Assembly: GCF_013912005.1 (NCBI RefSeq)
Contig: NZ_JACESB010000009.1
Location: 1 to 64,000, forward strand
DNA length: 64,000 nt
Direction of reading: 5' to 3'
Source of the DNA: Brevundimonas sp.
GTDB lineage: Bacteria; Pseudomonadota; Alphaproteobacteria; Caulobacterales; Caulobacteraceae
The notes below the pieces were generated by a model that was given only the letters and a program-made list of their open reading frames with translations, ran no database searches and was not told the origin of the DNA. Position 1 is the stretch's first letter; each line of letters begins with the position of its first letter. The position numbers and the translations under genes are program-made. Shown here piece by piece: positions 1 through 64,000 of the stretch.

Positions 1-65
1 GCGGAGGCCTCCTCGGGCTTGGGATCCCAGGGGCCGGGCCGGCGGGGGGCGTTGGTGTCGCTCAT
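1..65 (-). CDS. N-terminal fragment of an unidentified protein, cut by the window edge
   Basis: Only the first 21 codons are inside the window; they read MSDTNAPRRPGPWDPKPEEA and then one more residue. The ATG overlaps the stop codon of the preceding 37-codon ORF in an ATGA arrangement, so the gene looks translationally coupled to it and to nadA upstream. The proline-rich start matches no family I can name. NadB or NadC would be logical partners of NadA, but nothing in these residues shows that. Confidence 0.5.
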   Translation of the reverse strand, partial: MSDTNAPRRPGPWDPKPEEAS

Positions 66-175
66 CGGTCCGACGTGGCCTTTTCCGCCCGCAGCCACAA
101 GGCCAGCAGGGCGAGAAGTCGCAGGCTTTTCCGGTCGACCGTCGCCACGGCCCGCACGGGCGGGACGTAGTGCAT
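62..175 (-). CDS. Possible 37-residue protein between nadA and the next gene
   Basis: The ATG overlaps the nadA stop codon by one base (TGATG) and the TGA overlaps the next gene's start (ATGA). This is the pattern of a coupled operon gene and not of random spacing. The product has a short hydrophobic stretch (LLALLALWL) in its second half and a basic, polar end. Codon third positions are GC-rich like the neighbours. No family is recognised. It could be a real small protein or simply a translated spacer that couples nadA to the downstream gene. Confidence 0.4.
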   Translation of the reverse strand: MHYVPPVRAVATVDRKSLRLLALLALWLRAEKATSDR

Positions 176-1254
176 CAGATCAGCTCCACCGCCACGTGAT
201 GCCGCGCCTTGACCAGGTCGTAGCGCGCCGGAACGGCGGGCGGCGGCAGGTCGATCATCCGCTGCACCGCCAGCCGCGCGCGCTCGGCCATGTCCTCGGG
301 CACGGTCACCTCGAACTGCATGTTGAGCAGGCAGTCCCGGATGTTCTCGAGGGTGATCCGCTTCATGTGCGGGCACAGGTTGCAGGGGCCGATGAACTGC
401 ACGCCCGGGACGTCGCCCGCGACGTTGGAGGCCATCGAGCATTCGGTGATCATCACCACCTGCTTCGGCTTCCGCGCCGCCACATAGTCCGTCATGGCCG
501 CCGTCGAGCCGGCGAAGTCGGCCGCCGCCAGCACCTCTTCCGGGCATTCGGGGTGGGCCAGGATCTCGGCCCCCGGATACGCCGCGCGCATCTCGGCGAT
601 GTCTTCGGCGGTGAAGCGCTCATGCACCTCGCAGCGGCCCTTCCAGGCGATGATGCCCACCGTCGTCTGGGCCGCCACGTTCCGCGCCAGGTATTCGTCG
701 GGGATCAGGATGACGCGGTCGACGCCCCATTCCCTCGCCGCCCACTCCACCACCTGCACGGCGTTGGCCGAGGTGCAGCAGATGTCCGTCTCGGCCTTCA
801 CGTCGGCGGTGGTGTTCACATAGGTGACCACCGGCAGGCCCGGGTAGCGCTGCTTGATCAGCCGCACGTCGGCGCCGGTGATCGAACTGGCCAGCGAGCA
901 GCCCGCGCGGAGGTCCGGGATCAGCACCGTCTTGTCCGGCGACAGGATCTTCGAGGTCTCGGCCATGAAGTGCACGCCGGCCTGGACGATCACCTTCGCC
1001 TTCGACCTGGCGGCCTCCTTCGCCAGACCGAGGCTGTCGCCCACATAGTCGCCCACCCCGTGGAAGATCTCCGGCGTCATGTAGTTGTGGGCGAGGATGA
1101 CGGCGTCGCGCTCGCGCTTCAGGGCGTTGATCTCCGCGATCAGCGCCGCCTGCGCCGGCCATTCCAGCGGGGTGACGTGGTCCTTGACCTTGGCCCACAC
1201 CGGGGCCGTCGCCCGCTCCAGCTCCCGCGTCAGTCCGAATGCGCCGTCGGCCAT
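175..1254 (-). CDS. nadA: Quinolinate synthase NadA
   Basis: The 359-residue protein condenses iminoaspartate with dihydroxyacetone phosphate to quinolinate in de novo NAD synthesis, using a 4Fe-4S cluster in the cytosol. The early motif ILAHNYMTPEI, the GDSLGLA segment, DLRAGCSLA, HPECP and GPCNLCPHMK are typical of the family and hold the cluster cysteines. Length is that of the long NadA class. An AAAGGAGAG Shine-Dalgarno sequence precedes the ATG at a good distance. Two related inverted repeats lie upstream, which suggests repression by an NAD-responsive regulator. The gene heads a leftward operon that leaves the window. Confidence 0.96.
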   Translation of the reverse strand: MADGAFGLTRELERATAPVWAKVKDHVTPLEWPAQAALIAEINALKRERDAVILAHNYMTPEIFHGVGDYVGDSLGLAKEAARSKAKVIVQAGVHFMAETSKILSPDKTVLIPDLRAGCSLASSITGADVRLIKQRYPGLPVVTYVNTTADVKAETDICCTSANAVQVVEWAAREWGVDRVILIPDEYLARNVAAQTTVGIIAWKGRCEVHERFTAEDIAEMRAAYPGAEILAHPECPEEVLAAADFAGSTAAMTDYVAARKPKQVVMITECSMASNVAGDVPGVQFIGPCNLCPHMKRITLENIRDCLLNMQFEVTVPEDMAERARLAVQRMIDLPPPAVPARYDLVKARHHVAVELI

Positions 1255-1267
1255 CGCCCGCTCTCCT

Positions 1268-1286
1268 TTTGCTCCATTTGAGCAAA
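1268..1286. promoter_or_regulatory. Inverted repeat next to the nadA ribosome site (candidate operator)
   Basis: Perfect arms TTTGCTC and GAGCAAA are separated by five bases. The repeat overlaps the nadA leader just upstream of the Shine-Dalgarno sequence. It shares a TGCTC core with the second repeat at 1334-1354, so the two are probably sites for one regulator. NadQ-type or NrtR-type NAD repressors are plausible, by analogy with other Alphaproteobacteria, but neither gene is in this window. Confidence 0.5.
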
Positions 1287-1333
1287 TGTGAGGCCTGAAG
1301 AACGGCGACCAGGCCCTCCGGCCCGCCGCCGAC

Positions 1334-1354
1334 TTATGCTCACTTTCAGCATAA
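1334..1354. promoter_or_regulatory. Second inverted repeat upstream of nadA (candidate operator)
   Basis: Arms TTATGCT and AGCATAA flank seven bases. This is about 80 bp upstream of the nadA ATG, where the promoter should be. It aligns with the repeat at 1268-1286 through TGCTC-N5-(G/C)AGCA. Two like sites 68 bp apart would allow a repressor to cover the promoter and leader. Confidence 0.5.
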
Positions 1355-1394
1355 GCAGCGACAATCTAGGCCGATCGGCGTGAAATGCAAGCGG

Positions 1395-1922
1395 TCAGCG
1401 GGCCTGCGCCCCCTCGTGCGCCAGCAGCCATCGCTTGCGCTCCAGCCCTCCGGCGTAGCCGGTGAGGGTTCCGTTCGCGCCGATCACCCGGTGGCAAGGC
1501 ACGATCACCGCCACCGGGTTCTGGCCGTTGGCCAGCCCTGCGGCCCGCACCGCCTTCGGGAAGCCGATCGCGGCCGCCAGCTGGCCGTAACTGCGCGTCT
1601 CGCCCGGCGGGATAGCCCGCAGCGCCGCCCAGACCGCGCGCTGGAAGGCGGTGCCGGCCGTCCGGACCTCCAGTCCGTCCAGCGCCCGCAGGTCGCCGCC
1701 GAAATAGGCCTCGACCGCCCGCCGCACCCCTTCAGGGGCCCGCCCTTCGACCAGCACCGGGTCAGCGCCGCAGTGCCGGCGCAGCAGCCGGCGCATGCGC
1801 GGCTCGTAATCGGAGAAGTCGAGGGCCCGCACGGCGCCGTCCGCGTCGGTGACGAGCAGGGCCTCGCCCACCGGCGTGGCGATGCGGTCGAGGGTCAGGG
1901 TCTCAGGCGGCGCGTTGCGCAT
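1395..1922 (-). CDS. ogt: Methylated-DNA--protein-cysteine methyltransferase (Ogt type)
   Basis: The 175-residue protein removes O6-methyl groups from guanine by suicidal transfer to a cysteine. The active site IVPCHRVIG puts the acceptor at Cys143, and the preceding SYGQLAAAIGFPKAVRAAG segment is the DNA-binding helix-turn-helix with its arginine finger. The length fits stand-alone Ogt. Its ATG lies 20 bases inside the end of the upstream Ada-type gene, so the two are almost certainly one transcript and translationally coupled. In this pair Ogt supplies O6-methylguanine repair and the partner supplies methyl sensing. Confidence 0.95.
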   Translation of the reverse strand: MRNAPPETLTLDRIATPVGEALLVTDADGAVRALDFSDYEPRMRRLLRRHCGADPVLVEGRAPEGVRRAVEAYFGGDLRALDGLEVRTAGTAFQRAVWAALRAIPPGETRSYGQLAAAIGFPKAVRAAGLANGQNPVAVIVPCHRVIGANGTLTGYAGGLERKRWLLAHEGAQAR

Positions 1923-3015
1923 CGTCTCTCTCCATCAGGGCGGCGGCGCCGATCCCCGCCGCCGCGAGGTGCAGGGCTCCGTAGGCCCGCCACGGACGCC
2001 AGGCCTCGGCGCGCGCCGTCAGGCGCGCGTCCTCCAGCCGGTCGCTGGGCGGGTTTCCGTCGTCGTCGATCCACTTGCCGGGCAGACGAAGGCCGGGCCG
2101 GGCCTCCACCAGCGGCCGCAGGACCGGATCGGCCGAAAGGTCGCGGGCGATCGCCTCCGGGTCCGCCGACAGGTCGAACACCCGGCGCACCCGGGCCAGC
2201 ACGCCCGGCAAGGCCCTCAGGTCGTCGGCCTCGACGCAGACGGAGACCCGTCCCGCCTCGCCCGGCTCCACCGTGACCCGGCCGTCGGCCCCGTCCACCG
2301 CGCGCGTCAGCTCCCGTGACCAGCGCCGCCCCTCGACCGCGTCGCCGCGGGCGGCCAGGGCGGCCAGCAGGGCGTCCCATTCGAAAGGCGGACGGCAGGG
2401 CAGGCTCAGCCGCACCCCGCCCGTCGCTTCCCGCTCCCCCCGTCGGCGCAGGGTCGACGGCGGCCGCCCGTACAGGGCCTGGAAGGTCTCGTTGAAGCGC
2501 CGCACGCTGCCGAAGCCGGCGGCCAGCGCCACCTGCGCCATGGGCAGGTCGGTCTGGTGGATCAGCGCCTTGGCCAGAAGGACCCGGCGCGTCTGGGCCA
2601 CGCTCACCGGCGCCGCCCCGAGGTGCTGGCGGAACAGCCGCCGCAGGTGCCGCTCCCCGACGCCGAGCCGGCCGGCGAGGGCGTCCACATCCCCCTCGTC
2701 CAGCGCTCCCGCCTCGATGAGGGTCAGGGCCCGGCTCACGGTGTTGGAGGTGCCGCGCCAGGCGCCCATGTCCGGCGCCGTCTCCGGCCGGCAGCGCAGG
2801 CAGGCGCGGAAGCCGGCCTCCTCGGCCGCGGCGGCCGAGGCCACGAAGACCATGTTCTCCCGCTTCGGCGTCCGCGCCGGGCAGACCGGCCGGCAGTAGA
2901 TCCCGGTCGACTTCACGCAGGTGAAGAAGCGGCCGTCGAACCGCGCATCCCGTGTCAGCACGGCGCGGTAGCAGGCCTCCTGGTCGAGCTGGCGGGCGGT
3001 GTCCATGGCCGCCAT
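1903..3015 (-). CDS. Ada-type methylphosphotriester sensor with AraC domain and an AlkA remnant lacking the glycosylase core
   Basis: The N-terminal Ada domain (about residues 10-80) has the zinc and methyl-acceptor cysteines in TGIYCRPVCPAR (Cys41, Cys45) and in RACLRC. An AraC helix-turn-helix region follows at about 85-190, then an AlkA N-terminal domain at about 200-305 ending in RPGLRLPG. In intact Ada-AlkA fusions the HhH-GPD glycosylase domain comes next. Here only about 22 unrelated residues intervene before the AlkA C-terminal helix AEAWRPWRAYGALHL. The hairpin motif and the catalytic aspartate are absent, and the protein is 370 residues where about 490 is usual. Base excision should be lost, while methyl-dependent activation of the ada/ogt operon may remain. 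I chose the ATG at 3015; a GTG 14 codons upstream is also open. Confidence 0.85.
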   Translation of the reverse strand: MAAMDTARQLDQEACYRAVLTRDARFDGRFFTCVKSTGIYCRPVCPARTPKRENMVFVASAAAAEEAGFRACLRCRPETAPDMGAWRGTSNTVSRALTLIEAGALDEGDVDALAGRLGVGERHLRRLFRQHLGAAPVSVAQTRRVLLAKALIHQTDLPMAQVALAAGFGSVRRFNETFQALYGRPPSTLRRRGEREATGGVRLSLPCRPPFEWDALLAALAARGDAVEGRRWSRELTRAVDGADGRVTVEPGEAGRVSVCVEADDLRALPGVLARVRRVFDLSADPEAIARDLSADPVLRPLVEARPGLRLPGKWIDDDGNPPSDRLEDARLTARAEAWRPWRAYGALHLAAAGIGAAALMERDDAQRAA

Positions 3016-3124
3016 CCTGCCCCCGCCCCGCCCGCGAGTCTCGCGGTTTTCGGACACGGGCGTCAGGGCCGCTGTTCAACCAACACCGTTCTGCTACGAT
3101 GGATGCGGGCTTGGAGGGAAGGTG

Positions 3125-4819
3125 ATGAAGACAGCGCTTGCATGCGTTATCGTCGCTGCGTGCCTTGGATTAGCGTCCGAATCCCGCGCCCAGGAGAGCG
3201 AGCAACGACGTCTCGGCGATTGGATCGAGGAGCATTTCCGCGTCGTGGGGCGCAGTTGCTTCGCCGGTTTTCGCCCCGCCCGCAGCAATGGGACGGTGGT
3301 TCCTGAAGACATCCGGAACTGGCAGCTGCTCCGCGACCGGTGGAATGAGAGCGTCACCGTCTACGGCAACGACTCCCTCGACAGCATCTTCTCCCAGGTT
3401 CACCGGCGCGTGGATGGCAGGTACACCGGTGAGCCGCTCTACCGCATCGGCGCTTCAGCGGAGCGGAGCAGCCCGATCTTCTACGCCCTCCAGGGCAACG
3501 CCACACGCCAGCACAATTGCGCCACGATGCTGGCCGCGAGCGCCAACACCGAACTCCGGCTTGATCTGGCGCAGGTGAAGCTCGCTCTTTCCGCCAACGT
3601 CGACCAGAACCGGGCACAGACCGCCTACGCCTATGCAGGCCGCATGGTCTCCCCGCTGGCGATCGCCTTGGGCCTCAACCCGACCACGCCGGACGTCGCC
3701 GGGCCAATCCCCCGTTTCCGCGCCTTCATGTCGCTCTGGGACTGGTACCGGATCTCCCCGGGCATGATCGACGCCGCCGACCGACGCGAGCTCGAGATCT
3801 ACTCTCAGGTGGACGGAGCCGCCCTCTACCGGACCGAAGGTCTGACCCAGAACGCCATCCTGTCCGGCGCCGTAAACGTGTCCTCGGTGGTGCCGTTCCT
3901 CTCCGGCCGCGGCGGCGGATCAGGGAGCCTTCGCGCCGGTTTGGAGGGAGCGAACTTCGAATATGCGGTCGCGTACTGGGGCCTTCCGACGCCGGCGCGG
4001 CTTCCGACCGCCTCGGAGGTCGCCAGACGCGCCGCCCAGCTGGCCCGCTTCACCCCGGCCTCTTCCAACCCGGTCGGCGTCGAAAGCGCTGCGCCGTTCG
4101 CGTACAGCCTCGACCTGGCTGATCTGCCGTCCAACTACTGTCGGCAGGACTACTGGGAGCTGGCGGCCCAGGCGGGGCGTGCAGGCTCGGCCACGGCGAC
4201 CCGGGTGGAGGTGCAGGAACAGAGAGTTGCTCCCGGACCGTCCGTCTGCCGGTTCACTTTTCACTTCACGCCCGCCGCGGAGGCCGCCGCGTCGGTCAGC
4301 CTGGCGCCAGCAGTGAAGTCCGTGATCCGGCGGCCTGACGGCACGACCGCCGAACTGCTGCTCGCCCCGCCTCCTGTGAGCCTCCCCGACTTCAGGTCCA
4401 GCGTCGCCCTGCGCGCGGCGACCCTCGCCCGCCGCATCGCCGTCCCGGCGGACGACGCCGCCGCCGCTCCCGTGATCCCCATGACCTTCGCGGTGGTCGA
4501 GCGGACCACTGGTCGCCGCGCTTCTGGCGTGGTCAGCGGCTCGACCCATCTGACCCTCTCCTGCGGCGGCCAACCCGCAAGGCCGATGACTCTGGTCGGC
4601 GGCGTCGTCCGCTGGAGCCGGACCAATGAGCAGGCGAGCCTCGCGTTCGACGCGGGCGTACCGGAAGACGTCTCGCCGCCAGCGGGCGCTCCGCCGGTGG
4701 AGTGTTCTGTCAACGGACGGACTCTCCTCATGATGGAGGGAGGGCTGCCGCCCCTCGATACCGAGTTGCCGACGTCCGTCTTCCATCTGGTCCGGGAGGC
4801 CCCGCCGCAGCCGGCGTGA
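3125..4819 (+). CDS. Secreted protein of unknown function
   Basis: The 564-residue product starts with a classical signal peptide (MKTALACVIVAACLGLA, cleavage near SRA-QE), so it should be periplasmic or exported. The ATG follows GGAGGGAAGG closely. The upstream in-frame extension is in the antisense of the Ada gene and was dropped. The mature part has a helical first half rich in Gln, Asn and Arg with few cysteines, then a beta-rich second half with several hydrophobic alternating stretches. I recognise no domain. It stands alone between oppositely oriented genes, and its stop lies 2 bp from the end of the convergent transporter gene. Confidence 0.75.
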   Translation: MKTALACVIVAACLGLASESRAQESEQRRLGDWIEEHFRVVGRSCFAGFRPARSNGTVVPEDIRNWQLLRDRWNESVTVYGNDSLDSIFSQVHRRVDGRYTGEPLYRIGASAERSSPIFYALQGNATRQHNCATMLAASANTELRLDLAQVKLALSANVDQNRAQTAYAYAGRMVSPLAIALGLNPTTPDVAGPIPRFRAFMSLWDWYRISPGMIDAADRRELEIYSQVDGAALYRTEGLTQNAILSGAVNVSSVVPFLSGRGGGSGSLRAGLEGANFEYAVAYWGLPTPARLPTASEVARRAAQLARFTPASSNPVGVESAAPFAYSLDLADLPSNYCRQDYWELAAQAGRAGSATATRVEVQEQRVAPGPSVCRFTFHFTPAAEAAASVSLAPAVKSVIRRPDGTTAELLLAPPPVSLPDFRSSVALRAATLARRIAVPADDAAAAPVIPMTFAVVERTTGRRASGVVSGSTHLTLSCGGQPARPMTLVGGVVRWSRTNEQASLAFDAGVPEDVSPPAGAPPVECSVNGRTLLMMEGGLPPLDTELPTSVFHLVREAPPQPA

Positions 4820-4821
4820 CC

Positions 4822-6594
4822 CTACAGCGGCCAGAACAGCAGGATCAGCGGCGGGCCCGCGAGCAGGACCAGCAGGCTGAGCGGGGCGCCGAGCCGGGCG
4901 TAGTCCTCGAAGCGGTAACCGCCCGGCCCCATCACCAGGGTGTTGCACTGGTGGCCGACGGGCGTGAGGAAGTCGCAGGCCGCGCCGACCGCGACCGCCA
5001 TCAGGAAGGCGTCGGGATCGTAGCCCAGCTGGGTGGCGAGGCTGGCCCCGATCGGCGCGACGATCAGCACCGTGGCCGCATTGTTCAGGAACGGCGTCAC
5101 CGCCATCGCCGCCAGCATCAGCCCGCCCACCGCCAGCACGCCCGGAAGGCCGGTGAACAGCTGGCGCATCAGGCCGGCGATCAGGTCGGCGCCCCCGGTC
5201 TCCTGGATGGCGTTCGAGACCGGGATCAGCGCCGCGATCAGCACCAGGAGCGGGCCATCGAGCGCGGCGTAGGCCTCGCGCATCTTCAGCCCGCCCAACG
5301 CCACGATGACCACCGCCGCGCCGAAGAAGGCGACCGCCACCGGCGCCGCGCCGAAGCCCACCAGCAGCATGGCCGCGGCCAGCACCACCGCCGGCAGGTA
5401 GCGCCGCCGGGCGCTGCCCAGGCGCACCTCCCGCTCCGCCAGCGGCAGCAGGTCCAGCGCCTGCAGCGCCATGGGAAGCCCGGCCTCCCCGCCCTGCAGC
5501 AGGACGATGTCGCCGGGCTTCAGCCGGGTGGAGCGCAGCTTCTGGGTCAGCTCGTGCCCGCTGCGGGACACCGCCAGCAGGTTGACGCCGTACTGGCCGT
5601 ACAGGTCGGCCTGGCGCGCCGACTGCCCCGCGAGCGGCGAGTTGGCGCCGATCACCGCCTCGACCACCTGCACCTCGTCGGCCGGCTGCTCGAGCGTCAC
5701 CGGGTGGTCGTCGCGCACCAGCTTCAGCCGGGTGGCGGCGAGGAAGGCCTCCAGCGCCTCCTGCTCGCCCTCCACCAGCAGGCTGTCGCCGGTCTGGACC
5801 TTCTGGTTGCCGCGCGGCCGGGGAATGCGCCGGCCGCCGCGGATCAGGGCGAGGATGCGGACCTCGCCGCCCCGCTCGCGCAGCGTCTTGATGGTCTCCG
5901 GCGTCCAGTCCTGCGGAACCCGCGCCTCGGTGGCGTAGCCCTGGGCCGACAGCGCCTCGCCGAGGCTGATCGAGCCCTGGCGGTTCTTCGGCAGCAGGCG
6001 GTAGCCGAAGGCGAGAAAGACCAGGGCGATCGCCGTCAGCGCAAGCCCGACCGGCGCGAAATCATACATGCCGAACGGCTCGCCCAGCAGCTCCGCGCGG
6101 GTCTCGGCGACGATGATGTTGGGCGAGGTGCCCACCAGGGTGACCATGCCGCCCGCCATGGCGCCGAAGGCCATGGGCATCAGCAGGCGGGAGGGCGAGG
6201 TCCCGGTCCGCCGGCTCAGCTGCATCGCCACCGGCATCATGATGGCCAGCGCCCCGACGTTCTTGGTGACCATGGACAGCAGGGTCACGGCGACGGTCAT
6301 CACCGGCGTCTGGCTGCGCTCGGTCTTGAGCAGGGGCAGGATCCGCTTGAGCGCCAGTTCGGCGATGCCGGACCGGGCGAAGGCGGCGCTGACCACCAGG
6401 GCCGCGGCGATGATCACCGTGACATCGTTGCGGAAGCCGTCGAAGGCCGCCTCCGCCGGGATCACCCCGACCGCCAGCCCCGCCACCAGGGCCGCGAGCG
6501 CGACGAGGTCGTAGCGGAACCGCCCCCAGACGAAGCCGGCGATGGTCAGACCGACCAGACCGAAGGCCAGTCCCTGCTGCAGCGTCACGCCCAA
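4822..6594 (-). CDS. SLC13/DASS-family anion transporter with two TrkA-C domains
   Basis: This 590-residue inner-membrane protein has about five to six membrane segments at each end. Between residues about 205 and 375 sit two cytosolic RCK_C (TrkA-C) repeats. The motif GTSPNIIVAE in the first half and the SNAIQETGGADLI and NNAATVLIVAPIG segments in the second half are typical of sodium-dependent dicarboxylate, sulfate or citrate carriers. The substrate cannot be read from sequence; sulfate or a di- or tricarboxylate are both possible. The start appears to be TTG, with GGGGGGAAA about seven bases upstream; a GTG two codons later is the alternative. Confidence 0.88.
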   Translation of the reverse strand: MGVTLQQGLAFGLVGLTIAGFVWGRFRYDLVALAALVAGLAVGVIPAEAAFDGFRNDVTVIIAAALVVSAAFARSGIAELALKRILPLLKTERSQTPVMTVAVTLLSMVTKNVGALAIMMPVAMQLSRRTGTSPSRLLMPMAFGAMAGGMVTLVGTSPNIIVAETRAELLGEPFGMYDFAPVGLALTAIALVFLAFGYRLLPKNRQGSISLGEALSAQGYATEARVPQDWTPETIKTLRERGGEVRILALIRGGRRIPRPRGNQKVQTGDSLLVEGEQEALEAFLAATRLKLVRDDHPVTLEQPADEVQVVEAVIGANSPLAGQSARQADLYGQYGVNLLAVSRSGHELTQKLRSTRLKPGDIVLLQGGEAGLPMALQALDLLPLAEREVRLGSARRRYLPAVVLAAAMLLVGFGAAPVAVAFFGAAVVIVALGGLKMREAYAALDGPLLVLIAALIPVSNAIQETGGADLIAGLMRQLFTGLPGVLAVGGLMLAAMAVTPFLNNAATVLIVAPIGASLATQLGYDPDAFLMAVAVGAACDFLTPVGHQCNTLVMGPGGYRFEDYARLGAPLSLLVLLAGPPLILLFWPL

Positions 6595-6668
6595 GGCGAT
6601 TTCCCCCCGCGGCCGGATCGCCGCCGGCCGTTAACGCAGATCACCCGGTTTCGCTGCGCCGGCCGCGT

Positions 6669-7775
6669 TCAGCCGCGAACCGCCCGCCACAGCCCGCCCA
6701 GCAGCTGGAAGGCCAGGCCGATCGCCATCATCGCCAGCACCCAGACGGCGACGATCGACAGGTTGGCGGCGACGCCCGCCAGCTCGCGGCCGCTGTCGCC
6801 GAGCGCCCGCAGGGTCTCGAAGTTCAGCATCGACCCGTCGCCCGCGATCCGCGCCGTCTCCTCGCCGCGCACCAGGGTGAACCAGTGCCCCGCCTCGAAG
6901 ATGGTCGCCGTCAGCCACAGCCCGGCGACCGCAAGGGCCGCCCGTCCCGCGCCGCGCAGCCGGACCGCCGTCGGCCGGGCGAGACCCACGAGATCCACCG
7001 CCATCTGGGCCAGGGCGTAGACGAGGATGAAGCCGTGCAGGGCGGTCCACACCGGCGCGCCTTGCACCACCGCCTCCGCCCCCCGCAGCTCGAGGCTGGC
7101 GAGGCCGGGAAACTGCAGCGCCCCCACCCACCACAGCACGAACACGCCCGTGGCCAGCAGCGACACCAGGTGCTCGCCGCCCGGCCAGCCCGGCGCCCGC
7201 GCGAGCGCGGTTCGCTCCGCGCGGGTCCCGGCCGTCTTCCGCCCGCCCATGGCCGCGCCCCAGGCGCCCGGATCCGACAGGCCGAAGGCGGAGAGTTCGC
7301 TGACCCGCCAGTTTCGCATCCATGCCGGTCGGTAGCCGACATGCTCCATGACCGCGCCAGCCAGGGTGAGCACGCCGATGAGCGCGAGACCCGAGTCGAT
7401 GAAGCCGTTGACCGCCTGCGCCATCGCCCGCCCCGCATCGGCCGGACCGCTGAGCAGGTTGATGAACAGGAACACGCCCTGCAGCGTCAGCAGGAGCAGC
7501 AGACCGGCCTTCACGCCGAACAACCAGTAGGGAAAGAGCTCCGGCCCGATCAGCGAGTCCGGTCCCTTGCGGTAGCGCGACGCCACCACGAGCGGGTGGC
7601 CGATCTCGCGCAGGATCTCCTCCTGCTCCGCCTCGGTCAGCGGCCGGCCCAGCGCCTCTTCCTTCGCCTCGAAGCGGCTCAGGATCAGGTCGCGCAGTTC
7701 GGCGACGATGTCGTCGCGCTCGTCCTGCGGCAGCTGGGCCGCGACGGCGGCCAGGTAACGGTCGATCATGTCCAT
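6669..7775 (-). CDS. HAAS-domain membrane protein, partner of PadR
   Basis: The first 70 residues (IDRYLAAVAAQLPQDERDDIVAELRDLILSR and onward) match the HAAS signalling domain seen in DUF1700-like proteins. These are usually encoded next to PadR regulators. After it come about six to seven hydrophobic segments with several charged loops. The gene starts 18 bp downstream of the PadR stop, so the two form an operon. The likely job is to sense or transmit an envelope state together with PadR; no ligand can be inferred. The length of 368 residues is typical for HAAS plus a multi-pass membrane part. Confidence 0.8.
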   Translation of the reverse strand: MDMIDRYLAAVAAQLPQDERDDIVAELRDLILSRFEAKEEALGRPLTEAEQEEILREIGHPLVVASRYRKGPDSLIGPELFPYWLFGVKAGLLLLLTLQGVFLFINLLSGPADAGRAMAQAVNGFIDSGLALIGVLTLAGAVMEHVGYRPAWMRNWRVSELSAFGLSDPGAWGAAMGGRKTAGTRAERTALARAPGWPGGEHLVSLLATGVFVLWWVGALQFPGLASLELRGAEAVVQGAPVWTALHGFILVYALAQMAVDLVGLARPTAVRLRGAGRAALAVAGLWLTATIFEAGHWFTLVRGEETARIAGDGSMLNFETLRALGDSGRELAGVAANLSIVAVWVLAMMAIGLAFQLLGGLWRAVRG

Positions 7776-7793
7776 CGGACGGTCCCCCTTCCC

Positions 7794-8123
7794 TCAGAGA
7801 AGCTTGTCGAGCGCGGCGTTGATGCGCCGCCATTCGTCGGACAGGGCGGCCAGCATCTCCGCTCCCGCAGGCGAAAGGCGGTAGAAGCGCTTGCGCCGCT
7901 TCTCCTCCTCGCGCCATTCGCTCTCCAGCAGGCCCTGGCTCTCGAGCCGGCGCAGCAGCGGATAGAGGGTGGATTCCTCCATCTCGAGCCCGTCGGCCGC
8001 CAGCGCCTGCCGCAGCGTGTAGCCGTAGCGTTCGGTCCGCAGGCAGGCGAGCACGGCCAGCACCAGGGAGCCGCGCCGCAGCTCCAGCCTCATGCTCTCG
8101 AAGAGGTCGGGATCGACCGCCAT
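7794..8123 (-). CDS. PadR-family transcriptional regulator
   Basis: A winged helix of about 109 residues. It carries the PadR signature LRRGSLVLAVLACLRTERYGYTLRQAL, then MEESTLYPLLRRLESQGLLES and RRKRFYRLSPAGAEML. PadR proteins usually repress their own operon and respond to small molecules or to a partner protein. The AGGTG Shine-Dalgarno sequence is seven bases from the ATG at 8123, so I prefer this start over the ATG two codons upstream (8129). A palindrome just upstream (8148-8160) is a good candidate for autoregulation. The HAAS gene follows in the same transcript. Confidence 0.92.
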   Translation of the reverse strand: MAVDPDLFESMRLELRRGSLVLAVLACLRTERYGYTLRQALAADGLEMEESTLYPLLRRLESQGLLESEWREEEKRRKRFYRLSPAGAEMLAALSDEWRRINAALDKLL

Positions 8124-8143
8124 GCCCATTCACCTGTCCGCCA

Positions 8144-8168
8144 CATAGTGTGTGACACACAGTGTATG
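8144..8168. promoter_or_regulatory. Palindrome upstream of padR (candidate PadR operator)
   Basis: The core GTGTGT-G-ACACAC (8148-8160) is a perfect 6-bp inverted repeat around one base, with CATA to the left and GTGTATG to the right. It sits about 20 bp upstream of the PadR start, in a short run of lower GC. The position fits a promoter-overlapping operator. PadR sites often have ATGT/ACAT-like arms with a different spacer, so the assignment to PadR is inference. Confidence 0.5.
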
Positions 8169-8247
8169 GGACAAAGGGTGCCAAGGAGTCAAGCCGAACG
8201 GCGTTCGCCGCCCCGCCGCCATCGCGACGGAGCGACGGACCGGACGC

Positions 8248-9147
8248 CTACGCCGCCTTCTTTCGCGCGGGAGCCTTCTTGGGAGGCGTCTTCTTCGCGG
8301 CGGGCTTCTTCGCCGCCGTCTTCTTCGGGGCCGCCTTCTTCGCCGGGGCCTTCTTCGCGCCGCCGCCGGAGGCCGAACCCTTCAGGCTGTTCCTGAGCGC
8401 AGCCATCAGGTCGATGACGTTGGTGTCCTCGGGCTCGGGCGCCTCGACCAGACCCTCGCCGCCCTTCTGCTTGGCCTTGACCATCTCGCGCAGGGCCTCG
8501 TCGTAGCGGTCTCGGAACTGGCTCGGGTCGAAATCGGCCTCCTTCTGGGCGATCAGCCGCTCGGCGATGTCGACCATGTCGGCGTCGGCCTCGACATCCG
8601 GGATCTCGTCGAAGAAGTCGTTCGCATCGCGCACCTCCTCGTGGGCGCGCAGGCTCCAGGCGACCATGCCCTTGCCGCGCACCTCCAGGGCGATCTGCCG
8701 CTCCCGGCCGCGCAGCACCAGACAGCCCAGGGCGATCTTTCCGGCCGAGCGCATGGCTTCCCGGATCACCGCGAAGGCGTCGGTCCCGACCCCCTTCTCC
8801 GGCACGATGTAGAAGGGATCGTCCCAGTACAGCCGGTCGATGTCCTCGACGTCGACGAACTCGTCGATCGACAGGGTTCGCGTGCTCTCGATCCTGACCT
8901 TGTCAAAGTCCTCGTCGTCGAACAGCACGTACTCGTCCTTCGACACCTCGTAACCCTTGACCAGATCCGAGCGCTCGACCGGCCCGGTGTCGGGATCGGT
9001 CGGGACCATGCGGATGCGGTTGTTCGTCTCCGGGTTGATCAGGTGGAAGCTGACGTGGCTCCGGCTGGAGGTGGCCGTGTACATCGCGACCGGACAGGTC
9101 ACGAGCGACAGCTTCAGATGCCCCTGCCAGGTGGGTCGGGCGGCCAT
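8248..9147 (-). CDS. ku: Non-homologous end-joining protein Ku
   Basis: The 299-residue protein has the Ku core from WQGHLKLSLVTCPVAMYTA to about residue 250. It includes VKGYEVSKDEYVLFDDEDFDKV and the LYWDDPFYIVPEKG strand. Bacterial Ku forms a ring on double-strand DNA ends and recruits LigD. The last 45 residues are a Lys/Ala/Pro tail with repeated AKKxPAKK units, as in many alphaproteobacterial Ku proteins; such tails add DNA binding. No LigD gene is in the window, so the partner must be elsewhere. Confidence 0.96.
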   Translation of the reverse strand: MAARPTWQGHLKLSLVTCPVAMYTATSSRSHVSFHLINPETNNRIRMVPTDPDTGPVERSDLVKGYEVSKDEYVLFDDEDFDKVRIESTRTLSIDEFVDVEDIDRLYWDDPFYIVPEKGVGTDAFAVIREAMRSAGKIALGCLVLRGRERQIALEVRGKGMVAWSLRAHEEVRDANDFFDEIPDVEADADMVDIAERLIAQKEADFDPSQFRDRYDEALREMVKAKQKGGEGLVEAPEPEDTNVIDLMAALRNSLKGSASGGGAKKAPAKKAAPKKTAAKKPAAKKTPPKKAPARKKAA

Positions 9148-9240
9148 GGTGCGGACTCCTTGTTCGGCCGACTCAACGCCGGTCTCCGGGAGTCGTTCAG
9201 GCGAGGCGGGCAGGACCGGCGGAACGCCGGCCCCGCTCCC

Positions 9241-12200
9241 TCACCCCACCGGCCGCACGTTGTCGTCCGAGTTGCGGTCGATCCACTTGTTGAACGGATC
9301 GGCGCCGGCGAACTCCGGCTCGCGGTCGACGACGAAGCGCAGGGTCTGCGTTCCGGAGCGGATCGGCCGGCGCTCCAGCAGGATCACATCCTCCTCGTCG
9401 AACACGCCTTTGCCCGGCTCGGCGGTGAAGAGGCCGATGTCGAAGGTCTCGTTCAGCGGCGCCTCCGTCTCGACCCCCTCCCCGTCGGCGTAGAGCTTGC
9501 GCGCCTCGACCGTGACCGCGACGTCCCAGCGGCCGTCGGCGCGCTTCGTCGCCGTCGCCCCGGTGGTCTTCACGTCATACAGGGTGATCTTCTCGAACAG
9601 GTCGGTGATCAGCGCCTGCTTGTCGGCCGGCGCTTCGGCGCGCAGCGCCGCCACCAGATCGAGGGAGCGCGGCCACGGGGCGCCCTTGAAGGCGTACTGG
9701 GCCAGCACCCGGCGCAGGGCGCGGTTGACCGCATCCTCGCCGATCTGGTCACGCAGCAGGTACATGACCAGACCGCCCTTCTGGTAGTGGATGTACTGCT
9801 GGTTCTCGACCCGCATCAGCGGCAGCTCCTCCAGCCGCTCCATGCCGCGGGCGCTGAGGTAGCCGTCCAGCTCGTCCTTCAGGAAGCGCCGGATCTGCTC
9901 GCGGCCGTACAGCTTCTCCATCACCATCAGGGCCGAGTACTGGGCCAGGGTCTCGGACAGGGCGGTGGCGCCCTGCTGGTCCGAGCCGACGACCTGGTGG
10001 GCCCACCACTGGTGGGCGAACTCGTGGGCCGCGACGTAGGTGACGTAGTCGATCTTGGTCTCGTCCGAGAGGTCGGCGATGAAGCCGAGCCCTTCCGACC
10101 AGGCGAAGGTGTTCGGATAGGACTGGGCGAAGCTGGCGTAGTCCGGGAACTCGACGATGCGCGCCTGCCGGAACTGGTACGGGCTGAAGTTGGTCTGGAA
10201 GTAGTCCAGCGACGCCGCCAGGGCGTCCAGCATGCGCGGCACGTTCCGGTCGTGGTCGGGGTCGTGGAAGACCACCAGCTCGACGCCGTCGTGCGTCCGC
10301 GCCGTCCGCTCGTACTCGGCGGACTGCACCGAGAAGAAGTTGAGCACCGGCGACTCGGTGACGAAGCGCGAGGTGCGGCGGTCGCCCTGCACCACATCGG
10401 ACACCATGCGGCCGGGCGCGACCACCGTCTGGTCGGCGTCCGTGGTCACCGTGATGTCCGCGGTGGTCCAGTCGGCGCCGATGTAGTTGCGGCGGCGGGC
10501 GGACTCGTCCTCCAGCCTGGCCGGCCGCAGCTCGGCGGGCAGGCCCAGCTTGCGCCGCTTGCTGCGGTCGTCGAGCAGCCCCTGCCGGCTCATGCCGATC
10601 ATCGGGGCGAACTCCATGTTGTTCACGAAGGTGCCGTTGTCGACCAGCCGCGTGGTGTTGCCCGAGGCGCGGAAGCCGCGCTGCTCGAGCACCGTCTCGA
10701 AGGTCACCGTGCGGCGCTCGCCCGGCTGCATCGGGGCGGCGAAGCGGTAGATGCGGTACTCGAACTCCGGCCATTCGCGGGCCACGGCCGCGCCCTCGAC
10801 GTCCAGCCGGACCATGTCGAGGTCCTCGGTCCAGCGCAGGTGCACCTCCCTGAGCGGCGCATCGGTGCGGTTCTCCAGCACATAGGTCCCGCGGGTGGTC
10901 AGCTTCGGCTGGTGCGGCCGCAGGTCCATGGCCAGCTGCATGTGCGCGACCGACGGCTGCGGCGTGGTCTCGTAGCGCAGCAGGGCCTTCTCATAGGCGG
11001 CCTGTTCGGCCTCGCGGGCGTCGCGGGACTGGTAGTCGTTCCAGACGTTGGTGTTGACGTAGATGAAGCTCCCGAGGCCGACGAAGGCGACCAGCGCCAC
11101 GCCGGCGATCAGGCCGGCCGGGCCGGCCAGCCGGTGCGGGAAGCGCTTCAGCCGCGGCCACAGCCGGGTCTCGGTCCCGCGCCGCCACAGGCCCCAGGCC
11201 ACGACCAGCAGCAGGATGGCGAAGGCGGTCCAGTAGGCGTCGGTCCAGGCGTTGAAGCGGGCGAAGTCGCCGGTCCCGTTCATGTCCGACAGCGGCACGC
11301 CGATGCCGGCGCCGTAGCGGTACAGCACATGGTCGAAGCCCATGTTCACCGCCACGATGGTGGCGATCATGTAGACCACCATGATCGCCCAGCCGATGAA
11401 CTTGTTGGGCGAAAGGGCCTGGACGAAGATCGCCAGCACCGCCAGCAGGGTGAAGCTGAGCCCCTGCGGCAGGACGTACCAGAACAGGTACTTGTCGAAC
11501 TCGAAGTCCGTGTAGCCCTTGATCGTCTGGGTCACGACGCCGGCCAGCACGCCGACCGCGAGAGTGGAGATCAGCACCAGGGCCAGCGCGAGGGTCTTGG
11601 GGACGAGGAAGGTCCAGTCCGGCGTCGGGGTGGCGTCGACGATCTCGTGGGTCCGGCGGTCGCGGTCGCGCCAGATCAGTTCGCCCGAATAGTAGATCGC
11701 GATCACCATCGAGATCAGGCCGAACGTGCCCATCAGGGCGGTGATCACCACCCGGGTGACCAGCAGGATCGGCGCGCCGTAGATCTCGCCGGTGAAGAAC
11801 AGGGTGGCGACCGCGAAGGCGAAGGCCAGCAGCACCAGCACCACCCAGGCCGGGCTCCTGAACACCAGGGCCATCTCGAAGCGGGTGCGTGACACCAGCT
11901 GGGTGAGCCCGCTGCGGAAGCCGTAGGAGGGACGCGGCAGGGCGCCGACCGGAGCGGCCGGCGGCGCATCCGTCTCCACCAGCGCCTTGAGCCGCTCCTG
12001 CTTGCGCAGCTTCGCCCCCTTCGGCGACGGCCGGTACAGCGCCCAGGCGGCGGCCAGCAGGGCGAAGCCCACGGCGGTCCAGATCACCCGGTTCCACAGC
12101 AGCACGCCTTCCAGCGGCGGGTTCAGCGTGTTGCGCTCGGCGGCCGTCCAGTACTTGGTGACCAGGGCATAGGCGCCGCTGCCGAACGGCTCGGCCCAGG

Positions 12201-12816
12201 CCATGGCGGTCTCGAACTCGGGCCGGCTGCCCAGCACCCCCGTGCTGGCGAGATAGGCGATCAGCACCGCCACCACGCCGATGTAGGTCGCCATCATCGA
12301 CCGGGTGACGGTCGCCAGGGTGAAGAACAGGGCCGAGGTCAGGAACACCCCGGTGAGGCCGAACACCAGGTAGGCGTAGGCGTAGTCGCCGAGCCGCAGC
12401 GGCCCGATCGTCTCGGGATCCACCCAGGGCATGAAGGTGCCCAGCAGGGTGCCGATGGCGATGCTCAGGTAGCACAGGGCCACGGCGGCGAAGGCGCCGA
12501 GGAAGCGGCCGTACAGGTACGCCCCCTTGGTGATCCGCGTGGACAGGATCATCGGCCCGAAGCCGGTCTGGGTGTCCCGGGCCACGACGTTGGCGACGAT
12601 CGCCGTCGTCGCCAGCATGAAGAAGATGTTGAAGATGATGTGCGCGCCGGCCAGCGCATAGGGCGCGTTCTTGTGCACATTGCCGCCCGAGCCGAGCGAG
12701 ACGTTGGGGCTGGCCACCGCGCCGAAGGCCAGCAGGCCGAAGACGATGGCGATGACCCAGAACGCCGGCTGGCGCAGCTGGTAGCGGAACTCGAAGCTCG
12801 CGATCTTGCCGAACAT
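9241..12816 (-). CDS. ABC-2 permease fused to an M1-family aminopeptidase
   Basis: The 1191-residue protein begins with an ABC-2 permease part of about 12 membrane segments (residues about 1-590). A large extracytoplasmic M1 peptidase-like part follows. The zinc site HEFAHQWWAHQ lies at residues 931-941, and the third ligand is probably the Glu in ALSETLAQY, spaced as in other permease-M1 fusions. The ATPase gene lies immediately upstream with an 8-bp gap, so the two make one transporter. The family is widespread in Caulobacterales and Sphingomonadales but its substrate is not established. Possible roles are export or processing of peptides in the envelope. Confidence 0.9.
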   Translation of the reverse strand: MFGKIASFEFRYQLRQPAFWVIAIVFGLLAFGAVASPNVSLGSGGNVHKNAPYALAGAHIIFNIFFMLATTAIVANVVARDTQTGFGPMILSTRITKGAYLYGRFLGAFAAVALCYLSIAIGTLLGTFMPWVDPETIGPLRLGDYAYAYLVFGLTGVFLTSALFFTLATVTRSMMATYIGVVAVLIAYLASTGVLGSRPEFETAMAWAEPFGSGAYALVTKYWTAAERNTLNPPLEGVLLWNRVIWTAVGFALLAAAWALYRPSPKGAKLRKQERLKALVETDAPPAAPVGALPRPSYGFRSGLTQLVSRTRFEMALVFRSPAWVVLVLLAFAFAVATLFFTGEIYGAPILLVTRVVITALMGTFGLISMVIAIYYSGELIWRDRDRRTHEIVDATPTPDWTFLVPKTLALALVLISTLAVGVLAGVVTQTIKGYTDFEFDKYLFWYVLPQGLSFTLLAVLAIFVQALSPNKFIGWAIMVVYMIATIVAVNMGFDHVLYRYGAGIGVPLSDMNGTGDFARFNAWTDAYWTAFAILLLVVAWGLWRRGTETRLWPRLKRFPHRLAGPAGLIAGVALVAFVGLGSFIYVNTNVWNDYQSRDAREAEQAAYEKALLRYETTPQPSVAHMQLAMDLRPHQPKLTTRGTYVLENRTDAPLREVHLRWTEDLDMVRLDVEGAAVAREWPEFEYRIYRFAAPMQPGERRTVTFETVLEQRGFRASGNTTRLVDNGTFVNNMEFAPMIGMSRQGLLDDRSKRRKLGLPAELRPARLEDESARRRNYIGADWTTADITVTTDADQTVVAPGRMVSDVVQGDRRTSRFVTESPVLNFFSVQSAEYERTARTHDGVELVVFHDPDHDRNVPRMLDALAASLDYFQTNFSPYQFRQARIVEFPDYASFAQSYPNTFAWSEGLGFIADLSDETKIDYVTYVAAHEFAHQWWAHQVVGSDQQGATALSETLAQYSALMVMEKLYGREQIRRFLKDELDGYLSARGMERLEELPLMRVENQQYIHYQKGGLVMYLLRDQIGEDAVNRALRRVLAQYAFKGAPWPRSLDLVAALRAEAPADKQALITDLFEKITLYDVKTTGATATKRADGRWDVAVTVEARKLYADGEGVETEAPLNETFDIGLFTAEPGKGVFDEEDVILLERRPIRSGTQTLRFVVDREPEFAGADPFNKWIDRNSDDNVRPVG

Positions 12817-12824
12817 GATGCGCC

Positions 12825-13703
12825 TCAGGCCGCGCGGCGCGAGGCGGCGACGGTGGCGAGGTAGACGTCCTCAAGGCCGCCCGGCGCGCGTTCGAAGCCG
12901 TCGCCCGGATGCCCCTCGGAGAGCACGTGCACCACGGTGCGGCCGCCCAGCAGGCGGGTCGAGATCACGTTGTGCCGCTTCTGGAACTCGGCCAGCTCGG
13001 CCTTGTCGATGGTCCGCCGCCAGACCTTGCCCTCGAGGCTGTGCATCAGGTCGGTCGGCGCCCCCTCGAGCTGGATCTTGCCGCCGGCCAGCACCGCCAT
13101 CCGGGGGCACAGGTCGGTGACGTCCTCGACGATGTGGGTCGACAGGATGACCACCACGTTCTCGCCGACCTCGGCCAGCAGGTTGAGGAAGCGGTTGCGC
13201 TCCTCGGGGTCGAGGCCGGCGGTCGGCTCGTCGACGATGATCAGCTCCGGGTTGCCGATCAGCGCCTGGGCGATGCCGAAGCGCTGGCGCATGCCGCCGG
13301 AGAAGCCGGCCAGCGCCTTGCCCCGCACCGGCCACAGGTTCACCTGGTGCAGCAGGGCGGTGACCGTCTCCTTGCGCTCGCGGCCGTTGGCGATGCCCTT
13401 CAGCACGGCCATGTGGTCCAGCATGTCGTAGGCCGACACCCGCGGGTAGACGCCGAAATCCTGCGGCAGGTAGCCGAGCACGCGGCGCAGCTTCTCCGGC
13501 TCGCGGATCACGTCGATGTCGCCGAAGCGGATCGAGCCCGAGGTCGGCGTCTGCAGGGTGGCGATCGAGCGCATCAGCGTCGACTTGCCCGCGCCGTTCG
13601 GCCCGAGCAGGCCAAACATCCCCTTCGGAATCGTCAGGCTGACGTCGTCCAGCGCCCGCGTTCCGTTGCCGTAGACGTGGGTGAGGTTCTCGATCGTCAG
13701 CAT
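12825..13703 (-). CDS. ABC transporter ATP-binding protein
   Basis: This is a 292-residue nucleotide-binding subunit. It has Walker A GPNGAGKST, the signature FSGGMRQRFGIAQAL, Walker B LIIVDEPTAGLDPEE and the switch histidine in ILSTHIVEDV. An AAGGGGGG ribosome site precedes the ATG at 13703; the open frame continues 21 codons upstream without a site. It powers the permease/M1 fusion encoded 8 bp downstream. The ABC-2 type match points to export or an envelope function. Confidence 0.95.
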   Translation of the reverse strand: MLTIENLTHVYGNGTRALDDVSLTIPKGMFGLLGPNGAGKSTLMRSIATLQTPTSGSIRFGDIDVIREPEKLRRVLGYLPQDFGVYPRVSAYDMLDHMAVLKGIANGRERKETVTALLHQVNLWPVRGKALAGFSGGMRQRFGIAQALIGNPELIIVDEPTAGLDPEERNRFLNLLAEVGENVVVILSTHIVEDVTDLCPRMAVLAGGKIQLEGAPTDLMHSLEGKVWRRTIDKAELAEFQKRHNVISTRLLGGRTVVHVLSEGHPGDGFERAPGGLEDVYLATVAASRRAA

Positions 13704-13802
13704 GCGCGCCCCCCTTGGTGCTCCCTTCACCCTGTCGCCCGGGGTCGGGGGCCGCAAGTTAAACATGGGTCAGATTGGCCCGGCGGGCCCCGGCCCCTTC
13801 CC

Positions 13803-15950
13803 TCAATCCGCCGAAAGCGCCGCCGCCTTCGCCTGCGCCCGGAAGGCGTGCAGCAGCGGTTCGGTGTAGCCGTTCGGCTGGGCCGCGCCCTCGAACACCA
13901 GCGCCCGGGCCGCCCGGAAGGCGAGGCTGTTCTCCGGGTCGGGCGCCATCGGCCGGTACAGGGGATCGCCGGCGTTCTGGGCGTCGACCTTCGCCGCCAT
14001 GCGCCGGAGGGCGGCGTCCACCTGCTCCGCGGTGCAGACCCCGTGCAGCAGCCAGTTGGCGATGTGCTGGGACGAGATGCGCAGCGTCGCCCGGTCCTCC
14101 ATCAGGCCGACATCATGGATGTCGGGCACCTTCGAACAGCCGACGCCCTGGTCGATCCAGCGCACCACATAGCCGAGCAGGCCCTGGCAGTTGTTCTCCA
14201 GCTCCTCGACCACCTCGGCCTCCGACCAGTTGCGGCCCTCGGCCAGCGGCGGGGTCAACAGGTCGGCGAGGGACGGAACCGGCTGCGCCGCGATCGCCTC
14301 GCGCAGGGCGAAGACGTCGGTCTGGTGATAGTGCAGGGCGTGCAGGGTCGCCGCCGTCGGCGAGGGCACCCAGGCGGTGTTGGCCCCGGTCTTCGGGTGG
14401 CCCGCCTTCTGCGCCAGCATCTCGGCCATGCGGTCCGGCGCGGCCCACATCCCCTTGCCGATCTGGGCCCGGCCGTCGAGGCCGCAGGCGAGGCCGACGG
14501 CGACGTTGCGCGCCTCGTAGGCGGCGATCCACGGGGCGGCCTTCATCTCCGCCTTCCGCACCACCGGTCCGCCCTGCATGCAGGTGTGGATCTCATCACC
14601 GGTGCGGTCGAGGAAGCCGGTGTTGATGAAGACGATCCGATCGCGCACGGCGTGGATGCAGGCGGCGAGGTTGGCCGAGGTGCGGCGCTCCTCGTCCATC
14701 ACCCCCACCTTGATCGTGTGCCGCTCCAGCCCCAGCAGGTCCTCCACCGCGTCAAACAGGTCGTTGGTGAAGGCGCACTCCTCCGGCCCGTGCATCTTCG
14801 GCTTGACGATGTAGATGGAGCCGGCGCGGCTGTTGCGGAAGCGGCCCAGTCCCTTCAGGTCGTGCAGGCCGATCAGGCTGGTGACGATGGCGTCGAGGAT
14901 CCCCTCCGGCGCCTCCGCCCCGTCCGCCAGGCGCAAGGCCGGCGTGGTCATCAGGTGGCCGACGTTGCGCACGAACAGCAGGCTGCGGCCCGGCAGGGTC
15001 AGGGTCGAGCCGTCCGGCGCCGCATAGTCGCGATCCTCCGCCAGGGCGCGCGTGACCTGGCGGTCGCCCTTGGCGAAGGTCTCGACCAGATCGCCCCGCA
15101 TCAGTCCGAGCCAGCTGCGATAGGCGGCCACCTTGTCCGTCGCGTCCACGGCGGCGACCGAGTCCTCCAGATCGACGATGGTGGTCAGCGCCGCCTCCAG
15201 CACCACGTCGGCCAGCCCCGCCGGGTCGCCGGCGCCGACCGGGCGCCCGCGGTCCAGCACCAGCTCGACGTGGAGGCCGTGATGGCTCAGCAGGACGGCC
15301 TCGGGCGCGGCGGCGTCGCCGCGCCAGCCGACCAGCTGCGCCGGGTCCCGCAGCGCCGGGACCAGCCGGCCCTCGACCACCGCATAGCCCGTCGCCCCCG
15401 CGTGCGAGCCCTCCGCCAGCGGAACCGCCTCGTCGAGGAAGGCCTTGGCCCGCGCCACCACCCGCGCCCCGCGCGCCGCATCGTAGCCGCCGGCCGGCGG
15501 CAGGTCGCCGAGGGCGTCGGTGCCGTAGAGGGCGTCGTAGAGGCTGCCCCAGCGGGCGTTCGCCGCATTGAGCACGAAGCGCGCGTTCAGCGCCGGCACC
15601 ACCAGCTGCGGCCCGGCGGTCGCAGCGATCTCCGGGTCGACGTTCGCCGTTCCGATCCGGAAGGGCGCCGGCTCGTCGACGAGATAGCCGATGGCCCGCA
15701 GGAAGGCCTCGGCGGCCTCGGGCTCGTGCGGCTGGCCGCGACGGCCCACGTGCCACTCGTCGATCGCCGCCTGCAGCCCGTCCCGCGCCTTCAACAGCGC
15801 CCGGTTGCGGGGCGCGAAGTGGCCGAACAGCGCCGCCGCCCCCTCCCAGAAGGCCGAAGGCTCCAGCCCGACGCCCGCCAGGGCCTCCTCCTCGATGAAG
15901 GCGGCCAGTTCGCTGGCGACCTGGAGACCGGCGCGGGTTGTCGTGGTCAT
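13803..15950 (-). CDS. glcB: Malate synthase G
   Basis: The 715-residue enzyme condenses glyoxylate with acetyl-CoA to malate, the second step of the glyoxylate shunt. The length fits the monomeric G isoform. Recognisable are [20 protein letters not shown], the metal-site region [15 protein letters not shown], and [18 protein letters not shown] with the catalytic aspartate. The start at 15950 has GAGGAGAA seven bases upstream, better than the longer open frame. A strong palindrome lies 29 bp upstream of the ATG. No isocitrate lyase gene is in the window. The HxlR gene precedes it on the same strand. Confidence 0.96.
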
Positions 15951-15978
15951 GGGCTTCTCCTCGGGGACGGCTGTAACA

Positions 15979-15999
15979 TTCCGTGATGACGTCACGGAA
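15979..15999. promoter_or_regulatory. Perfect 8-bp inverted repeat upstream of glcB
   Basis: TTCCGTGA and TCACGGAA flank five bases. The repeat lies 29-49 bp upstream of the glcB ATG, a place where a regulator would cover the promoter or the start of the message. The arms and spacer are those of a dimeric regulator site. The regulator is unknown; the nearby HxlR protein is one candidate and a glyoxylate- or acetate-responsive factor encoded elsewhere is another. Confidence 0.5.
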
Positions 16000-16025
16000 G
16001 TCGAGGCCGTCCGGGAACGTCCCGC

Positions 16026-16442
16026 TCAGCCGGCCGCTTTGCGGGCGTCGAACGCGCGGCGCGCCGCCTCGATGCGCTCGAGGTTGGTCTCGGCCCAGGT
16101 CCACACGCCGCAGAAGGCCTCCGCCAGGGTGACGCCGAGATCGGTCAGGCGGTACTCGACGCGCGGCGGAATCACCGGATGGACCGTGCGCACCAGCAGA
16201 CCGTCGCGCTCCATCTGACGCAGGGTCTGCGTCAGCATCTTCTGACTGACGCCGCCCACGAGTTCGCCGATGCGGCTGAATCGCTGTTCGCCATGCTCGG
16301 CCAGCACCTCGAGGATCAGCATGGTCCACTTGTCGGCGACCCGGCCGATGACCTCGTTGACCAACGCCTCGACCCGCGGGTCGGGCGGCTCGTCATGATG
16401 GGGCGACGAGATTCTTGCGGGCGGAAGGTCCGTCATGTCCAT
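16026..16442 (-). CDS. HxlR-family transcriptional regulator
   Basis: A 138-residue winged helix. It has the HxlR pattern VIGRVADKWTMLILEVLAEHGEQRFSRIGELVGGVSQKMLTQTLRQMERDGLLVRTV, followed by PPRVEYRLTDLG. It is divergent from a short-chain dehydrogenase gene and a palindrome lies between them, which is the usual layout for an HxlR repressor and its target. Such regulators often respond to electrophiles or redox stress; no sensor cysteine stands out in the DNA-binding part here. ATG codons at 16442 and 16436 are both possible. Confidence 0.92.
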   Translation of the reverse strand: MDMTDLPPARISSPHHDEPPDPRVEALVNEVIGRVADKWTMLILEVLAEHGEQRFSRIGELVGGVSQKMLTQTLRQMERDGLLVRTVHPVIPPRVEYRLTDLGVTLAEAFCGVWTWAETNLERIEAARRAFDARKAAG

Positions 16443-16448
16443 TTCTTC

Positions 16449-16475
16449 CCGGAAAGTAAGTATGGCAGTTTCCGG
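16449..16475. promoter_or_regulatory. Inverted repeat between hxlR-type gene and SDR gene
   Basis: Perfect arms CCGGAAA and TTTCCGG are separated by 13 bases that contain GTAAGTA. The repeat begins seven bases upstream of the HxlR start codon, in a local AT-rich pocket of the 106-bp divergent region. This is a plausible operator for both genes. Confidence 0.5.
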
Positions 16476-16548
16476 TGCCTGCTTTCAGAAAGAGAGTGTC
16501 CGTCATAGCTGGGCTTCCGCGCGAATGCACGCGCGGGAGACGAGCGCC

Positions 16549-17304
16549 ATGAAAATCACCGGCAACACCATCCTGATCACCGGCGGCGGCGGCGGCATCG
16601 GCCGGGCCCTGGCCGAAGCCCTGCACGCCAAGGGCAACCGGGTGATCGTGACCGGCCGCCGCGCGGGGCCGCTGCAGGCGGTCGCCGACGCCAACCCGGG
16701 CATGGCCTGGGCGACGCTGGACATGACCGACGCAGGGGCGATCCGCGCCTTCGCGGATCAGATCGCCCGCGACTGGCCGGACCTGAACGTGCTGATCAAC
16801 AACGCCGGGATCATGATCCACGAGGACCTGAACGCCGAGCCGTTCGACCTCTCGACCGCCGAAGCGACCGTGGCCACCAACCTGCTCGGCCCGATCCGGC
16901 TGACGACGGCCCTGCTCCCGCAGCTGAAGCGGCAACCGGCCTCGACGGTGATGACCGTCACCTCGGGCCTCGCCTTCATCCCGCTGGTCGCCGCCCCGAC
17001 CTACAACGCCACCAAGGCGGCGCTGCACTCGTGGACCCAGTCGCTGCGGACGCAGCTGGAAGGCGCATCGGTGGAGGTGCTGGAGCTGGCCCCGCCAGCC
17101 GTGGCCACCGACCTCATGCCGGGACATGCGGAGAATCCCAATTCGATGCCGCTGGCGGATTACACGGCGGAGGTGATGGGGCTGATCGAGCGGGGCGAGA
17201 CGCCGCGCGGCGAGATCCTGGTGGAGCGGGTGAAACCGCTGCGTTTCGCGGAGATCGAGGGCCGCTACGAGCAGGTCTACGCCATGCTGAACGGGGGCGG
17301 CTGA
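16549..17304 (+). CDS. Short-chain dehydrogenase/reductase (DltE-like)
   Basis: This 251-residue NAD(P)-dependent SDR has the cofactor motif TGGGGGIGRALAEAL, NNAG at about residue 87, and the active-site pair YNATK with a serine upstream in VTSGLAF. It resembles the DltE-like group of oxidoreductases often found next to HxlR regulators. The ATG at 16549 follows GGGAGACGAG. The substrate cannot be told from sequence. The divergent HxlR gene probably controls it. Confidence 0.9.
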   Translation: MKITGNTILITGGGGGIGRALAEALHAKGNRVIVTGRRAGPLQAVADANPGMAWATLDMTDAGAIRAFADQIARDWPDLNVLINNAGIMIHEDLNAEPFDLSTAEATVATNLLGPIRLTTALLPQLKRQPASTVMTVTSGLAFIPLVAAPTYNATKAALHSWTQSLRTQLEGASVEVLELAPPAVATDLMPGHAENPNSMPLADYTAEVMGLIERGETPRGEILVERVKPLRFAEIEGRYEQVYAMLNGGG

Positions 17305-17569
17305 CGGAACGGCGGGCGGTCGAATGGCCGCCCGCCTTGCCTCGGCCGTATTCACCCCCTAGCTTGCGGCCATCGCACCTCGCGATGTCCGGCGCGCTCC
17401 AGCGCGTGAGGGTCCCTTCCGGACCCGTCTGTAGAAGCGCCCGGCTCCTCAAGATCATTCGTCGTCACTTCACGCGGGACGACGCCGTATCCCGCCCCCG
17501 AGGGGGCCGGCTGCGCGCGTCGATCCGGCGAGTTCCGGTCGTGCGCCCCGCCGCACATGAAAGACGACC
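17305..17569 (+). promoter_or_regulatory. Intergenic leader region upstream of rhlE
   Basis: This 265-bp gap holds no convincing protein gene. It contains a 6-bp hairpin GGGTCC/GGACCC at 17410-17426. A 10-codon ORF (17557-17589) overlaps the GTG start of the helicase gene out of frame. Long leaders are common for cold-inducible DEAD-box helicase genes, so structure-based control of rhlE is possible. No clear sigma-70 promoter was recognised. Confidence 0.35.
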
Positions 17570-19066
17570 GTGACGAACACGACCTTTGAATCCATGGGCC
17601 TCAACCCGGCCCTGCTCTCCGCCCTGAAGGCCGAGGGCTACGAAAAGCCCACCCCGATCCAGGCCAAGGCCATCCCCGACGTGATGGTCGGCAAGGACCT
17701 GCTGGGCATCGCCCAGACCGGCACCGGCAAGACCGCGGCCTTCGCCCTGCCGATCCTGCACCGGCTGGCGGCCAACCGCACCGCCCCCGTGCCGCGCACC
17801 ACCCGCGCCCTGATCCTGTCCCCCACCCGCGAGCTGGCCACCCAGATCGGCGAGAGCTTCCGGGCCTACGGCAAGCATCTCGGCTTCCGCGTCGCCGTGA
17901 TCTTCGGCGGGGTGAAGTACGGCGCCCAGGAGCGCGCCCTGCAGCAGGGTCTCGACATCCTCGTCGCCGCCCCGGGCCGCCTGCTCGACCACATCCAGCA
18001 GAAGACCCTGGACCTCTCCTCGACCGAGATCTTCGTGCTCGACGAGGCCGACCAGATGCTGGACCTCGGCTTCATCAAGCCCATACGCCAGATCACCTCG
18101 CGCCTGCCGGCGCGGCGCCAGAACCTGTTCTTCTCGGCCACCATGCCGTCGGAGATCGGCAAGCTGGCCGGCGACCTGCTCAAGGACCCGGTCAAGGTGT
18201 CGGTGACGCCGCAGGCGACCACCGTCGAGCGCATCCAGCAGTCGGTGATCTGGGTCGAACAGGGCCGCAAGCGCGCCCTGCTGACCGAGCTGTTCTCCGA
18301 TCCCAGCTACACGCGCTGCCTGGTCTTCACCAAGACCAAGCACGGGGCCGACAAGGTCGCCGCCTACCTCGAGGCCGGCGGCGTCGAAGCCGGGGCCATC
18401 CACGGCAACAAGAGCCAGCCCCAGCGCGAGCGCGCGCTTGAGGCCTTCAAGAACGGCAAGCTGCGCGTGCTCGTGGCCACCGACATCGCCGCCCGCGGCA
18501 TCGACGTGGACAAGGTCACCCACGTGGTCAACTTCGAGCTGCCCTACGTCCCCGAGGCCTATGTCCACCGCATCGGCCGCACGGCGCGGGCCGGCTCGGA
18601 CGGCACCGCCATCAGCTTCGTCGCCGGCGACGAGATGAAGCTGCTCAAGGACATCGAGAAGGTCACCCGGCAGAAGATCCCCGCGATCGACCGCCGCAAC
18701 GACAAGCAGCTGGCCCAGCTGGACGCCTCCATCATGGCCGCCGGCGTGGGCAAGAAGGCCAGCATCGACAGCGCCGGCAAGAGCGAGCAGGAGGCCCGCG
18801 GCCGCCGCGGCCGCAATCCGCATCGCGACGGGGTGCGTCCGGAAGGCGGCGGCCAGCCGCACCGCCAGCGCAAGGGCGGCCAGCGCGACCGCACCCACCA
18901 CGCCGAGCGTCCGGCCGCGGCCTTCGACCCGATGGCCGCCGAGCGCGCCCGCCCGGTCAACAACGACCCGCGCAAGGCCGAGCCGAAGCCGGTCGGCGAG
19001 CTGAAGCGGCGCCCGCGCCGTCGCCGCCCGTCCAACGGCGGCAAGGGCTACGCCGCCCAGGGCTGA
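17570..19066 (+). CDS. rhlE: DEAD-box RNA helicase, RhlE type
   Basis: This 498-residue helicase has all the core motifs in order: Q motif KPTPIQAKAIP, Walker A AQTGTGKT, PTRELA, GG, DEAD, SAT, the C-terminal ATDIAARGIDV and HRIGRTARAG. The last 110 residues are a basic, Arg/Gly/His-rich tail typical of RhlE proteins that bind structured RNA and the degradosome or ribosome precursors. The start appears to be GTG at 17570. An ATG eight codons in (17594) would still leave the Q motif intact. Confidence 0.94.
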   Translation: MTNTTFESMGLNPALLSALKAEGYEKPTPIQAKAIPDVMVGKDLLGIAQTGTGKTAAFALPILHRLAANRTAPVPRTTRALILSPTRELATQIGESFRAYGKHLGFRVAVIFGGVKYGAQERALQQGLDILVAAPGRLLDHIQQKTLDLSSTEIFVLDEADQMLDLGFIKPIRQITSRLPARRQNLFFSATMPSEIGKLAGDLLKDPVKVSVTPQATTVERIQQSVIWVEQGRKRALLTELFSDPSYTRCLVFTKTKHGADKVAAYLEAGGVEAGAIHGNKSQPQRERALEAFKNGKLRVLVATDIAARGIDVDKVTHVVNFELPYVPEAYVHRIGRTARAGSDGTAISFVAGDEMKLLKDIEKVTRQKIPAIDRRNDKQLAQLDASIMAAGVGKKASIDSAGKSEQEARGRRGRNPHRDGVRPEGGGQPHRQRKGGQRDRTHHAERPAAAFDPMAAERARPVNNDPRKAEPKPVGELKRRPRRRRPSNGGKGYAAQG

Positions 19067-19101
19067 CGGAACGCGCTGGCGGGGCCATGTCTTGAACCGG
19101 C

Positions 19102-20139
19102 ATGGCCCCGCTTCGCCTCCCCCGTCCGCTGCAGCAGCGCCTGAACGCCATGGCCGCCGACCTGATGTCGGCGCCGGGGCTTGAGGTGGACTTCTCGCAG
19201 CCCGCCGGCGCCGCGGCCCTGGTCCCGCCGGACTCGATCTCGTGGCGGATCTTCAAGAACCCGGTCAGCCTCTACATTGGCGGCGTCGCCGCCGTGCTGC
19301 TGGAGCTGGCCGAGCCGCGCGTCCGCTCGGGCGTGTGGGACCACACCAGCTTCCGCACCGATCCGGTCATGCGCCTGCGCCGCACGGGTCTCGCGGCCAT
19401 GGTCACCGTCTACGCCGACCGGGCCACGGCCGAACGGATGATCGCCGGCGTCAACAGGCGTCATGCGCGCATCACCGGCACGGCCGACGACGGCGCGGCC
19501 TACGCCGCTGACGACCCCGAGCTGCTGGACTGGGTCCAGGCCACCGCCAGCTTCGGCTTCATCGGCGCCCGCCACCGCTTCGTCGCGCCCCTGTCGCCGG
19601 CCGATCGCGACCGCGCCTGGGCCGAGGCCGCGCGGGCGGCGGCCCTCTACGGCGCGCGAAACAGCCCGGCCTCCGAGGCCGACTGGGCGCGCGCGCTCGC
19701 CGCCATGGAGCCGAAGCTCGGCCCCTCGCCGGTGCTGGGCGAGTTCCTCGCCATCATGCGCGGCGCCCCCGCCCTGCCCTCCGCCGGCCGCCTCGCCCAG
19801 CCGCTGCTGATCCGCGCCGCCGTCGACCTGCTGCCGGAGCGGCTGCAGTCGAAGCTGGGGCTGGCGGGACAGGGCCTGTCGCCGCTGGAACGCCCCCTCG
19901 TCCGCGCCCTCGGCGCCGCCGCGGACCGCCTCGTGCTGGACAGCGCCCCGCCGGCGCAGGCCTGCGTGCGGATGGGCCTGCCGGCGGACTGGCTGTATCA
20001 AGAACGGGAGTCGTCTGCCGGCGGGGGGTGCGGATTGACGCTACAGCGCCGAAGCCCCACTCTCCCTGCATGGCTCGCTACACGGTCACCGCAGTCTGGG
20101 ACGCCGATGCTGGCGTCTACTGGTCGCAGAGCGACATAG
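19102..20139 (+). CDS. DUF2236 (MpaB-like) protein with an abnormal C-terminal extension
   Basis: The N-terminal 295 residues match the DUF2236 oxygenase-like family. Marks are LVPPDSISWRIFKNPVSLYIGGVAAVLLELAEPRVRSGVWDH, FRTDP and DPELLDWVQATASFGF. These motifs include conserved histidine and arginine residues thought to hold heme. Family members normally end near GLPADWLY. Here the frame continues for about 46 more residues of low-complexity composition and overlaps the DUF1902 antitoxin gene by 70 bp. The original stop has probably been lost at the edge of an inserted segment. The enzymatic substrate is unknown. Confidence 0.8.
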   Translation: MAPLRLPRPLQQRLNAMAADLMSAPGLEVDFSQPAGAAALVPPDSISWRIFKNPVSLYIGGVAAVLLELAEPRVRSGVWDHTSFRTDPVMRLRRTGLAAMVTVYADRATAERMIAGVNRRHARITGTADDGAAYAADDPELLDWVQATASFGFIGARHRFVAPLSPADRDRAWAEAARAAALYGARNSPASEADWARALAAMEPKLGPSPVLGEFLAIMRGAPALPSAGRLAQPLLIRAAVDLLPERLQSKLGLAGQGLSPLERPLVRALGAAADRLVLDSAPPAQACVRMGLPADWLYQERESSAGGGCGLTLQRRSPTLPAWLATRSPQSGTPMLASTGRRAT

Positions 20140-20282
20140 TCGGCCTGAACGTCGAGGCGGCGACCCTGAGCGAGTTTGTCGATCTCGTCGAGACGCTGGC
20201 TCCGGAACTGATGCGCGACAACGGTGTGGAGCCGGGGCCGGTCACCATCACAGGCGAGACGGCGCTGAAGGCCGCGTCCTGA
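20070..20282 (+). CDS. DUF1902 (HicB-like) antitoxin
   Basis: The 70-residue protein carries the DUF1902 pattern ARYTVTAVWDADAGVYWSQSDIVGLNVEAATLSEFVDLVE and PELMRDNG, a partial RNase-H-like fold used by HicB-type antitoxins. It lies 3 bp upstream of a HicA gene, so the pair is a type II toxin-antitoxin module with the antitoxin first. I take the ATG at 20070. A TTGACG hexamer at 20035-20040 could be the -35 of a promoter with a near-leaderless message; the -10 is weak. No C-terminal DNA-binding domain is present. Confidence 0.82.
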   Translation: MARYTVTAVWDADAGVYWSQSDIVGLNVEAATLSEFVDLVETLAPELMRDNGVEPGPVTITGETALKAAS

Positions 20283-20285
20283 GTC

Positions 20286-20480
20286 GTGCCCAAGGACTTC
20301 TATCCGGAGCTCGAGCGACGCTTGCGCGACGCCGGATGCCGGTTCGTCCGCCCCGGCAAGGGCAGCCATGAAATCTGGTTCAGCCCGGCGACCGGCCGGA
20401 CCTTCGCCGTCCCCCGCACGAAGAGCCGGCACATGGCCAACCAGATCCTGAAGGACGCAGGGCTGCCGAAGGCTTTCTGA
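20286..20480 (+). CDS. HicA-type mRNA interferase toxin
   Basis: The 64-residue protein has the HicA double-stranded-RNA-binding fold. The catalytic histidine is His28 in PGKGSHEIWFSP, followed by PRTKSRHMANQILKDAGL. HicA toxins cleave mRNA and tmRNA when free of their antitoxin. The start is GTG, 3 bp after the antitoxin stop, so expression is coupled. The stop is followed directly by a palindromic repeat (20480-20507) that may end transcription. Confidence 0.87.
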   Translation: MPKDFYPELERRLRDAGCRFVRPGKGSHEIWFSPATGRTFAVPRTKSRHMANQILKDAGLPKAF

Positions 20481-20507
20481 CGTCCGCTTGCGACCCGTTG
20501 CGGACGT
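20480..20507. repeat. Palindromic repeat, copy 1 (left of orphan gene)
   Basis: Perfect arms ACGTCCGC and GCGGACGT enclose a 12-nt loop containing ACCCGTT. The 25-nt stretch 20482-20506 matches 21174-21198 at 21 of 25 positions in direct orientation. It lies between the HicA stop and the 3' end of the convergent orphan gene, where it can also act as a hairpin terminator. It looks like a dispersed short palindromic element. Confidence 0.6.
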
Positions 20508-20512
20508 ACAAC

Positions 20513-21133
20513 CTAGATCTCCTCAAGTGTGGCAGACTCGCAGAAAAACCAGGTCCCCGCTGCAAGCCGGACAAGATAGCGGCTCTCCGAACACCCGTGT
20601 CCCGCTTCGAACTGATGCCTCACGTTCTGCCGTGTAAGCTCGTTTGCGAGGAGCGGTCGCAAGCTTTCTGGGCCTTGAGCCAGCATGTAGAAGCTCGTGT
20701 TCGAGTATGTGAGGAACGTGGAAAGTCGTGTCGCCCCGTGAAGGAAATCATGCACGGCTTTGATCCCGCTCGACCGCTCGACCCAACGCTCCACCACATC
20801 GTAGAGCGCGAGCGGCTCCGGTAGCGGCTGGCTGCAATAGATCAAGAATGTCACCGGCTGCGCCCAGTCTAGATCATCTGACCGAATAATCTCGAAGTCT
20901 CCAAGAGCTTCGTCGTCTTCTGGATCGACCAACGCCGGAACGCCTAGCTTGCCGTGGGAGATGCCGGTGAACGAAAGGATCGCGTCGCCATTCGTCCAAG
21001 TGGGTTGGGTTTTCCACCAGCCACACCCGCGAACTGTCAGCCTCAGGGTGTCATCGGCCATCTGCGCCGCTGCGACTGTGCTCGGATGGGAAAAGGTCTT
21101 CTCGTTGAGCAGAGCGAACAGGTCATAGATCAT
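20513..21133 (-). CDS. Orphan protein of lower GC content, function unknown
   Basis: The 206-residue product matches no family I know. It is acidic with many aromatic residues (GWWKTQPTW, WFFCE), carries no signal peptide or membrane segment, and looks globular and cytosolic. A GGAGGG site seven bases before the ATG supports expression. Base composition is clearly poorer in GC than the surroundings and codon use is mixed, which suggests recent acquisition. The two flanking repeats and the neighbouring HicA pair fit a small accessory island. Immunity or antitoxin proteins often look like this, but that is only a guess. Confidence 0.65.
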   Translation of the reverse strand: MIYDLFALLNEKTFSHPSTVAAAQMADDTLRLTVRGCGWWKTQPTWTNGDAILSFTGISHGKLGVPALVDPEDDEALGDFEIIRSDDLDWAQPVTFLIYCSQPLPEPLALYDVVERWVERSSGIKAVHDFLHGATRLSTFLTYSNTSFYMLAQGPESLRPLLANELTRQNVRHQFEAGHGCSESRYLVRLAAGTWFFCESATLEEI

Positions 21134-21173
21134 CAGGCACCCTCCAAGCGTGACAATGGCCTATCGTGGCAAT

Positions 21174-21198
21174 GTCCGCTCCCCACCCGTTGCGAACG
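21174..21198. repeat. Palindromic repeat, copy 2 (right of orphan gene)
   Basis: This 25-nt direct copy of the repeat at 20482-20506 differs at four positions. It keeps GTCCGC, ACCCGTTGCG and ACG, but one arm change weakens the hairpin. It stands upstream of the orphan gene, which it brackets together with copy 1, about 690 bp apart. Confidence 0.55.
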
Positions 21199-21232
21199 CT
21201 CCGGACTTCCGCTTTCCGTCCGGCAAGCAAAA

Positions 21233-21258
21233 CGCCCGCCGGGTCTCCCCGGCGGGCG
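21233..21258 (-). terminator. Rho-independent terminator of ctrA
   Basis: An 11-bp perfect stem (CGCCCGCCGGG with CCCGGCGGGCG) has a four-base loop. On the minus strand it is followed by TTTTGCTTG, as expected for termination of ctrA, whose stop codon is 25 bp before it. Confidence 0.85.
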
Positions 21259-21283
21259 CTTCCTTGTTCGGTTGTCGCCCCGG

Positions 21284-21985
21284 TCAGGCGGCGGCGCTGA
21301 CCGAGCCCTCGGCCGGGTCGCGCAGGACGTAGCCGCGGCCCCAGACGGTCTCGATGTAGTGCTTGCCGCCGGCGGCGGTGGCCAGCTTCTTGCGCAGCTT
21401 GCAGATGAAGACGTCGATGATCTTCAGCTCGGGCTCGTCCATGCCGCCGTACAGGTGGTTGAGGAACATCTCCTTGGTCAGGGTCGTGCCCTTGCGCAGG
21501 GAGAGGAGCTCCAGCATCTGGTACTCCTTGCCGGTCAGGTGGACGCGGTGGCCGTTCACCTCGACGGTCTTGGCGTCCAGGTTCACCGCGATCTCGCCGG
21601 TGTGGATGATCGCCTGGGCGTGGCCCTTGGAGCGGCGCACCACGGCGTGGGTGCGGGCGATCAGCTCGTCCTTGTGGAACGGCTTGGTCATGTAGTCGTC
21701 GGCGCCGCCGCCGAAGGTCTTGACCTTGGTTTCGATCTCCGAGGTGCCCGAGAGGATCATCACCGGGGTGTTGACCTTGCCGACGCGCAGCTGGCGCAGC
21801 ACCTCGAGGCCGTTCATGTCGGGCAGGTTCAGGTCGAGCAGGATCAGGTCGTAGTCATAGATCTTGCCGAGGTCGATGCCTTCCTCGCCCAGGTCCGTCG
21901 TATAGACGTTGAAGCCTTCCGACTTCAGCATCAGCTCGATGCTCTGCGCGGTCGCGTGGTCGTCTTCGATAAGCAGGACGCGCAT
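21284..21985 (-). CDS. ctrA: Cell-cycle master regulator CtrA
   Basis: This is an OmpR-type response regulator of 233 residues. The receiver has Asp8, Asp9 and the phosphoacceptor Asp51 in [13 protein letters not shown]. The winged helix at about 130-225 includes [32 protein letters not shown] and [15 protein letters not shown]. The sequence is near-identical to CtrA of Caulobacter, which controls DNA replication, division and flagellar genes after phosphorylation through CckA and ChpT. The C-terminal alanines (SVSAAA) fit the ClpXP degron of CtrA. GGAGGGG precedes the ATG. The upstream region holds GTTAAC and GANTC boxes, consistent with autoregulation and CcrM control. Confidence 0.98.
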
Positions 21986-22018
21986 CGTTGCCCCTCCAGG
22001 CAGAGCTTGGCTTTAGTC

Positions 22019-22042
22019 GTTACTGCCCCGTTTCGGGGTAAC
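22019..22042 (-). promoter_or_regulatory. Hairpin in the ctrA leader
   Basis: Outer arms GTTAC/GTAAC and an inner CCCG-ttt-CGGG stem form a hairpin about 34-57 nt upstream of the ctrA ATG, inside the expected 5' leader. It may influence message stability. No protein partner is implied by the sequence. Confidence 0.35.
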
Positions 22043-22053
22043 CTTGTTCTAGG

Positions 22054-22098
22054 GTTAACCCTCCAAAAACTTAAGAAGGGTTAACGCGACTGGTTAAC
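22054..22098. promoter_or_regulatory. Three GTTAAC boxes upstream of ctrA (probable CtrA sites)
   Basis: GTTAAC occurs at 22054-22059, 22080-22085 and 22093-22098, spaced by 26 and 13 bp. A further TTAA is at 22071-22074. CtrA recognises TTAA-containing boxes, classically TTAA-N7-TTAA and TTAACC half-sites, so these are the likely autoregulatory and shared sites for the divergent genes. The spacings here are N6 and N9, not exactly N7. Confidence 0.65.
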
Positions 22099-22101
22099 GG
22101 C

Positions 22102-22144
22102 GAATCTAGGCTGATTTGCGAATCGCCGTCGAGAGTCCGGAGTC
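22102..22144. promoter_or_regulatory. Cluster of four GANTC (CcrM methylation) sites
   Basis: GAATC is at 22102-22106 and 22120-22124, and GAGTC at 22133-22137 and 22140-22144. CcrM methylates GANTC in Caulobacterales. In C. crescentus one ctrA promoter is controlled by methylation at such a site. Four sites in 43 bp is far above chance for this base composition. Confidence 0.75.
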
Positions 22145-22258
22145 AAGCGACGGAACTTTTTCCGGCCCGCCACCGCCCTGCGTCCGAAACAGACGCATCG
22201 CAGGAACATATTCCTATCGTCGCCGGACGGGCGATGCGAGCGGCGAGGGAGCTGGGAG

Positions 22259-22615
22259 ATGATGACGAGGCCGTGGCTGGCGGAGGCGCAGCGCGACAGG
22301 GTGCGCGCGCGGATGGCGCTGCAGATCGTGGCCGTGTCCACCGGCGTGGCCGTGGAGACGATGATGCGCGGCACACGGCTGGACGGCCGCGCCTGCCGCG
22401 CGCGCTGGCTGGCGATGTACCTGGCTCACGTGGCCTTCGGCTGGTCGCTGGAGCGCGTCGGTTTCGCCTTCGGCATGAACCGGACCACGGCCGCGGCGGC
22501 GTGCCGCTGGGCCGAGGACGGCCGCGACCGGCCGATCCTCGACGCCCTGCTCGACCGGCTCGAGCGCTGCGTGCGCGAGGTGCTGGAGGCGCCGGCCTGC
22601 GAGCTGGGAGGGTGA
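22259..22615 (+). CDS. DnaA-domain-IV-like helix-turn-helix protein
   Basis: The 118-residue protein resembles the DNA-binding C-terminal domain of DnaA. The stretch WSLERVGFAFGMNRTTAAAACRWAED parallels the DnaA pattern in which a SLxEIGxxFGxRDHTTVxxAC helix contacts the DnaA box, with N-R-T-T in place of the usual R-D-H-T-T. An amphipathic helix (RMALQIVAVSTGVAVETMMRG) precedes it. No ATPase domain is present. It is divergent from ctrA across a shared 273-bp region and overlaps the next gene by GTGA, so it is probably cell-cycle controlled. Whether it binds DnaA boxes is unknown. Confidence 0.75.
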   Translation: MMTRPWLAEAQRDRVRARMALQIVAVSTGVAVETMMRGTRLDGRACRARWLAMYLAHVAFGWSLERVGFAFGMNRTTAAAACRWAEDGRDRPILDALLDRLERCVREVLEAPACELGG

Positions 22616-23334
22616 CCGCCGCGCGGACCCTGGCCTTCGCGCGCCGGGTGCTCGCCGCCCCGAGCGGCTGGATCGAGGCAGCGGGGGACCGCTATGTCCT
22701 GCGCACCGGCCCCGATCGGCGCTCGCGGGTTCTCGGCAGCATCGACGAGGCCGCCTTCCGGCGGCTGATCGAGAGCCCGGGCCTGCGCGTCCGCCCGGCC
22801 GGCGGATGGATGATCCGCCAACTTCCGGTCGGGGCCGGCGACTCCGCCCCGGCTCCGGGCCGGCCCGGCATGGTGGAGGGAAGCCGCCCGGTGATGGAGC
22901 CGGACGCCGGGCTGGTCCTGCGCCGGGCCAACCTGACCCAGACGCCGGTCGCCTGGCTGGCTCGCCGCTGCGGGCCCGACGGCCGCCCCTGGCTGGAGCC
23001 GATCCACGTCGCCGCCGCGATGCGCCTCGACGCCGACGTCGAGCAGGCGATGCGGGGACCGCACCTGACCCTGCGCTGGGACGCCCTGCCGCGGACGCGG
23101 GCGGGCGGCTTGGGCCGGCGGGGCGGCCCCGGGGAGACGGCCCTCGCCGCCGCCCGCCGCGTCGAGGCGGCGCTGGCCGCCTGCGGTCCCGCACGGGCCA
23201 TGGTCGACCGCATCTGCGTCCGCGCCACCGCCCTGGAGGCGGCCGAGCGCGACCTCGGCCTGCGCCGCCGCACCGGCAAGCTGCTGCTCCGTCAGGGGCT
23301 GGAGGCGCTGGCCCGTCACTATCGCCTGGGGTGA
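22612..23334 (+). CDS. DUF6456-domain protein
   Basis: The 240-residue protein begins with GTG overlapping the upstream TGA, with GGGAGG just before, so the two genes are coupled. The C-terminal half matches DUF6456: LARRCGPDGRPWLEPIHVAAAMRLDADVEQAM, then DRICVRATALEAAERDLGLRRRTGKLLLRQGLEALARHYRLG. The end looks like a helix-turn-helix similar to those of sigma-like or DnaA-like DNA-binding proteins. The N-terminal part is helical and basic. It is commonly found in Alphaproteobacteria near replication or cell-cycle genes, but the function is not established. Confidence 0.7.
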   Translation: MTAARTLAFARRVLAAPSGWIEAAGDRYVLRTGPDRRSRVLGSIDEAAFRRLIESPGLRVRPAGGWMIRQLPVGAGDSAPAPGRPGMVEGSRPVMEPDAGLVLRRANLTQTPVAWLARRCGPDGRPWLEPIHVAAAMRLDADVEQAMRGPHLTLRWDALPRTRAGGLGRRGGPGETALAAARRVEAALAACGPARAMVDRICVRATALEAAERDLGLRRRTGKLLLRQGLEALARHYRLG

Positions 23335-23336
23335 AG

Positions 23337-23774
23337 CTATGGCGAGGCCTGGGCGCGGGCGGCCGCGGCGTCGCGGATGCGGCCCACCATGGCGTTGAGC
23401 CCGTTGGCCCGCTGCCGGGTCAGGGCCGCCGGCAAGCCCAGCCGCTCCAGCGCCGCCCGCGCGTCGAAGGCGAGGATCTCCGCCGGCGTGCGGCCGCTGT
23501 ACAGCCGCAGCAGCAGGGCGATGTTGCCCTTGGACAGGGCGCTGTCGCTGTCGGCCGCGAAGTCGAGCCGGTCGCCCCGGTCGTGCACGGCCAGCCAGAC
23601 CTGCGCCGCGCAGCCGGGCACCTTGTTGGCCTCGGTGCGGTCCGCCTCCGGCAGCGGCGGCAGCTCGCGCCCCAGATCGATGACGTAGCCGATGCGGCTT
23701 TCCCAGTCGCCGAGCAGGTCGAACTCCTCCGCCAGCTCGGCGAGGACGGCGTCGATGGAAGGCTGCGGAGTCAT
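23337..23774 (-). CDS. sufE: SufE-family cysteine desulfuration protein
   Basis: The 145-residue protein carries the SufE fold with the sulfur-acceptor Cys55 in KVPGCAAQVWLAV. Further family motifs are WESRIGYVIDLGRELPPLP and SKGNIALLLRLYSGRTPAEIL. SufE accepts persulfide sulfur from SufS and stimulates it for Fe-S cluster assembly. The rest of the suf operon is not in this window. The stop is 2 bp from the end of the convergent DUF6456 gene. Confidence 0.92.
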   Translation of the reverse strand: MTPQPSIDAVLAELAEEFDLLGDWESRIGYVIDLGRELPPLPEADRTEANKVPGCAAQVWLAVHDRGDRLDFAADSDSALSKGNIALLLRLYSGRTPAEILAFDARAALERLGLPAALTRQRANGLNAMVGRIRDAAAARAQASP

Positions 23775-23793
23775 CCGCGGCAGATAGGCCGGC

Positions 23794-23815
23794 CGGCGGT
23801 TAACGACAACCGCCG
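23794..23815. promoter_or_regulatory. Perfect inverted repeat between sufE and the kinase gene
   Basis: CGGCGGTT and AACCGCCG flank six bases. It is centred 30 bp upstream of the sufE start and about 75 bp upstream of the divergent kinase gene, and includes a TTAAC element. It could be an operator or a leader hairpin. Confidence 0.4.
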
Positions 23816-23878
23816 CACCTGTCCCCGGAATTCCGCGCGGGCGTCCGGCGAGCCAGTCGCCTGAGACGGGTGCGGACT

Positions 23879-25627
23879 ATGGGCGACTCGCCGCGCCCGC
23901 TAGGCTGCCGCGCGACTGTCCTCCGCTCCGGCCCGCCCTTGACCGCCGACCACCCTCTCCCAGCCACCGCCAGCGACGCCGGTCCTGAGGCCGGCGACCG
24001 TCCGGCGCTGGCCGCCTGGCACGCCGGCTGGGCGGTGGCCGCGGCCCTGCTGGCGCTGGGCGGCCGCTGGATCGGCGGCCTCGACGGCCCGGTCTTCTAC
24101 GGCGTGCTCGTCATGGCCGCGCCGGGCCTCGCCGGCCTCACCCTGCTCCATCGCGACGGCGAAGGCCGCCGTCTGGCGGTGCTGGCCCTGTGGGGACTGG
24201 CGGCCGTCGTCGGCGCCGTGCTCTCCGGGGGACTGGCCGGGCCGCTGGCCGGCTTCGCCTTCCTGCCGCTGGCGGCCGGAATCGCGCTCGGCGGGCCGCG
24301 GCCGGTGCAGGCGGGCGCGGCGGCCGTCGGCGTCGCCACCCTGGCCGGCCTGCTGTCGGGCTGGCTGCTCGGCCCCGGCGATCATCTGCCGGTGCTGGCG
24401 GCGATCTCGGCGGCTCTCACGGCGGCTGCGGCGGCCCTGGCCGTCCGTCTCTCCTGGCGCCAGCGCGAGATGCGTCTGGCGGCGGCGGAGAGCGAGGTGC
24501 GACGGGTCGAGACCCTGCTCGCCGCCCAGCCCGGCCTGACCCTGGTCCTCGATCCCGCCGGCCGGGTGCTGGCGGCCTACGGGGCGCCTCCGCCCGCCCT
24601 GCCGGTCGATCCGCTGTTCGAGCACGGCCTCGTCGCGGCCATCCACGCCCCCGACCGGCCCCGCCTGCTCGCCGCCCTCGGCCGCGCCGGGGGCGGCCAC
24701 GAGGGTTCGGCCATGCTGGCCCCGCGCCTGGCCCTCGATCGTCGCATCCAGCTGATCGTCCGCCGGCTCGACGACGGCGCCGAGCCGCGCCTGATCGCCC
24801 AGGCCTTCGACGCCACCGCCCAGTACGCCCGCGAGCTGGGACTGGAGGTCGCCCGCGCCGAGGCCGAGGCCCGGGAGGTCGGCAAGTCCCGCTTCCTCGC
24901 GACGATGAGCCACGAACTGCGCACGCCGCTCAACGCGGTGCTCGGCTTCTCGGACATCATGCGCCAGCGCCTGTTCGGCCCGGTGCCCGACCGCTACGCC
25001 GACTACGCCGAAAGCATTCACGAGGCCGGCGGCCACCTGCTCGACCTGATCAACGACCTGCTCGACGTCTCCAAGATCGAGGCCGAGCGCTACACCCTCT
25101 CGCGTGAGCGCTTCGACGCCCGCGAGGTCGTCTCCGCCGCCATGGCCCTGGTGCGCGTGAACGCCGACGACAAGGGCGTCGCCCTCTCCGGCCTGCTGCC
25201 GTCCGAGCCGGTCGACGTCCTGGCCGATCGGCGGGCGCTGAAGCAGATCGCCCTCAACCTGCTGTCGAACGCCGTCAAGTTCACGCCGGCCGGCGGCGGC
25301 GTCACCGTCTCGCTCGAGACCCGGGGCGACGGGATCGAGATCGTCGTGGCCGACACCGGCGTCGGCATCGCCGTCGAGGACCTCCAGCGCCTCGGCCGGC
25401 CGTTCGAGCAGGCCGGCGGGCCCGAACAGCGTCGCCAGGGCACGGGTCTGGGTCTGTCGCTGGTGCGCGCCTTCGCGGAACTGCACGGCGGGGCCATGAG
25501 CATCGAGAGCACCCTCGGCGAAGGCACGGCGGTCACGGTGCGCCTGCCGGTCGCCGTCGCCGCCCGATCGCCGGCGCCCGAGGGCGGGGCCGAGATCATC
25601 CCCCTGCCGGTGGCGAACGGCGGCTGA
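23879..25627 (+). CDS. DivJ/PleC-type membrane sensor histidine kinase
   Basis: This kinase of about 582 residues has five to six hydrophobic segments between residues about 30 and 195 and a short PAS-like stretch. A HisKA domain follows with KSRFLATMSHELRTPLNAVLGFSDIM, then a HATPase_c domain with NLLSNAVKFTPAGG, ADTGVGIAVED and GTGLGLSLVRAFAELHGG. The linker GPVPDRYADYAESIHEAGGHLLDLINDLLDVSKIEA is the pattern of the DivJ/PleC/PdhS group that phosphorylates or dephosphorylates DivK. Overall length and six-segment membrane part fit DivJ best. DivJ acts upstream of CckA. Orthology is likely but not proven here. Confidence 0.75.
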   Translation: MGDSPRPLGCRATVLRSGPPLTADHPLPATASDAGPEAGDRPALAAWHAGWAVAAALLALGGRWIGGLDGPVFYGVLVMAAPGLAGLTLLHRDGEGRRLAVLALWGLAAVVGAVLSGGLAGPLAGFAFLPLAAGIALGGPRPVQAGAAAVGVATLAGLLSGWLLGPGDHLPVLAAISAALTAAAAALAVRLSWRQREMRLAAAESEVRRVETLLAAQPGLTLVLDPAGRVLAAYGAPPPALPVDPLFEHGLVAAIHAPDRPRLLAALGRAGGGHEGSAMLAPRLALDRRIQLIVRRLDDGAEPRLIAQAFDATAQYARELGLEVARAEAEAREVGKSRFLATMSHELRTPLNAVLGFSDIMRQRLFGPVPDRYADYAESIHEAGGHLLDLINDLLDVSKIEAERYTLSRERFDAREVVSAAMALVRVNADDKGVALSGLLPSEPVDVLADRRALKQIALNLLSNAVKFTPAGGGVTVSLETRGDGIEIVVADTGVGIAVEDLQRLGRPFEQAGGPEQRRQGTGLGLSLVRAFAELHGGAMSIESTLGEGTAVTVRLPVAVAARSPAPEGGAEIIPLPVANGG

Positions 25628-25630
25628 GCC

Positions 25631-26506
25631 TCAGACCGCGCCCATGGCCAGGAAGGCCCGGCCGGCGGTGAAGTCCCCCGCCTCGAGCCGCGCCGTCGCT
25701 ACGCTGCCGTCGCGGAAGTGGAATTCGAGGGCGAAGGATTCGCGGGGATCCAGCCCGGCGAGGGCCTCGCCCGCGGCGGCCGGGAAGCGCCACAGGTCGC
25801 CGGCCCGCCGATCCCCGTCCAGCAGCGCCGCGTCGGCCGGCGCGACCCCGGACGACCAGAAGCTGGCCCGGGCCCGGGTCGGCGGCAGCCCGTCGCCCGT
25901 CACCCAGGGCCGCGCCAGCCGGGCCGGGTCGCGCAGCACCAGCCGCGCCGCATAGGGCCGCGGGCGGCCGTGCCAGCTGACCACCGCCGCCAGCGCGGGC
26001 CGCTCCCCCTTGCCGGCGTAGCCGAAGGCCACCGGCGAGGCGCCGATGCGGGTCGCCTGGCGCAGACGCCAGGACGTCTTGTCCCAGCTGTAGCGGTCGG
26101 CGGTCCACGCCAGGCGCGCCCCGGGGAAGGTCATCCGCGGCGTGCGCGACCAGCCGGCGAAGGCGTTGGCCACCCGCTGGCGGACCGTGGCCAGTTCGGG
26201 ATCGCGGCACGACACCGCCCGCGCCCGCGCCCGCGCCCGTCCGGCCACCGCGGCCAGTTCGGCCGGGTTCGCCCCGCCGCGCAGCGCCGCGCCGCGCGCC
26301 TGGGCCGTCGCAGCCTCGAGCGCCGCGGCGATGGCGGCCGGGAACAGCTCGCAGCGGCCGTCCGCCGCGACCACGAAGGCCCGCTCGTAATAGGCGTCGG
26401 TCGCCGCCGCCGCGGCAGGCGTGGCGGCCGCGAGGGCGGTCGCGGCCAGCGCGAGCGCCCCGCGTGCGACGGCTTGGGCCCGGACCCTGTTGTAGCCTAT
26501 CCTCAT
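25631..26506 (-). CDS. Exported protein of unknown function
   Basis: The 291-residue product starts with an Arg-rich n-region and a long Ala/Leu signal peptide (ARGALALAATALAAATPAAAA), so it is periplasmic. The mature part contains a conserved-looking stretch GWSRTPRMTFPGARLAWTADRYSWDKTSWRLRQATRIG and two cysteines. No domain was recognised. Its ATG (26506-26504) overlaps the ATG of the divergent DUF1491 frame by two bases. Confidence 0.7.
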   Translation of the reverse strand: MRIGYNRVRAQAVARGALALAATALAAATPAAAAATDAYYERAFVVAADGRCELFPAAIAAALEAATAQARGAALRGGANPAELAAVAGRARARARAVSCRDPELATVRQRVANAFAGWSRTPRMTFPGARLAWTADRYSWDKTSWRLRQATRIGASPVAFGYAGKGERPALAAVVSWHGRPRPYAARLVLRDPARLARPWVTGDGLPPTRARASFWSSGVAPADAALLDGDRRAGDLWRFPAAAGEALAGLDPRESFALEFHFRDGSVATARLEAGDFTAGRAFLAMGAV

Positions 26507-26894
26507 GGGGCGACAACCTGCACCATCAGGCGTTCCGGTCGCGTTTCCGATCAGGGTTAGCGATTTGCTTCTGTCGAGCGACGTCTGGGTGGCCGCCCTC
26601 ATCCGCCGGGCCGAGATCGGCGGGGCTTTCGCCACCGTCGCGCGCAAGGGCGACGCCCGCGCCGGCACGGTGATCGTCAAGGTGTTCGACACCTCCAGCC
26701 GCCGGGCGCGGCTCTACAGCGAGGCCTTCGGCCCGGACGGCGAACGTCTGTGGATGCAGCCGGTGGAGAGCGAGTCCGAGGCCGAGCTGGACGCCTATCT
26801 GCAGCGCCAGATCCGCTACGACCCCGACCTCTGGATCGTGGAGATCGAGGACCGCGAGGGCCGCCACTTCATCACGGAGAAGGTGGCCGCCTAG
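26505..26894 (+). CDS. DUF1491 protein
   Basis: The conserved DUF1491 part starts at about SSDVWVAALIRRAEIGGAFATVARKGDARAGTVIVKVFD and ends with DPDLWIVEIEDREGRHFI. Members of the family are short, about 110 residues, and of unknown function. The ATG at 26505 would give 129 residues but overlaps the divergent start codon. A TTG at 26565, giving about 109 residues, fits family length better and has AGGG upstream. I keep the longer frame as the outer limit. Confidence 0.78.
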   Translation: MGRQPAPSGVPVAFPIRVSDLLLSSDVWVAALIRRAEIGGAFATVARKGDARAGTVIVKVFDTSSRRARLYSEAFGPDGERLWMQPVESESEAELDAYLQRQIRYDPDLWIVEIEDREGRHFITEKVAA

Positions 26895-26897
26895 GCG

Positions 26898-27287
26898 TCA
26901 GGCCGCCAGCCGCATCCACACCGCCCGGTCGGCGGCCACGGAGTCGAGCTTGCCGCGGCTGGCGCGCATCTGCAGCTGGCGCATCACCGGCGTCGGCAGG
27001 GCGCAGAACAGCGGCTCGACCAGTTCCGGCGCGCAGCCGGCGGCCGGGGCCGCGAACAGGGCTGCGTTGACCTCGGGCGAACGGTCGTGGATCAGCCAGG
27101 CCAGGCGGCGGGCGCGCTGCGGATCGTTGCGGTGCAGCAGCGGGTCCTCGGCGAAGAGTTCGCAGCCCAGCTCCAGCACATAGTCGAGGCCCAGCCTGTC
27201 GAAGCGGCGCGCGTCGCCCGGCGTGACCGGGCAGGTCTCGTCGAGATCGAACACCACGTCGTTCAGCAGAAAGAGCATCGGGGACAC
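26898..27287 (-). CDS. Conserved-looking hypothetical protein
   Basis: This is an acidic, soluble protein of about 126-129 residues (MLFLLNDVVFDLDETCPVTP onward). It has no signal peptide, membrane segment or recognised motif. The start may be the ATG at 27287 or the one three codons later. Codon use follows the chromosome. The gene ends 3 bp from the DUF1491 stop. I do not recognise the family. Confidence 0.6.
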   Translation of the reverse strand: MSPMLFLLNDVVFDLDETCPVTPGDARRFDRLGLDYVLELGCELFAEDPLLHRNDPQRARRLAWLIHDRSPEVNAALFAAPAAGCAPELVEPLFCALPTPVMRQLQMRASRGKLDSVAADRAVWMRLAA

Positions 27288-27391
27288 CTGCCATCACCGG
27301 GCTCATACCGGCCCGTTGAAGCCACCGTAGCCGCAGGCGCTTGCGGTTCCGTTCCCGAACGCGGTTAAGGAATTCCGACCGGCGAAAACCG

Positions 27392-27526
27392 TCAGAACAC
27401 CATGTTGAACAGCACGTGGACGATCAGCGCCCCGGCCACGATCACGCCGAAGCCGAGCAGCAGGCTGATCGCCGGGTGCGGGCCTTCGCGATGCGGCGGG
27501 GGGTCGAGGGGCGAGTGCAGGGTCAT
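27392..27526 (-). CDS. Small single-pass membrane protein (44 residues)
   Basis: The protein has a polar, proline- and histidine-rich start (LHSPLDPPPHREGPHP) followed by one membrane helix (AISLLLGFGVIVAGALIVHVLFNMVF) that runs to the C-terminus. AGGAGCGG lies four bases upstream of the ATG. Such tail-anchored small proteins are often missed by gene callers. The function is unknown. Confidence 0.55.
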   Translation of the reverse strand: MTLHSPLDPPPHREGPHPAISLLLGFGVIVAGALIVHVLFNMVF

Positions 27527-27686
27527 GGCCGCTCCTGGGTTTCCTCAGGCGGCGCCCGGCTGACGTGACCGGGTCGTCTCGCCTGTCGGCGAGCATGACT
27601 CCGAAGACCCTTCGTGGCGAGGGGTTTTTCGCCTCGGGTGACTTTGTCGCGCTTCCGCGCTAGGTCGCGCGGCCCAAGGAAGACCC

Positions 27687-29318
27687 ATGTCGAAACTGAC
27701 TCTCGCACAGGAGGCCCTGCGCCGCAGGACCTTCGCCATCATCGCGCACCCCGACGCCGGCAAGACCACGCTGACCGAGCACATCCTGCTCGCCGGCGGG
27801 GCGATCCGCGCCGCCGGGGCCGTGCGCGCGCGCGGCGAGAACCGCCGCACCCGCTCGGACTGGATGAAGATCGAGAAGGAGCGGGGCATCTCCGTTTCGG
27901 CGTCGGTGATGACGTTCGAGCACGACGGCAAGATGTTCAACCTGCTCGACACGCCGGGGCACGAGGACTTCTCGGAGGACACCTACCGCACCCTGACGGC
28001 GGCCGACTGCGCCATCATGGTGCTGGACGCGGCCAAGGGCATCGAGCCGCAGACGCTGAAGCTGTTCGAGGTCTGCCGCCTGCGCGACATCCCGATCATC
28101 ACCTTCATCAACAAGCTGGACCGCGAGGCCCAGGACCCGATGGCCCTGCTGGACGACATCGCCAGCCGGCTGCAGCTCGATCCCGCCCCGATCTGGTGGC
28201 CGGCGGAGAGCGGCAACCGTCTGCGCGGCATGGTCGAGATCGGCACCGGCCGCTTCCAGCCCTACGCGCGCAAGGCCGCCGGCGCCGACGAAGATCCGGA
28301 ACACCCCCAGCCCCTGCCGCTGGCCGACGCCGACCGCTACTTCGAGGCGGGGGAGCAGGAGGCCCTTGCCGAAGCGCTGGAGCTGGTCGAGGGGGGCTAC
28401 CCGGCCTTCGATCGGCAGTCCTTCCTCGAAGGCCACCTGACGCCGGTGCTGTGGGGCTCGGCGCTCCGCCACTTCGGCATCGACCAGCTGCTGGCGGCGA
28501 TCGGCGAGTGGGCCCCGGCCCCCAAGGTGATGAAGGCCCGCAAGGAAGCGCCGCCCGAGACCCGCAACGCGCCGGCGCCGGAGGATGTGACCGTGGACCC
28601 CGGCTCGGCCGAGGTCACCGGCTTCGTGTTCAAGGTCCAGGCCAACATGGACCCCAACCACCGCGACCGCATCGCCATGTTCCGCATGGCGTCCGGCCAG
28701 TTCCGCCGCGGCATGAAGCTGAAGGTCCAGAACACCGGCAAGCAGCTGAGCGTGAACGCCCCGATCATGTTCTTCGCCTCGGACCGCGAGCTGGCCGAGG
28801 ACGCCTTCGCCGGCGACGTGATCGGCATCCCGAACCACGGCGTCCTGCGCGTCGGCGACAGCCTGTCGGAAAGCGGCCTGATCCGCTTCGCCGGCCTGCC
28901 CAACTTCGCGCCCGAGATCCTGCAGCGGGTCCGGGTCAAGGACCCCCTCAAGGCCAAGCACCTGAAGAAGGCGCTGGAAGGCCTGGCCGAGGAAGGGGTG
29001 ACCCAGCTGTTCCGGCCGGAGATCGGCTCGGACTTCATCGTCGGCGCCGTCGGCCAGCTGCAGTTCGAGGTGATGGCCGACCGACTGGGCGAGGAATACG
29101 GCCTGGAAGCCGTCTTCGAACCCTCCCCCTACGCCGAGGCGCGGTGGATCGGCGGCGACAAGGCCGACCTCGAGGACTTCGCCGGCAAGTACCGGCCGCA
29201 GATGGCCCGCGACATCGACGACCAGCCGGTGTTCCTCGCCAAGTCGAGCTGGGAGACCGGCTACGTCGGCGAGCGCTTCCCCAGGGTGGCCTTCATGAAG
29301 ACGAAGGAGCGCGGCTGA
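27687..29318 (+). CDS. prfC: Peptide chain release factor 3
   Basis: This 543-residue translational GTPase recycles RF1/RF2 from the ribosome after termination. G-motifs are AHPDAGKTT, DTPGHEDF and NKLDRE. The early RRRTFAIIAHPDAGKTTLTEHIL and the GENRRTRSDWMKIEKERGISV switch region are typical of RF3 and separate it from EF-G. The C-terminal part FRPEIGSDFIVGAVGQLQFEVMADRL is also specific. The ATG at 27687 agrees with family length. Confidence 0.97.
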   Translation: MSKLTLAQEALRRRTFAIIAHPDAGKTTLTEHILLAGGAIRAAGAVRARGENRRTRSDWMKIEKERGISVSASVMTFEHDGKMFNLLDTPGHEDFSEDTYRTLTAADCAIMVLDAAKGIEPQTLKLFEVCRLRDIPIITFINKLDREAQDPMALLDDIASRLQLDPAPIWWPAESGNRLRGMVEIGTGRFQPYARKAAGADEDPEHPQPLPLADADRYFEAGEQEALAEALELVEGGYPAFDRQSFLEGHLTPVLWGSALRHFGIDQLLAAIGEWAPAPKVMKARKEAPPETRNAPAPEDVTVDPGSAEVTGFVFKVQANMDPNHRDRIAMFRMASGQFRRGMKLKVQNTGKQLSVNAPIMFFASDRELAEDAFAGDVIGIPNHGVLRVGDSLSESGLIRFAGLPNFAPEILQRVRVKDPLKAKHLKKALEGLAEEGVTQLFRPEIGSDFIVGAVGQLQFEVMADRLGEEYGLEAVFEPSPYAEARWIGGDKADLEDFAGKYRPQMARDIDDQPVFLAKSSWETGYVGERFPRVAFMKTKERG

Positions 29319-29336
29319 GGCCGGCGGCGCAGCAGT

Positions 29337-29720
29337 TCAGCTCACCGCAGCCGCGAGCGCTGCGCGGGCCTCGTCCAGCAGCTTCACCGCCGCCTCGGGC
29401 GTCAGGGCCGTCAGGTGTCGCCGCCCGGCGAACAGCCCGTCCATGACCCGGCACCAGAGCGAGAGATTGGCGTCGTGGCTCACGAACACCGTCCAGCAGG
29501 GACCGGTGCGGCCGAAGGCGCGGGCGACCACCTCGATGTCCGCATTGTCGACCTTCCCGTCGCTCTCGCGCACGTCCTGGATCCAGTCCCACCCGGCGAG
29601 CTCAGGCCGGGCGGCGACGAGAGCGCAGATGTAGCGCGACGCAGCGGCTCCGGAGGCGCCCTCGCCAAGGGTCATGAACACGCGCTGCGTCGCCTCCTCG
29701 ATCCGGTGGTCGAGATTCAT
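29337..29720 (-). CDS. Hypothetical protein, 127 residues
   Basis: The product is helical with a central stretch of beta character (CWTVFVSHDANLSLWCRVMDGLF) and two tryptophans. There is no signal or membrane segment. The frame has normal codon use and no overlap with other genes; it lies 18 bp beyond the prfC stop on the opposite strand. No family is recognised. Confidence 0.55.
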   Translation of the reverse strand: MNLDHRIEEATQRVFMTLGEGASGAAASRYICALVAARPELAGWDWIQDVRESDGKVDNADIEVVARAFGRTGPCWTVFVSHDANLSLWCRVMDGLFAGRRHLTALTPEAAVKLLDEARAALAAAVS

Positions 29721-29862
29721 GTCGTCACCTCCCCTGTGGCCGGCAACCTGGAAGCCGCCGGGTTACCGAAACCTTCACCGTGCGGAGGCCGATGGCGCTT
29801 TCCCTCGTCGGGCCGGCGTGGTTCTCTGTCGACCGGAGCGGCAGGTCGCCCTGGAGATTCCG

Positions 29863-30207
29863 ATGATCGCGGTGGCCCTCCCGGCCTTGCTTTCGCTGGC
29901 GGTCGCCCAGGCCGCGCCCCAGCCCGCCCTCTCCTACGAAGAGGTGGTCCGCTGCGCCGGCCTGACCCAGGCCGCCTCGGAGCTGGAAGGGGGCGAAAGC
30001 CGCGAGGGCCGGCTGCTGTTCGACGCCGCCCTGTACTGGTCGCTGACCGCCAGCCAGACGGCGGAAGCCGCGGGTCGCGCCCCCGCCGCCGCCGAGGGCG
30101 ACCAGACCCGCGCGCGCATCCGTGCGGTGCGCGAGCTCGCCGCCGGCGACGCTGACGCCGCCGCAGAGCTTCGGCGCTGCCGCGCCCGCACGCCTCGCCT
30201 CGGCTAG
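29863..30207 (+). CDS. Small exported protein of unknown function
   Basis: The 114-residue product has a signal peptide MIAVALPALLSLAVAQAAPQ. An alanine- and glutamate-rich helical mature part contains two cysteines (VVRCAGLTQ and LRRCRA). GGAG lies seven bases upstream of the ATG. It resembles small periplasmic helical proteins of Caulobacterales, without an assigned function. Confidence 0.6.
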   Translation: MIAVALPALLSLAVAQAAPQPALSYEEVVRCAGLTQAASELEGGESREGRLLFDAALYWSLTASQTAEAAGRAPAAAEGDQTRARIRAVRELAAGDADAAAELRRCRARTPRLG

Positions 30208-30310
30208 CGCGGATCCCGTGGCGAACCCCCGGCGCGGCGCTGCGTTTGCTCATGACCGCGGGGAAACGTCACGTCCGTCCCGGAGCGGGACGACTGGAGC
30301 ACGGCTGCGT

Positions 30311-31540
30311 ATGTTCGAGTTCGGCAGAGACCTGAGGAAACTGTTCGAGAAGGCCCGCGAGAGCGAGGACCTCGGCTGGCTGGAGCTCATCGGCGCCGAC
30401 CTGGTGCGGACCGAGGCGCGGCGCGAGGGCATCGACGCCGGCCGTGTCTCCTGCGCCCGGCCCTTCGACGGGTGGATGCGGGCCTCGGCGCTGTGGCGCG
30501 AGCACGCCCGCCGCACCGGCGACCGGGCCAGCCTCGACCGCGCCGCCGCCGCCGCCTCCGACGCCGCGCGCCATACCGCGAGCCCGGACCAGACCGCCGC
30601 CGCCGCGATCGAGTCCGGCGAGATCCACCTGCTGCGTTTCGATCTGTTCGGCGGCGCCGCCTGCCTGACCGCCGCCCTGTCCGACATCCAGGCGCTGACG
30701 GCCGAGCGGGCGGCCACGCGTTCGGCCGCGGCCTCCCTGCACGCCCGACTCTCGGCCCGGCGGGCGCGTCTTTCCGGCGAGACCCGGCCGCTGCTCGATG
30801 CCGCCGCCCTGCTCGACGCCGCCCTTCACGGCGCCGATCGTCTGCCGCCGTCGGTCGGCGACGAGCTGCGGCTGGACCGCGCGGCGCTCGGTCTTGAGGC
30901 CGGCATCGCCCGCCGGGACCCCCGGCTGCTCGACCAGGCCGGCCGCGACCTGCGCGCGCTGATCGAAACGGCTTCGCCCGACCAGCGCCCGCTGACCCGC
31001 GCCCGCGCCCTCGCCCTCGCCGGCGCCGGCCTGTCGGCCTTGGCCGCCCTCGCCGGCGACGCCGCCGCGGCGCTTCAGGGCGGCGCCCTCTTCGACGCCG
31101 CCGCGGACCAGTTCACCGCCGACCACAGTCCGCTCGACTGGATCGCCGTGGTGCTGGCGCGGGCTGAGGCGGGCGTGGATCTCGCCGCCCTCGCGCGAGC
31201 CGAGGCGCTGGCGGACCACCCCGGCCTGATCCTGGGCGCCCTGGTCCGCGAACGTCGACTGGCGGCGGAAAGCGCCCTCGCCGAGGCGGCGGGAGACGTC
31301 GGGACGCTGACGGAGCTGGAAGCGCGGGTCCGCCGGCGGCTCGCCGCCGACGGCCCGGTCCGGCCGCTCGACTGGGCCGCCGACCAGATCGCCATGGCCC
31401 GCCTCGCCCTCGCCCGCGGTCGTCTCACCGGGCTGGAGCCCGTCGCCGTCGGCCTGATGCTCGCGGAAGCGGCGGAAACCGCGCGGGAACAGGGGGTGCC
31501 GGCCCTGGCCCGCCGCGCGGCCGAGGTCCTGCCCGCCTAG
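30311..31540 (+). CDS. Alanine-rich helical repeat protein, function unknown
   Basis: The 409-residue soluble protein is almost entirely predicted helix, with Ala/Leu/Arg patterns recalling tetratricopeptide-like or Sel1-like arrays, though no single repeat is clear enough to number. The start MFEFGRDLRKLFEKARESEDLGWLELIGADLVRTEA is the most conserved-looking part. The stop overlaps the end of the convergent cysQ gene by two bases. The earlier in-frame start runs through the upstream intergenic DNA and was not used. Confidence 0.6.
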   Translation: MFEFGRDLRKLFEKARESEDLGWLELIGADLVRTEARREGIDAGRVSCARPFDGWMRASALWREHARRTGDRASLDRAAAAASDAARHTASPDQTAAAAIESGEIHLLRFDLFGGAACLTAALSDIQALTAERAATRSAAASLHARLSARRARLSGETRPLLDAAALLDAALHGADRLPPSVGDELRLDRAALGLEAGIARRDPRLLDQAGRDLRALIETASPDQRPLTRARALALAGAGLSALAALAGDAAAALQGGALFDAAADQFTADHSPLDWIAVVLARAEAGVDLAALARAEALADHPGLILGALVRERRLAAESALAEAAGDVGTLTELEARVRRRLAADGPVRPLDWAADQIAMARLALARGRLTGLEPVAVGLMLAEAAETAREQGVPALARRAAEVLPA

Positions 31541-32322
31541 CCGCCGAGCGCCACGAAACCGCCATTGCGCCACCCCGGCTTGCCGTAGCGCAGCGGTCCG
31601 CCGTCCTCGGCCATGACCCGGCCGCCGGCGGCCTCCAGCACCGCCTGCCCCGCCGCCGTGTCCCATTCGGAGGTCGGACCGGTGCGCGGATAGGCGTCGA
31701 AACGCCCCTCGGCGATCAGGCAGAACTTGAGCGAGGAGTCCGTCCCCTGCCAGCTGCGGCAGCCGTGGCGCGTCGCCAGCCGCAGGGCCTCGTCGTCGGT
31801 CATGCTGTGGCTCAGCAGGGCCACGGGTTCGGCCGGCCGCTCGCGCACCCGGATCGCTTGCCACGCCTCGCCGAACCGGCGGCGGAACGCTCCGCCTCCG
31901 GCCGGGCCGCTGCGCCAGGTCGTCCGGGTCGCCGGCGCCACCACGACCCCGGCCGCGGGCGCCGCGCCCCGGACCAGGGCGATGTTGACCGTGAAGCTCT
32001 CCCGCCCCTGCACGAAGCCGCGCGTGCCGTCGAGGGGATCGACCAGCCAGAAAACCTCGCCCGGGTGGTCCGGCGCGCCGTGTTCGGCCACAGCCTCCTC
32101 CGCCACCGCCGGAATGTCGGGCCAGCGCGCGGACAGCCGGGCGAGGATCAGCGCCTCCGCCTCGTGGTCGGCCTGAGTCACCGGACTGTCGTCCGCCTTG
32201 GTCGCAGCCGCCACGCCATTGCGCCAGTAGGGCAGGATCACCTGCGCGGCCTCTTCGGCGATCTCCGCCAGCGCCTCGGCGAGGGCGCCGGAGGCGAGGT
32301 CTTCGTTCAATCGGTCGAGCAT
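31537..32322 (-). CDS. cysQ: 3'(2'),5'-bisphosphate nucleotidase (CysQ type)
   Basis: The 261-residue protein belongs to the inositol-monophosphatase superfamily. The metal-binding motif WLVDPLDGTRGF and the second motif GPTSEWDTAAGQAVLEAAGG fit CysQ, which hydrolyses adenosine 3',5'-bisphosphate from sulfate assimilation. EEAV upstream provides another metal ligand. I prefer the ATG at 32322; another lies six codons upstream. It is divergent from chpT with about 90 bp between the starts. Confidence 0.88.
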   Translation of the reverse strand: MLDRLNEDLASGALAEALAEIAEEAAQVILPYWRNGVAAATKADDSPVTQADHEAEALILARLSARWPDIPAVAEEAVAEHGAPDHPGEVFWLVDPLDGTRGFVQGRESFTVNIALVRGAAPAAGVVVAPATRTTWRSGPAGGGAFRRRFGEAWQAIRVRERPAEPVALLSHSMTDDEALRLATRHGCRSWQGTDSSLKFCLIAEGRFDAYPRTGPTSEWDTAAGQAVLEAAGGRVMAEDGGPLRYGKPGWRNGGFVALGG

Positions 32323-32412
32323 GCCGCTGCGATAGAGCATCCGCGCGGTTTGAAGAACCCGCAAATCAGGGCAGCGTCCGGCCGCCCTCCTTCTGTCCAC
32401 CGCGAAGACCCG

Positions 32413-33069
32413 ATGACCGACGTCGCCCACTCCTCCGCCCTTCCCGACGGCCAGGCCCTGGCCGCCCTGGTCGCAGGCAAGCTCTGCCACGACTTCATCA
32501 GCCCGGCGGGCGCGATCAGCTCGGGTCTCGATCTGCTCAAGGACCCCTCCGCCCAGGACATGCGCGACGATGCCATGGGCCTGATCGAGGCCAGCGCGCG
32601 GAAGATGGTCGCGCTCGTCAACTTCGCGCGTGTCGCCTTCGGGGCCGCCACCTCGACCGAGCGCTTCTCGGGGCGGGACCTCGGCGCCCTCGTCGCGGGG
32701 CTGACCGAGGGCGGACGCGCCACCCTCGACTGGCGGGTGGAGGGGGAAGGCTTCTCCCGCGCCGAGGCCCGCGTCCTCGTCAATCTGGGGTATATGGCCA
32801 TGGCGGCCCTGCCGTCGGGCGGCGCCGCGGTGGTGACCGCCCGGCGCGACGCGCAGGCGCTCGTGGTCGAGGCCGCCGCCGAAGGACCGCGGGCGCGCCT
32901 CAAGCCGGAGGCCGCCGCCGGTCTCGCCGGCCTGCCCCTCGCCGAGGGGCTTCCCGGCCAGTGGATCCAGCCCCACTGGCTGTGGCTCACGGTGCGGGAC
33001 GCCGGCGGCGAGCTCGCCGTGGAGACGGGCGAAGGGCGGGTGTCGCTGCATGCGAGCATGCCTAACTGA
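32413..33069 (+). CDS. chpT: Histidine phosphotransferase ChpT
   Basis: The 218-residue protein has the ChpT pattern: an N-terminal helical hairpin with the phosphorylatable His26 in AGKLCHDFISPAGAISSGLDLL and a degenerate HATPase-like C-terminal domain. ChpT carries phosphate from CckA to CtrA and CpdR in the Caulobacterales cell cycle. All three of CckA, ChpT and CtrA are in this window. The gene is followed by a receiver protein and CheR, an order also known from relatives. Confidence 0.93.
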   Translation: MTDVAHSSALPDGQALAALVAGKLCHDFISPAGAISSGLDLLKDPSAQDMRDDAMGLIEASARKMVALVNFARVAFGAATSTERFSGRDLGALVAGLTEGGRATLDWRVEGEGFSRAEARVLVNLGYMAMAALPSGGAAVVTARRDAQALVVEAAAEGPRARLKPEAAAGLAGLPLAEGLPGQWIQPHWLWLTVRDAGGELAVETGEGRVSLHASMPN

Positions 33070-33090
33070 GCCTTAAGACCGCTTCCCAAG

Positions 33091-33101
33091 GACTCGTTAA
33101 C
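33091..33101. promoter_or_regulatory. GANTC site directly joined to a GTTAAC box
   Basis: GACTC (33091-33095) is followed without a gap by GTTAAC (33096-33101), with another TTAA at 33073-33076. The same two motifs cluster upstream of ctrA. It lies about 70 bp upstream of the receiver gene and can mark a cell-cycle-controlled promoter for that gene and cheR. Confidence 0.45.
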
Positions 33102-33170
33102 CGGCGCGCGCCGATCATGCGCCGGTGTGCGGAGCGGGCGTCGCGCACCCCTCGCCAGCGGAAATGCCAA

Positions 33171-33542
33171 GTGACCCCCAGGACCTGCCTGATCGTCGAC
33201 GACAGCCGGATCATCCGAAAGGTCGCCCGTCGCATCGTCGAGGGGCTGGGTTTCGAGGTGGACGAGGCGGCGGACGGCGCGGAGGCGCTGACCTTCTGCG
33301 CCGCGGTCATGCCGGACGTGGTCCTGCTCGACTGGTCGATGCCGGTGATGGACGGACTCACCTTCCTGCGCCGTCTGCGCGATCTGCCCGGCGGCGATCG
33401 GCCGAAGGTTCTGTTCTGCACGATCGAAACCCGGGCGGAGCGCATCGCCGAAGCGCTTTCGGCCGGCGCCGACGACTATGTGATGAAGCCGTTCGACGGC
33501 GAGATCCTGAGCTCCAAGTTCGCCGAGGTGGGGGCCGTCTGA
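33171..33542 (+). CDS. Single-domain response regulator (CheY-like)
   Basis: The 123-residue receiver has the acidic pair Asp10-Asp11, phosphoacceptor Asp54 in VVLLDWSMPVMDG, Thr in FCTIET and Lys in VMKPF. No output domain is present, so it acts by protein contact. The start is taken as GTG at 33171; an ATG 18 codons upstream reads through the probable promoter. It is followed 4 bp later by cheR. Its partner kinase cannot be told from sequence; CckA-ChpT or chemotaxis are both possible. Confidence 0.88.
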   Translation: MTPRTCLIVDDSRIIRKVARRIVEGLGFEVDEAADGAEALTFCAAVMPDVVLLDWSMPVMDGLTFLRRLRDLPGGDRPKVLFCTIETRAERIAEALSAGADDYVMKPFDGEILSSKFAEVGAV

Positions 33543-33546
33543 ACCC

Positions 33547-34362
33547 ATGTCGCCGGAGGACTTCGACCGTCTTCAGTCACTGATGGCCAGCCGCACGGGC
33601 TACCGCCTGGCTCGCGATCGCATGAAGCTGGCCGAGCACCGCCTCGGGCCCGTCGCCCGCCGCGAAGGCTTCGACTCGGTCGCGGCCATGCTGGCCGCGC
33701 TGTGGTCGAAGCCCGTCGCCAGCCTCGGCTGGAGCGTCATCGAGGCCCTGCTCAACCCGGAGACCTGGTTCCGGCGCGACCGGGCCACCTTCGACACCCT
33801 CGCCACAGAGCTCCTGCCGGCGCTGGTGCGCGCCCGCGGGGGTCAGCCGATCCGCATCTGGTCGGCCGGCTGCTCGACCGGGCAGGAGGTCTGGTCGATC
33901 GCCATGGCCGCCCTGGAGGTCGGCGCCCCGGTCGAGATCATCGGCACCGATCTCTCCCACCGGGCGCTCGAGAAGGCGCGCTCCGGGGCCTACACCGGTT
34001 TCGAGATCCAGCGCGGGCTCAAGGCCGCGACCATGCTCCGCTGGTTCGACCAGACCGAGGAGACCTGGATCGCCCGGGCCGAACTCCGCGCCGTCGCCCG
34101 CTTCGCCCGGGCCAACCTGCTCACACCCCCGGCGGAGGATGTGCGCTTCGACCTCATCTTCTGCCGGCACGTGCTGGACGACATGCAGCCGGCCGTCCGC
34201 GGCCAGGTTCTCGACCAGCTGGAGCGCCGCCTTGTGGACGACGGATGCCTGTTCCTGGGCGCCGGGGAGCGCATCGACGCCGACAGCCTCGCCTTCCGTC
34301 CGGTGGCCGGTCGTCAGGGCCTGTTCGTCAAGGCGCCGGGGTCCCTGAGGCGGGCCGCCTGA
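33547..34362 (+). CDS. cheR: CheR-type protein-glutamate methyltransferase
   Basis: The 271-residue protein has an N-terminal CheR helical domain and a SAM-binding domain with IRIWSAGCSTGQEVWSIAMAALE, GTDLSHRALEKAR and the late FDLIFCRHVLDDM motif. CheR methylates glutamates of chemoreceptors for adaptation. The gene follows the receiver in one operon. No receptor, CheA or CheB gene is in the window, so this is a stand-alone copy. Confidence 0.93.
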   Translation: MSPEDFDRLQSLMASRTGYRLARDRMKLAEHRLGPVARREGFDSVAAMLAALWSKPVASLGWSVIEALLNPETWFRRDRATFDTLATELLPALVRARGGQPIRIWSAGCSTGQEVWSIAMAALEVGAPVEIIGTDLSHRALEKARSGAYTGFEIQRGLKAATMLRWFDQTEETWIARAELRAVARFARANLLTPPAEDVRFDLIFCRHVLDDMQPAVRGQVLDQLERRLVDDGCLFLGAGERIDADSLAFRPVAGRQGLFVKAPGSLRRAA

Positions 34363-34424
34363 CGCACGTTTGTCGGGATATCATCACAGGAACGACTTTC
34401 GGGGGAAGTAGTTGATGCGAGCCG

Positions 34425-34655
34425 ATGAGCCCGCACCGCACCGACCCCTACTTCTGCATTGTCGCCCTGCCGGGCCAGCCGGTGGCTGACCTGTTCGTGC
34501 TGCAGGCGGCCGACGACGCGGGAGCCCTTCGCCAGGCGGCGCTGGCGGCGACGGGTTGCTCCGGCTGGCTCGCGGTCGAGGTCTTCCAGGGCGAACGCCC
34601 CGTGGGCCAGTTGGTCGCGGAGGGCTCGTCCGCCGCTCTCGCCGCGGCAGCCTAG
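34425..34655 (+). CDS. Small hypothetical protein, 76 residues
   Basis: The protein (PYFCIVALPGQPVADLFVLQAADDAGALRQAALAAT, then GWLAVEVFQGERPVGQLV) looks like a compact alpha/beta fold without signal peptide. GGGGGAAG lies rather far (17 bases) upstream, leaving the start uncertain. Similar small proteins occur in related genomes. No function is known. Confidence 0.5.
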   Translation: MSPHRTDPYFCIVALPGQPVADLFVLQAADDAGALRQAALAATGCSGWLAVEVFQGERPVGQLVAEGSSAALAAAA

Positions 34656-34784
34656 AGTGGTTTCCCGATCACTGCCGGCCACAATCTGCGGCGGCGCGGG
34701 CCGCTGTCGTGACTCGTTCACGATTTCGTGCAACCAGTGGGTAGCGGCGGATTCTCGACGCACAACCATCCTAGAGGGGACATC

Positions 34785-35009
34785 ATGAAGAAGATTGTCG
34801 CGGCCCTGGCCGGCGGACTTCTGCTCGTGGCGGGTCAAGCCGCCGCCGCCAACAACTCGGCCGTCGCCCGCGTCGGCGACCGCGTCGGCGTCGAGGCCGG
34901 TGAATCGAGCGAATTCGCGGGCGTGCCGCTCCCGGTTCTGCTGATCGGCGCCGCCGTGCTGGTGGCGACCGTGGTGGTCGCTACCGACGACGACAGCGAA
35001 AGCGACTGA
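34785..35009 (+). CDS. Small exported protein with C-terminal membrane segment and acidic tail
   Basis: The 74-residue product has a signal peptide (MKKIVAALAGGLLLVAGQAAAA) and a short polar part VGDRVGVEAGESSEF. A membrane helix VPLPVLLIGAAVLVATVVVA follows, ending in DDDSESD. AGAGGGG precedes the ATG. A strong terminator directly follows, so the gene has its own short message and may be highly expressed. The function is unknown. Confidence 0.7.
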   Translation: MKKIVAALAGGLLLVAGQAAAANNSAVARVGDRVGVEAGESSEFAGVPLPVLLIGAAVLVATVVVATDDDSESD

Positions 35010-35032
35010 GTCCAGTCTGTTTGCGCTCAAGA

Positions 35033-35065
35033 AGCCCTGTCCGGATACTCCGGGCAGGGCTTTTT
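35033..35065 (+). terminator. Rho-independent terminator after the small exported protein
   Basis: A 12-bp stem (AGCCCTGTCCGG with CCGGGCAGGGCT, one G-T wobble) with a five-base loop runs into TTTTT. This is the classical form and lies 24 bp after the stop codon. Confidence 0.9.
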
Positions 35066-35132
35066 CGTGCGTGGCTGCTGTGGCAGGAGGGCGGCCGCGG
35101 CGGGGGTCGCATATCGTGATCGGCAGGTGCCT

Positions 35133-35273
35133 ATGGGTTTTTTGCGAAGCCTTTTTCGTCAGTTGCGGTGCCGGCGTCACCGCTGGCGCCCCGACCGGAG
35201 GCGCCCAGGATTTGAGTGGTGCGACCTGTGCCGGGCGAGGCGAAAGGCTCCAACCGGTCCGCAGCCGGACTAA
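35133..35273 (+). CDS. Possible 46-residue zinc-binding protein
   Basis: The start MGFLRSLFRQLRCRRHRWRP is followed by FEWCDLCRARRK. Cys13-x2-His16 and Cys30-x2-Cys33 could hold one zinc ion. The protein is strongly basic, so it could bind nucleic acid. AGGTG lies a few bases before the ATG. The stop overlaps the end of the convergent GFA gene. Codon use in the first 30 bp is poorer in GC than usual. No family is recognised. Confidence 0.45.
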   Translation: MGFLRSLFRQLRCRRHRWRPDRRRPGFEWCDLCRARRKAPTGPQPD

Positions 35274-35650
35274 TTCCCGTTTTGCGGGAGTCCGTCGCCG
35301 ATATCGTAGTAGTCGCCCTTGCCGGTCGTGAAGATGTGCATCTTCAGCCGCGTTCCCGTGGGCCCGTCGAAGGCCCCCATGGCTACCGCGATCCAGTCCC
35401 GCGCCGGCGGATCCCAGAACAGCGACGATCCGCATCGGGTGCAGAAGCCGCGCCTCACCTTGTCCGAGGAGGCGAACCAGCCCAGCGTCTCCTGCGTCCT
35501 CAGGGTCAGCGCCGCCTTCGGGACGTCGGTCGACGCGAAATAGTGGCCCGACTGCTTCCGGCAGAGGCGGCAGTGGCAGGCGTCCGGCGGCGGCAGATCG
35601 CCCTCCACCTGGAAGCTCACGCCCCCGCACAGGCAGGATCCCTCGTGCAT
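35270..35650 (-). CDS. GFA/CENP-V domain protein
   Basis: The 126-residue protein has the zinc-binding cysteine pattern of the glutathione-dependent formaldehyde-activating enzyme family: GSCLCGGV, ACHCRLCRKQSG and GFCTRCGSSLFW. Members act on glutathione adducts or have unknown substrates. GAGGACGAGG lies just upstream of the ATG at 35650; the longer open frame has no ribosome site. Confidence 0.9.
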   Translation of the reverse strand: MHEGSCLCGGVSFQVEGDLPPPDACHCRLCRKQSGHYFASTDVPKAALTLRTQETLGWFASSDKVRRGFCTRCGSSLFWDPPARDWIAVAMGAFDGPTGTRLKMHIFTTGKGDYYDIGDGLPQNGN

Positions 35651-35754
35651 CGCCTCGTCCTCCGCTCCCGTCGGCCTTCGCCGGCGCCAGCCTCCCCCGG
35701 TGACGGCGGCGCGTCCAGACGCTAGCGTGCGAGCTCCATCGGGAGGGCGGATCG

Positions 35755-37638
35755 ATGCGGCTGGTGTGGCTGACCGGATCACTGGCGCTGGCGCTGCTGC
35801 TGGCGGTGCTGACGCTGCAGGCGCCCCGCCCCGCGCCGGCCACAGCCCCGGCGGAGGCGTTCTCCGCCGCCCGCGCCCTCGTCGACGTGCGCGAGATCGC
35901 CCGCGCCCCGCACCCCCTGGGCTCCGTCGAGCACGCCCGGGTCCAGACCGTCCTGCTGCGGCGCATGGAAGCGCTCGGCCTCCAGGTCTCGACCCAGCAG
36001 GGCCCGATCTCGCGCGGCGCGGCCGACTATCTCCGCCGCATGGGCGGCGACCCCGCGGCGGCCGACTACACGGCGGTCAATCTCATCGGCGTGCTCCCGG
36101 GGCGGAATCCCGGCCTGCCCGCCGTGGCCCTGATGGCCCACTACGACACCGTGCCCGGCTCAGCCGGGGCGGCCGACGATTCCACCGGGGTGGCGGCGGT
36201 GCTCGAGGCGGTGCGCGCCATCCGCGCCCGCGGTCCGGCCGACCGCACCCTGGTGGTGCTGCTGACCGACGCCGAGGAGATCGGGCTGGACGGCGCCCGC
36301 ATCTTCTGGGGCGGACACCCGCTGCGCGACCGGATCGGGGCGGTGGTCAACCTCGAGGCGCGGGGCGGCGGCGGCCGGGCGATGATGTTCGAGACCGGCC
36401 GCGGCAACGCCGCGACCATCGACCTGTTCGCCCGCGTCGCCGGCCGGGTGGACGGCGGCGTCACCTCCAATTCACTGGCGGCGTTCGTCTATGAACTCAT
36501 GCCGAACGGCACCGATTTCACGGTTCCGCGCGACCGGGGGGTGCAGGGTCTGAACCTCGCCTTCATCGGCCGGCCCGCCCAGTACCACGCCCCGGAGTCC
36601 ACGCCCGACGCCCTCGATCCGGGCAGCGTGCAGCATATCGGCTCCCAGGCCCTGGAGGCGGCCGACGCCCTGCTGCGCGCCCCGACGCTGCCGGCCGGCG
36701 GCCGCGACGCCGTCTATGCGGACCTGTTCGGTCGGGTCGTCGTCGCCCACGCGCCGCCGGTCGGCTGGGGGCTGCTCGCCCTGGCGACGGGTCTGCTCGG
36801 CCTCGCCGGTTGGCGCGCCGGCCGGCGGGCCGGACTGACCATCGCCGACGTCGGCCGGGGCGCGCTGGACGGGCTCTGGTTCCTCGCCGTCGGTCTGGTG
36901 CTGGCGCAGGTCGTCCGCCTGCTCGGCGGGCCGATGGCGGTCCGCGCCGCCAGCCCGGACGCCTACTACGTCCTGCTCGCCCGCCTGCCGTGGCTGGAGG
37001 CGGGGGTGGCGGGCGCCCTGGTCGCCCTCGTCCTGGTCCTGCTGGGAGGCCGCGCGCGCCTGGATCGCCGGTGGCTGGCCGGCGGCCTCGCCGCCCTCAC
37101 GGTCGCCGGCCTCGCCTGGGGCGGATTCGACCCGCTGCTCGCCGGAGCGGGGGCGGCCGCCGTCGGCCTGTCGCTGGCTCCCGGTCTGGCGCCCCGCTCC
37201 ACCTGGGGCGGCTGGAGCGGCCTCATCGCCCTCTGCCTGCTGTTCGGCGCGGCCGCCCAGGCCTTCGCCCCGGCCACGGCCTTCCTGTTCCTGTGGCCGG
37301 GCCTGCTGGCCGCCGGAGTCGCCGCCCTCGCCGCCATCCTGGACCCGGGCCTCACGCGCCCCGCGGCGCTCGCTCCCGTGGCCATGGCCGCAGCGGCCGG
37401 CGGCGGCTGGCTGCTCTCGCTGGCCCATCCCGTCTTCCTTGGCGTCGGCATGGATCTGCCCGGCGTTCTGGCCCTGCTCGCCCTGCTGACGGCCATGCTG
37501 CTCCGGCCGTTCGAGCCCGGCGACCGGCTGCGCCGGCCCTTGCTCCTCGCCGCCGCCGCCATCTTGGTCGCCGGGGCCGGCGTGTCGGGCGCGGCCCGGC
37601 TGGCCGAACCGATGGAACCACCGGCCGCAGCCGACTAG
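35755..37638 (+). CDS. M28-family peptidase with C-terminal membrane domain
   Basis: The 627-residue protein has an N-terminal membrane anchor and then an M28 zinc-peptidase domain in the periplasm. Metal ligands are visible in ALMAHYDTVPGSAGAADDSTG, TDAEEIGLDGA, and the late histidine of PAQYHAPESTPD. From about residue 330 to the end there are seven to eight membrane helices. This layout resembles the eukaryotic ERMP1/Fxna aminopeptidases and their bacterial relatives. The substrate is unknown. Confidence 0.88.
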   Translation: MRLVWLTGSLALALLLAVLTLQAPRPAPATAPAEAFSAARALVDVREIARAPHPLGSVEHARVQTVLLRRMEALGLQVSTQQGPISRGAADYLRRMGGDPAAADYTAVNLIGVLPGRNPGLPAVALMAHYDTVPGSAGAADDSTGVAAVLEAVRAIRARGPADRTLVVLLTDAEEIGLDGARIFWGGHPLRDRIGAVVNLEARGGGGRAMMFETGRGNAATIDLFARVAGRVDGGVTSNSLAAFVYELMPNGTDFTVPRDRGVQGLNLAFIGRPAQYHAPESTPDALDPGSVQHIGSQALEAADALLRAPTLPAGGRDAVYADLFGRVVVAHAPPVGWGLLALATGLLGLAGWRAGRRAGLTIADVGRGALDGLWFLAVGLVLAQVVRLLGGPMAVRAASPDAYYVLLARLPWLEAGVAGALVALVLVLLGGRARLDRRWLAGGLAALTVAGLAWGGFDPLLAGAGAAAVGLSLAPGLAPRSTWGGWSGLIALCLLFGAAAQAFAPATAFLFLWPGLLAAGVAALAAILDPGLTRPAALAPVAMAAAAGGGWLLSLAHPVFLGVGMDLPGVLALLALLTAMLLRPFEPGDRLRRPLLLAAAAILVAGAGVSGAARLAEPMEPPAAAD

Positions 37639-37680
37639 CCATACGTCAGTTCCGGACGCACGCCCCGCGCCCCCGGAAAA

Positions 37681-37695
37681 GAACATATTGGCAAC
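37681..37695. promoter_or_regulatory. Probable LexA (SOS) box upstream of recA
   Basis: GAAC-N7-CAAC differs at one base from GAAC-N7-GAAC, the reverse form of the alphaproteobacterial LexA direct repeat GTTC-N7-GTTC. It is 104-118 bp upstream of the recA ATG, in an AT-rich pocket suited to a promoter. Confidence 0.6.
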
Positions 37696-37798
37696 CTGAA
37701 CAAACCGTGCACATAGTGAGCCTCATCAAACAGGGGGCGGGTCCGTGGCGGGTCTCTCCCGGAACCAGACGGGAATCATGGCAAGGGAGACGAAGGCG

Positions 37799-38878
37799 AT
37801 GTCACAGGCGGCTTTGAAACTGGTGGGCAAGGAAGACGGCGACAAGCAGCGGGCTCTGGAGGCGGCGATCGCCCAGATCGACCGCGCCTTCGGCAAGGGC
37901 TCGGTGATGAAGCTCGGCAAGGCCGGGGTGGTCGCCGAGATCGAGAGCGTGTCGACGGGCTCGCTGGGCCTCGACATGGCGCTCGGCATCGGCGGCCTGC
38001 CGGTGGGCCGGGTGATCGAGGTCTTCGGGCCCGAGTCCTCGGGCAAGACCACGCTCGCCCTGCACACGGTGGCCGAGGTGCAGAAGAAGGGCGGCGTCGC
38101 CGCCTTCGTCGACGCCGAGCACGCGCTGGACCCGGTCTACGCCCAGAAGCTGGGGGTGAACCTCGACGACCTGCTGGTGTCGCAACCCGACACCGGGGAG
38201 CAGGCGCTCGAGATCGTCGACACCCTGGTGCGCTCCGGCGCCGTGGACATCGTGGTGATCGACTCGGTCGCCGCCCTGACGCCGCGCGCCGAGATCGAGG
38301 GCGAGATGGGCGACAGCCTGCCCGGCCTGCAGGCCCGCCTGATGAGCCAGGCCCTGCGCAAGCTGACCGCCTCGATCTCGCGCTCCAAGTGCATCGTCCT
38401 GTTCATCAACCAGATCCGTCACAAGATCGGGGTCATGTACGGCTCGCCGGAGACCACCACCGGCGGCAATGCGCTGAAGTTCTACGCCTCGGTCCGCCTC
38501 GACATCCGCCGCACCGGCGCGATCAAGGATCGCGACGAGGTGGTCGGCAACACCACCCGGGTGAAGGTGGTCAAGAACAAGGTCGCCCCGCCGTTCCGCG
38601 AGGTCATCTTCGACATCATGTACGGCGAGGGCATCTCCAAGATCGGCGAGATCATCGATCTGGGCGTCAAGGCCGGGGTGGTCGAGAAGTCGGGCAGCTG
38701 GTTCAGCTACGACAGCCAGCGCATCGGCCAGGGGCGCGAGAACGTGCGCGCCTTCCTGAAGGCCAATCCCGACGTCGCGGCCTCGATCGAGAAGGCGGTG
38801 CGCGCCTCGACGACGAAGATCGCCGACGAGCTGCTGGGCACGCCCGAACCCGACGAGGGCCAGGACCTGGAAGGCTGA
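37799..38878 (+). CDS. recA: Recombinase RecA
   Basis: The 359-residue recombinase has Walker A GPESSGKT at residues 77-84, Walker [11 protein letters not shown], loop L2 around [20 protein letters not shown], and the acidic C-terminal tail. RecA forms the filament that drives homologous recombination and LexA cleavage. AAGGGAGACGAAGG precedes the ATG at 37799; an ATG seven codons upstream is also open. A LexA-like box lies upstream and two hairpins follow. Confidence 0.98.
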
Positions 38879-38894
38879 CCGCCTGAAACCGACC

Positions 38895-38924
38895 GAAGCG
38901 GCCGCTGCTTTTCGCGGCCGCTTC
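38895..38924 (+). terminator. GC-rich hairpin after recA
   Basis: A perfect 11-bp stem (GAAGCGGCCGC with GCGGCCGCTTC) with an eight-base loop begins 17 bp after the recA stop. It lacks a T-run, so it is a weak terminator or an RNA-stabilising structure. Confidence 0.5.
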
Positions 38925-39003
38925 CCCTCCCCTCCCTGAAAGACTTCTCCGGCCGGGTCCGCCGACCCGCCATCCGACCCCGCCGGGCCGGGCCGGACGG
39001 AGC

Positions 39004-39036
39004 GGCCGCCCGACCCCCGTGTCGGGCGGCCTTTTT
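39004..39036 (+). terminator. Rho-independent terminator downstream of recA
   Basis: The 11-bp stem GGCCGCCCGAC/GTCGGGCGGCC has a six-base loop and is followed by TTTTT. It probably ends the recA message, 125 bp after the stop codon, behind the first hairpin. Confidence 0.88.
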
Positions 39037-39095
39037 CGTCCCGAACCTTTTCCCCCTCCCCGCCGTTTGTGCTCCGCCCCAGCCCGGAGACTCCC

Positions 39096-39353
39096 ATGGC
39101 CGACGTCCAGTCCCTCAGCCAGTTCACCCTGTCGGAAACCCCTGACGGCTACCTCATCGAGATCGAGGGCGACGGCGGCGGATCGATCGCGGTCGAGGCC
39201 ACGCCGGAACAGCTCGACGCCATCATCGACGCCCTCGACGACCTGCTCTCCGAGGACGAGGCCGCCGCCGACGAGGTCGACTCCGACGGCCCCGACGAGG
39301 AGGAAGACGACGACGAGGTGGTCGACGACGTGGTCCGCGACGACGAAAGCTGA
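39096..39353 (+). CDS. Small acidic protein between recA and alaS
   Basis: The 85-residue protein has a folded-looking first half (SLSQFTLSETPDGYLIEIEG, then IAVEATPEQLDAIIDALDDLL). The tail of about 30 residues is almost only Asp, Glu, Val and Ser. GGAG precedes the ATG at 39096. The acidic tail suggests contact with a basic protein or nucleic-acid mimicry, but nothing is proven. It lies about 90 bp upstream of alaS. Confidence 0.68.
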   Translation: MADVQSLSQFTLSETPDGYLIEIEGDGGGSIAVEATPEQLDAIIDALDDLLSEDEAAADEVDSDGPDEEEDDDEVVDDVVRDDES

Positions 39354-39446
39354 TCCGGTCCCGGTTCGATCGCACCCCGGGGTGATGCGCCCCGGGCGAA
39401 AGCCCTGTATGGACGCAGCCTTCCCTGAATGCGTCTGCGACGAACC

Positions 39447-42092
39447 ATGGCCAGCCTGAACCAGATCCGCTCCACCTTCCTCGACTTCTTCGCCGCCGAC
39501 GGCCACGAGAAGGTGCAGTCCGCGCCGCTGGTGCCGCAGAACGACCCGACCCTGCTGTTCGTCAACGCGGGGATGGTGCCGTTCAAGGACTATTTCACCG
39601 GCGCCGCCACCCCGCCGTACCGGCGGGCGACGAGTTCGCAGAAGTGCGTCCGCGCCGGCGGCAAGCACAACGACCTCGACAACGTCGGCTACACCGCGCG
39701 CCACCACACCTTCTTTGAAATGCTGGGGAATTTCTCCTTCGGCGACTATTTCAAGGAGCACGCGATCGAGCGCGCCTGGACCCTGGTGACCAAGGAGTTC
39801 GGCCTCGATCCCGAGCGGCTGATGGTCACCGTCTACATCGACGACGACGAGGCCTTCGACATCTGGAAGAAGGTCACCGGCTTCGCGGACCACAAGATCG
39901 TCCGCATCGCCGGCAGCGACAACTTCTGGGCCATGGGCGACTCCGGCCCCTGCGGCCCCTGCACCGAGATATTCTGGGACCACGGCGAGCACATCCCCGG
40001 CGGGCCTCCGGGTTCGCCCGAGGAGGACGGCGACCGCTTCGTCGAGATCTGGAACAACGTGTTCATGCAGTTCGAGAAGGAGAACGACGAGATCGTCCGC
40101 TCCCTCCCGAAGCCCTCGGTCGACACCGGCATGGGCCTCGAACGCATCGCCGCGGTGCTGCAGGGCGTGCATTCCAACTATGACGTCGACCTGTTCAAGG
40201 CCCTGATCGCCGCCTCGGAGGACGCGACCTCCACCCGCGCCGAAGGCGACCGGGCGCCCAGCCACCGCGTCATCGCCGACCACCTGCGCAGCTCGTCCTT
40301 CCTGATCGCCGACGGCGTCACCCCGTCCAATGAGGGCCGCGGCTATGTGCTGCGCCGGATCATGCGCCGCGCCATGCGCCACGCCCACCTGCTCGGCGCG
40401 TCCGAGCCGCTGATGCACCGGCTGGTTCCGGCGCTCGTCGCCGAGATGGGCGAGGCCTACCCCGAGCTCAGGCGCGCCCAGGCCTTCATCGAGGACACGC
40501 TGAAGCAGGAGGAGATCCGCTTCCGCACCACCCTCGGCCGCGGCATGGGCCTGCTGGAGGACGCCACCCGGGAGCTGCAGCCCGGCGGCGTCATCGCCGG
40601 CCAGACCGCCTTCACCCTCTACGACACCTACGGCTTCCCCCTCGACCTGACCCAGGACGAGGCGCGGCGCCGCGGCTTCTCGGTCGACACCGAGGGCTTC
40701 GACGCCGCCATGGCCGAGCAGCGCGAGCGCGGCAAGGCGAACTGGAAGGGGTCCGGCCAGAGCGCCAACGCCGGCGAGTGGCTGGCCCTGCGCGACCGGC
40801 TGGGGCCGACGGTGTTCACCGGCTACGACCAGGTCGACGACGCCGGCGAGGTGCTGGCCCTGATCCACAACGGCGAGGCCGTCGACCGGGTCGAAACCGG
40901 CCAGATCGCCGAGGTGGTCTTCGACCGCACCCCCTTCTACGGCGAGGGCGGCGGCCAGGCCGGCGACCGCGGCGAGATCGAGTGGCCGGGCGGCTCGGCC
41001 ACGGTGCTTGATGTCCAGAAGCACGGCGGGGACCTGTACGCGCACAAGCTGGAGGTGACCGCCGGGGCGCTGGAGATCGGCCTGCGCGCCAGCCTGCGCG
41101 TCGACCCGCAGGCGCGGCTGACCACCCGCGCCAACCACTCCGCCGCCCACCTGCTCCACGCCGCGCTGAAGAACGTGCTCGGCCCGCACGTCGCCCAGAA
41201 GGGCCAGATGGTCGACGCCGAGCGCCTGCGCTTCGACTTCAGCCACAACGCCCCGGTCACCGAGGAGGAGCTGGCCCGGATCGAGGACGAGGTGAATGCG
41301 GTGATCCGCCAGAACCTGCCGGCCGAAACGAAGATGATGGCGCCGCAGGCGGCCATCGAGGCCGGCGCCGTGGCCCTGTTCGGCGAGAAGTACGGCGACG
41401 AGGTGCGCGTGCTCACCCTCGGCCGCGCCCTCGCCGGCGAGGGCGACTACTCCGTCGAACTGTGCGGCGGCACCCACGTGGCCCGCACCGGCGACATCGC
41501 CCTGTTCCGCATCGTCTCGGAGAGCGGCATCGCCGCCGGGGTGCGCCGCATTGAAGCGCTGACCGGCGAGGCCGCCCGCCAGCACCTGCTGGCCCAGGCC
41601 GGCGTCGCCCGCGCGCTGGCGCAGGGCTTCAAGGTCCAGCCCGCCGAGGTGCCCGCCCGGGTCGAGGCGCTGACCGGCTCGGTGCGCACCCTCGAGAAGC
41701 AGGTCGCGGAGCTGAAGAAGCAGCTCGCGCTGGGCGGCGGCGCCGGCGGCTCCGCGGCGCCGGAGGAGATCGGCGGGGTGAAGCTGATCGCGCGGGTGCT
41801 GGACGGCGTCGGCGGCAAGGAGCTGCGCGGCGTGGCCGAGGACTTCCGCAAGCAGGTCGGCTCCGGCGTGGTCGCCCTGATCGGCGTCGTCGACGGCAAG
41901 GCGGCGGTGACCGTCGCCGCCACCTCGGACATGGCCGGCAGGGTCAACGCCGCCGACCTCGCCCGGGCCGCGGTGCTGGCCATGGGCGGACAGGGCGCCG
42001 GCGGCAAGCCGGACTTCGCCCAGGGCGGCGCGCCGGACGGCGCGAAGGCCGAGGCCGGTCTGGCGGCGATCCGGAGCGCGCTGGCCGGCTAG
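39447..42092 (+). CDS. alaS: Alanyl-tRNA synthetase
   Basis: The 881-residue class II synthetase charges tRNA-Ala. Visible are the N-terminal [24 protein letters not shown], motif 2 region [16 protein letters not shown], and the editing-domain zinc residues in [12 protein letters not shown] and [14 protein letters not shown]-terminal oligomerisation domain (DHHA1-like) ends the protein. The start at 39447 matches the family; six upstream codons are open but unneeded. The stop overlaps the end of the convergent DUF2939 gene. Confidence 0.97.
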
Positions 42093-42640
42093 GCCCGGTC
42101 CGCCTGCAGGTCCACCGCCGCCAGCTTCCAGGCGAACAGGCCGCGCCGCTCGAGGATCAGCGCCAGCTGCTGGTCCGGGCGGTCGCGGTCCGTCAGGGTC
42201 ACGGCGAAGTGGTCGAGGTCGCGATAGCCCCACGACTGGTGGATGTCGTTGGCGTCGGCCGCGTCGCCGGGCTCCCGCTCGGGCGGATCGGTCGGGTCGG
42301 GCGCCTCGGCGGTGACCACCATCTGCGCCACCATCTCGGGCGTCACGAAGGTGTCGACCGCGCCGGACAGCAGCATCGGGGCCAGCATCAGGCCCAGCCC
42401 GCCGAGACCGCTCTCGGCCACCTCCGGATCGCGCCTCATGCGGGCGACGAGCTCGGCGTTGAGTTCTTCCTTCAGGCTCTGGCGCAGGGCGGGGAAGTCG
42501 ACCAGCGCCTCCAGCCGACGCGCGTCGCCGGCCTTGGCGGCGCGGATCAGCCCCTGCGCCGCCAGCACCGGCGCGGCGGCCCAGGCGGCGACCAGCGCCA
42601 CGACGGCCGCCGCGGCGACCCCGATGAGCAGCTTCTTCAT
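42089..42640 (-). CDS. DUF2939 protein, copy 1
   Basis: The 183-residue protein has an N-terminal membrane anchor or signal ([27 protein letters not shown]). The DUF2939 core follows: [23 protein letters not shown] and late [43 protein letters not shown]2939 proteins are periplasmic-facing with unknown function. The ATG at 42640 has GGAGGGATCGC. A second, diverged copy lies immediately upstream in the same direction. Confidence 0.82.
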
Positions 42641-42719
42641 GCGATCCCTCCGGCGTCGTAACGCCTCCCCCACGGCCACGGTTGCCGCGAGTCGAGGGCG
42701 ACGGCCAGAGGCGACGCGG

Positions 42720-43307
42720 TCAGCCGGCCCGGGCGGCTCCAGCGGGCGCCGCAGAGCCCCGCGGCGGCGGGACCGGGGCGGCGCCGTCGGGCAGGCCGAT
42801 GTGGGCCAGCCGCCACTCGAACGGCCCGCGCCGCTCGAAGGTGAAGATGGTGCGCGAGCCGCCCTCGTCGCTGACCGCCAGCCGCGCCCGGTTCACGCCC
42901 CAGTAGACCGGCGACGGCGTCGGGTCGCCGCCGCGCGCCGCCGCGCCGCCGGCGGCGCGCTGGCGGGCGAAACGGCCCTCGCCGCGGGTCAGCCCGGCGA
43001 GGGCGGCGGGCGTCAGGTAGGCGTCCACATCCTCCGCCGGAACCGTCCCCGCCTCGAACTGGCGGCGCACGGCGCCGATCGGATCCTCAAGGAAGGAGGG
43101 CGCCGGGGCCCGGGCCGCCGCGTCGCCCGCCAGCTGCGGCCGCAGCGACTGGCGCACCGCCGGATAGTCGATCAGCCGCGCCAGCGCCGCGGCGTCCCGG
43201 GCGTCCGCCGCCGACCGGATGGCGAGGAAGGCCACCGCCGGCGCGGCGAAGAAGCTGATCACCGCCACGACGAGGGCCAGCAGCAGCAGATTGCCGATGA
43301 TCTTCAC
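42720..43307 (-). CDS. DUF2939 protein, copy 2
   Basis: The 195-residue paralogue of the downstream gene has a membrane anchor (GNLLLLALVVAVISFFAAPAVAFLAI), then AAALARLIDYPAVRQSLRPQL and the late RARLAVSDEGGSRTIFTFERRGPFEWRLAHIGLP. The C-terminus adds a Pro/Ala-rich tail that copy 1 lacks. The two copies are adjacent and co-directional, so they arose by tandem duplication and may work as a pair at the inner membrane. Confidence 0.8.
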   Translation of the reverse strand: MKIIGNLLLLALVVAVISFFAAPAVAFLAIRSAADARDAAALARLIDYPAVRQSLRPQLAGDAAARAPAPSFLEDPIGAVRRQFEAGTVPAEDVDAYLTPAALAGLTRGEGRFARQRAAGGAAARGGDPTPSPVYWGVNRARLAVSDEGGSRTIFTFERRGPFEWRLAHIGLPDGAAPVPPPRGSAAPAGAARAG

Positions 43308-43354
43308 GTGCGTCTCCCGAACACCGGTCCATCAATGCACGAAGCCGGGATCGG

Positions 43355-43390
43355 CTCAAAGAAAAGCCCGCCGGACGGATCCGGCGGGCT
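43355..43390 (-). terminator. Rho-independent terminator of icd
   Basis: AGCCCGCCGG and CCGGCGGGCT form a 10-bp stem with a six-base loop. On the minus strand TTTTCTTTG follows. It lies 43 bp beyond the icd stop codon. Confidence 0.88.
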
Positions 43391-43432
43391 GTTCCTGCTT
43401 CGGTCTCGCGACCCGGGGCGTCGGCCGGCGTC

Positions 43433-44647
43433 TTACGCCGCCACCGCCTTGTTCAGGTTCTCGGCGACCTTGTCGAGGAAGCCCTCGGTGGTCAGCCAGC
43501 CCTGCTGGTCGCCGACCAGAAGCGCCAGGTCCTTGGTCATGAAGCCGCTCTCGACGGTGTCGACGACGACCTTCTCCAGCGTCTCGGCGAAGTCGATCAG
43601 CGCCTGGTTGCCGTCCAGCTTGCCGCGGTGCTTGAAGCCGCGCGTCCAGGCGTAGATCGAGGCGATCGAGTTGGTCGAGGTGGCCTCGCCCTTCTGGTGC
43701 TGGCGGTAGTGGCGGGTCACGGTGCCGTGGGCGGCCTCCGACTCCAGCACCTTGCCGTCCGGCGTCATCAGCACCGAGGTCATCAGGCCCAGCGAGCCGA
43801 AGCCCTGGGCCACCACGTCCGACTGCACGTCGCCGTCGTAGTTCTTGCACGCCCAGACGAAGCCGCCCGACCACTTGATGGCCGCAGCCACCATGTCGTC
43901 GATCAGCCGATGCTCGTAGGTCAGGCCGCGGGCCTTGAACTCGGCGGCGAACTCCTCGTCGAAGACCTTCTGGAACAGGTCCTTGAAGCGGCCGTCATAG
44001 GCCTTGAGGATGGTGTTCTTGGTCGAGAGATAGACCGGATAGTTGCGGTTCAGGCCGTAGGCGAAGCTGGCGCGGGCGAACTCGATGATCGAGTCATCGA
44101 GGTTGTACATGCCCATGGCCACGCCGGCGCCCGGCGACTTGTAGACCTCGTGCTCGATCACCTGGCCGTCGTCGCCGACGAACTTGATCGACAGGGTGCC
44201 GGCGCCCGGCATCAGGAAGTCGGTGGCCTTGTACTGGTCGCCGAAGGCGTGGCGGCCGACGACGATCGGCTGGGTCCAGCCCGGGACCAGGCGCGGCACG
44301 TTCGAGCAGATGATCGGCTCGCGGAAGACGACGCCGCCGAGGATGTTGCGGATGGTGCCGTTGGGCGACTTCCACATCTTCTTGAGATTGAATTCCTTCA
44401 CCCGCGCCTCGTCCGGGGTGATGGTGGCGCACTTCACGCCCACGCCATGCCGCTTGATCGCCTCGGCGGCGTCGACGGTGACCTTGTCCTCGGTGGCGTC
44501 CCGGTTCTCGATCGACAGGTCGTAGTAGTCGAGCTCGAGGTCCAGATACGGGAAGACCAGCTTGTCCTTGATCATCTGCCAGATGATCCGGGTCATCTCG
44601 TCGCCGTCGATGTCCACGATGGGGTTGGCGACCTTGATCCTGGTCAT
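43433..44647 (-). CDS. icd: NADP-dependent isocitrate dehydrogenase
   Basis: The 404-residue enzyme oxidises isocitrate to 2-oxoglutarate in the citric acid cycle. It belongs to the homodimeric, eukaryote-like class: [21 protein letters not shown], the isocitrate site region [36 protein letters not shown] and [15 protein letters not shown]. The start codon opens [14 protein letters not shown] as in relatives. A GCCGGGG/CCCCGGC palindrome at 44696-44712 lies in the leader. A strong terminator follows. Confidence 0.96.
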
Positions 44648-44790
44648 GCGTCTCTCTCTGTCGATGAAGGGGTGGATCGTTCGGCGGGCGGTATAGCCGG
44701 GGCCGCCCCGGCGCGCAAAGGCGCAGGACAGCCGCGGGAACGGAACGGGGCCGCGTCCGCTGAGCAGCAGGCGCCACAGGGAGACCGGCC

Positions 44791-45003
44791 ATGGATGACG
44801 ACAGCCTCACGGCGGGCGACCGCGTCCGCTGGGACCACAGCCAGGGCTCGAGCACCGGCAAGGTCGTCCGCAAGCTGACCTCGCCGACCCACATCAAGGG
44901 ACACCGGGTCGCGGCCTCGAGCGACAATCCGGAGTATCTGGTCGAGAGCGCCCGCACCGGCGCCCGGGCGGCGCACAAGCCTTCCGCCCTCCGCAAGTCC
45001 TGA
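44791..45003 (+). CDS. DUF2945 (HVA1-family) small protein
   Basis: The 70-residue protein has the whole DUF2945 pattern: [62 protein letters not shown]. These hypervirulence-associated TUDOR-like domains are widespread and of unknown function. It is co-transcribed with the flavoprotein gene, whose GTG start is 3 bp after the stop. Confidence 0.9.
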
Positions 45004-45006
45004 CCC

Positions 45007-45915
45007 GTGAACGATCCCGAAGTCCTCGTCATCGGCGCCGGCCCGGCCGGTCTGACCGCCGCCACCTATCTGGCCCGCTTCCGGCGCAAGGTGCTGGTGG
45101 CGGACGGCGGCGCGCCGCGCGCATGCTGGATCCCCGTCAGCCACAACATGCCCGGCTTCCCCGAAGGCGTGACCGGCGACGCCATCCTCTCGCGCATGGC
45201 CGAGCAGGCGCAGGAGTACGGAGCCGTGATAGAGCCCGGAGCGGTCGGGGCGATGGCGCGCGACGGCGACGGCTTCCGCGCCCGGCTGAACGGCCGCGAT
45301 CTTCATCCCCGCGCCGTGCTGCTGGCCACCGGCGTCGAGGATCATCACCCCGAACTGCCGGGGGTGGAGCGGGCGATCGAACACGCCATCGTCCGCATCT
45401 GCCCGATCTGCGACGGCTACGAAGCGACGGGCAAGGCCGTGGCCGTCATCGGACGGGACGACCGCGGCGCGCGCGAGGCCGCCTTCATCCGCACCTATTC
45501 GGACCGGGTGACCCTGATCCACGTCGGCGAGCCGGACGCGCTGACGACCGTCCCGGACCTCCGTCGGCTGGGCGTGGAACTGGTCCTCGCCCGGATCGAG
45601 GACGTCCATCTGGAGGACCGCCGCGTCACGGCCCTCGCCTGGGGCGGCGAGGTGCGCAACTTCGATCTCGTCTACTCCGCGCTGGGCACCTCGCCCAACC
45701 GGGCCCTCGCGGACGCGGTCGAGGCCCGGCTGGACGAGGACGGCCGCCTTCTCGTCGACGCGCACCAGGGCACGAGCGTTCCGGGGCTCTACGCCGCCGG
45801 CGACGTGGTGCGGGGACTGAACCAGATCGCGGTGGCCACGGCGGAAGCCGCGATCGCCGCCACCGCCATCCACAACCGTCTGCGGCAGGCGGACGGCCAG
45901 ACCATCCCCGAATAG
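45007..45915 (+). CDS. Thioredoxin-reductase-like FAD/NAD(P) oxidoreductase
   Basis: The 302-residue flavoprotein has the FAD motif VIGAGPAGLTAATYL at residues 8-22, a redox pair Cys132-Pro-Ile-Cys135 in RICPICDGYEATGK, the NAD(P) motif VAVIGRDDRGAREA, and the late GLYAAGDVVRGLNQI. It differs from true thioredoxin reductase by the CPIC centre and a shortened interface, so the partner is uncertain. Start is GTG. It is coupled to the DUF2945 gene upstream. Confidence 0.88.
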   Translation: MNDPEVLVIGAGPAGLTAATYLARFRRKVLVADGGAPRACWIPVSHNMPGFPEGVTGDAILSRMAEQAQEYGAVIEPGAVGAMARDGDGFRARLNGRDLHPRAVLLATGVEDHHPELPGVERAIEHAIVRICPICDGYEATGKAVAVIGRDDRGAREAAFIRTYSDRVTLIHVGEPDALTTVPDLRRLGVELVLARIEDVHLEDRRVTALAWGGEVRNFDLVYSALGTSPNRALADAVEARLDEDGRLLVDAHQGTSVPGLYAAGDVVRGLNQIAVATAEAAIAATAIHNRLRQADGQTIPE

Positions 45916-46263
45916 CATCGACCCGACTCCGGGAGCAGGAGACTCCGGAGCCGGGCCACGACCCGCGGGGGGTCGACGGTCGCGCGCGGGGGAAGGGAAT
46001 TCGCCTGCGGCCGACCGGATTCGGGATCAGTGGGCGCGCGGGGGCGACGCGTCGGGCCAGGCCCTGCTGCGCAGAAGGCGGCGCGTACGGCTCCGCTTCC
46101 ATTCCTCAAGGACAGCCGTCCAGCGCCCCGTGGCTTCCTTATGAATGGCCTCCGACGGCTCCATCCGGCCCCTCCCTGGGCGACGCTCGTTGCTGGCACC
46201 TGTATCGGCTTGACAGGCCGACGCCTCAAACCAGAATGTCCGCCAGCGCAACAAGGCTCGCTT
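45916..46263 (+). promoter_or_regulatory. Intergenic region upstream of the LysR gene
   Basis: This 348-bp stretch has no convincing gene. It contains three GANTC sites (45925-45929, 45941-45945, 46018-46022) and a 6-bp CTCCGG/CCGGAG hairpin with no T-run. A promoter-like pair, TTGACA at 46210-46215 and CAGAAT at 46232-46237 (16-bp spacing), is well placed for the LysR gene starting at 46264. Confidence 0.45.
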
Positions 46264-47178
46264 ATGGCTGATCCGCTCTCCGGCATTCCGCTCGCCTCGA
46301 TCCGGGTCTTCGAGTCCGCGGCGCGGCTGAAGAGCTTCACCCGGGCCGCGGCCGAGCTGGGGATGACCCAGGCGGCGGTCAGCTGGCAGATCAAGGCGCT
46401 GGAAGGCCGGCTCGGCCAGAGCCTGTTCCGCCGCCTGCCCCGCGAGGTGCAGCCGACCGAAGCCGGGGAGCGCCTGTCGCGCGCCGCAACGGAGGCCATC
46501 ACCCTGCTCCGTCGGGCCATCGACGACCTGACCGAGGCGGACGAGCACATCCTGTCGATCACCACCCTCGCGACCCTCGCCACCCAGTGGCTGGCGCCGC
46601 GGCTGGGCGCGTTCCAGCTGGCCAACCCGGGCCTGGCGGTGCGGCTGGACACCAGCGCCGCCGTGCTGGACCTGTCGCGGGAAGGCTTCGACGTCGGCAT
46701 ACGCTCAGGAGCGGGCAGTTGGCCCGGCATGGAGAGCCAGCTGCTGATGCCCAGCGTCTTCACGCCGCTGTGCAGTCCGGCCATGGCCGAGCGCCTGCAT
46801 CTGCGGGAGCCGTGCGACCTGCTCGACGCGCCGCGGATCGGCATGGAGAAGGAATGGGCGGCCTGGTTCGCCGCCGCCGGGCTGAGCGACGGCGCCCGCC
46901 CCGCCACCCGACTGACCGCGGACTACCAGGTGCTCGAGGTGGCCGCGGCCTTGGGCGACCAGGGCGTCGCCCTCGCCTCCCCGATCCTGTTCGCGCGGGA
47001 GATCAACGCCGGCCTGCTGGTGCGCCCCTTCTCCCAGACCGTCTCCTTCCAGCCCGGCTACTATCTCGTCTGGCCGGAGGGCCGCCGGCGGTCGCCCAAG
47101 ATCCGCCGTTTCCGCGACTGGCTGGTCGCCCAGGCCGACGCCGATCCGGCGGTGATCGAGGCGCGCGCGGGCGCCTAG
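46264..47178 (+). CDS. LysR-family transcriptional regulator (GcvA-like)
   Basis: The 304-residue protein has an N-terminal helix-turn-helix (LASIRVFESAARLKSFTRAAAELGMTQAAVSWQIKALEGRLG) and a periplasmic-binding-like effector domain. The pattern ITTLATLATQWLAPRLGAFQLANPGLAVRL fits the GcvA/AmpR-like group. No divergent target is adjacent: the nearest upstream gene is co-directional. The open frame upstream of 46264 lacks a ribosome site. The effector is unknown. Confidence 0.92.
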   Translation: MADPLSGIPLASIRVFESAARLKSFTRAAAELGMTQAAVSWQIKALEGRLGQSLFRRLPREVQPTEAGERLSRAATEAITLLRRAIDDLTEADEHILSITTLATLATQWLAPRLGAFQLANPGLAVRLDTSAAVLDLSREGFDVGIRSGAGSWPGMESQLLMPSVFTPLCSPAMAERLHLREPCDLLDAPRIGMEKEWAAWFAAAGLSDGARPATRLTADYQVLEVAAALGDQGVALASPILFAREINAGLLVRPFSQTVSFQPGYYLVWPEGRRRSPKIRRFRDWLVAQADADPAVIEARAGA

Positions 47179-48974
47179 GCCCGCATCAACTCCTCCAGCA
47201 CCGCCAGCGGGACGGAGCCGTTGACCAGCACGCGGTCGTGGAAGGCGCGCAGGTCGAAGCCGGGCTTCGCCGCCGCCTCGGCCCTCAGGCGGGCGATGAC
47301 GGTGTGGCCGATCTTGTAGGCGCAGGCCTGACCCGGCATCGAGACGTAGCGGTTGATCTCGCTGTTGGCGGCGTTGAGCGGCTTGGCGCCCGAGGCGGCC
47401 ATGTACTCGACCGCCCGCTCGCGGCTCCAGCCGTGGTGGTGCATGCCGGTGTCGACCACCAGCCGCACGGCCCGGAACAGATAGGACATCAGGAAGCCGA
47501 CCCGGCCCAGCGGATCGTCGGCGTAGACGTCCAGGTCGTCGGCGGCGACCGCCTCGGCGTAGAGCGCCCAGCCCTCGTTGTAGGCCGAGAAGCCGTTGGC
47601 GCGGCGGTAGGGCGGGAGGGTGTCGGTCTCGCGCTGCAGGGCGACCTGCAGGTGATGTCCCGGGGACGCCTCGTGATAGGTCAGGGTCGGCAGGGCGAAC
47701 TTCGGCCAGTTCGTGGTCGAGCGCAGGTTGATGTAGTAGGCGCCGGGCCGGGAGCCGTCGAGCGGCGGGCCCTGGTAGTAGCCGCCCGGGGCGCCGGCCT
47801 CGATCGCCGGCGGAACGCGGCGCACCTCGACGTCGGCGCGCGGCAGGCGGCCGAACACCTCGGGCAACCGCGGCTTCAGCGCCTGCACCTGACGGTTCAG
47901 CGACTCGATCAGCGCCACCTTGCCCGCGTCGGTGTCGGGCCAGAGCTGGGCCGGATCCCGGTTCAGGGCGTCGATGCGCTCGCCGACCGTGCCCTGGCTC
48001 ATCCCCTGCGCCTTCAGGATCTCGTCGATCGATGCGCTGATCCCGGCCACCTGCTCCAGCCCGATGCGGTGGATCTCGTCGGCGGTCAGGGACGTCGTGG
48101 TCCAGTGCTTCAGGGCGTGGGCGTAGAAGGCCTCGCCATCCGGCAGGCGGCGCACGCCGGCCTCGTGCACCGCCGTGGGCCGCAACGCCTCAAGGGCGGC
48201 GATCTGGCGGGCCAGCGCCGGCTTCACCTCGGCCTCCACCAGGGCGACGGCGCGGTCCCCGTAGCCCGTCAGGCCGAGCGCCGCGGCCCTGCGCTCCAGC
48301 GTCCGGATCATGGCCATGTCGCCCGCCGGCTGGGCGGCGAGGGCGTTCAGCTGGCCCGTGGTCAGGTCGAGGATGAAGTCCGGCGGAACGACGCCCTTGC
48401 CGGCGTCGGCGCGCACCCGTCCGGTCTCCGCGTCGATGGCCGGAGCGAACGCCGCGAGACGGGAGAGGAAGGCGTCGGCCCCGTCGCGATCCTCGACCCG
48501 GTGCTGGGTGTCGAGGAAGTCGGGGACGGTGAAGTAGGCCCCGGTCAGCTGGTTGACGAGATAGGGCCCCATCCGCCCGCCGCCCATGGCCGAGCCGTAG
48601 TCGAAGCTCGCGCCCGTCGCCGCCGTCTCCGCCCGGAAGGCGGCGACGGCGTGGTTGATGCGTCCGGCCTCGCTGAGCGAGCTGCGATCGAAGCCCTGCA
48701 GGATCCGCCAGCGCCCGACCGCCTGCGCCCGCTCATCATCCCAGGCTGCGGCGCTCCGGTCGCTCAGCTCCGACGACAGATGCGCCCGCGCGCCCCGGTC
48801 GAGGCCGAGGTTGGTGGCGGTCTCCGGGGAATCTTCGATGTCTTCGTCGAACCAGCGGGTCAGCAGGGCGTCGAGCTCTGCGTCCCCATCGCGGGCGAAG
48901 GCGACCGCCGGCCCGGCGGCGGCCGCGGCGGCTCCCGCGGCGGCGGAGATGAGCAGGCGGCGGCGATCGATCAT
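47175..48974 (-). CDS. Tat-exported DUF885 protein, copy 1
   Basis: The 599-residue protein starts with a twin-arginine signal (IDRRRLLISAAAGAAAAAAG). The DUF885 domain is probably a metallopeptidase: TLTYHEASPGHHLQVALQRE and, 70 residues later, SAYNEGWALYAEAVA supply a likely HE..HH..E metal site. The substrate is unknown. It lies 64 bp downstream of a second DUF885 gene on the same strand. The stop overlaps the LysR stop. Confidence 0.85.
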   Translation of the reverse strand: MIDRRRLLISAAAGAAAAAAGPAVAFARDGDAELDALLTRWFDEDIEDSPETATNLGLDRGARAHLSSELSDRSAAAWDDERAQAVGRWRILQGFDRSSLSEAGRINHAVAAFRAETAATGASFDYGSAMGGGRMGPYLVNQLTGAYFTVPDFLDTQHRVEDRDGADAFLSRLAAFAPAIDAETGRVRADAGKGVVPPDFILDLTTGQLNALAAQPAGDMAMIRTLERRAAALGLTGYGDRAVALVEAEVKPALARQIAALEALRPTAVHEAGVRRLPDGEAFYAHALKHWTTTSLTADEIHRIGLEQVAGISASIDEILKAQGMSQGTVGERIDALNRDPAQLWPDTDAGKVALIESLNRQVQALKPRLPEVFGRLPRADVEVRRVPPAIEAGAPGGYYQGPPLDGSRPGAYYINLRSTTNWPKFALPTLTYHEASPGHHLQVALQRETDTLPPYRRANGFSAYNEGWALYAEAVAADDLDVYADDPLGRVGFLMSYLFRAVRLVVDTGMHHHGWSRERAVEYMAASGAKPLNAANSEINRYVSMPGQACAYKIGHTVIARLRAEAAAKPGFDLRAFHDRVLVNGSVPLAVLEELMRA

Positions 48975-49038
48975 GGCAGGCTCCGGGCGGCGGCGGTTCC
49001 GACAGTGGAGCCCGCCCGCCCCCGGCTGGCAAGCCGCT

Positions 49039-50883
49039 TCAGGCGCGCGTCGCCCCCGCCGCCCAGTCCGTCACCAGCCGCTCCAGCACCTCCAGCGGAA
49101 TGGCGCCGGCGGCGAGCGAGACGTCGTGGAAGCCGCGAATGTCGAAGCGGTCGCCCATCGCGGCCCTGGCGGCCGTGCGGGTGCGGTCCCAGACCGTGTG
49201 GCCCAGCTTGTAGCTGCAGGCCTGGCCCGGCCAGACGCAGTAGCGCTCGATCTCGGTCGTCATGGTCGACTCGGCGTCGCCGAGGGTCTCGACCATGTAG
49301 CGAACGGCCTGTTCGCGACTCCAGCGCTTGTGGTGCAGCCCCGAGTCCGCGACCAGCCGGGCGGCGCGGAACATGAAGGACTGCAGGTAGCCGAGCCGCC
49401 CCAGCGGATCGGTCTCATAGACCCCCATCTCGTCGGCCAGCTGTTCGGCGTACAGCGCCCAGCCCTCGGTGTAGCCGGAGAACAGCGGCATCTTGCGCAG
49501 CATCGGGATGCCCTCGGCCTCCAGCGCCACGGCGATCTGGAAGTGATGGCCCGGCGAGGCCTCGTGATAGGTCAGGGTCGGCAGGGTGAAGCGCGGGGTC
49601 TCGGCCGTGTCGCGCAGGTTGATGTAGTAGGCGCCCGGCCGCGAGCCGTCGAGCGACGGCATCTGGTAGCTGCCCCCCGGCGCGCCCGCCTCGATCTCCA
49701 CCGGAACGCGCCGGATCTCGACGCCGGCGCGGGGCAGCCGCCCGAACACCTCCGGCAGCCGGACCTGCATCGCCGCCATCTGCGCGTTCAGGTCGGCGAT
49801 CAGCTGCGCCTTGCCGGCGTCGGTGTTCGGATAGAGCTGGTCCGGGCGGCGCGCGACGGCGGCGATGCGCTCGCCGACCGAGCCCTGGGTCAGGCCCTCG
49901 GCCCGCAGGATTTCGTCGGCGCGGGCGCTGAGCTCCGCGACCTGGGCGAGGCCGATCTCGTGGATCTCGTCGCCGCCCATGTCGGTGGTGGTGTAGCTGA
50001 GCACGCCGTGGCGGTAGTAGGCCTCGCCGTCCGGCAGACGCCAGCAGCCGGCCTCGGTCGGGGCGCCCGGCAGGGCCCCGGCGACGACCTCGGCCTGACG
50101 CCGCATGGCCGGATAGACGGCGTCGCGCACGATCTGCTCCGCCCGCGCCGCCCAGTCGCCGGAAAGACCGGCCTCGGCCGCGCGCCGGGCCAGCGACTGC
50201 GTCAGGCCGGACTGGGCCGGGTCGACGCCGAGGGTCGCGGCGAACTGCTCGCCGGTCCGGCGCAGCACGAAGTCGGGCGGCGTGGCGCCGGCGGCGAAGT
50301 CGCGGCGCACCCGGTCGGTCTCCACGTCCAGCACGGTCGCGAAGGCCGACAGGCGGTCGAGGTAGGCCTCGGCGTCCTCGACCGTCCGCACCGGGTGCTG
50401 GGTGTCGAGGAACTGGGGAATGCTGCTGTAGCTGCCGGTCAGCTGGCTGACGAGGTAGGGGCTGGCCCCGCCGACCGGAGCCTGGACGCCGTAGTCGAAG
50501 CGATCCGCCTGGGCGGCCCCGTCGACGATGAAGCGCGTGGTGTCGTAGTTGACCGCGTCCATCCCGGACAGGGCGGCGCGGTCGATCGAGGCGAGCTCCG
50601 CCCCGTAGCCGCGGAAGGCCGCGAACGTCCGGTCCACGAAGGCGAGGGAGCGGTCGTCGAGGCGGCTGCGGGCCGCGGCGTTGGGTCCGGTGTCGAGGCC
50701 GAGACCGGTCATGAACTCCGGCGACTCGGCGAGGAACTCCTGCATCATGCGGTCGAGCAGGGCGGTGACCTTGCGGCCCTCCGGGGAGCCCGCAGCCTGC
50801 GCGGCGCCGGCGAGCGCCGGGGTCGCGACGGCGGCCGCGGCGACCGCAGCGGACGAAAGAAGGAAGCGGCGACGATCGAGCAT
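49039..50883 (-). CDS. Tat-exported DUF885 protein, copy 2
   Basis: The 614-residue paralogue has a twin-arginine signal (LDRRRFLLSSAAVAAAAVATPALA) and the same probable metal site (TLTYHEASPGHHFQIAVALE and FSGYTEGWALYAEQLADEMG). The two copies agree along their whole length but are well diverged, so the duplication is old. Genes for both lie just downstream of cckA on the same strand, and expression could be linked, though 69 bp separate the cckA stop from this start. Confidence 0.85.
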   Translation of the reverse strand: MLDRRRFLLSSAAVAAAAVATPALAGAAQAAGSPEGRKVTALLDRMMQEFLAESPEFMTGLGLDTGPNAAARSRLDDRSLAFVDRTFAAFRGYGAELASIDRAALSGMDAVNYDTTRFIVDGAAQADRFDYGVQAPVGGASPYLVSQLTGSYSSIPQFLDTQHPVRTVEDAEAYLDRLSAFATVLDVETDRVRRDFAAGATPPDFVLRRTGEQFAATLGVDPAQSGLTQSLARRAAEAGLSGDWAARAEQIVRDAVYPAMRRQAEVVAGALPGAPTEAGCWRLPDGEAYYRHGVLSYTTTDMGGDEIHEIGLAQVAELSARADEILRAEGLTQGSVGERIAAVARRPDQLYPNTDAGKAQLIADLNAQMAAMQVRLPEVFGRLPRAGVEIRRVPVEIEAGAPGGSYQMPSLDGSRPGAYYINLRDTAETPRFTLPTLTYHEASPGHHFQIAVALEAEGIPMLRKMPLFSGYTEGWALYAEQLADEMGVYETDPLGRLGYLQSFMFRAARLVADSGLHHKRWSREQAVRYMVETLGDAESTMTTEIERYCVWPGQACSYKLGHTVWDRTRTAARAAMGDRFDIRGFHDVSLAAGAIPLEVLERLVTDWAAGATRA

Positions 50884-50952
50884 GGCGGTCTCCCGGAACA
50901 GCGAAGGCCGCAGAGGAGCCCCTCACGGCCGCGCTGGCAAGTTACCGATGGG

Positions 50953-52992
50953 TCAGGCCGCGTGCAGTTCCTGCTTCACGCGCTCCGCCAGGGTCTTGAT
51001 GTCCAGCGGCTTGGGCAGGAAGGACACGCCGGCCTCGTCCTGCAGCAGGTCGGAGAAGTCGCTTTCGGCGTAGCCGGAGATGAACATCACCGGCGCGTCC
51101 CCGAGGAAGGGCCGCGCCTTCTTCAGCAGGGAGGGGCCGTCCAGTCCCGGCATGATCACGTCCGAGATCATCATGTCGATCTCGCCGGCGTGCTGTTCCG
51201 CCAGCTCCAGCGCCTGCTCGCCGTCTTCGGCCTCGATCACCTCGTAGCCGCGCTGGCGCAGCAGCCGGGCCGCGATGCCGCGCACCGCCGCCTCGTCCTC
51301 GACGAACAGGATGCGGCCGGCCCCGGACAGGTCCCGCGGGGCCTTGGCCTTGATCTCGACGTGCGGCACCTCCGCCAGCTCCGCCTCCGCCGCCTCGGGC
51401 AGGAAGATGCGGAAGGCCGCGCCGGCCCCCTCGAGATTGGTCACATTGATGTGGCCGCCGGCCTGTTCGACGATGCCGTAGACGGTCGCCAGACCCATGC
51501 CGGTGCCCTCGTTCACCGCCTTGGTGGTGAAGAAGGGTTCGAAGATCTTGTCGAGCAGCTCCGGCGGGACGCCCGGACCGGTGTCCGACACCTCGATGAG
51601 GGCGACCGCGTCGGACGAGGCGTGGGTCCAGCCCATCCCCCGCGCCTCGTCGCGGGTGAGCCGCCGGGTGCGGATGGTGACCACCGCGTCGCCCGGCTCG
51701 ACCACGCCCCGCATGGCGTCGCGGGCGTTGACGGCGAGGTTCATCACCGCGGTCTCGAGCTGGCTCTTGTCCGCCAGCACCACCGGCAGGTCGCGGCCGT
51801 AGTCGGTCTCCAGCCGCACGTCCTCGCGCAGCAGCCGGCGGAGCAGGACGGCGAACTCGCCCACCAGCTCGCCCAGGTCCAGCCGCTCCCGGCGCACCGT
51901 CGACTTGCGCGAGAAGGCCAGCAGCTTGCGCACCAGGTCGGCGGCGCGGATGGCGGTCTGGCGGATCTCGTTCAGGCCTTCGTACGAGGGGTCGCCGACG
52001 GGGTGCCGTTCCAGCAGGCCGCTCAGCTGGAGCTGGATCGCCGTCAGCAGGTTGTTGAAGTCGTGCGCGACCCCGCCGGCGAGCTGGCCCACGGCCTGCA
52101 TCTTCTGGGCCTGCGACAGCTGCAGCTCCATCGACTTCTGCGCCGATACGTCGAACAGCCAGACGCGGCGCTTGTCGCCTTCGGGGGCGACATAGAGGTG
52201 GAGCATGCGGTCGGGGTGGGCGCGGGCCACGAGATCGATCGGGCCCGAGGAGCCGGCGGCGAGCTTGGTCCGGGCCTCGGCGACGGAGCCCGGCTCGAAC
52301 AGGTGGCCGAAGGCGGCGTCCCGCGCCGCGGCCGGGCCGGTGAGCACCGCCAGCGCGGCGTTGGGCTCCTCCAGACTCCCGGCGAACAGATCCTCCGCGC
52401 CGATGACCGCCGAGCCGAACGGCGCGCCGGCGGCCATGGCCCGGCTCTCGGCCGCGTTCGAAACGGCAGGGGCCCGGTCGACCGCCGGGCTCGCCACCGG
52501 CAGCACCGCCTCGGGCGCGGCGCGCAGCAGGAACCGCCCCTCCCCGGCGCGGCCGATCAGCACCTCGAGCTCCCGCTCGCCGACCGGAACGATGGCCCGG
52601 CCCTGTTCTCCCGCACGGGCCTGGGCGAAGGCCATGTACAGCGCCGAACCGGAGCGGCCTGCCGGCAGGGCGACGGTCGCCCCGCCGGCCTCGGCCCAGG
52701 CGGCGTTGTAGGCGAGCACCTGTCCGGTCGCCCAAACCAGGGCGGCGGGCTCGGCCATCGCGTCCAGCAGCTCGACGACGTCGTCCCCGGAGGGCTTGCG
52801 GGCCTCGCCCCGGGCGAAGGCGAACAGGCCGATCAGGGCGACGGCGCCGACGGTGAAAATCAGGACCAGCCCCGGCGCGGTCATCGGATCGGCCCGGAAG
52901 GCGGGATAGGCCAGCGCCCCCACGACCACCACGAAGCCGGCGGCCATGAGGATCAGCAGCGGATCGACGCCCTTGCGATGGGATGCGGTCAT
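50953..52992 (-). CDS. cckA: Cell-cycle hybrid histidine kinase CckA
   Basis: The 679-residue kinase has two membrane helices at residues about 12-60 and two PAS-like regions. The HisKA domain holds His310 in QLAGGVAHDFNNLLTAIQ, and HATPase_c (NLAVNARDAM, DTGPGVPPELL, GTGMGLATVYGIVEQAGG) follows. A C-terminal receiver has Asp611 in MMISDVIMPGLDG. Both residues lie 12 positions before the known His322 and Asp623 of the Caulobacter protein. CckA phosphorylates CtrA and CpdR through ChpT and can switch to phosphatase. I start at 52992 with GAGGCG upstream; ATGs at 53031 and 53034 lack a site. A GANTC site is 14 bp upstream. Confidence 0.97.
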   Translation of the reverse strand: MTASHRKGVDPLLILMAAGFVVVVGALAYPAFRADPMTAPGLVLIFTVGAVALIGLFAFARGEARKPSGDDVVELLDAMAEPAALVWATGQVLAYNAAWAEAGGATVALPAGRSGSALYMAFAQARAGEQGRAIVPVGERELEVLIGRAGEGRFLLRAAPEAVLPVASPAVDRAPAVSNAAESRAMAAGAPFGSAVIGAEDLFAGSLEEPNAALAVLTGPAAARDAAFGHLFEPGSVAEARTKLAAGSSGPIDLVARAHPDRMLHLYVAPEGDKRRVWLFDVSAQKSMELQLSQAQKMQAVGQLAGGVAHDFNNLLTAIQLQLSGLLERHPVGDPSYEGLNEIRQTAIRAADLVRKLLAFSRKSTVRRERLDLGELVGEFAVLLRRLLREDVRLETDYGRDLPVVLADKSQLETAVMNLAVNARDAMRGVVEPGDAVVTIRTRRLTRDEARGMGWTHASSDAVALIEVSDTGPGVPPELLDKIFEPFFTTKAVNEGTGMGLATVYGIVEQAGGHINVTNLEGAGAAFRIFLPEAAEAELAEVPHVEIKAKAPRDLSGAGRILFVEDEAAVRGIAARLLRQRGYEVIEAEDGEQALELAEQHAGEIDMMISDVIMPGLDGPSLLKKARPFLGDAPVMFISGYAESDFSDLLQDEAGVSFLPKPLDIKTLAERVKQELHAA

Positions 52993-53096
52993 GACGCCTC
53001 GGCCCGAATCAGACGGAGCAGGATAGGCCATCATGCGCCGCGGGCGGCGCCGGGGCGAATCCGCCGGACGGACCGGCGGTTCGGCCCCGACAGCCC

Positions 53097-54194
53097 TCAG
53101 GCGGCCCTGAGGCGCTCCGCCTTCTCGGCCTGGGCCGCCTCGATGCGGGCCTCGGCGATGGCGTCGGCGATCTCGTGGGTCGGACGCTTCTCGGATTCCG
53201 AACGGTCGAGCACCTCTTCGAGGGTCTCCATCAGCCGGGACAGCTTGCCCTCGACCCACTGGGGATCATAGGCGCCGCCGGTCTGCCGGGCGGTCATCTC
53301 CGAGGCGACGTTGATGATGCCGCCGCCGTTGACGACGTAGTCCGGGGCGTAGAGCACGCCGCGCTCGAACAGCTGCCGGCCGATGTCCGGGGTGGCCAGC
53401 TGGTTGTTGGCCGCGCCCACGACGGCCCGGGCCGTCAGCCGGTCCAGCGTCTGCGGGTTCAGCGTCGCGCCGAGGGCGCACGGGGCGTAGATGTCGGCCT
53501 TGACGTCGTAGATGGCGTCCGGCGCCACGATCTCGGCGTTGGTGCGGGCGGCGACTTCCGACAGCAGGGCGGTGTTGACGTCGGTCATCACCAGCTTCGC
53601 GCCCGCCTTGTGCAGCTTGTCGGCCAGGTAGCCGCCGACGTGGCCAATGCCCTGCACCGCCACCGTCAGACCGGTCAGGTCGTCCTGCTTCCACAGCCGG
53701 CGCGCGACAGTCAGGGTCGAGCGGAACACGCCCTCGGCGGTCACCGGGCTCGGATCCCCGGAAGCCTCGGGGCCGTCGTTCAGGCCGAGCACATAGGGGG
53801 TGACCTTGCGGGCCTCGGCGATGTCGGACACCGAGACGCCGACGTCCTCCGCCGCGTAGTAGACGCCGCCCAGGGTGTGCACGGCGCGTCCGAAGGCGCG
53901 GAACAGCTCCGGGGTCTTCTGGGTGCGGCTGTCGCCGATGATCACCGACTTGCCGCCGCCCATCTCGAGGTCCGCGACGGCGTTCTTGTAGCTCATGCCC
54001 CGCGACAGGCGCAGCACGTCCTCCAGCGCCTCGGCGGCGGACGCGTAGTTCCACATGCGCGTGCCGCCGACGGCGGGACCGCGGGCGGTCGAGTGGACCG
54101 CGATGATGGCGCGCAGGCCGGTCTTTTCGTCATAGACCGCGTGGACGCCCTCATGCTTCGCAAAGGACGGAGAATCGAACAGCGTCGTGCTCAT
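53097..54194 (-). CDS. Leu/Phe/Val-type amino-acid dehydrogenase
   Basis: The 365-residue enzyme belongs to the Glu/Leu/Phe/Val dehydrogenase family, which reversibly deaminates amino acids with NAD. The catalytic lysine region is MSYKNAVADLEMGGGKSVIIGD, the nucleotide site VAVQGIGHVGGYLADKL, and the late APDYVVNGGGIINVASEM. The substrate preference between leucine, valine and phenylalanine is not clear. GGGAGG lies nine bases before the ATG at 54194. Confidence 0.9.
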   Translation of the reverse strand: MSTTLFDSPSFAKHEGVHAVYDEKTGLRAIIAVHSTARGPAVGGTRMWNYASAAEALEDVLRLSRGMSYKNAVADLEMGGGKSVIIGDSRTQKTPELFRAFGRAVHTLGGVYYAAEDVGVSVSDIAEARKVTPYVLGLNDGPEASGDPSPVTAEGVFRSTLTVARRLWKQDDLTGLTVAVQGIGHVGGYLADKLHKAGAKLVMTDVNTALLSEVAARTNAEIVAPDAIYDVKADIYAPCALGATLNPQTLDRLTARAVVGAANNQLATPDIGRQLFERGVLYAPDYVVNGGGIINVASEMTARQTGGAYDPQWVEGKLSRLMETLEEVLDRSESEKRPTHEIADAIAEARIEAAQAEKAERLRAA

Positions 54195-54286
54195 GGGCAG
54201 GCGCCTCCCGGAAATTTTTTGTTGGCGGCTGATACGCGCCGGACTTTGACACCGCAAGCACCGCCGTTTCACGACGGCGTGGGTTA

Positions 54287-55294
54287 TCAGCGTTTCGTTG
54301 CAGTCTGCAGCGCGGGGAGAACCGGGCCGGCGCCGGAGGGCAGAGGCGCCTCGGGCCGACGCAGCCACGCTTCCACGTCGCGGAACGCCGTCTCCGCCTG
54401 CAGATCGCGGTTCAGGATGTGCCAGCCCTGCGGATACCACGCCGTGCGCAGGCCCGGCCGCGGGCCCGCCCGCTCCAGCGCCAGCCGCATCGGGCCGCGC
54501 TGGATGACGTGGTCGTTGGCCCCGTACATCAGCAGCGTCGGCGTTCGCACCTCGCCGAGCCCGCGGGACGCGGTCTCCATCAGGTCGACGAGGCCATACA
54601 GGGTGTCGAACCGGGTGCTCAGCAGGCTGTCCGGGTCCCGGCCGTTGCGGATCAGCTCCAGCATGTTGTCCGAGGCGTAGCGGTCGCGGACCGCCCATTC
54701 CGGCGCCTCCACCGCCCGCGGGCCCATGGCGTGGGCGGCGAGCCACAGGGCGGCGCTGTTCACCGGGCCCTGCGCGGTCCAGCCCCAGACGGCGGGGGCC
54801 AGCAGGACGAGACGATCGGCGTCCGGCGGCCGTGACGACGCGAAGGCGGCGATCGCCACCGCCCCGCCCATGCTCTCGCCGGCCACGGCGATCACCGCCT
54901 GCGGATGTCGCCGCCGCGCCAGCGCCACCGCCGTCCGCAGATCTTCGGTCATCCGCGCCTCGCCCGCCCAGACGCCGCGCCCCGGCGCCCGGCCGAAGCC
55001 GCGCTGGTCGAAGGCCCAGGTCTCGATCCCCTGCTCCGCCCACCAGGGGCCGGCGAGCCGGAAGGCGGCGCGGCTGTCGTTCATGCCGTGCAGGGCGACG
55101 ATCACCGCCCATGGCTCCCCCTCCGGGGCCCAGCGGGCCAACGGCAGGCGCGCGCCGTCGTCCATGAACAGCGTGTCGGCCTTGAGGTCCGGACCGGCGA
55201 AACCCGGCGCAGGGCTCCGCGGCGGCTGCACCGCCGGCGTGGCGCAGGCGGCGAGGGTCACCCCGAGGGCCAGCATGGCGAGGCGGCGGATCAT
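54287..55294 (-). CDS. Lipoprotein alpha/beta hydrolase (lysophospholipase-like)
   Basis: The 335-residue protein has a lipoprotein signal (ALGVTLAACATP, lipid-attached Cys at about residue 17) and an alpha/beta-hydrolase fold: VIVALHGMNDSRAAF, nucleophile elbow AGESMGGAVAIAAF, acid region TLLMYGANDHVI and late His in PQGWHILNRD. It resembles monoacylglycerol lipases or lysophospholipases at the envelope. It begins inside the end of the upstream UDG-family gene (ATGA overlap), so the two are one operon. Confidence 0.87.
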   Translation of the reverse strand: MIRRLAMLALGVTLAACATPAVQPPRSPAPGFAGPDLKADTLFMDDGARLPLARWAPEGEPWAVIVALHGMNDSRAAFRLAGPWWAEQGIETWAFDQRGFGRAPGRGVWAGEARMTEDLRTAVALARRRHPQAVIAVAGESMGGAVAIAAFASSRPPDADRLVLLAPAVWGWTAQGPVNSAALWLAAHAMGPRAVEAPEWAVRDRYASDNMLELIRNGRDPDSLLSTRFDTLYGLVDLMETASRGLGEVRTPTLLMYGANDHVIQRGPMRLALERAGPRPGLRTAWYPQGWHILNRDLQAETAFRDVEAWLRRPEAPLPSGAGPVLPALQTATKR

Positions 55295-55887
55295 CCGGCC
55301 AGAATGCCCCGGACGCGCTGCCGAAGGTAGGGGACCACCTCCGCCTCGAACCACGGGTTCCGCTTCAGCCACGCGGTGTTGCGCCACGACGGATGCGGCA
55401 GCGGCAGAATCGCCGGGGCGTAGTCGCGCCAGGCCGCGACGGTGGCGGTCATGTCCCGCTTCGCCCGCGCGCCCAGCGCCCAGGCCTGGGCGTATGCGCC
55501 GACCAGCAGGGTCAGCTCGACGGTCGGGAGCTGCTCCAGCAGGCGCGGCCGCCACAGTTCAGCGCACCGGCGCGGCGGCGGATAGTCGCCGCCCTTCGGC
55601 GCGGTTCCGGGATAGCAGAAGGCCTGCGCCGCGACCCCCAGACGGCGGTCGGCGTAGAAGGTCTCGTAGTCCACCCCCAGCCAGTCGCGCAGGCGGTCGC
55701 CGGACGGATCGGTGAACGGCCGCCCGCTCTCGTGCACCCGCCGACCGGGCGCCTGGCCGCAGATCAGCAGCCGGGTCTCGGGGAAGACGTGCACCACCGG
55801 TCGCGGCGTGTGCGGCAGCTGGCCCAGACAGGCGCGGCAGGCGCGGATGTCGGCGAGAACCGTCGCGAGATCAGTCGAGGTCGTCAT
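55291..55887 (-). CDS. Uracil-DNA glycosylase-family protein
   Basis: The 198-residue protein has the superfamily motifs LLICGQAPGRRVHESGRPFTDPSGDRLRDWLGV and late LPLPHPSWRN. An AFCYPGTAPKGGDYPPPRRCAELWRP insertion marks the UDG-like 'uracil-DNA glycosylase family protein' branch. Two cysteine pairs near the N-terminus (CRAC) and in the middle could hold an iron-sulfur cluster or only be structural. Activity on uracil is not certain. The start overlaps the DUF3253 end by 17 bp. Confidence 0.85.
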   Translation of the reverse strand: MTTSTDLATVLADIRACRACLGQLPHTPRPVVHVFPETRLLICGQAPGRRVHESGRPFTDPSGDRLRDWLGVDYETFYADRRLGVAAQAFCYPGTAPKGGDYPPPRRCAELWRPRLLEQLPTVELTLLVGAYAQAWALGARAKRDMTATVAAWRDYAPAILPLPHPSWRNTAWLKRNPWFEAEVVPYLRQRVRGILAG

Positions 55888-56179
55888 CGTCCGGCGCCGC
55901 GGGCGGGCGGGCGGCGAGCGCCGCGGCGGTTTCCTCCGCGGTCGGCAGGCGCAGCCGGATCACGCCCTTCATCCGCGACGGATCGATGGCCTTGCCCTTC
56001 TTGGTGATCGTCAGCCGGCCCTGACGCATCAGGCCGAGGGCCGTGGTCTTCACCTTGGGCAGCATGCGCTGCCACTGCTCCGGCTGCAGCTCCTTGGCCA
56101 CCTCGGCCGGCTCGATGCTCTTTCCGGGGCCGAGCTTCGCGAGTTTTTCGAGAATGGCCGCTTCGATGGGGTCGCTCAT
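55871..56179 (-). CDS. DUF3253 winged-helix protein
   Basis: The 102-residue protein fits DUF3253: IEAAILEKLAKLGPGKSIEPAEVAKELQPEQWQRMLPKVKTTALGLMRQGRLTITKKGKAIDPSRMKGVIRLRL. It is a small winged-helix protein, possibly DNA-binding, with an acidic end. It overlaps the UDG-family gene by 17 bp in one operon and is divergent from the thioesterase gene. The function is not known. Confidence 0.88.
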   Translation of the reverse strand: MSDPIEAAILEKLAKLGPGKSIEPAEVAKELQPEQWQRMLPKVKTTALGLMRQGRLTITKKGKAIDPSRMKGVIRLRLPTAEETAAALAARPPAAPDDDDLD

Positions 56180-56227
56180 CGCCCCTATATGCTGCATTGC
56201 GATAGCGAGAAGAAGGCGGAGTTCGGC

Positions 56228-56662
56228 ATGGTCGCGAAGATCACGGTGGCGGAAGGCGAGTTCGCGGGCTGGCAGACCTACGACCTGCACGGCACCTTCG
56301 ACCAGGTCGTCGGTCCGTTCTATTTCAAGCCCGACCCCGACGGGCGCATGCGCTGCGCCTTCCGCGCCGAGCCCAAGCACATGAACGCTGGCGGCCGGAT
56401 GCATGGCGGCTGTCTGATGACCTTCGCCGACATCGCCCTGTTCCAGACCGCCTACCAGGAGATGGAAGGCTCGTCCGGCGTCACCGTGCAGCTGGACTCC
56501 ACCTTCATCGACGGGGCCTATGTCGGTGAACTGGTCGAGGCGACCGGCGAGGTCGTGCGGGCGGGCAAGAGCCTGATCTTCGTGCGCGGCCAGATCCAGG
56601 CCGGCGATCGCGTGCTGATGACCTTCTCGGGCGTGATCCGGAAGTTCCAGAAGCGAGCCTGA
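56228..56662 (+). CDS. PaaI-family hotdog thioesterase
   Basis: The 144-residue protein has the PaaI/YbgC-type hotdog fold: NAGGRMHGGCLMTFADIALFQ contains the catalytic loop and LDSTFIDGAYVGELVEATGEVVRAGKSLIFVRGQI the second half. These enzymes cleave acyl-CoA thioesters. AAGGCGGAG lies seven bases upstream of the ATG at 56228; an ATG 13 codons earlier (56189) is possible. Confidence 0.88.
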   Translation: MVAKITVAEGEFAGWQTYDLHGTFDQVVGPFYFKPDPDGRMRCAFRAEPKHMNAGGRMHGGCLMTFADIALFQTAYQEMEGSSGVTVQLDSTFIDGAYVGELVEATGEVVRAGKSLIFVRGQIQAGDRVLMTFSGVIRKFQKRA

Positions 56663-56665
56663 GCC

Positions 56666-57268
56666 TCAGCCGTCGATGATGTCCTGCAGCAGGACGGCCA
56701 TGCGGGCGCACATCTTCTCGCACTCCTCCTGGGACAGGCCGAAGCCGCCGGTGATCTCGCGGCTGACCGCCATGCCCATGATGGTCGCCGAGGCGAGGCG
56801 GGCCCGGACCGCCGCGTCCTCGCCGCCGACCCAGGCGGCGAACGGATTGAAGAAGCGCTCGCTGCCCGTCCGCTGGACCAGCTCCATGGCCTTGGTCGAG
56901 CCGACCGAGCGCAGCATGATCAGCAGGCCCTTCAGCTTGCCTTCCTTCGCCGGCTCGAAGATCACGGCCCGCGCCACCCGGCGGCCGAATTCGGCGCGGG
57001 GGCCCTCCATCAGCTCCGAACCGTTCGAACAGCTGTCGAGCACGGTGACGAACAGGTCTTCCTTGGAACCGAAGTAGCGGGACACCAGGGCCGCATCGAC
57101 GCCGACGTCGCCGGCGATGTCGCGCATGCCCACGTCGTCATAGCTCTCGCGCGCGAATCGTTCGCGCGCGGCGCTGAGGATGGCGGCGCGGGTGGCCTCG
57201 GCGTTTCTCGGCCGGGGCGCGACATGGCAAAACAAAGACTTGGCTCCCTGAAAAGCCCCACCGCCCAT
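56666..57268 (-). CDS. TetR-family repressor
   Basis: The 200-residue protein has a TetR helix-turn-helix (RNAEATRAAILSAARERFARESYDDVGMRDIAGDVGVDAALVSRYFGSKEDLF) and a helical ligand domain. It is divergent from the RND efflux genes, the standard layout for an efflux repressor induced by the transported compound. Two near-identical palindromes lie in the 135-bp gap. The first 18 residues before RPRNAEATR are unusual; a later start in the same frame (a TTG codon) is possible. Confidence 0.9.
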   Translation of the reverse strand: MGGGAFQGAKSLFCHVAPRPRNAEATRAAILSAARERFARESYDDVGMRDIAGDVGVDAALVSRYFGSKEDLFVTVLDSCSNGSELMEGPRAEFGRRVARAVIFEPAKEGKLKGLLIMLRSVGSTKAMELVQRTGSERFFNPFAAWVGGEDAAVRARLASATIMGMAVSREITGGFGLSQEECEKMCARMAVLLQDIIDG

Positions 57269-57274
57269 ATGGCT

Positions 57275-57294
57275 TTGTCATCACCCGTTGACAA
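57275..57294. promoter_or_regulatory. TetR-type operator 1 of the RND operon
   Basis: Perfect arms TTGTCA and TGACAA flank eight bases. The right arm doubles as a possible -35 (TTGACA at 57288-57293) for the efflux operon, with CATTAA 17 bp later. A second copy of the same design is 40 bp away. Confidence 0.65.
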
Positions 57295-57315
57295 GCGTAA
57301 TCGCGATCACCATTA

Positions 57316-57333
57316 AGTCACCGGGCGTTGACT
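57316..57333. promoter_or_regulatory. TetR-type operator 2 of the RND operon
   Basis: AGTCA and TGACT flank eight bases, the same GTCA-N8-TGAC design as operator 1. The centres are 40 bp apart, about four helical turns, so two dimers would sit on one face of the DNA. Confidence 0.6.
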
Positions 57334-57403
57334 AACGGCATCCTCCCCGATGGCCGCGGGTCGACAAGACAGGGAATTTTCTCCCCACTCGGAGACTCAC
57401 TTC

Positions 57404-58600
57404 ATGCGCACGGTGAAGATCGTGGCCGCGTCCGCCCTCATGGCGGCCGCGCTCTATGGCTGTTCCCCCCGGAGCGAGGCCCAGGCGCCGCCGGCGCCCG
57501 GCGTGACGGTGGCGACGCCGCTGGTGCGCGAGGTGCAGGACTGGGACGAGTTCACCGGTCGCTTCGAGGCGGTGCAGTCGGTCGACGTGCGCGCCCGGGT
57601 GGGCGGCTACATCTCCGGCGTCCACTTCCGCGACGGCGACTACGTGCGCCGCGGCCAGCTGCTGTTCACGCTCGATCCGCGGCCGGCCCAGGCGGCCCTC
57701 GCCGCCGCCCGGGCGCAGCTGTCCCAGGCCCAGGCCCAGCTCACCCTCGCCCGCAGCGAACTGGCCCGGGCCGAGACCCTGCTGGAGTCCCAGGCCATCT
57801 CGCAGGCCGAGGCCGACACCCGCCGCGGCGCCCTGCAGACGGCCGAGGCGGCCATCGCCGCGGCCAACGCCAACGTCAGGGCGCGGCAGCTGGACCTCGA
57901 ATTCACCCGCGTCACCGCGCCGATCTCGGGCCGGGTGTCCGACCGCCGGGTCGACCCGGGCAACCTGGTCGCCGGCGGCTCCTCGGCCGCCGACGTCCTG
58001 ACCACCGTGGTGTCCAGCTCGCCGATCCACTTCGTCTTCGACGGCTCTGAGGCGGTGCTGCTGAAGTACCAGCGGCAGGCGCGCCAGGGCGCGGCGCCGG
58101 TGCAGGTGCGGCTGCAGGACGAAACCGGTTTCAGCCGGTCCGGCACGCTGGACTTCACCGACAACGCCGTCGACACGGCCTCCGGCGTGATCCGCCTGCG
58201 CGCGGTGATCCCCAACGCCGACGGCTTCCTGAAGCCCGGGATGTTCGGCCAAGCGCGCCTGGCGGGGGCCGGAACCTACCGCGCCATGCTGGTGCCCGAC
58301 GCCGCCGTGGCCACCGACCAGGCCCGCCGCATCGTCTATGTGGTCGCCGCCGACGGATCGGTCGCGCCGCGCCCGGTGGAGCTGGGACCGCTCGTCGACG
58401 GGCTGCGCGTGGTCCGGTCCGGCCTCCGCCCCGACGACCGGGTGATCATCAACGGCGTCCAGCGCATCCAGGCGCCCGGCATGAAGGTGCAGGCGCGCAA
58501 CGGCCGCATCCAGCCGGTGGCCCAGGCCGGGCAGGCCCCCGTGACGCGTCCGGCGCCGGCCTCCAGCGCCACCTTCGCCAACTCCGTCTCGGGCGACTGA
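57404..58600 (+). CDS. RND efflux periplasmic adaptor (AcrA/MexA-like)
   Basis: The 398-residue lipoprotein has a lipobox (MAAALYGCSPRS), a biotinyl-lipoyl half (GRFEAVQSVDVRARVGGYISGVHFRDGDYVRRGQLLFTLD), a long coiled-coil hairpin (residues about 95-165), the second lipoyl half (VTAPISGRVSDRRVDPGNLV) and a beta-barrel. It links the inner-membrane pump and the outer-membrane channel. The pump gene starts 4 bp after the stop. The exported compound is not known from sequence. Confidence 0.94.
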   Translation: MRTVKIVAASALMAAALYGCSPRSEAQAPPAPGVTVATPLVREVQDWDEFTGRFEAVQSVDVRARVGGYISGVHFRDGDYVRRGQLLFTLDPRPAQAALAAARAQLSQAQAQLTLARSELARAETLLESQAISQAEADTRRGALQTAEAAIAAANANVRARQLDLEFTRVTAPISGRVSDRRVDPGNLVAGGSSAADVLTTVVSSSPIHFVFDGSEAVLLKYQRQARQGAAPVQVRLQDETGFSRSGTLDFTDNAVDTASGVIRLRAVIPNADGFLKPGMFGQARLAGAGTYRAMLVPDAAVATDQARRIVYVVAADGSVAPRPVELGPLVDGLRVVRSGLRPDDRVIINGVQRIQAPGMKVQARNGRIQPVAQAGQAPVTRPAPASSATFANSVSGD

Positions 58601-58604
58601 CCGG

Positions 58605-61600
58605 ATGAACATCTCCCGCTTCTTCATCGACCGGCCGATCTTCGCGGCCGTGATCTCGGTGTTCATCACCCTGATCGGCCTGTTCGCCTACCCGCTGCTG
58701 CCGCTGTCGCAGTATCCGGAGATCGCGCCGCCGACGATCACCATCAACACCGCCTATCCGGGGGCCTCGGCCGAGACCCTGGCCGAGACCGTCGCCGCCC
58801 CGATCGAGCAGGAGGTCAACGGCGTCGAGGGGATGCTCTACCTGTCGTCCTCGTCGACCTCGGACGGGGCGGTGGCGATCACCGTCACCTTCAATCCGGG
58901 CACCGACCTCGACGCCGCCCAGGTGCTGGTCCAGAACCGCGTCGCCCTCGCCGAGCCGCGCCTGCCGGAGCAGGTCCGCCAGATCGGCGTGACGGTGAAC
59001 AAGCAGGAGTCGGGCTTCCTGATGATCCTGGGGCTGACCTCCCCGGATCGCAGCCTGAACAACGACTACGTCGGCAACTACGCCCAGTCGGTGCTGCGCG
59101 ACCGCCTGCTCCGCATCGAGGGGGTGGGCAACGTCCAGGTGTTCGGCGGCGGCAACTACTCGATGCGGGTGTGGATCGATCCGGCCAAGGCCGCGGCCCG
59201 CAATCTGACCGGACCGGACATCGTCGCCGCCCTGCGCGCCCAGAACGTCCAGGCCGCCGCCGGGGCGATCGGCCAGCCCCCGTTCGCCGCCAACGCCTCG
59301 GCCTTCCAGCTGCCGGTGCAGGTGCAGGGCCGCCTGAGCGATCCGGAGCAGTTCGGCGACATCGTCATCAAGACCGACGCCGAGGGCCGCGTGACCCGCG
59401 TCCGCGACGTCGCGCGCATCGAGCTGGGGGCCCAGGACTACGGCATCCGCGGCTTCTTCGACGGCCAGCGCGGCGTCGGCATCGCCATCGTCCAGCAGCC
59501 GGGCGCCAACGCCCTCGGCACCGCCGAGCGGGTGCTGGCGGAAGTCGAGGCCGTGCGGCCGGAGCTGCCGCAGGGCATGGACGTCCACATCGCCTACAAC
59601 CCCACGGAGTTCGTCGCCGCCTCGGTGGAGTCGGTCCAGCACACCCTGTTCGAGGCCGTGATCCTCGTGGTGCTGGTGGTCATCGTCTTCCTGCAGACCT
59701 GGCGGGCGGCGATCATTCCGATCGTGGCGATTCCGGTGGCCCTGGTGGCGACCTTCGCCGTGCAGCTGATGCTCGGCTTCTCGATCAACTCCCTGTCGCT
59801 GTTCGCCCTCGTCCTCGCCGTCGGCATCGTCGTCGACGACGCCATCGTCGTGGTCGAGAACGTCGAGCGCTACATCCGCGAGGGGCTGACCCCGCGCGAG
59901 GCGGCCTACCGCTCGATGCAGGAAGTCTCGGGCGCCCTGATCGCCATCGGCCTGGTGCTGGTCTCGGTGTTCGTCCCCACCATGTTCGTCCCCGGGATCC
60001 CCGGAATCTTCTATCGCGAGTTCGCCATCGTCATCTCGACGGCGGCGGTGGTCTCGCTGATCGTCTCGCTGACCCTGTCGCCGGCCATGGCGGCCCTGCT
60101 GCTGAAGCCGCACCGGGCGCATGACCACAACGCCCGCAAGCCCGGCCTGCTCGGCACGGTCGCGCACTACGGCGGCTGGGCGGGCCGGCGGTTCAACGAG
60201 GGCTTCGACTGGCTGTCGGACCGGTACGGCCGGCTGACGGCCCGGCTCGTGCGCACCGTCGGCATCGTGCTGGTCGTCTACGTCGGCCTGCTGGCGCTGA
60301 CCGGCTGGCGCCTGATGGACACCCCGTCCGGCTTCATCCCGGAGCAGGACCAAGGCTTCCTGATCGGCGTGGTGCAGCTGCCGCCCGGGGCCTCCCTGGA
60401 CCGCACAGAGGCGGTGATGACCCGCGCCTCCGAGATCATCAAGGGCACCGAGGGCGTGGAGGGCATGGTCGCCTTCGCCGGTCTCGACGGCTCCAGCTTC
60501 TCGTTCGGCTCCAACGCCGCGACCATCTTCGTCCGCCTCGACGCCTTCGACGACCGCAAGACGGCCGAGCAGAGCGCCGCGGCCCTGGCGGGCGCCATCA
60601 CCGGCGCCACCTACGGCATCGAGGACGCCAACATCTTCGTCATCGCCCCGCCGGCGGTGCAGGGGCTGGGCAACGGCAACGGCTTCCAGCTGATGGTGCA
60701 GGACCGCTCCGGCGCCGGCTACCGCGCGCTGGAAGGCGCCACCTTCGCCATGATGGGCGCGGCCGCCCAGTCGCCCGACCAAGTGCAGCAGGTCTTCTCG
60801 ACCTACAACACCGGCTCGCCGCGAATCGCCGCCGACGTCGACCGCGACCGGGCGCTGATGATGGGCGTCCAGCCCGCCGACGTGTTCAACACGCTCGGCG
60901 TCTATCTCGGCTCGTCCTACGTCAACGACTTCAACTTCCTCGGCCGCACCTTCCGGGTCACGGCCCAGGCGGAGCCGACCTCGCGCGACGACATCGCCGA
61001 CATCGCCAACCTGAAGACCCGCTCGGCCTCGGGGGCGATGGTGCCGATCGGCTCGGTCGCCACCCTGCGCGAAGACTCCGGGCCCGCCCGGGTGGTGCGC
61101 TACAACCTGTTCCCCGCCTCCGAACTGCAGGGACAAGCGGCCGCCGGCGTCTCCTCCGGCCAGGCGATCGCGACCATGGAGCAGCTGGCCGAGGCCACCC
61201 TGCCGCCGGGCTTCTCCTACGAGTGGACCGGTCTGGCGCTGCAGGAGAAGCAGTCGGCGGGGGGCGCGACCGTGGTCTTCGCCCTGGCGGTGGTCTTCGT
61301 CTTCCTGGTGCTGGCCGCCCAGTACGAGGCCTTCACCCTGCCCCTGGCCGTCGTCCTGATCGTGCCGATGTGCATCCTGGCGGCGATGATCGGGGTCAAC
61401 CTGCGCGGTCTGGACAACAACATCCTCGTCCAGATCGGTCTGGTGGTGCTGATCGCGCTCGCGGCCAAGAACGCCATCCTGATCGTGGAGTTCGCCAAAC
61501 AGGCCGAGGACGAGGGACTGAACCGCTGGGACGCCGCCGTGCGCGCCGCCCGGACCCGCCTGCGTCCGATCCTGATGACCTCGTTCGCCTTCATCTTCGG

Positions 61601-61853
61601 CGTCGTGCCGCTGATGCTGGCGACCGGCCCCGGCGCCGAGATGCGCCAGTCGCTCGGCACCGCGGTCTTCTCCGGCATGCTCGGCGTGACCCTGTTCGGC
61701 CTGATCTTCACGCCCGTCTTCTACGTCGTCTGCCGCTGGCTGGGGTCGAAGATGCCGAAGGCGCCGGAGAAGGAACGGACCATCCCGACCACCGAAGGCC
61801 TGCCGCCCCACACCGAAATCCAGCCGTCCGCCCCGCGGACGGGAGACGCCTGA
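58605..61853 (+). CDS. RND multidrug efflux transporter (AcrB/MexB-like)
   Basis: The 1082-residue HAE1-type pump starts ISRFFIDRPIFAAVISVFITLIG. It has 12 membrane helices in two sets around two large periplasmic loops. The proton-relay pair of acidic residues is visible in GIVVDDAIVVVENVER, and the lysine of the second set in LIALAAKNAILIVEFAKQ. Charged substrates, dyes or detergents are typical for the family. It is in an operon with the adaptor and channel genes under TetR control. Confidence 0.96.
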   Translation: MNISRFFIDRPIFAAVISVFITLIGLFAYPLLPLSQYPEIAPPTITINTAYPGASAETLAETVAAPIEQEVNGVEGMLYLSSSSTSDGAVAITVTFNPGTDLDAAQVLVQNRVALAEPRLPEQVRQIGVTVNKQESGFLMILGLTSPDRSLNNDYVGNYAQSVLRDRLLRIEGVGNVQVFGGGNYSMRVWIDPAKAAARNLTGPDIVAALRAQNVQAAAGAIGQPPFAANASAFQLPVQVQGRLSDPEQFGDIVIKTDAEGRVTRVRDVARIELGAQDYGIRGFFDGQRGVGIAIVQQPGANALGTAERVLAEVEAVRPELPQGMDVHIAYNPTEFVAASVESVQHTLFEAVILVVLVVIVFLQTWRAAIIPIVAIPVALVATFAVQLMLGFSINSLSLFALVLAVGIVVDDAIVVVENVERYIREGLTPREAAYRSMQEVSGALIAIGLVLVSVFVPTMFVPGIPGIFYREFAIVISTAAVVSLIVSLTLSPAMAALLLKPHRAHDHNARKPGLLGTVAHYGGWAGRRFNEGFDWLSDRYGRLTARLVRTVGIVLVVYVGLLALTGWRLMDTPSGFIPEQDQGFLIGVVQLPPGASLDRTEAVMTRASEIIKGTEGVEGMVAFAGLDGSSFSFGSNAATIFVRLDAFDDRKTAEQSAAALAGAITGATYGIEDANIFVIAPPAVQGLGNGNGFQLMVQDRSGAGYRALEGATFAMMGAAAQSPDQVQQVFSTYNTGSPRIAADVDRDRALMMGVQPADVFNTLGVYLGSSYVNDFNFLGRTFRVTAQAEPTSRDDIADIANLKTRSASGAMVPIGSVATLREDSGPARVVRYNLFPASELQGQAAAGVSSGQAIATMEQLAEATLPPGFSYEWTGLALQEKQSAGGATVVFALAVVFVFLVLAAQYEAFTLPLAVVLIVPMCILAAMIGVNLRGLDNNILVQIGLVVLIALAAKNAILIVEFAKQAEDEGLNRWDAAVRAARTRLRPILMTSFAFIFGVVPLMLATGPGAEMRQSLGTAVFSGMLGVTLFGLIFTPVFYVVCRWLGSKMPKAPEKERTIPTTEGLPPHTEIQPSAPRTGDA

Positions 61854-63289
61854 TGATCGAACGACCCTCTCTCCGGTTCCTGACCGCAACCGCCGGCGCC
61901 AGCCTCCTCCTGGCCTCGTGCGCGGTCGGGCCGAAGGCGCCCGACGCCGCCCTTCCCCCCCAGGCGTCGGGCGCCTTCATCGGCGCCGCCACCCCCGCCG
62001 TGTCCGCCGAGGCGGCGCGCGACGACTGGTGGCGGCTGTATGACGACCCGGCGCTGGACGGCCTCGTCGCCGAGGCCCTGGCGAACAACAACGAACTCGA
62101 GGCGGCGGCCGCGAACCTGCGCCGCGTCCGGGCGGCGCTCGGCGAGGCCCGGACCGCCCGCCTGCCCGGGACCACGACGGCCGGCGGCTTCAGCACCGGC
62201 CGTCCCTCGGCGGCGACGGTCCCGGGGCTTCCCGCCGGCGCCGAGGCCCCGGAGACCGACACATACGACGTCGGGCTGGACGTCTCCTACGAGATCGACC
62301 TGTTCGGCCGGGTCGGCTCGGTCATCCGCGCCGCCCGCGCCGACGCGGACGCCGCCGCCGCCGCCCTCGATGTGGTGCGGGTCAGCGTCGCCGCCGAGAC
62401 CGCCCGCGCCTACGCCGACGCCTGCTCCGCCAACGCCCGCATCGACGTGGCGCAACGCACGGTCGAGCTGCAGGCCGACACCCTCGCCCTGACCGAAAGG
62501 CTGCTCGCGGCGGGTTCCGGCAACGGGCTCGACACCGCCCGGGCCCGGGCGGCGCTGGAGACCACCCGCGCCTCCCTGCCGCCGCTGCGCGCCGAGCGGG
62601 ACGGCGCCCTGTTCCGGCTCGCCACCCTGACCGGCCGCACCCCCGCGGAGACCAGCGAGGCGGCGCGGAGTTGCGCCCGCCCGCCGCAACTGTCGCAGCC
62701 GATCCCGGTCGGCGACGGCGCCCGGCTGCTGGCCCGCCGCCCCGACGTTCGCCGGGCCGCGCGCGAGCTCGCCGCCGCCGCGGCGCGGGTGAACGTCGCC
62801 ACCGCCGACCTGTTTCCGCGCGTCACGCTCGGCGGCGGTCTCGGCGCCACGGCGCTGGAGGCGGACGGGCTCGGCGACAGCGAGAATTTCCGCTTCAGCG
62901 TCGGACCGCTGATCAGCTGGTCCTTCCCCAACGTCCTCGCCGCCCGGGCCCGCATCGAACAGGCCGACGCGGCCTCGGACGCGGCCCTGGCGGGGTTCGA
63001 CCAGACCGTGCTGGTGGCCCTGCAGGAGACCGAGACGGCGCTGGCCAACTACGCCAACGAGCTGGATCGCCGCAGCGCCCTGCAGGCGGCCCGGGACGAG
63101 GCCGCGCGGGCCGCCCGCCTGTCGCGCCTGCGCTTCGACGCGGGGGTCGACAGCTTCCTGGCCGTCCTCGACGCCGAGCGGACGCTGGCCGGCGCGGACG
63201 CCCAGCTGGCGGCCTCCGACGCTCTCGTCACCACCTATCAGATCGCCCTGTTCAAGGCGCTGGCGGGGGGCTGGGCCGGCGAGGGCTGA
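61853..63289 (+). CDS. RND outer-membrane channel lipoprotein (NodT/OprM family)
   Basis: The 478-residue TolC-like channel begins with a lipobox (SLLLASCAVGPK) and has the duplicated outer-membrane efflux domain: DDWWRLYDDPALDGLVAEALANN and YEIDLFGRVGSVIRAARADADAA, then RPDVRRAARELAAAAARVNVATADLFPRVTLGG. Its start overlaps the pump stop by one base (TGATG). It completes the three-part export system. Confidence 0.94.
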   Translation: MIERPSLRFLTATAGASLLLASCAVGPKAPDAALPPQASGAFIGAATPAVSAEAARDDWWRLYDDPALDGLVAEALANNNELEAAAANLRRVRAALGEARTARLPGTTTAGGFSTGRPSAATVPGLPAGAEAPETDTYDVGLDVSYEIDLFGRVGSVIRAARADADAAAAALDVVRVSVAAETARAYADACSANARIDVAQRTVELQADTLALTERLLAAGSGNGLDTARARAALETTRASLPPLRAERDGALFRLATLTGRTPAETSEAARSCARPPQLSQPIPVGDGARLLARRPDVRRAARELAAAAARVNVATADLFPRVTLGGGLGATALEADGLGDSENFRFSVGPLISWSFPNVLAARARIEQADAASDAALAGFDQTVLVALQETETALANYANELDRRSALQAARDEAARAARLSRLRFDAGVDSFLAVLDAERTLAGADAQLAASDALVTTYQIALFKALAGGWAGEG

Positions 63290-63311
63290 TCCGGCGAGGG
63301 CCGGGACGGGG

Positions 63312-64000
63312 TCAGGCCGCCGCGACGGCCGTCCCCGCCCCGCCGCCGCGCGTGGCGCGATGCAGGGCGTCGTACAGCTTGCGGGGCTCCAGCGGCTTGG
63401 CGAGCCAGTCGGTCATCCCGGCCGCGCGACAGGCCGCGACCTGGCTGGCCTCCGTGCCGGCGCTGAAGCCGATCACCGGGATTTGGGCATTGCGGCCGCC
63501 CGAGGCGCGCAGCCGCCGGGTCGTCTCGTTGCCGTCGATCCCGGGCATGTTCACGTCCATGAGCACCAGGTCGAAGTCCTGCCCGGCCAGCGCCGCCAGG
63601 GCCTCGTGCCCATCCGACGCCGTGACGAAGTCGACGCCCAGCGGCTGGAGCACCAGGGCCAGGGTGCGTCGGTTGATCTCGTGGTCGTCGACGGCGAGGA
63701 TTCGCAGACGCCGGTCCAGCTCGGACCTGGCCTCGGGGCGCGCCTCGACCGCCACCGGCTGGCCCACCGCGAGCCGCAGCGACAGGGTGAAGGCCGCGCC
63801 CTCTCCCGGCTGACTCGCCACGGTGAGATCCCCGCCCATCAGCTGCGCCAGGTCGCGGCTGACCTTCAGGCCCAGGCCGGTGCCGCCATAGGTGCGCGCC
63901 ACCTCGGCGGAACCCTGCGCGAAGGGCGTGAACAGACGATCGAGCGCCTCCGGGGGAATGCCCTGCCCCTGGTCGCGCACGGTGATCTCGATCGCGACCG
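63312..64000 (-). CDS. Hybrid sensor histidine kinase, C-terminal part, cut by the window edge
   Basis: The visible 229 residues hold the end of a HATPase_c domain (VRDQGQGIPPEALDRLFTPFAQGS, GTGLGLKVSRDLAQLMGGDL) and a full C-terminal receiver with ILAVDDHEINRRTL, the phosphoacceptor Asp in LVLMDVNMPGIDGNE, and a Lys in WLAKPLEP. The N-terminal sensor lies outside the window. The gene is convergent with the RND operon and ends 22 bp from its stop. The signal is unknown. Confidence 0.93.
   Translation of the reverse strand, partial: VAIEITVRDQGQGIPPEALDRLFTPFAQGSAEVARTYGGTGLGLKVSRDLAQLMGGDLTVASQPGEGAAFTLSLRLAVGQPVAVEARPEARSELDRRLRILAVDDHEINRRTLALVLQPLGVDFVTASDGHEALAALAGQDFDLVLMDVNMPGIDGNETTRRLRASGGRNAQIPVIGFSAGTEASQVAACRAAGMTDWLAKPLEPRKLYDALHRATRGGGAGTAVAAA

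What the first reader, a model, noticed from the sequence alone, without database searches (positions are those of the whole stretch)
22019..22144. Dense cell-cycle regulatory block upstream of ctrA: three GTTAAC boxes on a 13-bp spacing and four GANTC sites in 43 bp
Seen directly: GTTAAC at 22054, 22080 and 22093 (distances 26 and 13), plus GANTC at 22102, 22120, 22133 and 22140. By rough base frequencies, one GANTC is expected every few hundred bases here. Known: CcrM methylation and CtrA autoregulation control ctrA in Caulobacter. Inference: this block couples ctrA and the divergent DnaA-like gene to methylation state. The 13/26-bp pattern differs from the classical TTAA-N7-TTAA and might mark a different helical arrangement.
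Basis: partly seen in the sequence, partly recalled or inferred. Interest (0 to 1): 0.7.

Follow-up and report, generated by a model that had tools for sequence, protein, structure and literature searches.

The report
Multi-GANTC version of ctrA promoter
The marked stretch is the control region of the master cell-cycle gene ctrA in a Brevundimonas bacterium: the same two-promoter switch known from Caulobacter, but with several methylation sites instead of one and without the self-repression site seen in the model species.

Summary
In detail: all seven motifs are in place, and the four GANTC form the window's only such cluster. The block is the ctrA P1/P2 promoter region of a Brevundimonas species. 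The GANTC sites fall near -49, -42, -29 and -11 of the predicted P1 start; four or more lie upstream of the CtrA pair in 63 of 69 distinct Brevundimonas-type promoters. GTTAAC at 22093 is in 6 of 69. Coupling to the divergent DnaA-like gene is not supported: it was found beside ctrA only in Brevundimonas, while the P1 core was found in 56 of 60 sequences of other genera. Two points look new: extra P1 GANTC sites, often one inside the predicted -10, and absence of Caulobacter's -14 CtrA half-site from all 68 Brevundimonas cores scored. Mechanism is inferred from C. crescentus; nothing was tested experimentally.

The parts
21284..21985 (-). ctrA, response regulator (233 aa)
   Evidence: NF045991 CtrA equivalog 415.8 bits, cut-off 350; Response_reg + Trans_reg_C
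22140..22144 (.). GANTC #1, about -49 of predicted P1 start, inside the conserved TTGACTC
   Evidence: TTGACTC in 64 of 69 (L011 is counted as a miss only because its block is displaced)
22133..22137 (.). GANTC #2, about -42 of predicted P1 start; less constant in position across the genus
   Evidence: upstream GANTC offsets relative to the core are tabulated
22127..22132 (-). predicted P1 -35 hexamer TCGACG (most other genera read TTG there)
   Evidence: inference; TCGACGCC or TCGACGGC before the core in 53 of 69 core sites; other genera
22120..22124 (.). GANTC #3, about -29 of predicted P1 start, in the spacer; start of the core GATTCGCAAATCA; the only one of the four fitting the GcrA extended motif YGAKTCK
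   Evidence: exact core in 67 of 69; GANTC here in 68 of 68 Brevundimonas cores and 49 of 56 cores of other genera; YGAKTCK in 66 of 69 core sites
22102..22108 (-). predicted P1 -10 element TAGATT (22108-22103) overlapping GANTC #4 (22102-22106, about -11)
   Evidence: GANTC at this position in 53 of 68 Brevundimonas cores and 31 of 56 cores of other genera; the -10 assignment is inference
22093..22098 (.). extra GTTAAC over the predicted P1 start (about -3 to +3); mostly an addition of the window's clade
   Evidence: GTTAAC in 6 of 69, TTAA in 9 of 69; distribution on the tree
22071..22084 (-). CtrA site TTAACCCTTCTTAA (TTAA-N6-TTAA) of P2, about +12 to +25 of P1
   Evidence: 69 of 69; same spacing as C. 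crescentus P2 (PMC3751295); one of 7 TTAA-N4..11-TTAA sites in the 2.89-Mb assembly
22054..22059 (.). third TTAA (GTTAAC), 26 bp from the first half of the pair, about -13 of predicted P2 start
   Evidence: 69 of 69 at 25-27 bp
22037..22049 (-). conserved GAACAAGGTTACC around the predicted P2 start (about 22045)
   Evidence: conserved columns; function unknown
22259..22615 (+). divergent small protein with a DnaA domain-IV HTH; judged not part of the block
   Evidence: PF08299 32.3 bits, cut-off 31.5; found beside ctrA only in Brevundimonas

Best explanation
The block is the ctrA promoter region, read on the minus strand. An upstream P1 promoter (about 22132-22095) is the GcrA/CcrM-dependent early promoter, and a downstream P2 promoter is switched on by CtrA itself at TTAA-N6-TTAA (22084-22071). 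Shown: gene identity, motif positions, strong conservation of the P1 core and the CtrA pair, and matches to the regulator families in the genome. Inferred from C. crescentus: after the fork passes, P1 becomes hemimethylated, GcrA bound at the -29 GANTC drives early transcription, CtrA accumulates and activates P2, and CcrM later re-methylates and quiets P1. In this genus P1 has extra GANTC sites upstream of the -35 and usually one inside the predicted -10. I infer that these raise GcrA occupancy and make full methylation a stronger brake on P1. The CtrA half-site at -14, through which Caulobacter P1 is thought to be self-repressed, is missing; in the window's clade a GTTAAC on the P1 start may replace it.
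For: P1 block columns average 1.60 bits against 0.83 in the chosen flank columns, Mann-Whitney p = 4e-13; 69 related, non-independent sequences; columns 22040-22070 and 21986-22004, also conserved, were left out of the flank set. Four or more GANTC within 60 bp at the ctrA P1 block in 61 of 69 loci; in about 239 kb of these loci the only other cluster is L011's own displaced P1 block. Published C. crescentus positions (GANTC at -28/-29 and TTAA at -14 of P1; CtrA pair at -39 of P2; PMC4287350, passages) put the P1 start at 22095 here, which agrees with the -35/-10 hexamers I read from the sequence (22096). C. crescentus GcrA protects ctrAP1 from -35 to +7 when fully methylated and about 12 nt over the -35 and GAnTC when hemimethylated on one strand (PMC3667746, passages). 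ctrA expression is lower in the gcrA mutant of B. subvibrioides (PMC7987155, passages). Regulator families found in the genome. In C. crescentus, promoters with GANTC outside the -35 to -10 stretch are at their lowest when those with GANTC inside it peak (PMC4287350), which fits a braking role for the extra sites.
Against: No methylation, binding or start-site data for this strain; -35, -10 and both starts are predictions. The -10 GANTC is absent from 15 of 68 Brevundimonas cores and 25 of 56 cores of other genera, so it is not obligatory. GANTC #2 and further upstream sites vary in position. The -29 GANTC itself is missing in 7 of 56 cores of other genera. In C. crescentus an unmethylatable ctrA promoter gives no abnormal phenotype (PMC3973325, passages), so the methylation input may be mild. 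B. subvibrioides GcrA showed no preference for the extended motif beyond a slight one for C before GANTC (PMC7987155).
Confidence: 0.85

Rival explanations
1. A special CtrA arrangement: three GTTAAC boxes on a 13-bp ladder form a new CtrA binding mode.
For: Three GTTAAC at 26 and 13 bp are really there, and the 26-bp member is conserved in 69 of 69.
Against: The 13-bp member is GTTAAC in 6 of 69 and TTAA in 9 of 69; one member of the window's clade, L032, lacks it at that spacing and has a TTAA 14 bp away. The conserved pair is N6. None of the other five TTAA-N4..11-TTAA sites outside this promoter has N9.
Confidence: 0.05
2. The GANTC cluster serves the divergent DnaA-like gene, or both genes.
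For: The intergenic region is shared by two divergent genes; about 115 bp lie between the last GANTC and that gene's start codon.
Against: The P1 core is conserved in genera where this gene was not found beside ctrA (0 of 60 family loci; core in 56 of 60). That test saw at most 1.2 kb upstream and used tblastn, so a distant or farther copy could be missed. The divergent side is poorly conserved apart from an AGG-N3-8-TTCC element found in 46 of 69, at 22202-22216 in the window, with no GANTC in it.
Confidence: 0.08
3. The GANTC array is mainly an occlusion site: a protein such as MucR or CtrA shields the sites from CcrM, giving local hypomethylation.
For: In C. crescentus MucR keeps some GANTC sites hypomethylated, and CtrA can do so on a synthetic promoter with GANTC overlapping CtrA boxes (PMC5172544, passages). 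GANTC #4 lies 3 bp from GTTAAC 22093.
Against: No methylation data. The -29 and -10 sites keep fixed places in the P1 core, as a promoter role predicts. MucR genes were not searched for.
Confidence: 0.12

Closest known systems
ctrA P1 promoter of Caulobacter crescentus (GcrA/CcrM-dependent)
   Same: GANTC at -29 and position relative to the CtrA pair; the core is shared with sequences of genus g37, some of which match the published layout
   Different: C. crescentus P1 is reported with one GAnTC (PMC3667746) and a CtrA half-site at -14 (PMC4287350); here four GANTC, one in the predicted -10, and no -14 half-site
ctrA P2 promoter of C. crescentus (CtrA-activated)
   Same: TTAA-N6-TTAA upstream of ctrA (PMC3751295; 69 of 69)
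   Different: the additional TTAA is 1 bp downstream of the pair in C. crescentus; that form is in 0 of 69 here, where the third TTAA starts 25-27 bp from the first
mipZ promoter of C. crescentus (GcrA target)
   Same: juxtaposed GAnTC sites in a GcrA-bound promoter (PMC3667746)
   Different: another gene, two sites rather than four

Membership tests
GcrA/CcrM-regulated ctrA P1 promoter | GANTC between -35 and -10 | tested here: met
   GANTC 22120 at about -29; 68 of 68 Brevundimonas cores; promoter positions are predicted
GcrA/CcrM-regulated ctrA P1 promoter | GcrA and CcrM present in the genome | tested here: met
   PF07750 GcrA 174.3 bits; one RAMA-domain match, 69.6 bits, taken for CcrM from recall; its methyltransferase part was not checked
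GcrA/CcrM-regulated ctrA P1 promoter | GcrA binding and methylation-dependent transcription | not testable with these tools
   no ChIP or SMRT data for this genome
C. crescentus-type P1 autorepression | CtrA half-site TTAA at -14 of P1 | tested here: not met
   0 of 68 Brevundimonas cores; 29 of 30 cores of genera g22, g30, g36, g37 have it; 0 of 26 cores of twelve other genera
CtrA-activated ctrA P2 promoter | paired TTAA half-sites with N6/N7 spacing upstream of ctrA | tested here: met
   TTAA-N6-TTAA at 22071-22084; 69 of 69
CtrA-activated ctrA P2 promoter | CtrA binding in vivo | not testable with these tools
   no ChIP data

The most novel reading that the evidence does not exclude
Across much of Caulobacteraceae the early ctrA promoter is gated by methylation inside its own -10 element plus an upstream GANTC array, and does not use direct CtrA repression at -14. 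The textbook C. crescentus P1, with one GANTC and a -14 CtrA half-site, would then be a lineage-specific version, and the window's clade has evolved a replacement CtrA half-site on the P1 start.
Probability: 0.35. Interest if true: 0.6.

Novelty: new variant of a known kind. Interest (0 to 1): 0.38.

Why it matters
The C. crescentus ctrA promoter is a standard example of replication-coupled, methylation-timed gene control. If many relatives use several GANTC sites and lack the -14 self-repression site, models built on one GANTC plus CtrA repression of P1 do not carry over to the family. Brevundimonas, for which GcrA ChIP-seq and SMRT work is published (PMC7987155), is a place to test what GANTC number and position do.

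Tried and rejected
Rejected: TTGACT at 22141-22146 as the P1 -35 (no -10-like hexamer at a usable distance, judged by eye). Rejected: the divergent gene as owner of the block (the first version had no positive control and was repeated with one). A family tree from ctrA DNA (32 rows; L170 and L184 dropped by my start/stop filter) did not resolve the backbone, and its outgroup rows did not fall together (L193, a long branch), so I cannot say whether the -14 half-site was gained in some genera or lost in others. A search for promoter words in papers listed 20 of 28 papers; none of those 20 holds GATTCGCAAATCA. One search used a badly specified pattern that cannot match the window's own site; its zero is not used. 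One search read L011 in the wrong orientation; one search printed the right one.

Selection notes: the 69 promoters are the distinct last-203-base sequences among 85 of 86 loci (L059 gave no ctrA start) and include the window itself (L002). Loci L001-L046 were given for the best ctrA matches of two searches, and L047-L086 were found through the divergent gene, so the set leans to relatives near the window, and some genomes are in both collections. A few of the records are untitled or otherwise titled MAGs (L047, L061, L063, L066, L069, L084, L086) counted as Brevundimonas-type. From other genera of the family I fetched 60 of 150 matching genomes (16 of 20 genera; the match list was cut off, so its weakest matches could not be chosen) and 20 of 40 of the order. 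In one search the core was found in 68 of 69 (L011 missed because its block is displaced) and in 56 of 60; L096 was missed by my pattern although a similar core is visible, and the core scored in L123 is doubtful. In the order-level set the pattern scored 4 of 20, probably by chance. Genera other than Brevundimonas are unnamed codes; that g37 contains Caulobacter-like sequences rests on the published C. crescentus layout.

Full report
Observation. GANTC is rare in the window (94 found, 272.8 expected from shuffles), and this is the only place in it with four within 150 bp; uniform random placement of 94 sites gives four within 43 bp in 0.2% of trials. A further TTAA at 22071-22074 was missed because it reads CTTAAG.

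What it is. The minus-strand gene is ctrA. I compared the DNA upstream of ctrA in 69 distinct Brevundimonas-type sequences, the window included, in 60 sequences from 16 other genera of the family and in 20 from the rest of the order. In sense orientation the common layout is TTGACTC - GACTC - TCGACG - GATTCGCAAATCA - CCTA(C)GATTC - variable spacer - TTAAC-N5-TTAAG - TTAA - GAACAAGGTTACC - ribosome-binding region. Columns of the P1 block average 1.60 bits against 0.83 in the chosen flanks (p = 4e-13); the flank set leaves out two other conserved stretches (22040-22070 at 1.50 bits, 21986-22004 at 1.68 bits); the CtrA pair averages 1.83 bits. The sequences are related, so these figures describe constraint and are not independent trials.

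P1. In C. crescentus the P1 GANTC lies at -28/-29 and a CtrA half-site at -14 (PMC4287350, passages). The same GANTC-AAATC core is present here, so P1 should start near 22095. Reading -35 TCGACG and -10 TAGATT with an 18-bp spacer gives 22096. The four GANTC then start at about -49, -42, -29 and -11. Only the -29 site fits the extended GcrA motif YGAKTCK, a motif whose importance was not seen in B. subvibrioides (PMC7987155, passages). GANTC at -29: 68 of 68 Brevundimonas cores and 49 of 56 of other genera. GANTC in the predicted -10: 53 of 68 and 31 of 56. Four or more GANTC in the 120 bp upstream of the CtrA pair: 63 of 69; five have three; L011 has one because its P1 block, intact, is displaced by about 120 bp of extra DNA. 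Four or more GANTC within 60 bp at the block: 61 of 69; elsewhere in the same loci (about 239 kb in all) only L011's displaced block.

The CtrA half-site at -14. It is present in 29 of 30 cores of four genera (g22, g30, g36, g37) and absent from 68 of 68 Brevundimonas cores and 26 of 26 cores of the other twelve genera sampled. Some g37 sequences match the published C. crescentus layout (GANTC to TTAA 15 bp; TTAA-N6-TTAA with TTAA 1 bp on). The paper that footprinted C. crescentus ctrAP1 states that it has one GAnTC (PMC3667746, passages); within g37, six of eleven sequences lack the -10 GANTC and five have it. So the model species appears to carry few methylation sites at P1 compared with its relatives. 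Which state is older is not settled: the ctrA tree is too weak, although g34, which branches first among family rows there, has the CTA-GATTC form without TTAA.

P2 and the spacing claim. TTAA-N6-TTAA is in 69 of 69 and matches the site described for C. crescentus P2 as TTAA-N6-TTAA with a further half-site 1 bp on (PMC3751295, passages; PMC4287350 writes it as N7). In Brevundimonas the third half-site is 25-27 bp from the first (69 of 69). The 13-bp member at 22093 is in 9 of 69 as TTAA and 6 of 69 as GTTAAC. On a ctrA tree (65 of 69 rows long enough) seven carriers lie in one clade of eight with the window, whose other member L032 has a TTAA 14 bp away instead; L009 is a separate case; L052 was not placed. 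The box covers the predicted P1 start, so CtrA there could block P1; this is inference. Seven TTAA-N4..11-TTAA sites exist in the 2.89-Mb assembly and two of them overlap here.

The divergent gene. It encodes little more than a DnaA domain-IV helix-turn-helix (PF08299, 32.3 bits, cut-off 31.5), followed by a DUF6456 gene. It was found beside ctrA in 44 of 46 Brevundimonas loci, 0 of 60 loci of other genera and 0 of 20 order loci, with ctrA itself found in all as control; at most 1.2 kb upstream was seen, and tblastn could miss a distant copy. The P1 block therefore most likely belongs to ctrA.

Mechanism. GcrA and single matches to the RAMA and DUF1153 families, taken from recall for CcrM and SciP, are encoded (among 14 control genomes RAMA and DUF1153 rang only in Caulobacter vibrioides). 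From C. crescentus: P1 is active when hemimethylated and is activated by GcrA; CtrA then represses P1 and activates P2 (PMC3751295; PMC4287350); GcrA covers -35 to +7 when P1 is fully methylated and a short stretch when hemimethylated on the plus strand (PMC3667746). ctrA has a positive log-ratio in a C. crescentus ccrM mutant, and a GANTC within 200 bp of ctrA is found in five of five species including B. subvibrioides (PMC3973325, passages). In C. crescentus, cell-cycle promoters with GANTC outside the -35 to -10 stretch are lowest at the time those with GANTC inside it are activated (PMC4287350). I infer that the extra GANTC sites strengthen the methylation brake and GcrA recruitment, and that self-repression of P1 by CtrA works differently or not at all here. 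Against a large effect: an unmethylatable C. crescentus ctrA promoter has no abnormal phenotype (PMC3973325).

Novelty. GcrA control of ctrA in Caulobacterales (predicted there across species, PMC7987155), GANTC upstream of ctrA in related species (PMC3973325) and a survey of CcrM sites upstream of cell-cycle genes in alphaproteobacteria (PMC2877005, passages) are in print. Searches for papers describing multiple GANTC at ctrA showed none in their listings or in the passages I read; of the six papers listed I read passages of four. Subscription papers and supplements were not seen. The block is a variant of a known promoter.

Noticed in passing
window 20028-20480: Adjacent small genes with DUF1902 and HicA domains, a HicAB-type toxin-antitoxin pair.
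   Followed up: no
window 22037-22049: GAACAAGGTTACC around the predicted P2 start is strongly conserved in Brevundimonas and unexplained.
   Followed up: no
window 22202-22216: AGG-N3-8-TTCC element before the divergent gene, in 46 of 69 loci; perhaps its promoter or operator.
   Followed up: partly
L011 (upstream of ctrA): About 120 bp of extra DNA with an inverted-repeat-like stretch separates an intact P1 block from P2 in one genome.
   Followed up: partly
L148, L154, L166 (upstream of ctrA): In another family of the order (f4), three of eight loci have GACTCGATTC-N8-GAGTC upstream of ctrA, a separate GANTC cluster.
   Followed up: no
window 22259-23334: DnaA domain-IV HTH protein plus DUF6456 gene, found beside ctrA only in Brevundimonas among the loci examined.
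   Followed up: partly
L084: Contig titled Bordetella MAG carries Brevundimonas-type ctrA and its neighbour; likely a binning or naming error.
   Followed up: no
control genomes: The GcrA family PF07750 also rang over its cut-off in Sulfolobus acidocaldarius.
   Followed up: no
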